Shown here: positions 1-24,077 of the stretch, one piece after another
Numbering within the stretch: position 1 is the stretch's first letter
Layout: each line of letters starts with the position of its first letter
From: a virus
IMG/VR virus record: IMGVR_UViG_3300006919_000435
Location: 1-24,077 of that record
Direction: 5' to 3' (one strand)
DNA length: 24,077 bases
The notes under the pieces: model-generated
Databases searched by the model: none
What the model saw: the letters and a program-made list of their open reading frames with translations, nothing else
What the model was told of the DNA's origin: nothing
Program-made: the position numbers and the translations under genes

Positions 1-1
1 A

Positions 2-163
2 TGGGACGCTACAAATGATGAATTTTGTTCTTCTAATGGATCTTATGGTATGAAAGAAACAAAAAAGATCAAAACGCTTACCGAACAAGCTAAAGAACAG
101 TCCATCTTTGAAAATATTATAGATCAAATAGACGCTATTGGAAAATATGAATTTAATTCTTAA
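2..163 (+). CDS. 3' end of an unrecognised protein (partial)
   Basis: An open frame enters from the left edge and runs 53 codons to TAA at 161-163. The visible C-terminus is hydrophilic, with a Lys-rich stretch (KETKKIKTL) followed by a predicted helix (EQAKEQSIFENIIDQIDAI). The other plus frames at the edge close quickly (TGA at 16-18 in frame 1). It is followed 45 bases later by another small plus-strand gene, so it probably belongs to the same rightward cluster of short phage genes. I recognise no family and cannot see the N-terminus. Confidence 0.5.
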   Translation, partial: WDATNDEFCSSNGSYGMKETKKIKTLTEQAKEQSIFENIIDQIDAIGKYEFNS

Positions 164-208
164 AGTGTAAAGTTTGCTGAAATAACACTTTAATAGAAAG
201 AGATAGAT

Positions 209-370
209 ATGATAATGAAGATTGAATATACCAAAAAGGAGCGTGCTAACCTGAACGCTAAACATCAATGGGGTCAACGTATGAGCTTTTTGAAAGCCAT
301 ACATCGTGAACTTCAACCTAAGAAAGATCTGATGGAAGAAGCCAGAAAATTTATTGGCATAGCGAATTGA
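209..370 (+). CDS. Small hypothetical protein, 53 residues
   Basis: ATG at 209 opens a 53-codon frame ending in TGA at 368-370. A purine-rich AGAAAGAGA at about 196-204 lies at a suitable distance upstream and supports this start; the second ATG two codons in (215) is an alternative. The product is basic and probably helical (MIMKIEYTKKERANLNAKHQ at the start), with no membrane segment and no cysteine. It sits between two other plus-strand genes with short gaps, as is usual for phage early or middle gene clusters. I recognise no family. Confidence 0.55.
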   Translation: MIMKIEYTKKERANLNAKHQWGQRMSFLKAIHRELQPKKDLMEEARKFIGIAN

Positions 371-425
371 TATCCGATATACTATTAACAATAAGATTAA
401 CCTTAACTAGAAAGAATATATAGAA

Positions 426-938
426 ATGAAAGCACCTAAATTAACTTGTGTCATTAGTGGTCAGTCACGTGTAACTAGCGAGAACTATTTGCGATCAAAA
501 GCTGATCGATTGGGTAAGAGTGTAGAGTGGTTGTTGAACAATTACGTTAGTAAGAACGTTTGTAGTAAGTTGCGTAAGGGAGTAGCTGTTAGCACTATTA
601 CTGATGCTACCTTTAGTGATGCTCAATTAGCTGATCTGGTTCGTAATAACAGTAAGTGTCGTGAAGAGTTCTCTTTTGTTGATGGTGTGTATACTCCTGC
701 AAAAGGTAAAGTAGTGAAAGCTGTTAAAGCACCTAAAGTAGTTGCTGTTAAGAAGGAGACCACTCTTGAAGAGGCTGTTACTAAAGCTGTAAAGAATGTA
801 TCTAACGAGTATGATGCTGAAGTAGCTGCTAATGTTCCTACTGTTAAGTACGAGTGGGATAGTGAGAAAGAAACTACTGTACTTAAAACTAGTAATGAAG
901 TACTGGAGGAGATGGTTAATAATAAGAACCCATTCTAA
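426..938 (+). CDS. Conserved-looking hypothetical phage protein, 170 residues
   Basis: The frame starts at ATG 426, preceded by TAGAAAGAATATATAGAA, which can serve as a weak purine-rich ribosome site. Residues 1-80 look like a folded domain opening with KLTCVISGQSRVTSENYLR, followed by a helical segment with Lys/Arg (LRSKADRLGKSVEWLL). Residues about 95-112 are a low-complexity basic linker built from VKA/VKAPK units, and the C-terminus from about 115 is acidic and probably disordered. Short proteins with a similar CVxxGxSR-type opening occur, as far as I recall, in T4-related phages, but I cannot assign a function. It is followed by an untranslated stretch with strong inverted repeats. Confidence 0.75.
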   Translation: MKAPKLTCVISGQSRVTSENYLRSKADRLGKSVEWLLNNYVSKNVCSKLRKGVAVSTITDATFSDAQLADLVRNNSKCREEFSFVDGVYTPAKGKVVKAVKAPKVVAVKKETTLEEAVTKAVKNVSNEYDAEVAANVPTVKYEWDSEKETTVLKTSNEVLEEMVNNKNPF

Positions 939-952
939 TATGTAGAGAGTAC

Positions 953-995
953 GAGAGCGCTACACTAGAGAGATCTAGATAGTAGCGCTCTCTAG
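953..995 (+). promoter_or_regulatory. Two mutually exclusive hairpins in the intergenic region
   Basis: GAGAGCGCTA (953-962) is perfectly complementary to TAGCGCTCTC (983-992), giving a 10-bp stem with a 20-base loop. CTAGAGAG (965-972) is perfectly complementary to CTCTCTAG (988-995), an 8-bp stem with a 15-base loop. Both use bases 988-992, so only one can form at a time. No T-tract follows, so this is not a standard intrinsic terminator. The rest of the 939-1128 gap holds a weak AT hairpin (GCAAAAA 1065-1071 with TTTTTGC 1075-1081) and an AT-rich promoter-like stretch. A processing site or conformational switch in the RNA is inference. Confidence 0.5.
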
Positions 996-1112
996 ATCTA
1001 GAAGACTTAAGTACGAGAATCTGCTATATATAGAAAAGGGGAAAACCGGGTTATAGATCCCATGGCAAAAATTTTTTTTGCAAATTTTCGTAGATTTTCC
1101 ATATAAGGAATT

Positions 1113-1120
1113 TATAATAA
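1113..1120 (+). promoter_or_regulatory. Possible variant late promoter (TATAATAA)
   Basis: TATAATAA followed by ATAATGTT sits 8 bases before the ATG at 1129. It resembles the T4 late box TATAAATA in position and composition but is imperfect, and in AT-rich DNA could be chance. It could equally act as a sigma70-type -10 element. No Shine-Dalgarno sequence lies between it and the ATG. Confidence 0.3.
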
Positions 1121-1128
1121 ATAATGTT

Positions 1129-1230
1129 ATGAGCAAACGACAAACAGTAAGAGAAACAACTAAGAACGGAATTAAGACCCGCAAGACAGTCACCATTACC
1201 AGGAAGCGCGTAGGAAAGAGGAAGAAGTGA
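1129..1230 (+). CDS. Very small, highly basic protein, 33 residues
   Basis: ATG 1129 to TGA 1228-1230 encodes 33 residues, about 40% Lys or Arg, ending in RVGKRKK, with no cysteine or hydrophobic segment. The stop is one base before the ATG of the downstream PQ-loop gene (TGA-T-ATG), so the two are probably translationally coupled, and the GGAAAGAGGAAGAAG at the 3' end of this frame would be the ribosome site of the next gene. It may be a nucleic-acid-binding peptide, or the frame may exist mainly to carry ribosomes to the next gene. Codons such as CGC, ACC and AGG differ from the AT-rich usage of neighbours. No family recognised. Confidence 0.5.
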   Translation: MSKRQTVRETTKNGIKTRKTVTITRKRVGKRKK

Positions 1231-1231
1231 T

Positions 1232-1525
1232 ATGGAGAGTATATCAGAAATCATAAAGCAGACTTCTGGTATCCTGTTATCTGTATGTTTCGCAATAGCG
1301 TATTTCCCACAGATTATCAGGATGGTCAGGAATAAGAGCTCAAAAGATGTATCATTAGGTATGCTGATCCTCAACCTCGTAGGTTATTCATCAGGATTAC
1401 TATATGTTACAAGTAATGACATTGCAAGATTCTGGGTTGTAGTTAACTATACATCTGGTATTTGTATGACGATCCTGACTGTATTTTTCTGGAAGTACTA
1501 TATTCGGAAAGAGATTGAGCGGTAA
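1232..1525 (+). CDS. SemiSWEET/PQ-loop family membrane protein (possible sugar transporter)
   Basis: The 97-residue product has the layout of a bacterial SemiSWEET: three membrane helices at about 11-31, 43-61 and 66-89. The PQ motif (FPQ, residues 25-27) lies at the end of helix 1 and is followed by a basic cytoplasmic turn with the typical NKSSKDVSLG pattern (34-43). An Asn (N72) in helix 3 lies where the family usually has a substrate-facing Asn. SemiSWEETs act as dimers in the cytoplasmic membrane and move sugars down a gradient; related PQ-loop proteins move other small solutes, so the substrate is open. Length is normal for the family. The start is supported by a strong purine-rich site at 1211-1227 and by coupling to the preceding gene. 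Its presence in a phage structural genome is unusual. It may be an auxiliary metabolic gene, or a small membrane protein reused for another purpose. Confidence 0.85.
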   Translation: MESISEIIKQTSGILLSVCFAIAYFPQIIRMVRNKSSKDVSLGMLILNLVGYSSGLLYVTSNDIARFWVVVNYTSGICMTILTVFFWKYYIRKEIER

Positions 1526-1527
1526 AT

Positions 1528-1665
1528 ATGGTAAAGATGGTGATTAGAGTTAGGGACCGCCGGGTGAAAATCAGCTGCGGGCCGGAGAAGAAGGCTAGAT
1601 ATGAAAGAGAAAGTGAAGAAGATACGGTGTTTGATACCGTGGAATACAGGCACGAGGCTACATAA
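1528..1665 (+). CDS. Possible small charged protein, 45 residues
   Basis: ATG 1528 lies two bases after the stop of the PQ-loop gene (TAA-AT-ATG) and opens a 45-codon frame ending in TAA at 1663-1665. The product is strongly charged: an Arg/Lys-rich first half with one Cys (ISCG, 15-18) and an acidic second half (ESEEDT). Its last 65 bases overlap, in another frame, the start of the ArfA-like ORF at 1601. It may be a real coupled gene, or a leader that carries ribosomes to the ATG at 1601. The base composition is more GC-rich by eye than the rest of the window. No family recognised. Confidence 0.4.
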   Translation: MVKMVIRVRDRRVKISCGPEKKARYERESEEDTVFDTVEYRHEAT

Positions 1666-1768
1666 GCCTAAGAAGGGTAAAGGTTCCTATAATAGAAATA
1701 ACTTCAAGTCGGGTAAACAGCCCGACTTTTTTTGTGGAGTTTTTCGGTTTATATGTTATAAATATTAG
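1601..1768 (+). CDS. ArfA-like ribosome-rescue factor candidate, ORF spanning a terminator
   Basis: ATG 1601, with AAGG six bases upstream (1591-1594), opens a 55-codon frame to TAG 1766-1768. Residues 19-32 read RLHKPKKGKGSYNR. From memory, the matching part of Escherichia coli ArfA is RVEKNKKGKGSYMR, identical at 10 of 14 positions. ArfA binds stalled ribosomes, puts this basic segment in the empty mRNA channel and recruits RF2 to release peptides from non-stop mRNAs. The intrinsic terminator at 1706-1733 lies inside the frame, with its T-tract at codons 43-44 and no stop before it. Terminated transcripts would therefore be non-stop mRNAs encoding about 43 residues. Proteobacterial arfA is made from truncated non-stop messages in the same way, so that tmRNA keeps it off unless trans-translation fails. 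The N-terminal part is not clearly ArfA-like. The alternative is a generic basic phage peptide with a coincidental motif. Confidence 0.6.
   Translation: MKEKVKKIRCLIPWNTGTRLHKPKKGKGSYNRNNFKSGKQPDFFCGVFRFICYKY
1706..1733 (+). terminator. Intrinsic terminator inside the ArfA-like frame
   Basis: AAGTCGGG (1706-1713) pairs perfectly with CCCGACTT (1721-1728) around the loop TAAACAG, and T residues run from 1727 to 1733. This is a strong rho-independent terminator for the rightward small-gene cluster. It also separates the cluster from the late promoter of the outer membrane protein gene. It is in frame within the ORF at 1601, with no stop codon before it. Confidence 0.88.
1757..1764 (+). promoter_or_regulatory. 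T4-type late promoter box TATAAATA
   Basis: A perfect match to the T4 late promoter octamer lies between the terminator and the next gene, with 7 bases (TTAGGGT) between box and ATG 1772. In T4, transcription begins about six bases after the box, so the transcript would have a leader of at most a few bases. Confidence 0.75.
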
Positions 1769-1771
1769 GGT

Positions 1772-2506
1772 ATGAAGAAAACATTATTAACTATCTGTGC
1801 ATTGTTTGTTAGTATTAGCATTCAGGCGCAGACTAATGAAGTAAAGAAAACTATTATTAAACCTAGTTTCTCTGTTGAGGCAGGATACACTGATACTATT
1901 ATTAGTAAAGGTGTAAACTACACAGGAGAGGCTGCTAGATATATTGGACTATCATTGCATTCTCCAGCAGAGAATAACTTCATTCCAGTGGATTTATATG
2001 GTAATGGAATGGTTATCGCTGAAAACACTGATTCTTTCTGGAGCGTAGGTGCAGGTAAGACTCTATCTCTTGGTGGGTCTGATAAGTTTGCTCTACGTTT
2101 AGATGGTGTGTATACCACTCGTAGGACAGATCTTAACGTTCCTAGGAACAATGAGATTGCTGGTACTGTTGGATTAGTCACACCATGGGTGACTCCATTT
2201 GTTGGTTATACTCATGATTGGAGACTAGAGCAGAACGGTTTAACGTTCGGTCTAACTAAGTCGTATTCCATTGAGCTTAAGGGAGACGAGTGGTTTACGT
2301 TTGCTCCTAAGGTAGCCTATCATGTCTTTGAAGACTATGAGGCTGCAGAGGTTGGAGCTAAGCTCGCATTGACTAAATGGCAGTTATCTCCATTTGTTAG
2401 TGTGAACTATGTTGATAACGACTTCGATACTCAGAACTTCAATTTTGCTACTGCAGAAGTTGATGGTGATGTTATCTGGTCAGGTGGTTTATCTATCAAC
2501 TTCTAA
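1772..2506 (+). CDS. Outer membrane beta-barrel protein with signal peptide
   Basis: The 244-residue protein starts with a clear Sec signal peptide: MKK, a hydrophobic core to residue 17, then a signal peptidase I-like end (SIQA, cleavage near 19/20). The mature part alternates hydrophobic and polar residues as in amphipathic beta strands, is rich in Gly, Tyr, Trp and Thr, and ends GGLSINF; a terminal Phe is the classic outer-membrane assembly signal. Segments such as VEAGYTDTIISKGVNYTG resemble the first strands of small TorF/TIGR02001-type putative porins, a weak assignment. It is a single-gene unit between its own late promoter and a strong terminator. The product would go to the host outer membrane late in infection, where a role in superinfection exclusion, receptor masking or solute leakage is possible. 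It is not a virion protein by appearance. Confidence 0.8.
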   Translation: MKKTLLTICALFVSISIQAQTNEVKKTIIKPSFSVEAGYTDTIISKGVNYTGEAARYIGLSLHSPAENNFIPVDLYGNGMVIAENTDSFWSVGAGKTLSLGGSDKFALRLDGVYTTRRTDLNVPRNNEIAGTVGLVTPWVTPFVGYTHDWRLEQNGLTFGLTKSYSIELKGDEWFTFAPKVAYHVFEDYEAAEVGAKLALTKWQLSPFVSVNYVDNDFDTQNFNFATAEVDGDVIWSGGLSINF

Positions 2507-2532
2507 GTCTAAATAAACACGAATAAAAGCAC

Positions 2533-2559
2533 AAGAGCGGTGAAAGCCGCTCTTTTTTT
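2533..2559 (+). terminator. Intrinsic terminator after the outer membrane protein gene
   Basis: AAGAGCGG (2533-2540) pairs with CCGCTCTT (2547-2554) around TGAAAG, followed by a T-tract to 2559. It lies 27 bases after the stop of the outer membrane protein gene. Confidence 0.92.
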
Positions 2560-2582
2560 ATTGCATCTATCTGCTATCGTTC

Positions 2583-2590
2583 TATAATAT
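2583..2590 (+). promoter_or_regulatory. Possible variant late promoter (TATAATAT)
   Basis: TATAATAT lies 7 bases upstream of ATG 2598, immediately after the terminator of the previous unit. It has the position seen for perfect TATAAATA boxes elsewhere in the window but differs in sequence, and could also be read as a sigma70 -10 hexamer (TATAAT). A promoter is expected here because the preceding unit is closed by a terminator. Confidence 0.4.
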
Positions 2591-2597
2591 ATGTTAT

Positions 2598-2843
2598 ATG
2601 AAATGCTCATGTGGAAACGATATTGAAACTGCTCGTATTGAATTTGGTCTCAAGTCCTGTAAAGCTTGTGCTTTTCGGCGACCTGATGTATCTAGATACA
2701 AAGGAACTATGAACTGGGCTCATAAGACTGCGCCTACTATTCAGATTATGTCATCTGAGTGTTGGTCTGAGCAGAAGAAGTATTATCAGCCTAATGGTGC
2801 TCGAAGTGCAGTTAAGAACTTCAGTAAACACGTTTGCGCTTAA
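2598..2843 (+). CDS. Small zinc-ribbon protein, 81 residues
   Basis: The N-terminus has four cysteines as CxC at 3 and 5 and CxxC at 21 and 24 (SCKAC), the spacing of a small zinc ribbon. It is followed by a segment containing AHKTAPTIQIM (about residues 41-51) that I recall from short conserved T4-related phage proteins with an AHKTGNTIQ-type motif. A further Cys lies near the C-terminus (residue 80). Function is unknown; zinc ribbons of this size usually bind nucleic acid or RNA polymerase. The start is the first ATG after a promoter-like box, with no clear Shine-Dalgarno sequence. A second small gene follows after 23 bases. Confidence 0.75.
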   Translation: MKCSCGNDIETARIEFGLKSCKACAFRRPDVSRYKGTMNWAHKTAPTIQIMSSECWSEQKKYYQPNGARSAVKNFSKHVCA

Positions 2844-2853
2844 ACAACCAATA

Positions 2854-2861
2854 TATAAATA
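2854..2861 (+). promoter_or_regulatory. T4-type late promoter box TATAAATA
   Basis: A perfect octamer in the 23-base gap between two small genes. ATG 2867 follows after 5 bases, and the last A of the box is also the A of an in-frame ATG at 2861. A start six bases past the box would place the first transcribed base at the A of ATG 2867. Confidence 0.6.
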
Positions 2862-2866
2862 TGAAT

Positions 2867-3079
2867 ATGAACGTAAGTGAATTTGAACGTACTAAACCTA
2901 CAATGACCTATCAAGCCATCAATAGCGCTATTAATAAGTATCAAACCCTATTAGAGAAATATCAGTTTAACGGTCAGCAATTAATTATGGAGAGTACTGA
3001 CGCGCAAACTGTAGCATGCTACAGAGAGTTTTTAAACGATCTTAATAATATTAAATCTCTCTTTATTGCAGGTCGTTAG
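2867..3079 (+). CDS. Small hypothetical protein, 70 residues
   Basis: The frame could begin with a TTG at 2834 inside the previous gene, or with ATG 2861 or ATG 2867. I prefer 2867 because it lies 5 bases after a perfect late promoter box, the same distance as at 19741. The product (MNVSEFERTKPTMTYQ at the start) is predicted mostly helical, with one Cys and no membrane segment. Its stop (3077-3079) overlaps by four bases the stop of the convergent 1749-residue gene on the other strand. I recognise no family. A late-expressed minor virion or assembly protein is possible but not shown. Confidence 0.65.
   Translation: MNVSEFERTKPTMTYQAINSAINKYQTLLEKYQFNGQQLIMESTDAQTVACYREFLNDLNNIKSLFIAGR
3009..3024. 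repeat. Perfect 16-bp palindrome near a convergent gene junction
   Basis: CTGTAGCATGCTACAG is a perfect palindrome inside the 70-residue gene, 52-67 bases beyond the stop of the leftward virion operon. As RNA it gives a 6-bp stem with a CATG loop on either strand. On the plus strand AGAGAG and five T follow; on the minus strand only TTT follows. It could terminate or protect the end of the leftward operon, but may be chance. Confidence 0.3.
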
Positions 3080-6000
3080 CGTATAATTGGATTGCTAGCC
3101 ATTATATTAATATTTATTACATCAGACGCCCAAGTTCCGCAATATTTATCACCGTAACACGGCTGGGTTCCGCACAAACCAGGCCAGCCATTTGGTGCTG
3201 ATTGATATGTCGGACCAAACCATGCATTTAACGCTTGAGCTCCTGTTCCGCCGAGTTCTGAATATGGCGCTTGGGTAGCGAGTTGTTCATCAACTTGCAC
3301 GGCTCTTCTAATTCCTCCAAAAACTTGAAACCAGTATACGTTGTAAAAAGTCGTGTACCCTAACATAGGAGCATCGTCAACGTCTTCGAAGAACCATTTT
3401 TTTGTCTCAGTACCGTCTTCAATAACGGTTTTTTGTACGAACGTCTTAATTCTCTTAAAATATTCTTTTATCTCTACCTGACCTAAAATATCACCTGAGT
3501 GATATCTTTTAAAATGTTCATCATCTAAATTAAATATTTGGCTGAAATGGCTCGCAGAGTACCAATTTTGCAAACCTGTTCCAGGCTTATAAAAAGCTTT
3601 TCCGTTTTTGGCGATTATTTGATGCTGATAACCAGTACCTGTATCAAAACTATCTGGTATCTTTGGTTCGAATTCAACTTCACCTTGTGAACTAGGTAAT
3701 TCAAACTTTATATATGCTGCACGATTGTCTCCTCCTAATGTAGGTGATCCTGTAATAAATTTGATTGTTAGTTTATCTTTTAAATATACTCCTTCTGGCC
3801 AGCTGGCACCCTCGACAGAAGTGCCTGCGGCGTCTGTAATGGTAATGTATCTTGTTAGGTCATCACCTACCGGCTCGAATGCTACATCCTTGTTTTCATT
3901 AATTTTACTAGTACCTATACCTACATCCGGGCGACCCCATGATTGTATTCCTCCCACATCATTTGGAGAAGAACCTTCGGGATTTATTTGAACTTGATCC
4001 CATGACTGCTGGGCCCAAAAAGTTAACTGTATTCTACCTGGTTTACAATCTGGTAATTTGTCTGGTTGTTCTTCACAAAGATCGCTCGTATGGCACCAAG
4101 ACCCTTCTTCTAAGCGGGAGAAATTTCGAGGATCATCACCCGGCATACAACATGGCTTTCCAACCCAACTACGTTCTGCATCGGTAACATCTCCGTAAGC
4201 TTGTATTCTACCATCTGCGGTTTCGCAAGCAATCTCTCCGTTGACAGTCTGATAAGTCCTACCACTATTAAATGCTTTACCATCACAGTATAGATATCCA
4301 GGCTCTTTATCATCACATAAACCATCTTCATGCGGACCTACATGGGTCACACCGTCTTTGATACAGCAAGGCTGATTTGATATTGACATTCTACCATAGC
4401 CATCTGTACCTGGCACACAAACATCATTATCATCTGTTATAGTAGTGCTTGTACATTCACCACCTGGGAACTCTATTACATAATCAGCTGTTCCTTCTAA
4501 TTGTCTAGAAGTAGCTTTAATAAAATTATATGGGTTATTTATATCAGGTAAACAACAACGACCATAAGCTTCTAGATCACCCGCTGTAAAGTTTGGATGC
4601 TCTAGTTTGAATTTATCAAGATCACCCAGCATCATTGTTCTTATGGATATAGAGCTTTTTATGATAGTATCATTAAAAATTGCTTCATTATATATCTCAC
4701 CATTGAGACAAAACGGTTGTGGATCAAGCTCTACTTCTATTTGTGGATCTGGTACTGGTTCTGGACATACTCCAGGGTCGTAACTAAACACATTCTCTCC
4801 AGGGCTTTTTAAGCAACACTCTTGATTGGTATTTGTACCATTATCATTATTCGTACCAATCCATATAGTACCGTTAAGCGAATCCGGGCCAAGCTGTAAA
4901 CATCTCAACACAGGTGGTTCATTATTAATTGAATTACCAGGAAATACATTACTAATAACTTTTAATCTATCTTCTACTATAATGTTACAATCCTCAGGGG
5001 TTGTGCCAGCAGGATCAGCTTTTATACCAACTATTTCATCATAATAAGGTATTATGTTTTTGAGCTCTTTATATATTTCTTCTTGAAGTTTATTGTTAAA
5101 AAACTTATTAGCAATATTTAAATTATGTATTTCAATATCATAATAGCTTGTATTTTTTTCTGGTACGTTAAACTTAAATACCTGATCAATAGTATCTACA
5201 TATGTGCGTTGACCAACAGGGATAGACCATACAGCATCTCTATTTAAGTTATGATAATTATACAGTACACTTATATCTTTATATTCAAGAGCTTTTTTGT
5301 ATAATCTAAAACCTCTGAAGTTAATATTTTTAAGAAAATACTTTCTTTGTTGTTGTAATCTACCTGCAAATGTTAGGTAGTAAGGTGTACTCAGCGCACC
5401 AAGAAATATACCTGAACCTAAAGGATTATCTAACAAGAAAGAGCCACCCTGGAACGCAGCTCGTTCAACTTTACGACCATTAATATATAGATCCATCCAA
5501 CCTTGAGTAAGATTTATATTAACAGCGAAATGATTATACCCTGAGCTTAATTTAGTGATATCATATGTAATAACTGATTTTGACTTCTTGAATGTACCTG
5601 TTTTAGAAAATTTAGGCTTAGTTTTAAGTATAACCTTAAACTTACTTTTAGATGCTTTATATTTTTTGAGATAATAAAAACTTGTAATAGATTTAGTTAA
5701 AGCTAAACTATTGACCGCACGCTGGCCAATATTTTTAGATAAAACTAAATTGAAATCTTTATCAATTTTATGTAAGTATGTGTATCCCTCAGATGCACCA
5801 GAGTTTCTTTTCTCTACAATCAAATAATACTTCTTGTATACATCTTCTTCAAAATCTAAGATTACATCAAGATATAAAGTTGAATCTGGTTGTATGAAAG
5901 TAAGATCTTTAAAGCTTATTAATTCTCTATTAGTTTTGAGTCTTGCTATTCTATTATTATCATAAATTGTTATAAGATTATCTTCATCATCTACAATAAT

Positions 6001-8325
6001 ATTAGTAACTACAGATTCAAAGTTACCACCTGAAACTTCTATAGAGTTAGTATTATTACTAACAAACTGACCTTTATATATAAAATTATAAGGAGTATTT
6101 TCTACATCTGGTAATTTTTGTCTAATAGTATATGTGACATCATTATTGTCTACAGCAGTTTCATTACCTGTAGCGATATTTGCATCTGCAGTTGTAAATA
6201 TAATACTATTTGCTCTATTAGGTTTGATATATAATTTTTGTTTATCGTCTTTAAATTCTACACCCTGATCTATTTCAGCATCATATGAAGTATTGTTATC
6301 AAAATTAAAAAAGTATAATTTATTATTACCTAAAGCTACATAAATTTTATTTTCTGTAACATCCATATCATGGACAGTTACATTTTTATTTGCTAATACA
6401 TTTAATTTAGTTATAAGATTAGGGCTAGAATTATAAACGTAAATTATATTATTTTTTCCTAATACATAAAATTGATCGAAATTGTCTTTACGAGCTATAC
6501 CTTTTATTTCTACAGGTTTATCTTCTTCAAATATTTCTAGTTCATCATAAATTTCTAAATCGTTATTAAGAAATAAAACTTTGTTTTCGAACGGCAATAA
6601 TATATTAGGGGTAACATAATCTGTATTAAATATACCAAATCCTTCTTCAAAGTAATTACCTAGTAAAGAATAACCTAATGGTTTAGTATAATCATCAGCA
6701 CTAAGCCAAAAACTGAAACACATATCTCCAGTATGATCAGTAGTAAACTTACCGAACCTATCTCCATTGCAATTTAGAACTAAGTCGTTTTTGTCATAAG
6801 TGTAAGGGGCTGATGCGCCCTTGAATGTTAATACTCTTAAATTATCTGTAAGATTATAATCCTTTAAAGTATTAATATAACTTTCGTAATCTTGCTCGCC
6901 AATATGGTAATAAGCATAATCATTATTACCTTCAAAAGTAAGCCTTGAGCTAATATCAAATACATATGTAGTATTCATATTAGCGTTCGTCACTGTTGTA
7001 TAAAAGCTAGAACCAGAAAACGCAGATGAAAAGTCAGTTGCTTCTGGATTATAATATCTATCTACCCACAATTGCTCTCCGGCTTCATTACCTGATAGCC
7101 AGCTACATAAGTATGTTGCATTAACGTCGTCAGTAAAATTATTGTTCTTAACATCTAATCTGCGCTTGAATACTTTATCAGCTATCAAAGGATTATCTCC
7201 CGCAACACCACCAATTTTACCTATCTTAGAATCATTTATATTAAGTCTATCATAAGGAGCAATAGTTGATGGGGTGGTAAAATACGTGAGCCTTGAAGGT
7301 GGAAAATGTACATCCTTTGTTCCAGTATTGTAAGTTAAATATATTTTATCGTAACCGTAATTTTCATTTAACCCTGAAAATATTTTATCATATGATCTAT
7401 TAAGGTAATCTGGTTCAGAATTATAATGATTAGAAGGTACGTTTATTTCTTCAATAGTAGATTGGTTCTTTAAAGGTATGATATCAAAACCTACTGTTGT
7501 ATCATTAGGATACATCATATCACAATAGTCCATTGTGTATAAGCTAGTGAATCCTAGGTAATTGTTACTTACATAGTTTGTTGATGTATCAAGATTTAAA
7601 GCAACATCGCTACTATTAAAACTACCTAAATAAAAGCTAAAAACGTTGTTTAAGTTTTTTCTATTTTTGGTTAATACATTTCTTGATACTTCAAATACAG
7701 AACTAACAGAATTACCTGCATCTGTACTTGTGAGCTGTAAAGTATTGGTTAGGATAACTTGATATTTGTTATTAGGATATTGTAAGTCTCTATAAGGAAA
7801 TAATTTAAGCTTATTGTCTTCAAGAACATATTCAAATAAGTGAGCACTCAAACTTGGTTGTCCTGAAGATAGATAAATAGATTCACTAGAGCAATACGCA
7901 TAATATGTGCTATTGTCTATTTCTTTTGTAAGATATAAAAATCTATTTGTACTTAAATTAATAGTAAAAAAGTAATTACTATCTAATTTATTAAAATTTG
8001 TACTATACGTTAAAGCAGTATTTACTGTATCAACTTTAATATAATTATGATTATACTTTAAATATGTAGTAAACTGATTGTCACTATAAAAAGTGTATGG
8101 TGAACGGAGCTCTACGATAGAGCTCAGACTTTGTAGATCAGATAAAAAATAAGCTGTTTGAAAGTTTGTTTTTCTATCTCTTAAACGATCAAAAATTCTA
8201 TATGATTTTAATTGTAAACCAAAATCAAAGCTTTCAGTATTATTTTTAAACAAAAGAGTATCATCAGGAACATGTCTTAATGTTACTGGTTTACTTACAA
8301 TTGTATCAAAATCTACTATTTTCAT
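3076..8325 (-). CDS. Giant tail adhesin/fibre: split LamG-like domain plus Cys-rich repeats
   Basis: At 1749 residues this is the largest gene and the last of the leftward virion operon, the usual place for tail-tip or fibre proteins. Residues 1-530 are Tyr/Asn/Ser-rich beta-type sequence. A LamG/concanavalin-like sandwich appears to start near 535 (MCFSFWLSADDY) and resume at 926-1030 (GYNHFAVNI, WMDLYINGRK, FRGFRLYKKAL). The roughly 350 residues between have propeller-like strands (FYVLGKNNIIYVYN, KIYVALGNNKLYFFN). A Cys-rich region follows with CC pairs at 1170, 1257, 1320 and 1392. The final 350 residues are beta-rich, with WGRP and a Gly/Cys/Trp-rich end (about 1715-1735). No signal peptide or membrane segment. 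Its ATG overlaps the preceding stop (TAATG). Glycan or protein binding at the host surface is inferred from the folds; I recognise no catalytic motif. Confidence 0.8.
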   Translation of the reverse strand: MKIVDFDTIVSKPVTLRHVPDDTLLFKNNTESFDFGLQLKSYRIFDRLRDRKTNFQTAYFLSDLQSLSSIVELRSPYTFYSDNQFTTYLKYNHNYIKVDTVNTALTYSTNFNKLDSNYFFTINLSTNRFLYLTKEIDNSTYYAYCSSESIYLSSGQPSLSAHLFEYVLEDNKLKLFPYRDLQYPNNKYQVILTNTLQLTSTDAGNSVSSVFEVSRNVLTKNRKNLNNVFSFYLGSFNSSDVALNLDTSTNYVSNNYLGFTSLYTMDYCDMMYPNDTTVGFDIIPLKNQSTIEEINVPSNHYNSEPDYLNRSYDKIFSGLNENYGYDKIYLTYNTGTKDVHFPPSRLTYFTTPSTIAPYDRLNINDSKIGKIGGVAGDNPLIADKVFKRRLDVKNNNFTDDVNATYLCSWLSGNEAGEQLWVDRYYNPEATDFSSAFSGSSFYTTVTNANMNTTYVFDISSRLTFEGNNDYAYYHIGEQDYESYINTLKDYNLTDNLRVLTFKGASAPYTYDKNDLVLNCNGDRFGKFTTDHTGDMCFSFWLSADDYTKPLGYSLLGNYFEEGFGIFNTDYVTPNILLPFENKVLFLNNDLEIYDELEIFEEDKPVEIKGIARKDNFDQFYVLGKNNIIYVYNSSPNLITKLNVLANKNVTVHDMDVTENKIYVALGNNKLYFFNFDNNTSYDAEIDQGVEFKDDKQKLYIKPNRANSIIFTTADANIATGNETAVDNNDVTYTIRQKLPDVENTPYNFIYKGQFVSNNTNSIEVSGGNFESVVTNIIVDDEDNLITIYDNNRIARLKTNRELISFKDLTFIQPDSTLYLDVILDFEEDVYKKYYLIVEKRNSGASEGYTYLHKIDKDFNLVLSKNIGQRAVNSLALTKSITSFYYLKKYKASKSKFKVILKTKPKFSKTGTFKKSKSVITYDITKLSSGYNHFAVNINLTQGWMDLYINGRKVERAAFQGGSFLLDNPLGSGIFLGALSTPYYLTFAGRLQQQRKYFLKNINFRGFRLYKKALEYKDISVLYNYHNLNRDAVWSIPVGQRTYVDTIDQVFKFNVPEKNTSYYDIEIHNLNIANKFFNNKLQEEIYKELKNIIPYYDEIVGIKADPAGTTPEDCNIIVEDRLKVISNVFPGNSINNEPPVLRCLQLGPDSLNGTIWIGTNNDNGTNTNQECCLKSPGENVFSYDPGVCPEPVPDPQIEVELDPQPFCLNGEIYNEAIFNDTIIKSSISIRTMMLGDLDKFKLEHPNFTAGDLEAYGRCCLPDINNPYNFIKATSRQLEGTADYVIEFPGGECTSTTITDDNDVCVPGTDGYGRMSISNQPCCIKDGVTHVGPHEDGLCDDKEPGYLYCDGKAFNSGRTYQTVNGEIACETADGRIQAYGDVTDAERSWVGKPCCMPGDDPRNFSRLEEGSWCHTSDLCEEQPDKLPDCKPGRIQLTFWAQQSWDQVQINPEGSSPNDVGGIQSWGRPDVGIGTSKINENKDVAFEPVGDDLTRYITITDAAGTSVEGASWPEGVYLKDKLTIKFITGSPTLGGDNRAAYIKFELPSSQGEVEFEPKIPDSFDTGTGYQHQIIAKNGKAFYKPGTGLQNWYSASHFSQIFNLDDEHFKRYHSGDILGQVEIKEYFKRIKTFVQKTVIEDGTETKKWFFEDVDDAPMLGYTTFYNVYWFQVFGGIRRAVQVDEQLATQAPYSELGGTGAQALNAWFGPTYQSAPNGWPGLCGTQPCYGDKYCGTWASDVININIMASNPIIR

Positions 8326-8495
8326 TAACCAGTTAGCTTATCGTAAAAAGTTACGTTTTCAGTACCGATAATAAAATCTTTAAAGTCTATAAGCTTGGTG
8401 CCATTAGTAGTTTCGATAAGAATATAATCACCAGCTTTTATTTCGGTAACTTTTTCTAAATTTTCTATGTTTACAATTTCATCTTCTAATGCCAT
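8325..8495 (-). CDS. Small conserved-looking virion-operon protein, 56 residues
   Basis: A 56-residue frame from ATG (8493-8495, minus) to TAA (8325-8327) fills the gap between two large virion genes. It is preceded by AGGAG about 13 bases upstream of its ATG, and its stop overlaps the next ATG as TAATG. The acidic N-terminus (MALEDEIVNIENLEKV) leads into a short beta-type stretch (AGDYILIETTNGTKLIDFKD) and a C-terminus with GTENVTFY. The GDY...ETxNGTKxIDFKDF pattern looks like a small adaptor or cap domain of tail proteins, but I cannot name a family. It is probably needed in stoichiometry with its neighbours, given the translational coupling on the downstream side. Confidence 0.7.
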   Translation of the reverse strand: MALEDEIVNIENLEKVTEIKAGDYILIETTNGTKLIDFKDFIIGTENVTFYDKLTG

Positions 8496-8514
8496 AATAA
8501 TATTTAATCTCCTA

Positions 8515-9555
8515 TTAATAAGTTATATAGGCTGTTAAAGTGCTTGTAGCTAAGTTAACATTTTCAGAACAAGACTCTACATCAAATAAATCAACAAAGA
8601 AATAACCCCCAGATACTGGGGCCATTGATGTACCTATACCTGTTCCCGCGAGCTTGAATACAGGAACATATCCATCCCGAATATCTACCCCTACTACGTC
8701 AACTATTGGAACGTTAATAGTTTTGATACTATCTAATTCGTTACAATTCCAATTCAAGTAGCCTGATGTATGTAAAAATTGAGTACCAGGAATAGCTGGG
8801 ATAAATGGTTGGGTCCCTAACCCTATATTTAAACTTGCATTTGCCAAAGGCTGTCTAGTTCTAAATTTTACGGAGAAAGGATTACTAGTAGAACCAGATC
8901 TTAAGACATTGAATATTCCAGGAATATTAACTCCACCGCCTGCGTTTGCGTATGAATTTACAATAGCATATTCATCTGGATAGCCTGTAAATCCTACCTC
9001 TGTACTCTCTCCTGTTAATGCTATAAAGTCACTATAACCATTAAAGAAGTCATACTCGTCAGAATCAAGTGTGAGTATATTCATACCTGCCATTTTTGGC
9101 TCACTTGTTTCAAATGTATGTATTAATGTATCCCCATATTTGTCATTAGTACCTGCTTTAATGAAATCACTTTTAATTAAATTAATATCTTCATAATCAG
9201 ATACTCTACCACTGTATACATAAAATACCAAATTGAAAAAATCTGTAATGCCATCGTCTCTATGCAGAGCAAATAATACTGGTTTACTACATTGATCTAT
9301 TACCTCACTTTCAATTGCTTGAGTAAATGTTACCGCACTTAATGAAGACACAGAATCTGTAAAAGATCTATTAAATACCAACTCTCTATCATCATAAAAA
9401 GTTACTATAACTTTATCTACAGGAGATTCCGATTGATCAATACCAGAAAGAGAAAAAGTGATATTATTGGTACCGGTAACGCTCTGATAAATAGTACTTG
9501 CTGTTTGGGTTAAAGTATTTTGCTCTGTGACAAGAGTATAATCAAAAGTATTCAT
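8515..9555 (-). CDS. Hypothetical virion protein, 346 residues
   Basis: The product is rich in Thr, Ser, Val and Asp and alternates short beta strands throughout, without membrane segments, signal peptide or coiled coil. This composition is typical of baseplate-periphery or fibre proteins. Its ATG overlaps the stop of the lectin-like gene (TAATG) and a GGGAG-type ribosome site lies in the 3' end of that gene, so the two are co-translated. Segments with GGGVNIPGIF and GLGTQPFIPAIPG look like turn-rich surface loops. I recognise no family; location between a lectin-fold protein and a giant adhesin suggests a role in the same appendage. Confidence 0.75.
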   Translation of the reverse strand: MNTFDYTLVTEQNTLTQTASTIYQSVTGTNNITFSLSGIDQSESPVDKVIVTFYDDRELVFNRSFTDSVSSLSAVTFTQAIESEVIDQCSKPVLFALHRDDGITDFFNLVFYVYSGRVSDYEDINLIKSDFIKAGTNDKYGDTLIHTFETSEPKMAGMNILTLDSDEYDFFNGYSDFIALTGESTEVGFTGYPDEYAIVNSYANAGGGVNIPGIFNVLRSGSTSNPFSVKFRTRQPLANASLNIGLGTQPFIPAIPGTQFLHTSGYLNWNCNELDSIKTINVPIVDVVGVDIRDGYVPVFKLAGTGIGTSMAPVSGGYFFVDLFDVESCSENVNLATSTLTAYITY

Positions 9556-11060
9556 TATGTAGCTTTCACTCCCTTCACTTTAAAACTTTTGAGCTCAAAA
9601 TTAAATACAGAAGGAGCTAAATTAGTTCCACCTCCAGTAGTACTACTCAAACCTACTTTCAATTTAGGCGGGACTGTAAAATTATAACCTGGTAACCTTG
9701 ACATGTCTAATCTATGTAGCTCAATATAATCGCTTGAAATATTTAATTTACCGAATATAATAATCTCTTTCCCTTGCTTAGTAAGTTCAACTCTAAAGTC
9801 TTTGTATGTAGCATCACCAGCAGCTTCTACGTACTCATGTAGAGGTACTGCTGTTATAGCAGTTGATTGGGATAAAGCTTTATAATCGTTAACCTTATTA
9901 CCTCTAATACCTATTGTACATAATGTCTGACTTATTGTTAATCCATCTGTATAATATCCGGATTTACCTTCTGCGGTGGTTGCAAAATTACCGTTGAGAT
10001 CAAACGCTATGGCTACATACCCCGGTAATGTTATACCAGTATATGCAGCAGGTAATCTATCCTGACCGATTTGAATAGCACTAGCAGGACAGTAACCTAA
10101 TGAACTATTTACCCCGTTCAAATCTACATCTTCAAAAACAGTAGAATCTTCTTGTGTAGGTTCATAAAAGAATACACAAAAACCTTCTGCAGGACCAGCA
10201 GATAAAGTTACCGCTTCAACCCAGCGGGCAGCTGATACTCCATCTAGTTCTGTCATCTGTACCATTCCTAATTGAGACTCCCCGCTTAAAGAGTATGATT
10301 TACAAGTGAAGTCAACTCTTATGCAATTATCAGTTCTATAGGCTAGATCGTTCCCACGCTGTGCTATATATCCTCCACTACTACATAAAGGTAAAGCAGA
10401 GTTAGCTACAGTCCCGGTATGACCATAATCTAAATTGACAAAATTAAATCTTAAGTCATTATTGTGATGTACTGGTTTAACTTTATATGATACAGGTCTG
10501 GTAATGCTAGTAAATAATTCTGAAGTAACACCGAGAAAAGATGCATGAGAAGAATTACCCTCAATAAAAAATTCTGTATTTATATGACCGTTTTCAAATG
10601 TATATTTTTTAGATAGCTTTTTAGCTTCAGGTACAATAGCTATACTTCTTACTATTTTTACCTGTTCATTTACATATTGGAATATATAATTAAATAAAGT
10701 AACCCCGTCATTTTTGTCTGTATATTTACCAAGAAAACTTATGTTGTATAATTCATCCTTTTCGTTATATGATATAAGCGGTTTTGTAATCTCAGAAAAA
10801 TTAAAATCTGAATTACAATCTGGTACCAATACAAATGCATCAAACCCTGAAGCGCTTTCATCAGTTATTTGAGGATCATTAATAGGGTATAATTTAGTTT
10901 TAACATTAGTTGCTCTATCAATAGAATATATATAAGGAACAAAAGCACGAGTTTGACCTAAGCAAGGATTGCTCGGTCCTGTGATTTCATTAACCTCACA
11001 AACGAGAAACTCATTTGTTTCATCAATATACCAATAATCTGATTGTATACTATTAGGCAT
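9555..11060 (-). CDS. Virion protein with L-type lectin-like (concanavalin fold) domain
   Basis: The 501-residue protein has an N-terminal region of about 210 residues, beta-rich and unrecognised, and a C-terminal region that resembles legume/L-type lectins. Residues 291-298 (AEGFCVFF) match the usual ADGFAFFL strand, 347-354 (GYVAIAFD) match the V-A-V-E-F-D strand with its metal-site Asp, and a later TIGIRGN corresponds to the HIGIDVN strand. The remaining strands (DFRVELTKQGKEIIIFG; PPKLKVGLSSTTGG; FNFELKSFKV) continue the sandwich to the C-terminus. Such domains bind glycans, so attachment to the host surface is a reasonable inference. It lies in the leftward operon after an unknown 718-residue gene, and its stop overlaps the next start. 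No clear Shine-Dalgarno sequence precedes its ATG. Confidence 0.72.
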   Translation of the reverse strand: MPNSIQSDYWYIDETNEFLVCEVNEITGPSNPCLGQTRAFVPYIYSIDRATNVKTKLYPINDPQITDESASGFDAFVLVPDCNSDFNFSEITKPLISYNEKDELYNISFLGKYTDKNDGVTLFNYIFQYVNEQVKIVRSIAIVPEAKKLSKKYTFENGHINTEFFIEGNSSHASFLGVTSELFTSITRPVSYKVKPVHHNNDLRFNFVNLDYGHTGTVANSALPLCSSGGYIAQRGNDLAYRTDNCIRVDFTCKSYSLSGESQLGMVQMTELDGVSAARWVEAVTLSAGPAEGFCVFFYEPTQEDSTVFEDVDLNGVNSSLGYCPASAIQIGQDRLPAAYTGITLPGYVAIAFDLNGNFATTAEGKSGYYTDGLTISQTLCTIGIRGNKVNDYKALSQSTAITAVPLHEYVEAAGDATYKDFRVELTKQGKEIIIFGKLNISSDYIELHRLDMSRLPGYNFTVPPKLKVGLSSTTGGGTNLAPSVFNFELKSFKVKGVKAT

Positions 11061-11075
11061 TTAAAATATTTACTA

Positions 11076-13232
11076 CTAAATTATAGAATTTGAAGCGACA
11101 GATAGTATAAAATTCTCCCCATCGTATTCATAACTCTCTGTAAAAGTGTTAGCTGATGTCTGTATATAAAAAGTATTACCTACTACATCAAAATTTATTA
11201 CCTCATTCGCAGAAATCGCTGATTGGGCAGCAGTAGGTAGTTTTGTAAATACACTACTTAGTTTTTCATAAAAACTATAAACTTTTTGAGTACCTATATC
11301 TCTTACGTATAGCTCTCCAGGTACTGTATACTTTTGATTATATAACGGTAAAGAGCTCACAAAAGGGGTTACACTTGTATATGATGTTTGATAATTTGAG
11401 GGTACACTAGTGTTGCTAAATGTAATACTACCTTTGTTGAAATAATTAAGAGCTATATTTAATCCATGTAACGGACCTGCTGATAAATAGCCGTTATCAA
11501 CTACATCTTCTCCAGTTACGTGAGCACATTCAGTTGTTGATAAAGGCGCAAACCACCCATCTAACCCATTACAACCTGATACATCATTAAATAAAACTAC
11601 ATCAAATATTGAATCTATATCTGGGTATAATGTTGGGTCAGCATTAGATATTGCTGTTAGGGTATCTTCAAAGTATTGACCATCATAAATTATACAGTCT
11701 CCATCTTCTACTACTTCTGGAGGTAAATTATCATATATGCTGTTATAAGTAGTATAACTAGAACTACCTAATCTATCAGGTTGTACAGATTTGTATAAAG
11801 CAAACTCGTTGCCATATAAATCTGTTTTTATAGTTACTGCGGTTTTATTTGTTATTAATAAATCTGAAAATCTTTCGGCCTCTGGATATGTTGTAAGATT
11901 TATTTTTTTGTAGGTATCATTATTTTTCCATATATCATGCCTTTCCCCACTCCAGAAACTTATTTCATCTGATTGTCGATTTATACCTGTATGACTATAA
12001 TTAAGAGATTGTTCTTTTGATTGGTAACCAAAACCTTTGAGAGATGTATTATCTACTACACTTATACTGTTACCTGTTTCATTATTTTTTATCCAAGAAT
12101 TATTAGCAGAAAATATTACAGGACCTTGTGATTTTCTTTTACTTTTACCGAATCCAGGTTGAACTTTAGTCGGATCGGGTATCAAGTAAGTACCTTTTAC
12201 TGCAGGTACATCTATTTTATATGTAAGATTTTTTGATAAACTTGTTGCTAAACCAGCATTAGTAAAACATAATTGTTGAGGTAGTTTTGTTTTATCAATT
12301 AAAGTACCATAATCACTATTAACAGTTGGGTTGTATTTATTGTAATAAGAATTATTATTTACTGCGGAGAGTACTTTAGTAAAATTATATGAATTACCGT
12401 CACCAGAAAGCTGATAGACATCAGTTTCTAAATATTTTTCATATAGTTTTGTTATTAAAGATGGAACTAAATTTTCTAATTTCTTTTCTTCATTCGCGAA
12501 AAATCGATCAGGTAGACTATTATAATCAGTATACAATACATTAGCTGATATTTTGCGATTAAAGTTAGCTTTTAAATATACTGTTTTACCTTTATGCTTA
12601 ACCTTTATAGGTTGTACAATATCTTTCGATAATTGTTTTATTTTGTTTTGAAAATTAGTTCTTTCAAGGACATCTGGATCAGAATAATTTTCAGTAGATC
12701 TTACAAGATTACACGCATAGTTATAAAATTTTATACTTAGCTTATTACTTATTTCTTTTAAATTTATAGGTACTCCTGACTTAGCAAGATATCCACTATA
12801 TCTTACTAATGTTCTAAGTATTAAGTTTTTTAATCGTAGAGTTATACCTGCTCGAGATGTTATAAGGTTATTTTTAATTTTTGCATACTTTAATTCTTCA
12901 CGCGCAGCTTTATAGATTTCAAGCTCAGATAAAATATAATTAGTTACATAACTAACTACAATATCTAAGTCGTATATATCATTATAGTTCAATCTACTTA
13001 AAAATATGGTAGTTTCGGTTTTGAGAGAATTAAAATCTATATTTTTAACAAACTCTTTATAATTTTCAGCAATATAATTATTATTTGTATTATTAACTAA
13101 AATTTTATTTTTAGAAAAATTAACTAAGTACTCGTTATAAAGATTATTAAGTTCATTTAAATTGTTAAGATTTAAATAATATTTTTTAAACTCTTTAAAT
13201 GTTACAGGTTTTTTTGTATTTAAATCTATCAT
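11076..13232 (-). CDS. Large hypothetical virion (baseplate-region) protein, 718 residues
   Basis: The first half (to about residue 300) is Lys/Asn/Leu-rich and predicted helical (FKKYYLNLNNLNELNNLYNE, SELEIYKAAREEL), and the second half is Ser/Thr/Gly-rich and beta-type, ending in a Tyr-rich strand (FYIQTSANTFTESYEYDG). No membrane segment is present. The ATG overlaps the stop of the PKD-domain gene by four bases (ATGA) and an AAGGA lies about 10 bases upstream. In T4 the genes after gp6 encode the outer baseplate wedge (gp7, gp8, gp10); this gene holds a comparable position, but I see no residue-level match and do not assign one. Confidence 0.72.
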   Translation of the reverse strand: MIDLNTKKPVTFKEFKKYYLNLNNLNELNNLYNEYLVNFSKNKILVNNTNNNYIAENYKEFVKNIDFNSLKTETTIFLSRLNYNDIYDLDIVVSYVTNYILSELEIYKAAREELKYAKIKNNLITSRAGITLRLKNLILRTLVRYSGYLAKSGVPINLKEISNKLSIKFYNYACNLVRSTENYSDPDVLERTNFQNKIKQLSKDIVQPIKVKHKGKTVYLKANFNRKISANVLYTDYNSLPDRFFANEEKKLENLVPSLITKLYEKYLETDVYQLSGDGNSYNFTKVLSAVNNNSYYNKYNPTVNSDYGTLIDKTKLPQQLCFTNAGLATSLSKNLTYKIDVPAVKGTYLIPDPTKVQPGFGKSKRKSQGPVIFSANNSWIKNNETGNSISVVDNTSLKGFGYQSKEQSLNYSHTGINRQSDEISFWSGERHDIWKNNDTYKKINLTTYPEAERFSDLLITNKTAVTIKTDLYGNEFALYKSVQPDRLGSSSYTTYNSIYDNLPPEVVEDGDCIIYDGQYFEDTLTAISNADPTLYPDIDSIFDVVLFNDVSGCNGLDGWFAPLSTTECAHVTGEDVVDNGYLSAGPLHGLNIALNYFNKGSITFSNTSVPSNYQTSYTSVTPFVSSLPLYNQKYTVPGELYVRDIGTQKVYSFYEKLSSVFTKLPTAAQSAISANEVINFDVVGNTFYIQTSANTFTESYEYDGENFILSVASNSII

Positions 13233-15421
13233 ATATCTAATCCTTTTCTTACTTGATAATCAATATTGTTTCTTATTGTACCATTGTTTACACTTCTATT
13301 ATCAATAATATTATTTTGTATAGTGTTACTATATAGAGTATCTCTATAATAATGGAAGTCATACAGCAATTCTAAGTCTACTCCTGTTATACTAGTATCC
13401 AATGGCCATCCCCAGTTAGAATAAACGTTGAAATCGCTCAATGGGTATGAACTAGTTGAGCCAGTAGAAATAGTACTAGTTGGTACATTCATAGGTGTTA
13501 TAACTATTGGCTCACTATTAAACTTCTGAACTGCTACAAATTTACGGCCTGCTGAAACCATATAGGTTGAAGTGTCTATTTTAGTATTATAAGCAATATT
13601 AATACCGTAAGCTGAGCCACTATTATAAAACGTATTGAAGTTTTTATTATCTTTTTCTCGTTGACCGAAAAGTAAACTAGATTTTATAGAGAAAAGATCG
13701 TACATTCTTTTCAAATCCGGGGGTATTATAGTTGATGAAAATAATGATTGCTCATTTAAGAAAGTATATAACTTTTTGAGTACATCAATATTACATGTAT
13801 CTACATCTACGTTATTAATTACAAAGTTACCTATTTTTTCTATAAATCGTTTACCTAATGTTCCTGGTTCACTTAGATTTGTGCCTACAATTGGCTCAAG
13901 AACATCATTGAATAGATTTTCATATTCGTACAAAAATTCTTGAAATCTATAATCTTTTAAGGTTTCACTATAATTAAACTCATATTCTTTTATTTTATAA
14001 AAGATATTTTCTGCAGATGGTATAACTGTAAATGTATATTCCCCGGTTAGTACTGGCATATATGAAGCAGGTTGTCCAGATATAGTTATTACTTGAGTCT
14101 GTTCTACATTACTTGATAAAGTTGGTGTATAATTTATATACAGAAAAGAACTTAACTCGCTACTACTCAAAGTAGTGTTGTATGGAAGATCATCTGTTTT
14201 TATACAAGAAATTAAATTTGTTAAGGTCTGATCTGGTTCAGCAGTAATACTACCGACTCTAACCTCTGCTTTAAACTTACCAACTTCATTATTATCATAA
14301 CCAGTAGGGTCATAAAAAAACGTATTATAATATTTTGTTGGTGATATAACTCTCGATCCATCTATTCCTGATGTATTTTGTGCGGCTATGAATACTCTGA
14401 ACTTACTATTTTCCCTTCTTGTTGAAGGTGCTTTCATATCAGACATACCTGTAGTAGTAAAAACTAGTCTATTAGGTATACTTCTAATCATGTTCACAGT
14501 TACTAAATCTATATTACTCTCCATATAATTCATATCAGATAAATTAATACTGACATCAGTTTGAGAGTTTACAAATAAGTCTTTTAAAGTATGCTTAGAA
14601 TTATCTATGCTAAAAATTATTTTAGGGTTTGCATCTTCTTCGTAATCTGATTCGTCGTAATAAAAAATTCTTGTTTTTTTATCATCTGCTGGAGTTTCTG
14701 CTCCTAAGATTACTGCTCCGCTTGTACCTGCAGGAACTTTATACGGATTATTATTAGAATCTAATTTGCAATATATCGGTGTGAGTTGTATAGTATGTTT
14801 ATTATATACTCTATTATACCCGTTGTTTGTTTTTACATAAAAACCTCTATAGGGAACAAGATGCGCATATTTATTACTTTCATCAAAAATATTAGAACGG
14901 GCACCACTCGCTGCAAAATATATTGTATTACCACTTGGATTATAGTCCTGCCATGTAACTTGGGCTTTGAAATTAAGAAAAGCTTTTGATGAATCTGAAT
15001 TCCGTACTAGATCTTCCAAAGCACCAGTACGAATAGAAATATTATTTTTATTAAGGACTTCTATTTTAGTAGATATAAAATTTTTAATAGTTATAGTTTC
15101 ACTAGCTATATTAAGAAGAGCATTACCTTCATTATCATAGAAATAACAAGTCACTGTATATTGACCAGGATATTGATATATATGAGAGGATGTGTATGTA
15201 TTAGCTGCACTTAGAGTATAACCGTCTCCGAAGTCCCAAAAAGTTTTAATGGTACTAACTTCTTTGTGATATGACTCAAGAAAATCTCCTGTAAGATTAG
15301 GTGTGAAAGTAAAACTGGTTATTCTTGTATAACCTGAAAGAGTTGCAGGCGCAACAGTAATCGGTGTTGTAACCGATAGAGTGCAATCTGAAATACCGTT
15401 GATTACGTCACAATCTGCCAT
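13229..15421 (-). CDS. Baseplate-region protein with N-terminal PKD domain, 730 residues
   Basis: Residues about 33-113 form a PKD (Ig-like) domain: TSFTFTPN opens it, WDFGDG at 62-67 is the signature loop, SSHIYQYPGQYTVT (78-91) gives the usual H-x-Y...PGxYTV pattern, and a final strand ends near 112. PKD domains are spacer or binding modules on extracellular and phage proteins. The remaining 600 residues are unassigned; the segment around 530-600 is helical (KRFIEKIGNFVINN, VLKKLYTFLNEQ), and the C-terminus after about 640 is Asn/Tyr-rich with YSNWGWPLDTS. The gene directly follows gp6, the slot of gp7 in T4, so a wedge protein binding gp6 is plausible by position only. The ATG lies two bases after the gp6 stop. 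Confidence 0.75.
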   Translation of the reverse strand: MADCDVINGISDCTLSVTTPITVAPATLSGYTRITSFTFTPNLTGDFLESYHKEVSTIKTFWDFGDGYTLSAANTYTSSHIYQYPGQYTVTCYFYDNEGNALLNIASETITIKNFISTKIEVLNKNNISIRTGALEDLVRNSDSSKAFLNFKAQVTWQDYNPSGNTIYFAASGARSNIFDESNKYAHLVPYRGFYVKTNNGYNRVYNKHTIQLTPIYCKLDSNNNPYKVPAGTSGAVILGAETPADDKKTRIFYYDESDYEEDANPKIIFSIDNSKHTLKDLFVNSQTDVSINLSDMNYMESNIDLVTVNMIRSIPNRLVFTTTGMSDMKAPSTRRENSKFRVFIAAQNTSGIDGSRVISPTKYYNTFFYDPTGYDNNEVGKFKAEVRVGSITAEPDQTLTNLISCIKTDDLPYNTTLSSSELSSFLYINYTPTLSSNVEQTQVITISGQPASYMPVLTGEYTFTVIPSAENIFYKIKEYEFNYSETLKDYRFQEFLYEYENLFNDVLEPIVGTNLSEPGTLGKRFIEKIGNFVINNVDVDTCNIDVLKKLYTFLNEQSLFSSTIIPPDLKRMYDLFSIKSSLLFGQREKDNKNFNTFYNSGSAYGINIAYNTKIDTSTYMVSAGRKFVAVQKFNSEPIVITPMNVPTSTISTGSTSSYPLSDFNVYSNWGWPLDTSITGVDLELLYDFHYYRDTLYSNTIQNNIIDNRSVNNGTIRNNIDYQVRKGLDI

Positions 15422-15423
15422 TA

Positions 15424-17250
15424 TTAGTATTCAATGTTAGTTGTTCTAGTTACTGTTTCCACAGTAATTTTATTTTTCATAGCTACAGAATTTTCTATAA
15501 ATGGAATTTGAAAAGTAAGTAAGTTAGTATTTGTGTTAATTATTTTTAAATCTCTACCATTATAAACAGGATTATATAAACCGAAATTTATACCGTCTGC
15601 TTTAATACCTAAATCTGATCTATATGTATACAAACCTACAACACCATCAATACCTAAAATATCTGCATTAAGTTGTGTAATATTAATAAACTGACCAAGC
15701 TTAGCATTATTAAAATAACTTTGTAAAATATTGAAAGCTTTATCGATTATTGTATTATCATTTACAATAGTTGCAGAACTTCTTTCAATAACTAAAGATG
15801 TATAGTCTTTTATTTGTAACGCTCTACTTTCTGAAGAGCTTTTAAGGTAAAAATCAATCCCTAAGTATATAGGATCGAGAAAGGTTATTTCAGCATTCAA
15901 AAGCTTATAATCTCTTATGTTCCTAATAATTTCTGTTTTTAGAGAAGGTGATATATAATTAGATCTAGTTACAACAGATTTACCTTTTTTAAACTTAGGT
16001 ACTATTGTTACAAACAAATTATTGAAATCAAAACTATCACTATAAGTAACTTGATTGAAGAGAGCATTGTTATGGCCCTTATATGAATTTAAACCTAAAT
16101 TATTTGTTAGATAAGATCTATAAGAATTTAAATAATCAGAATTATTATGTACCTTTACATCGTAAACAAAATTTTTGTAATTGCGAGTTATAAATGCTTC
16201 ATAATCTTTCTTAGTTATTAATTTATACTCTGATGTAAAAAACTTTGGTGCATTAGTTCTAATCTCTTCTACACTTTCTTCTTCTCCAAAGTCTGTACTA
16301 TCTTCAGTGTTAGTAGCTGTTATATTAACACTCTCATCGACAGATACGTAATCTAATGTAGTGTCTTTAATATCATTAAAAATTTGATCAAAGCGAGTAG
16401 TATTAAAGATATTAAGAGTAGTCGCATTAAAATTGTTTTTGGTTATTTTACCTGTATCTCCAGAAGAAGGTAAATAGTATATTGCAACTTGATCTCCGTT
16501 TGTCAGGCTCGCACCGTTTATATTATTACCAAATCTGATTTCGTAGTTTTTATTTTGGTTATATCTACATTCAAATACCCTATCATTTGCATCAGCTAAA
16601 AACAATGAAGGGGATCTTTTATATTCATACCATTTGTTATTATTAATCTCTTTTACGAATACATAAATGTTGAAGTGATCAACTATTGTATCTGCGCCTG
16701 GTAAAAGATTTATCATTTCATATTCTTCCCCTGTCGCATTAACTAAAGGATATTCCTGAAACTTACCTTCATAAAAAAGATTATTTTCTATAGGAGTTAA
16801 TTTTTCTGAAGCTGCGGTAATTTTTCTATAAGTTGTATCTCTAACAACTGAGTAAGTCTTACCATTAGATGTAATAAAAGCGAATCTGGGTACTGTATGA
16901 TAACCGATTGACAAATTAGCTAGTCCGGTTAATTCTATAGGTACAACTGACGATTGTTTACCTACAGGTTTATAGTCAATCAATTTGACTATACGGTTCA
17001 TATTTTCATACAGCTGCGCATCCGTGAAAACTGCTTCAGAACTAGTTTGGTTCAAGTAGAACAATAAAGTATGATATGAATATGCGATTATATCTATAAT
17101 TGCGTTAAGGTTACTACCTTCGTAATTCTGATCTGTAAAAGAGATATCGCTATTATTATTGAGTCGATCTACAATAAGATCTCTCAAACTACGAGCATCA
17201 AACGATGCATATGCATCTATAGGTAAATTATATTCTGTAATATTTGCCAT
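15424..17250 (-). CDS. 6: Baseplate wedge protein gp6
   Basis: The 608-residue protein has the gp6/gpJ-like N-terminus typical of T4-type wedge proteins: a start region with LPIDAYASFDARSLRDLIVD, then YEGSNLNAIIDIIAYSYHTLLFYLNQ and a run of TDAQLYENMNRIVKLIDYKP. These form the helical core that dimerises around the baseplate. The C-terminal part includes INITQLNADILGIDGVVGLY, the usual beta-rich end of the family. T4 gp6 is 660 residues, so length is close. gp6 forms the inner iris ring of the baseplate and joins gp25 and gp53, both present in this window. It lies two bases after gp25 and leads the long operon of peripheral baseplate genes. Confidence 0.88.
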   Translation of the reverse strand: MANITEYNLPIDAYASFDARSLRDLIVDRLNNNSDISFTDQNYEGSNLNAIIDIIAYSYHTLLFYLNQTSSEAVFTDAQLYENMNRIVKLIDYKPVGKQSSVVPIELTGLANLSIGYHTVPRFAFITSNGKTYSVVRDTTYRKITAASEKLTPIENNLFYEGKFQEYPLVNATGEEYEMINLLPGADTIVDHFNIYVFVKEINNNKWYEYKRSPSLFLADANDRVFECRYNQNKNYEIRFGNNINGASLTNGDQVAIYYLPSSGDTGKITKNNFNATTLNIFNTTRFDQIFNDIKDTTLDYVSVDESVNITATNTEDSTDFGEEESVEEIRTNAPKFFTSEYKLITKKDYEAFITRNYKNFVYDVKVHNNSDYLNSYRSYLTNNLGLNSYKGHNNALFNQVTYSDSFDFNNLFVTIVPKFKKGKSVVTRSNYISPSLKTEIIRNIRDYKLLNAEITFLDPIYLGIDFYLKSSSESRALQIKDYTSLVIERSSATIVNDNTIIDKAFNILQSYFNNAKLGQFINITQLNADILGIDGVVGLYTYRSDLGIKADGINFGLYNPVYNGRDLKIINTNTNLLTFQIPFIENSVAMKNKITVETVTRTTNIEY

Positions 17251-17252
17251 AA

Positions 17253-17732
17253 TTAGTACGTAAATCCTGTTTCATTTAGTGTTCCGCTAATATTCGCATT
17301 TAAATTATTTAATTCCGGAACAGCGATAACCAATGTTATGAAGTATTCGTTTTGTTGTTCTCTACCTACAATATCTACTTTTCGTACTGTAACACGAGGC
17401 TCGTAAAAAGAGAGCTGATCCATAATCTCACTACCAATCTGTCTTGCAGTTTCTTTAGATATAGGTTGAAATAAAAATCTACTTAAATCTAAACCAAATG
17501 CAGGGTTTAATATTTTCTGACCAGGCTTGGTATTGAATATGTTTCTTATAGAGTTTTTAACTGCTTCGAGATCATAATCTACTTGTACCTCTTCTTTTGT
17601 ACCAGTATCTGAAACATAAGCATTATTTAGTTTAGATCTTAATCTAAAGTCTAAGTGCAGATCACTATATGTAAAAGTATCTGTTTTATACTTTTTGCTT
17701 TCATCAGATAAAAAATCTAAATTTATAGGCAT
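17253..17732 (-). CDS. 25: Baseplate wedge protein gp25
   Basis: The 159-residue product carries the GPW/gp25 domain. After a 50-residue extension, D54 and L55 begin the helix DLEAVKNSIRNIF, followed by NTKPGQKILNPAFG (67-80), FLFQP (86-90) and the diagnostic YEPRV (110-114) with its closing beta hairpin. gp25 is the most conserved sheath-baseplate protein of contractile machines and nucleates sheath assembly together with gp6 and gp53. It is the first gene of the leftward operon. T4 gp25 has 132 residues, so the N-terminus is slightly longer here. The upstream region (17733-17774) is shared with a divergent gene and holds candidate promoters for both. Confidence 0.92.
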   Translation of the reverse strand: MPINLDFLSDESKKYKTDTFTYSDLHLDFRLRSKLNNAYVSDTGTKEEVQVDYDLEAVKNSIRNIFNTKPGQKILNPAFGLDLSRFLFQPISKETARQIGSEIMDQLSFYEPRVTVRKVDIVGREQQNEYFITLVIAVPELNNLNANISGTLNETGFTY

Positions 17733-17738
17733 ATTAAT

Positions 17739-17746
17739 TATTTAAT
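17739..17746 (-). promoter_or_regulatory. Possible variant late promoter for the gp25 operon (ATTAAATA)
   Basis: On the minus strand ATTAAATA lies 6 bases before the gp25 ATG, matching the T4 late box at six of eight positions and sharing the spacing seen for perfect boxes elsewhere. A promoter is needed here because the upstream gene is divergent. In such AT-rich sequence the match alone is weak. Confidence 0.35.
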
Positions 17747-17760
17747 AAATAAACAAAAAG

Positions 17761-17768
17761 CATAAATA
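17761..17768 (+). promoter_or_regulatory. Near-perfect late promoter box CATAAATA
   Basis: CATAAATA, one mismatch from TATAAATA, lies 6 bases before ATG 17775 in the 42-base divergent gap with gp25. The spacing matches other late boxes in this window. Confidence 0.55.
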
Positions 17769-17774
17769 ATTAAA

Positions 17775-18281
17775 ATGGGAAAATTCAATAAAATATACGA
17801 ACAGGTATACCAGCGCTATAGTAAAGCGAGTGCTATCCCAGGAGACTATGTAAAGATTCGATCGAATGTCAAGAGCTCTGACTGGTATAAAAACTTAGAT
17901 GAAGCCCGCAAAGGCTACGTAGATAGTATTATTCAGTTACAAGAAGCTGGAAGATTTATTCTCTTTAGTGCTTTAAAATCTGCTCAATACGAGACTAACG
18001 TATTAAACTCTGGTGAGCACTTTGCTGATATTGCAGTAGAAGAGGCACCAGGATTTTATAGTAATCCATTAACTATTCCTGTTGAGCTAGTAGAGTTTGA
18101 TGAAACTTACGAAAATCACAGAGGTACTAGAACAGATAAAAATAACGAGCAACAGGTTGAAACAAATGAAAAACCTGAGCCCGTTAAAGATAAAGAGATA
18201 GAAATTGGTAGTAAAACTAAGATTGAAGGTGGGGACTATAAATTAGCAGGTGAGAGCTACACCTCAAAATATATGCCTTGA
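17775..18281 (+). CDS. Conserved-looking hypothetical phage protein, 168 residues
   Basis: Residues 1-105 look like one globular domain, with AIPGDYVKIRSNV (20-32), a helical part (NLDEARKGYVDSIIQLQEAG) and a final beta segment (GFYSNPLTIPVELVEF). Residues 110-168 are Glu/Lys/Thr-rich and probably disordered. I recall similar short proteins with an N-terminal PGDxVxF/I motif in other T4-related phages, without a known role. It stands alone on the plus strand between gp25 and the clamp loader, with its own late-type promoter, and its 3' end overlaps the convergent clamp-loader gene by 18 bases. A late structural or assembly role is inferred from the promoter type only. Confidence 0.75.
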   Translation: MGKFNKIYEQVYQRYSKASAIPGDYVKIRSNVKSSDWYKNLDEARKGYVDSIIQLQEAGRFILFSALKSAQYETNVLNSGEHFADIAVEEAPGFYSNPLTIPVELVEFDETYENHRGTRTDKNNEQQVETNEKPEPVKDKEIEIGSKTKIEGGDYKLAGESYTSKYMP

Positions 18282-19187
18282 TATTTCAATTAAGCATGTA
18301 AAGAAGTTAATTTCTTTATCAATTACAATATTATTTCTATAAAAGTATTCAGAGACTGTTATCATACAGTCTCTGTTTTTGTCTGCAGATAAAGAAAGTT
18401 TATTATTATAAAGCTGCTCAAATAAAGTTTTGAATAACATATCATAATCATTGCTGAACAAGGTTTCATTTTCAATGATATGTTTACGGGCTTTATACAT
18501 ATCTTTCTTCTGCAATAGAGCTAAACATTCTACTACAATGCTCTCCGCATTGCTAAGTACACTACCTTTCTTACCTGTAATATTATACTTTTGTATATTA
18601 TTAATACATTTACGTAGATCGGGATAAGACTTATTGATCAACTCTGATAAATGATTATGCTCGATATCAACTTTCTCTTCGTTAATAATATGTAACACAC
18701 GCTTAATGTATTCTTCTTTAGGTGGTGTGAATACAAACGTATGACATCTTGATTGAAGAGCGGGAATAATCTTATGTTGATAGTTTGCAGTTAGAACAAA
18801 CCGAGCAATATCATGATACTCTTCCATACTATTACGAAGAGCTTTTTGTGCGTCTAGACTTAAACCATCACATTCATCGAGCACAATCACTTTGATTGTA
18901 CCAAAGATACTTTGCGTCTGAGCAAAGTTAATTACTTTAGTACGGATAGTATCAATACCATTCTCATCAGACGCATTTATATAAAGATATTGCGACTGGA
19001 GAATATCATTGATAATAATTTTCGCGAGAGTAGTTTTACCGACACCTGGGCTACCTACTAGTAATAGATTAGGCAGATTACCACTTTGCTTGACATTATT
19101 AAAATAATCTCGAGCGTCTTTAGAAAGTACAATATCGTCTAGAGTACTCGGTCTATACTTTTCAACCCAGATGTCAGTAAAATTCAT
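18264..19187 (-). CDS. 44: Clamp loader ATPase (T4 gp44 / RFC small-subunit type)
   Basis: A 307-residue AAA+ protein. WVEKYRPSTLDDIV (7-20) is the standard RFC opening, GSPGVGKT (45-52) is Walker A, IVLDECD (101-107) is Walker B with D104 and E105, and LQSRC (144-148) is the SRC box whose Arg acts on the neighbouring subunit. The lid and a C-terminal collar region follow. It loads the sliding clamp onto primer-template DNA; in T4 the same clamp also activates late promoters. I chose the ATG at 19185-19187, one base after the dUTPase stop (TAA-T-ATG), because the longer frame to 19226 only adds residues before the conserved start. No gp62-type partner is visible in the window. The 3' end overlaps a convergent gene by 18 bases. 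Confidence 0.95.
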   Translation of the reverse strand: MNFTDIWVEKYRPSTLDDIVLSKDARDYFNNVKQSGNLPNLLLVGSPGVGKTTLAKIIINDILQSQYLYINASDENGIDTIRTKVINFAQTQSIFGTIKVIVLDECDGLSLDAQKALRNSMEEYHDIARFVLTANYQHKIIPALQSRCHTFVFTPPKEEYIKRVLHIINEEKVDIEHNHLSELINKSYPDLRKCINNIQKYNITGKKGSVLSNAESIVVECLALLQKKDMYKARKHIIENETLFSNDYDMLFKTLFEQLYNNKLSLSADKNRDCMITVSEYFYRNNIVIDKEINFFTCLIEISRHIF

Positions 19188-19188
19188 A

Positions 19189-19671
19189 TTATGCCTTATC
19201 AGATGAACCAAAGCCTTTTGCTCCACGATTAGTCTCAGTTACTTCTTCAGACCAATCCACATCAACTTGCAAAAGAGGATAAACTACAAATTGCGCTACA
19301 GCTTTACCTTTTTCAATCGTAACATCTGTATCACTAAAGTTATAAAGCTTTACTCCAAGATCTCCACGATATTGGTTATCAATAACTCCTAGATGAGGTT
19401 GGATGTTATGTTTAAAGCCAAGACCAGATCGAGGCTCGATACGAAACCAGTAACCAGGAGAGATATCAGCTACGGTAATGCCTACCGGTGCTACAGTAGT
19501 GCCGCGAGCAGGAATAACAACATCTTCTACACTAAAAATATCGTAGCCAGAATCTCCTGTAGCCCATGCGTTATTGTTAACTTTAGGGAGAATAGCATCA
19601 TCATGAGTCTTCAAAAACTTAACTTTAATAGCAGGCTTATCTACAATATTCCAATTCACATTTTCTGTCAT
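19189..19671 (-). CDS. dut: dUTPase (trimeric dUTP diphosphatase)
   Basis: The 160-residue product has all five motifs of trimeric dUTPases. Motif I is GDSGYD (39-44), motif II RSGLGFKHNI (81-90), motif III GVIDNQYRGDLGV (95-107) with catalytic D98 and the uracil-stacking Y101, motif IV KGKAVAQ (121-127), and motif V RGAKGFGSS (149-157) supplies the mobile Phe/Gly lid. The enzyme hydrolyses dUTP to dUMP and pyrophosphate, keeping uracil out of phage DNA and feeding dTMP synthesis. It is complete and probably active. It is co-directional with the clamp loader one base downstream, forming a two-gene DNA-replication unit inside the virion gene region. Upstream lies a 69-base divergent gap shared with the gene at 19741; no convincing promoter is visible on its own strand. 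Confidence 0.96.
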   Translation of the reverse strand: MTENVNWNIVDKPAIKVKFLKTHDDAILPKVNNNAWATGDSGYDIFSVEDVVIPARGTTVAPVGITVADISPGYWFRIEPRSGLGFKHNIQPHLGVIDNQYRGDLGVKLYNFSDTDVTIEKGKAVAQFVVYPLLQVDVDWSEEVTETNRGAKGFGSSDKA

Positions 19672-19727
19672 ACAGGTATGATATATATTATTATTTTTTA
19701 ATCAAGGTTTAATTATTAGAAACGGCT

Positions 19728-19735
19728 TATAAATA
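19728..19735 (+). promoter_or_regulatory. T4-type late promoter box TATAAATACTCCT
   Basis: A perfect TATAAATA followed by CTCCT, an extension also common after T4 late boxes as I recall them. ATG 19741 begins 5 bases after the box, so a start at the usual distance would fall on the A of the ATG. It lies in the divergent gap with the dUTPase gene. Confidence 0.82.
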
Positions 19736-19740
19736 CTCCT

Positions 19741-20187
19741 ATGGAAGAAGCTAATGATATTATAGCACAGCTTAAAGAAATTCCAAAAGAAACTAAACAG
19801 CTTTCTAAAAAGAAAGATATTGAGCCTCTTGAAAAAGAAAAGGTAGAGCAATTCATTATAGATAACTCTTCCAAACTTATCCAAGATAGTATGGAAATGA
19901 TTGACAATATGAAAGAAGTTGTCTTTCATGTTCCAGATGCGGATAATATATCTTCTTTAGCTGAGCTTATAAAAGCATCAACAGGTGCCATAGAAGCACT
20001 TAATAAACTTGTAACACAGGATAAGAAAGCCCAAGTTCAATTGCAAGTGAAAAAGATGGATGTAGAATCTAAACAAATGCTACAATATACAGAACAAGAA
20101 CATAAGCTCAAAATAAGCAGAGAGGAAATTCTTAAAAAATTAATTGATGGTAAGGATGTTATAGAAGCTGAAGAATCAGCTGAGTAA
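19741..20187 (+). CDS. Possible terminase small subunit (gp16-like), helical, 148 residues
   Basis: The product is almost wholly helical and charged. A central segment (SKLIQDSMEMIDNMKEVVFH, then SSLAELIKASTGAIEALNKL at about 71-90) fits the two-helix central domain of T4 gp16-type small terminase subunits, where a helix pair with alternating Leu/Ile/Met is followed by a Lys-rich coiled segment (VKKMDVESKQMLQ). T4 gp16 has 164 residues. The small subunit recognises viral DNA and stimulates the packaging motor. The resemblance is in pattern, not in diagnostic residues, so a scaffold or chaperone protein remains possible. It is the sole plus-strand gene here, has the best late promoter of the window, and its 3' end overlaps the convergent gene by 12 bases. 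Confidence 0.5.
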   Translation: MEEANDIIAQLKEIPKETKQLSKKKDIEPLEKEKVEQFIIDNSSKLIQDSMEMIDNMKEVVFHVPDADNISSLAELIKASTGAIEALNKLVTQDKKAQVQLQVKKMDVESKQMLQYTEQEHKLKISREEILKKLIDGKDVIEAEESAE

Positions 20188-21012
20188 GTTAGTAGTTTTT
20201 ATATTATCGTTTAACTTATTAGCTTTGTTACCTAGTAAGTCTATTTGTACAGAAGTACCTTCTACATCAAAATCAAATACAAACGATTCTATTTTTTGTA
20301 TGTTATTAAGTTTGAAATTTGTAAAATAAGCAACTGTCTCATATACACTACCTAAAAAGTCTGCTGCAATTTCTAATAGTTCTTGTTTATTTTGAGATAG
20401 TCTATTGTTGTGATTTAAGTCAGTTGCTAAGTTAGTACCGTGAGATGTAGTTTGTAAAGAACCGTCATATATTTTATTAATATTTTGATTGAAAAAACTA
20501 CTAGTCTTTACTGTAGCATTAAGAACATTAGATAAAACATTTACATGAAGTTTATCCTGTAATATAGAAGTTAAAGGACTAGGGGTCATAGAATCGAACT
20601 CTACATCATCAGCAATAGAATACCTAGGGCTAACATTTTCATCTTGACGAGCTGTATTACTGATACTATCGCTTATTTTTTGTAACACACTATCTTCAAG
20701 ATTAGTTAAAGCTTCAACTTCTGATTTAACTTTAGGATGTACACTCGCAAATTTGTCATGCCAATACATAATAAACTCAGGAGGGAGACCTTCAATTTTA
20801 GTTAAAGCGTCTTTCCAGAACTTTGCTTCTTCAGTAATTGGATCGGTTTTTTGCTTTGTATTATAAAGATCGTTATATAAGTTATACTGTACTTGATATG
20901 TAGAAAAGGGCTTAGATTGCTTTATTGCATTTATCTGAGTAGTATAAGAACTAGTAAATCTGTTGTTAACTAGTTCGTGTACTGCAGTTCTTAATGGTAC
21001 TTGACAGCTCAT
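20176..21012 (-). CDS. Hypothetical baseplate-operon protein, 278 residues
   Basis: The product is mostly helical and polar in its first 130 residues (RTAVHELVNNRFTSSYTTQ, EEAKFWKDALTKIEGLPPEF) and ends with a short beta segment (SFVFDFDVEGTSVQIDLLG, about 243-261) and a Lys/Asn-rich tail. No signal peptide or membrane helix. It is the last gene of the leftward baseplate operon, and its ATG overlaps the stop of the hub-like gene by four bases. Position suggests a baseplate hub or hub-assembly protein of the gp26/gp28/gp51 kind, but I find no sequence support for any of these. Confidence 0.7.
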   Translation of the reverse strand: MSCQVPLRTAVHELVNNRFTSSYTTQINAIKQSKPFSTYQVQYNLYNDLYNTKQKTDPITEEAKFWKDALTKIEGLPPEFIMYWHDKFASVHPKVKSEVEALTNLEDSVLQKISDSISNTARQDENVSPRYSIADDVEFDSMTPSPLTSILQDKLHVNVLSNVLNATVKTSSFFNQNINKIYDGSLQTTSHGTNLATDLNHNNRLSQNKQELLEIAADFLGSVYETVAYFTNFKLNNIQKIESFVFDFDVEGTSVQIDLLGNKANKLNDNIKTTNLLS

Positions 21013-22349
21013 ATATCTTCTATTAGTTCATGAAATTTAGTACAAGCAATTTCAGAATAAAAAGTATTTATAGTGAATGTATGCTTATATCCTACTACCA
21101 TCCAACTACCGTTTAGCTTCTTACTATGCTTATTAGGTATAGCTGTATTATAAAAAGTATTAATAAATTGACCTGGTGCTATATTATATATTCCTTTGCA
21201 TTTATATGAAAGCATAGTTGACAAACTTATTAAATTTTTAAGTATAGTGTTACGACCCTCATAACGAGAAGAATTAACATCAGAATTTGTAGTATATATT
21301 ATTTTATATAAAATATTTTTAGATACTCTGTCATTACTTTCTCTATTGACAGTAGTTCTTTTATTAAGAAATTTATCTTTGATGTGGTTTAAAGTGTTAT
21401 CAATAGTATTATCACTATTAAAGAAATCAAACTTCTTAGAATTGAAGTCATACCGTATAACTTTATGATTTAATAATTGTTCTAAAGTATGTAAACTATT
21501 TTCATTATAAACAGTAAAGTCTGTAACTTTTGTAGATAGTACTTGAGGCATTTGCTCAGATTGCATTTGCTCATTAACAAGAGTAAAATTACCTCCAAAA
21601 TTGTTTTTTATTTTAGCTGCTAAATTATCTACAAAAAGATCGTTTATACTTCGTAGTTCAAAAGAATTATTGCGTTTGAATAGAAACAGACTATTACTAT
21701 TAGTATCAATAGCTTTATCTAATAAAAAATCTAGAGCTTCTAACCTACTTTGTTTTAAGTTAGAAGTAAAGTTAGTTTTGTTAGATGATTTAGCCCATAA
21801 ATCTTCTGTAATATTATTACCATCGAAACTAGTCTGTAATAAGTTTTGTATTGCATCACTTACATTAACTTGACGATCATTATCGGATAGCTGAGTTACA
21901 TCTCCCTGTAATAAGTTAGTAGTAGAAAATAATGATCGATCATTTCTTAATCTATATAAATAGGCATCTTCTATGTATATGTTTTTTACCTTTTCACCAT
22001 TTTCAACAGATGTAGTTTCTTCAACTATAAAAAATACATAAAGCTTGGAGATATTATTTTTGTTTATTTCAATAGTGATAAAATTTTCTCCAGTTTCTAT
22101 GAAGTTAAAATTTTTCTGCGTTGTAGGTACTGCTTGTAAATCAAATCTATTTTTATCATTTTTAACTCTTAATACACCTTTATAAAAAGGAGAGTTTAAA
22201 TCTTCTTCAATAATTAGTTCAATAAAATTATCTATAGGTAGAGGGATATTTTCTTTTTTGTTGATAAGAGTTATATTAAAAAATATTTTCTCACCATCAA
22301 TAGTTAAATATGTACCTACTGGATTATTAATTTCTGGTGCCTTAGACAT
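21009..22349 (-). CDS. Probable baseplate hub protein (gp27/gpD-like fold), 446 residues
   Basis: The N-terminal part has PIDNFIELIIEEDLNSPFYK (37-56), the pattern with which many hub proteins open their first barrel (core strands before a 'gxlrvxn' strand, here GVLRVKND). A helical central region follows (VSDAIQNLLQTSF; LEALDFLLDKAIDTNSN). The C-terminus, LNGSWMVVGYKHTFTINTFYSEI, matches the G-x-W-x-V-x-x-x-x-H-x-F...Y closing strand pair of gp27 and of late-control gpD-type proteins. Such proteins form the trimeric hub ring that joins spike, tube and wedges. T4 gp27 has 391 residues. The gene overlaps gp53 by eight bases at its start and the next gene by four at its end, so it is a translationally coupled member of the baseplate operon. 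Confidence 0.55.
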   Translation of the reverse strand: MSKAPEINNPVGTYLTIDGEKIFFNITLINKKENIPLPIDNFIELIIEEDLNSPFYKGVLRVKNDKNRFDLQAVPTTQKNFNFIETGENFITIEINKNNISKLYVFFIVEETTSVENGEKVKNIYIEDAYLYRLRNDRSLFSTTNLLQGDVTQLSDNDRQVNVSDAIQNLLQTSFDGNNITEDLWAKSSNKTNFTSNLKQSRLEALDFLLDKAIDTNSNSLFLFKRNNSFELRSINDLFVDNLAAKIKNNFGGNFTLVNEQMQSEQMPQVLSTKVTDFTVYNENSLHTLEQLLNHKVIRYDFNSKKFDFFNSDNTIDNTLNHIKDKFLNKRTTVNRESNDRVSKNILYKIIYTTNSDVNSSRYEGRNTILKNLISLSTMLSYKCKGIYNIAPGQFINTFYNTAIPNKHSKKLNGSWMVVGYKHTFTINTFYSEIACTKFHELIEDI

Positions 22350-22713
22350 TATTCTTTCTACGTATTGACGTTATAATCTTATCTACAAACTCTGGTTTTA
22401 TTATCTTTAATGCAGTTCCTGGCGCTATAGTTTCAATAGGATTAGTTATTTTATTAGTTAATACAATTAACCACCATAAATCTTGATTACCGTATATATT
22501 ATAACTAATAGTTGTTAAAGGTCTCCTAGATGTAATAGTTTCATAATAAAAAATATCTTTGTTTAGATTTTCAGGAAATGTAATAGTTTTTAATATATTA
22601 TAAAAATAATAATTATTATTTCTCCCTACTTTAAAAATATTTTCATATCTATATTTTTCAAGTTTATCTAGCTCTGGAATATTATTTTGAGTTTTGTCTA
22701 AATCTGTAATCAT
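22342..22713 (-). CDS. 53: Baseplate wedge protein gp53
   Basis: The 123-residue protein shows the gp53 signature in its middle: RRPLTTISYNIYG (63-75), LWWLI (79-83), NKITNPIETIAPG (87-99) and LKIIKPEFVDKII (102-114). gp53 clamps the gp6-gp25-gp7 bundle of neighbouring wedges. The N-terminus is Asp/Asn/Lys-rich with YYFYNILKTI leading into the fold. I place the start at ATG 22711-22713, four bases after the stop of the preceding gene, because a longer frame to 22764 would overlap that gene by 47 bases and add no recognisable sequence. T4 gp53 has 196 residues; this shorter form lacks the extra C-terminal part. Confidence 0.88.
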   Translation of the reverse strand: MITDLDKTQNNIPELDKLEKYRYENIFKVGRNNNYYFYNILKTITFPENLNKDIFYYETITSRRPLTTISYNIYGNQDLWWLIVLTNKITNPIETIAPGTALKIIKPEFVDKIITSIRRKNNV

Positions 22714-22717
22714 AATT

Positions 22718-23980
22718 TTATCTAGGTGTATTGCGTTCAAAACGTTGTCTGTTAGCTTGAGCATTGGTGCTTGAAATACCTAAATCATTACGAGGATCAA
22801 CTCCATCACCTGGTCTTCTTGGTTCTACTTTTACTGTTATATTATCCCCCTGTAACCCATACAACATTAAATTTTTAGTCTCAGGTAACAAACTAGTTAA
22901 AGTAATCTGTATTTTATAAGCTTCGGGTATTAAGGTAGTATAGTAATCAGGCGAATATTGATTGGCGGCAACAAAAGTATTTTGACTACCGAGAGTAACA
23001 ACCCCTACGCTCTGTCTTTGTCTATTACCAACACATTCGACTTGCAAGCTACTCATATAGCTATATAAGTAAGAAAATACTCCAGGTACTGTTGCTTTGT
23101 AAATAACCGGTGGGTCGAAAAATATTCTATTACGTTTGTGAGGTAAATTTTGATATAATAATAAGAATATTAAATCCCAATTTCTTTGCCAAGGAGGTGT
23201 ATTATTAGTATTACTATCAAACGCACTATCGTAAGTATTATCTAGATACAGATTAAAAGTTACTGACGGTCCTTTATCAGGGTAGTTATATGTTTTTGCA
23301 AAATCAAAACCAAAACCTGTAGTGATCATTTCCGCGACTGACCCTAAATTCAAATTTTTGCCACCAATACTACTTATCTCTTTGGTTAGACCTTTGGTTT
23401 GTTTATCGAGAGACCAAGAAGTTTCAATATTTTTAAAACTATTATTAAAATATGGTATTATGTATTCGAAATCTGAAAACAATACTCCATAAAGATCTTC
23501 ATATGCTCGCATGTATCTTTGATCACCTGTAGGTATACCTGTAGAGCCTAAATTAGCCCAATTGACAATAGCATTCAATTTGTTTCTTGTTGCCTGTATA
23601 GTCCCTATAGGCTCTTCTCCCTCTCCTTCAGCTTCTTGCTCTTCGTTTTTCAATGAAGGTAAAAAGTTAGTAACTACTTCACTATTTCTTATAGTATCTA
23701 GAGTATCAATAATACTGTTAGTTATATTTTGTACATTTGAAGCAAACCCTGGTTGAGTTACGTAATATTCTTTCAAATATAAAGCAGGTACATTATCTAT
23801 ATTAAAGTCTTCGCTACGTATGGTTTTAGTCCATTTAAACTCTTTTATTACATCAATCGCTCTATATTCTATAGGTCTAGGTAACGGTGGCATATTATCC
23901 CCAGCAAGATTTATTATATTACTTACTGCAGTTTTATTTTTTAAAGGGTGATTAGGATTTAAATAAAAGAGTGTACTCAT
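22718..23980 (-). CDS. Probable baseplate tail tube cap protein (gp48/gp54 type)
   Basis: A 420-residue protein in the baseplate operon directly before gp53. The N-terminal region (YRAIDVIKEFKWTKTIRSED) and the central TYNYPDKGPSVTFNLYLDNT (about 234-253) are beta-rich. The C-terminal part has VPGVFSYLYSYMSSLQVECVG and LIPEAYKIQITLTSLLPETKN, the latter close to the 'P-E-A-Y-x-I-x-x-x-x-x-S-L' closing strand of gp48/gp54-type tube-cap proteins and of tube-fold proteins in general. An acidic low-complexity linker (EEQEAEGEGEEP) lies at about 113-124. T4 gp48 and gp54 have 364 and 320 residues. Which of the two it matches cannot be settled by eye. Its ATG follows the previous stop by two bases. 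Confidence 0.6.
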   Translation of the reverse strand: MSTLFYLNPNHPLKNKTAVSNIINLAGDNMPPLPRPIEYRAIDVIKEFKWTKTIRSEDFNIDNVPALYLKEYYVTQPGFASNVQNITNSIIDTLDTIRNSEVVTNFLPSLKNEEQEAEGEGEEPIGTIQATRNKLNAIVNWANLGSTGIPTGDQRYMRAYEDLYGVLFSDFEYIIPYFNNSFKNIETSWSLDKQTKGLTKEISSIGGKNLNLGSVAEMITTGFGFDFAKTYNYPDKGPSVTFNLYLDNTYDSAFDSNTNNTPPWQRNWDLIFLLLYQNLPHKRNRIFFDPPVIYKATVPGVFSYLYSYMSSLQVECVGNRQRQSVGVVTLGSQNTFVAANQYSPDYYTTLIPEAYKIQITLTSLLPETKNLMLYGLQGDNITVKVEPRRPGDGVDPRNDLGISSTNAQANRQRFERNTPR

Positions 23981-23982
23981 AA

Positions 23983-24077
23983 TTAGAATTCTGTTCCTGT
24001 ATTAACTGCAGCTGTTGAAGATCTATATCTCTCACCATAACTAGGGGTAGGAGCAGTTATTGATTGATTATTCACAC
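23983..24077 (-). CDS. 3' end of a gene in the baseplate operon (partial)
   Basis: An open minus-strand frame enters from the right edge and ends at TAA 23983-23985. The visible 30 residues (ending SSTAAVNTGTEF) are Ser/Thr/Ala-rich with PTPSYGERYRSS, typical of an exposed C-terminal tail. It is two bases upstream of the tube-cap gene and so belongs to the same operon. Too little is visible to assign it. Confidence 0.6.
   Translation of the reverse strand, partial: VNNQSITAPTPSYGERYRSSTAAVNTGTEF

Follow-up and report, generated by a model that had tools for sequence, protein, structure and literature searches.

A short gene in a T4-like phage encodes a 97-aa protein that belongs beyond doubt to the PQ-loop family (PF04193). 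It is a real gene of an apparently undescribed phage branch of that family, in which the aligned positions of the cargo pocket are rebuilt relative to the sugar-transporting SemiSWEETs. On the strength of a structural model and of residue conservation among phage relatives, the protein is held, with moderate confidence, to be one half of a homodimeric facilitator for a small polar solute. The gene lies in a 24,077-base virus fragment, which is called the window below; relatives on other viral contigs are given by handles of the form L002.

Family assignment and gene setting

The window carries two baseplate wedge families (phrog_219 and phrog_261), the sliding-clamp loader (phrog_168) and a dUTPase, and is part of a T4-like myovirus. 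A sequence-only reading of this DNA had described a complete three-helix protein with a PQ motif in a phage, and both the protein and its phage setting were borne out. The PQ motif at residues 26 and 27 and the family-typical loop NKSSKDVSL lie in a complete open reading frame (Table 1), and Pfam PF04193 matched the product with 45.3 bits (E 7.5e-12, cut-off 22), far beyond chance; the same profile matched 19 of 19 phage family members. A profile comparison with the MtN3, SemiSWEET and PQ-loop families thus places the protein inside the PQ-loop family. The more specific label of that reading, a SemiSWEET sugar uniporter, was not supported, since the score for MtN3_slv (PF03083) was 22.1 bits, under the curated cut-off of 23.7, that for NCBIfam SemiSWEET_2 was 33.6 bits, far under the cut-off of 80, and all the phage proteins compared have other residues in place of the pocket Trp and the Thr that supports it (see below). 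The lysosomal cystine transporter model TIGR00951 gave a weaker match (29 bits). Placement in the SemiSWEET family is denied by the curated models, and the architecture is SemiSWEET-like.

Among solved structures, the best single-sequence matches were the SemiSWEET 9kax (4e-7) and cystinosin (8e-6), and an alignment profile matched the SemiSWEETs 4rng (2.7e-8) and 9kax (4e-8). Comparison of the phage family with SemiSWEETs by hhalign gave 96.8%. The family matches are strong only across TM1-TM2.

Table 1. Features of the window and of related phage contigs (helices are given in residues of the 97-aa protein, all other positions in nucleotides)
Feature	Location	Position	Strand	Remarks
Basic peptide, 33 aa, Lys/Arg-rich	window	1129-1230	+	stop TGA 1 nt before the PQ-loop ATG
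PQ-loop protein gene	window	1232-1525	+	complete ORF, 97 aa, three helices; PF04193, AlphaFold2, Foldseek/VIA, dN/dS
Helices of the 97-aa protein	residues	TM1 2-34; TM2 42-61; TM3 67-96		TM1 broken at P26-Q27
Codons of P26-Q27	window	1307-1312	+	PQ motif
Codons of family-invariant residues	window	F20 1289-1291; G55 1394-1396; W68 1433-1435; N72-Y73 1445-1450	+	
Basic peptide, 45 aa	window	1528-1665	+	directly downstream of the PQ-loop gene
ArfA-like ORF, 55 codons	window	1601-1768	+	motif HKPKKGKGSYNR; overlaps the 45-aa ORF in another frame
Intrinsic terminator	window	1706-1733	+	9-bp stem, 7-T tract; inside the ArfA-like frame, natural end of the cluster; terminator scan
244-aa protein	window	1772-2506	+	apparent signal peptide; conserved neighbor, synteny marker
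Permuted tmRNA	L016	5415-5723	-	
Permuted tmRNA	L017	6772-7080	+	
Permuted tmRNA	L018	1215-1605	-	
dCMP-deaminase-like/PQ-loop region	L036	5554-6270		
dCMP-deaminase-like/PQ-loop region	L038	5541-6255		
dCMP-deaminase-like/PQ-loop region	L041	5564-6285		
dCMP-deaminase-like/PQ-loop region	L043	5561-6327		

As the same reading had noticed, the gene belongs to a tight run of tiny genes (33, 97 and 45 codons, the last overlapped by one of 55), and it stands close behind the gene of the 33-aa basic peptide. The spacing of 1 nt between the stop codon of the peptide and the PQ-loop start is identical in L002 and L003, and in L004 stop and start overlap as TGATG; judged by these relatives, the tight spacing is a conserved trait, and it fits a putative translational coupling. 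Searches of Pfam and NCBIfam gave no match for the 33-aa peptide or for the 45-aa peptide, the latter having a counterpart of 31 aa in L002 and one shortened at its start in L003. The 244-aa protein, for which Pfam and PHROG gave no match, probably has an outer-membrane location. The order of the 33-aa peptide, the PQ-loop gene and the 244-aa gene is the same in the IMG/VR contigs L002, L003 and L004, and a search with the 244-aa neighbor as query returned the same three contigs, so related phages do carry the gene in the same place. Between the window and these close relatives, pairwise dN of the PQ-loop gene is 0.03-0.13 and dS 0.56-1.48 (dN/dS roughly 0.04-0.17); the gene is under purifying selection.

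Two further observations concern the surroundings of this cluster. A strong, imperfect inverted repeat, GAGAGCGCTACACTAGAGAGATCTAGA...GTAGCGCTCTC, lies upstream of it in three of the four phages (window 960-1010, L002 1942-1992, L004 1540-1585) and is a candidate terminator or regulatory element. On the opposite strand of the window, positions 3076-8325 encode a tail-type protein of 1749 aa without a PHROG match, whose C-terminal part is wholly different in L002 (1499 aa), L003 (1098 aa) and L004 (1144 aa), which suggests a rapidly exchanged host-contact region.

Phage relatives and their neighborhoods

Scans with an alignment profile and with a degenerate-codon pattern, AY.PQ(x7)KS..D[VI]S[LF], which by itself yielded seven further viral contigs, found relatives on at least 20 IMG/VR phage contigs besides the window. 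Their loci fall into several unrelated phage neighborhoods. The first is the gp33-gp59-gp32/flagellin-like/ThyX region of T4-like phages, in which these families were confirmed and which resembles the Melnitz region (PMC9004378). Flagellin-like genes occur near the PQ-loop gene in L017 (9826-10674, with Pfam Flagellin_N and Flagellin_C), L022 (7401-8312), L016 (1863-2711), L015 (583-1443) and L033 (6470-7381), and they adjoin gp33 wherever the T4-like contig reaches far enough. In a second neighborhood, a dCMP-deaminase-like gene lies directly before the PQ-loop start or overlaps it (L036, L038, L041 and L043; confirmed by Pfam in L038 and assigned by eye in the other three). This neighbor is possibly a hint at the cargo, or may merely reflect shared early expression. 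The PQ-loop gene of L040 adjoins an endolysin and a dUTPase-like gene, and L037 and L039 have one further neighborhood in common.

Among named phage records, tblastn gave insignificant matches only, and there is no specific PHROG for this PQ-loop family. A SemiSWEET-like match in MT837855 was rejected as a phage relative: it has the classical Trp and glycosyltransferase-like and MFS-like neighbors, the record is marked UNVERIFIED, and it is probably a bacterial contig. No relative of the phage family was found on plasmids, where the same search with the E. coli SemiSWEET as query returned 394 plasmids, nor in 84,980 cellular genomes, by scans that depend on short exact peptides.

Among the papers accessible to the search, none tied a phage to SemiSWEET or PQ-loop proteins in this sense. 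Viral PQ-loop proteins in general are already known, so that the occurrence of one in a phage is no novelty by itself. The BFVD holds several proteins from viruses that have a single PQ-loop repeat and are predicted to fold in the same way, namely A0A6J7X7D0 of an uncultured Caudovirales phage, A0A8S5P1N9 of Myoviridae sp. ctrf010, which is named 'SemiSWEET', and proteins of Mimiviridae and Megaviridae. Their identity to the phage protein is no more than 10-27% in the aligned parts.

Ribosome-rescue neighbors

The 55-codon frame that overlaps the 45-aa ORF resembles ArfA in its motif, KKGKGSY.R (KKGKGSYNR in the phage ORF), and in a terminator placed before the stop codon. Such an in-frame terminator is what yields the non-stop messages from which ArfA, and likewise BrfA, is produced (PMC8012679). 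The hairpin of the phage terminator has -14 kcal/mol, and its in-frame placement is the same in L003 and L004, thus in three of the four phages of the window group. The product of the frame would therefore probably be made from a non-stop message, with the mRNA presumably ending at the terminator. Pfam ArfA (PF03889) gave 23.6 bits (E 3.5e-5) for the window, 22.0 for L003 (ORF at 673-834) and 21.5 for L004 (ORF at 2179-2310), all below the cut-off of 25.5, and L002 is without the ORF. Only profile positions 25-42 were matched, and the N-terminal part of ArfA that contacts RF2 is unrecognizable in the phage ORF. Short basic peptides with HKPKKGKG[SA]Y.R occur in eight further viral contigs, L047-L054 (at about 3001; at 1036 in L047), mostly with ordinary stop codons; in L050 a hairpin and T-run span the stop codon.

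A second type of rescue gene was found in L016, L017 and L018, where the PQ-loop gene is directly preceded by a permuted tmRNA (Rfam RF04321, tmRNA_permuted). The encoded tags are GNNQLPMAA, GNNQLKMAA and GNYNQLPMAA, respectively, and in L018 a tRNA-Ala is located between the two tmRNA pieces. An Rfam scan of the window group gave no match.

The position of these genes, the ArfA-like ORF just behind the PQ-loop gene in three of the four window-group phages and the tmRNA directly upstream in three other contigs, could be taken to mean that the PQ-loop gene is part of a ribosome-rescue module. This is very improbable. The eight other contigs with KGKGSY peptides have no PQ-loop gene within about 1-3 kb around the peptide, no KGKGSY peptide is encoded in the DNA examined around PQ-loop loci that lie outside the window group, and most PQ-loop loci have no nearby tmRNA. 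Moreover, tmRNA is common anyway in the Melnitz-like phages with this neighborhood, being present in 17 of 47 contigs (PMC9004378). Co-occurrence speaks against a functional link as a general rule, and the association looks like a coincidence. Because neither neighbor tracks the PQ-loop gene across the compared contigs, the ArfA-like ORF and the tmRNA are treated here as separate observations.

Predicted fold, pocket and probable cargo

The protein was modeled as a monomer by AlphaFold2, template-free, from an alignment of 19 phage sequences (pLDDT 90.8, pTM 0.76); this run replaced an earlier one with four near-identical sequences, in which pLDDT was 51 and the Foldseek matches were meaningless. 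The model has helices at residues 2-22, 25-34, 42-61 and 67-96, and the break in TM1 falls exactly at the PQ motif. Foldseek placed SemiSWEET chains on top, with 4rng_C first (E 5.9e-3, probability 1.00, TM 0.84 by target), although the E-values of all SemiSWEET matches were above 0.001. The best match by VIA-align was again 4rng (Z 11.8, 1.7 A over 83 residues), a Z value that is not unique among helical bundles. Because fold match, profile match and PQ kink agree, the protein is assigned, as modeled, the SemiSWEET fold, in which the PQ motif interrupts TM1. Such a likeness does not by itself imply transport, because some proteins with the PQ-loop fold, such as the KDEL receptor, are receptors.

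With the bacterial SemiSWEETs of E. coli (4x5m/4x5n), L. biflexa (4qnc) and B. japonicum (9kax), and with 4rng, the phage proteins have in common three TM helices per chain, the PQ-kinked TM1, the fold and a conserved loop, K/R-[ST]-x-x-D/G-[IV]-S. They differ in falling under the curated family cut-offs, in a TM2-TM3 loop that is one to two residues longer, and in a new invariant W68 and NY..G..M on TM3. Across the 19 aligned phage proteins, G13, F20, P26, Q27, S37, D39, V40, S41, M44, G51, G55, W68, N72, Y73, G76 and M79 are invariant. Conservation is one-sided in TM2 (p 0.008) and TM3 (p 0.0008, permutation over the 19 proteins), and such a single conserved face of both helices is compatible with what would be expected for a pore or a dimer interface.

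A rival reading is that the PQ-loop protein does not transport but serves to time lysis, to exclude superinfecting phages or to scaffold the membrane, roles for which phages commonly use small multi-helix membrane proteins. A GH108 endolysin is indeed nearby in L017 and L040, beside small candidate holins without a family match, but these other membrane proteins leave both phages with holins at hand, and the neighborhoods differ among lineages. Holins, moreover, need neither a conserved PQ hinge nor conserved TM2 and TM3 faces (Trp68, Asn72, Tyr73 and two glycines). Transport accounts better than lysis or exclusion for the conservation of the hinge and of the two faces, and a non-transport function is regarded as possible but quite improbable.

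The cargo pocket of the E. coli SemiSWEET is lined by Trp50 and Asn66, with Thr15 holding the Trp in place, and Pro21 is an essential hinge (PMC4309421). In an ungapped alignment of TM1-TM2, Phe20 and Gly55 of the phage protein correspond to Thr15 and Trp50; Phe and Gly occupy these positions in 19 of 19 phage proteins, Thr and Trp in four of four compared SemiSWEETs. The counterpart of Asn66 is N72 by profile alignment and Y73 by multiple alignment, the TM3 register being uncertain by one residue. The residue at position 48 is polar throughout, being Asn in 14, Gln in three and Thr in two of the 19. As to the SemiSWEET outer gate, Tyr53-Arg57-Asp59, the phage proteins have Tyr58 in 16 of 19; an Arg/Asp pair is not fixed among them, and the loop length there differs. 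As aligned, the phage pocket is rebuilt relative to the sugar SemiSWEETs, and the sugar label is therefore not transferable from them.

That the protein is nevertheless a true SemiSWEET, a sugar uniporter altering the sugar flux or osmotic balance of the infected cell, is unlikely. SemiSWEETs are its closest fold and closest profile among solved structures, and the PQ hinge is invariant. Loss of the Trp can also be accommodated: the residue is dispensable in the E. coli SemiSWEET, and sugar cargo remains compatible because the W50A variant even increases sucrose uptake (PMC4309421). The same source, however, reports that the Trp is needed for glucose in a Leptospira SemiSWEET and in AtSWEET1. 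The missed MtN3_slv and SemiSWEET cut-offs, the replacement of both members of the Thr-Trp pair in every phage protein and the cystinosin-like pocket positions argue in the same direction.

Cystinosin, the lysosomal H+/cystine symporter (8dkw, 8dyp, 7zk1), shares the PQ-loop repeat. The phage F20 aligns with its W138, and N48 with N166 in repeat 1 and D305 in repeat 2; of these cystinosin residues, Trp138 and Asp305 are involved in moving cystine (PMC9385667). Asn48 was discarded as a fixed cystinosin-like residue, since the position is polar but variable. Cystinosin carries two different repeats in a single chain of seven helices, whereas the phage protein has 97 aa, three helices and one repeat, and would therefore have to self-pair if it worked like cystinosin. 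It is possible, if doubtful, that this phage-specific branch with its Gly/Phe pocket, present in many T4-like and other phages, is a homodimeric non-sugar transporter, of amino acids or nucleosides, with cystinosin-like activity at half size.

The preferred reading, a homodimeric facilitator, leaves the cargo wider, because the pocket differs from that of the sugar SemiSWEETs: a metabolite resembling an amino acid, or some other small polar compound, would be as likely as a sugar. Two three-helix copies would pair in the host inner membrane, giving a six-helix dimer whose single central pocket lies between the two chains. A hinge at the PQ bend of helix 1 (Pro26) would flip the transporter as in bacterial SemiSWEETs, and the invariance of P26 supports this by analogy, the equivalent Pro being essential in the E. 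coli protein (PMC4309421). The wall aromatic of the pocket would come from helix 1 (Phe20) and not from helix 2, where Trp is replaced by Gly55, and the pocket may also include the invariant Trp68 and Asn72/Tyr73 of helix 3 and the polar residue at 48. A small polar solute would thereby equilibrate across the host inner membrane during infection, presumably to the benefit of the phage.

Phages with solute transporters of their own are few, and this one would be about the smallest possible transporter. When viral genes are labeled automatically, for instance as 'SemiSWEET sugar transporter', the cargo may be misstated. Transport of a specific non-sugar solute by phages with this protein, if true, would be more exciting. 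The swapped pocket in a conserved phage family constitutes a natural test of the cargo determinants in PQ-loop proteins, and the same family also tests which metabolite a phage must move into or out of the infected cell.
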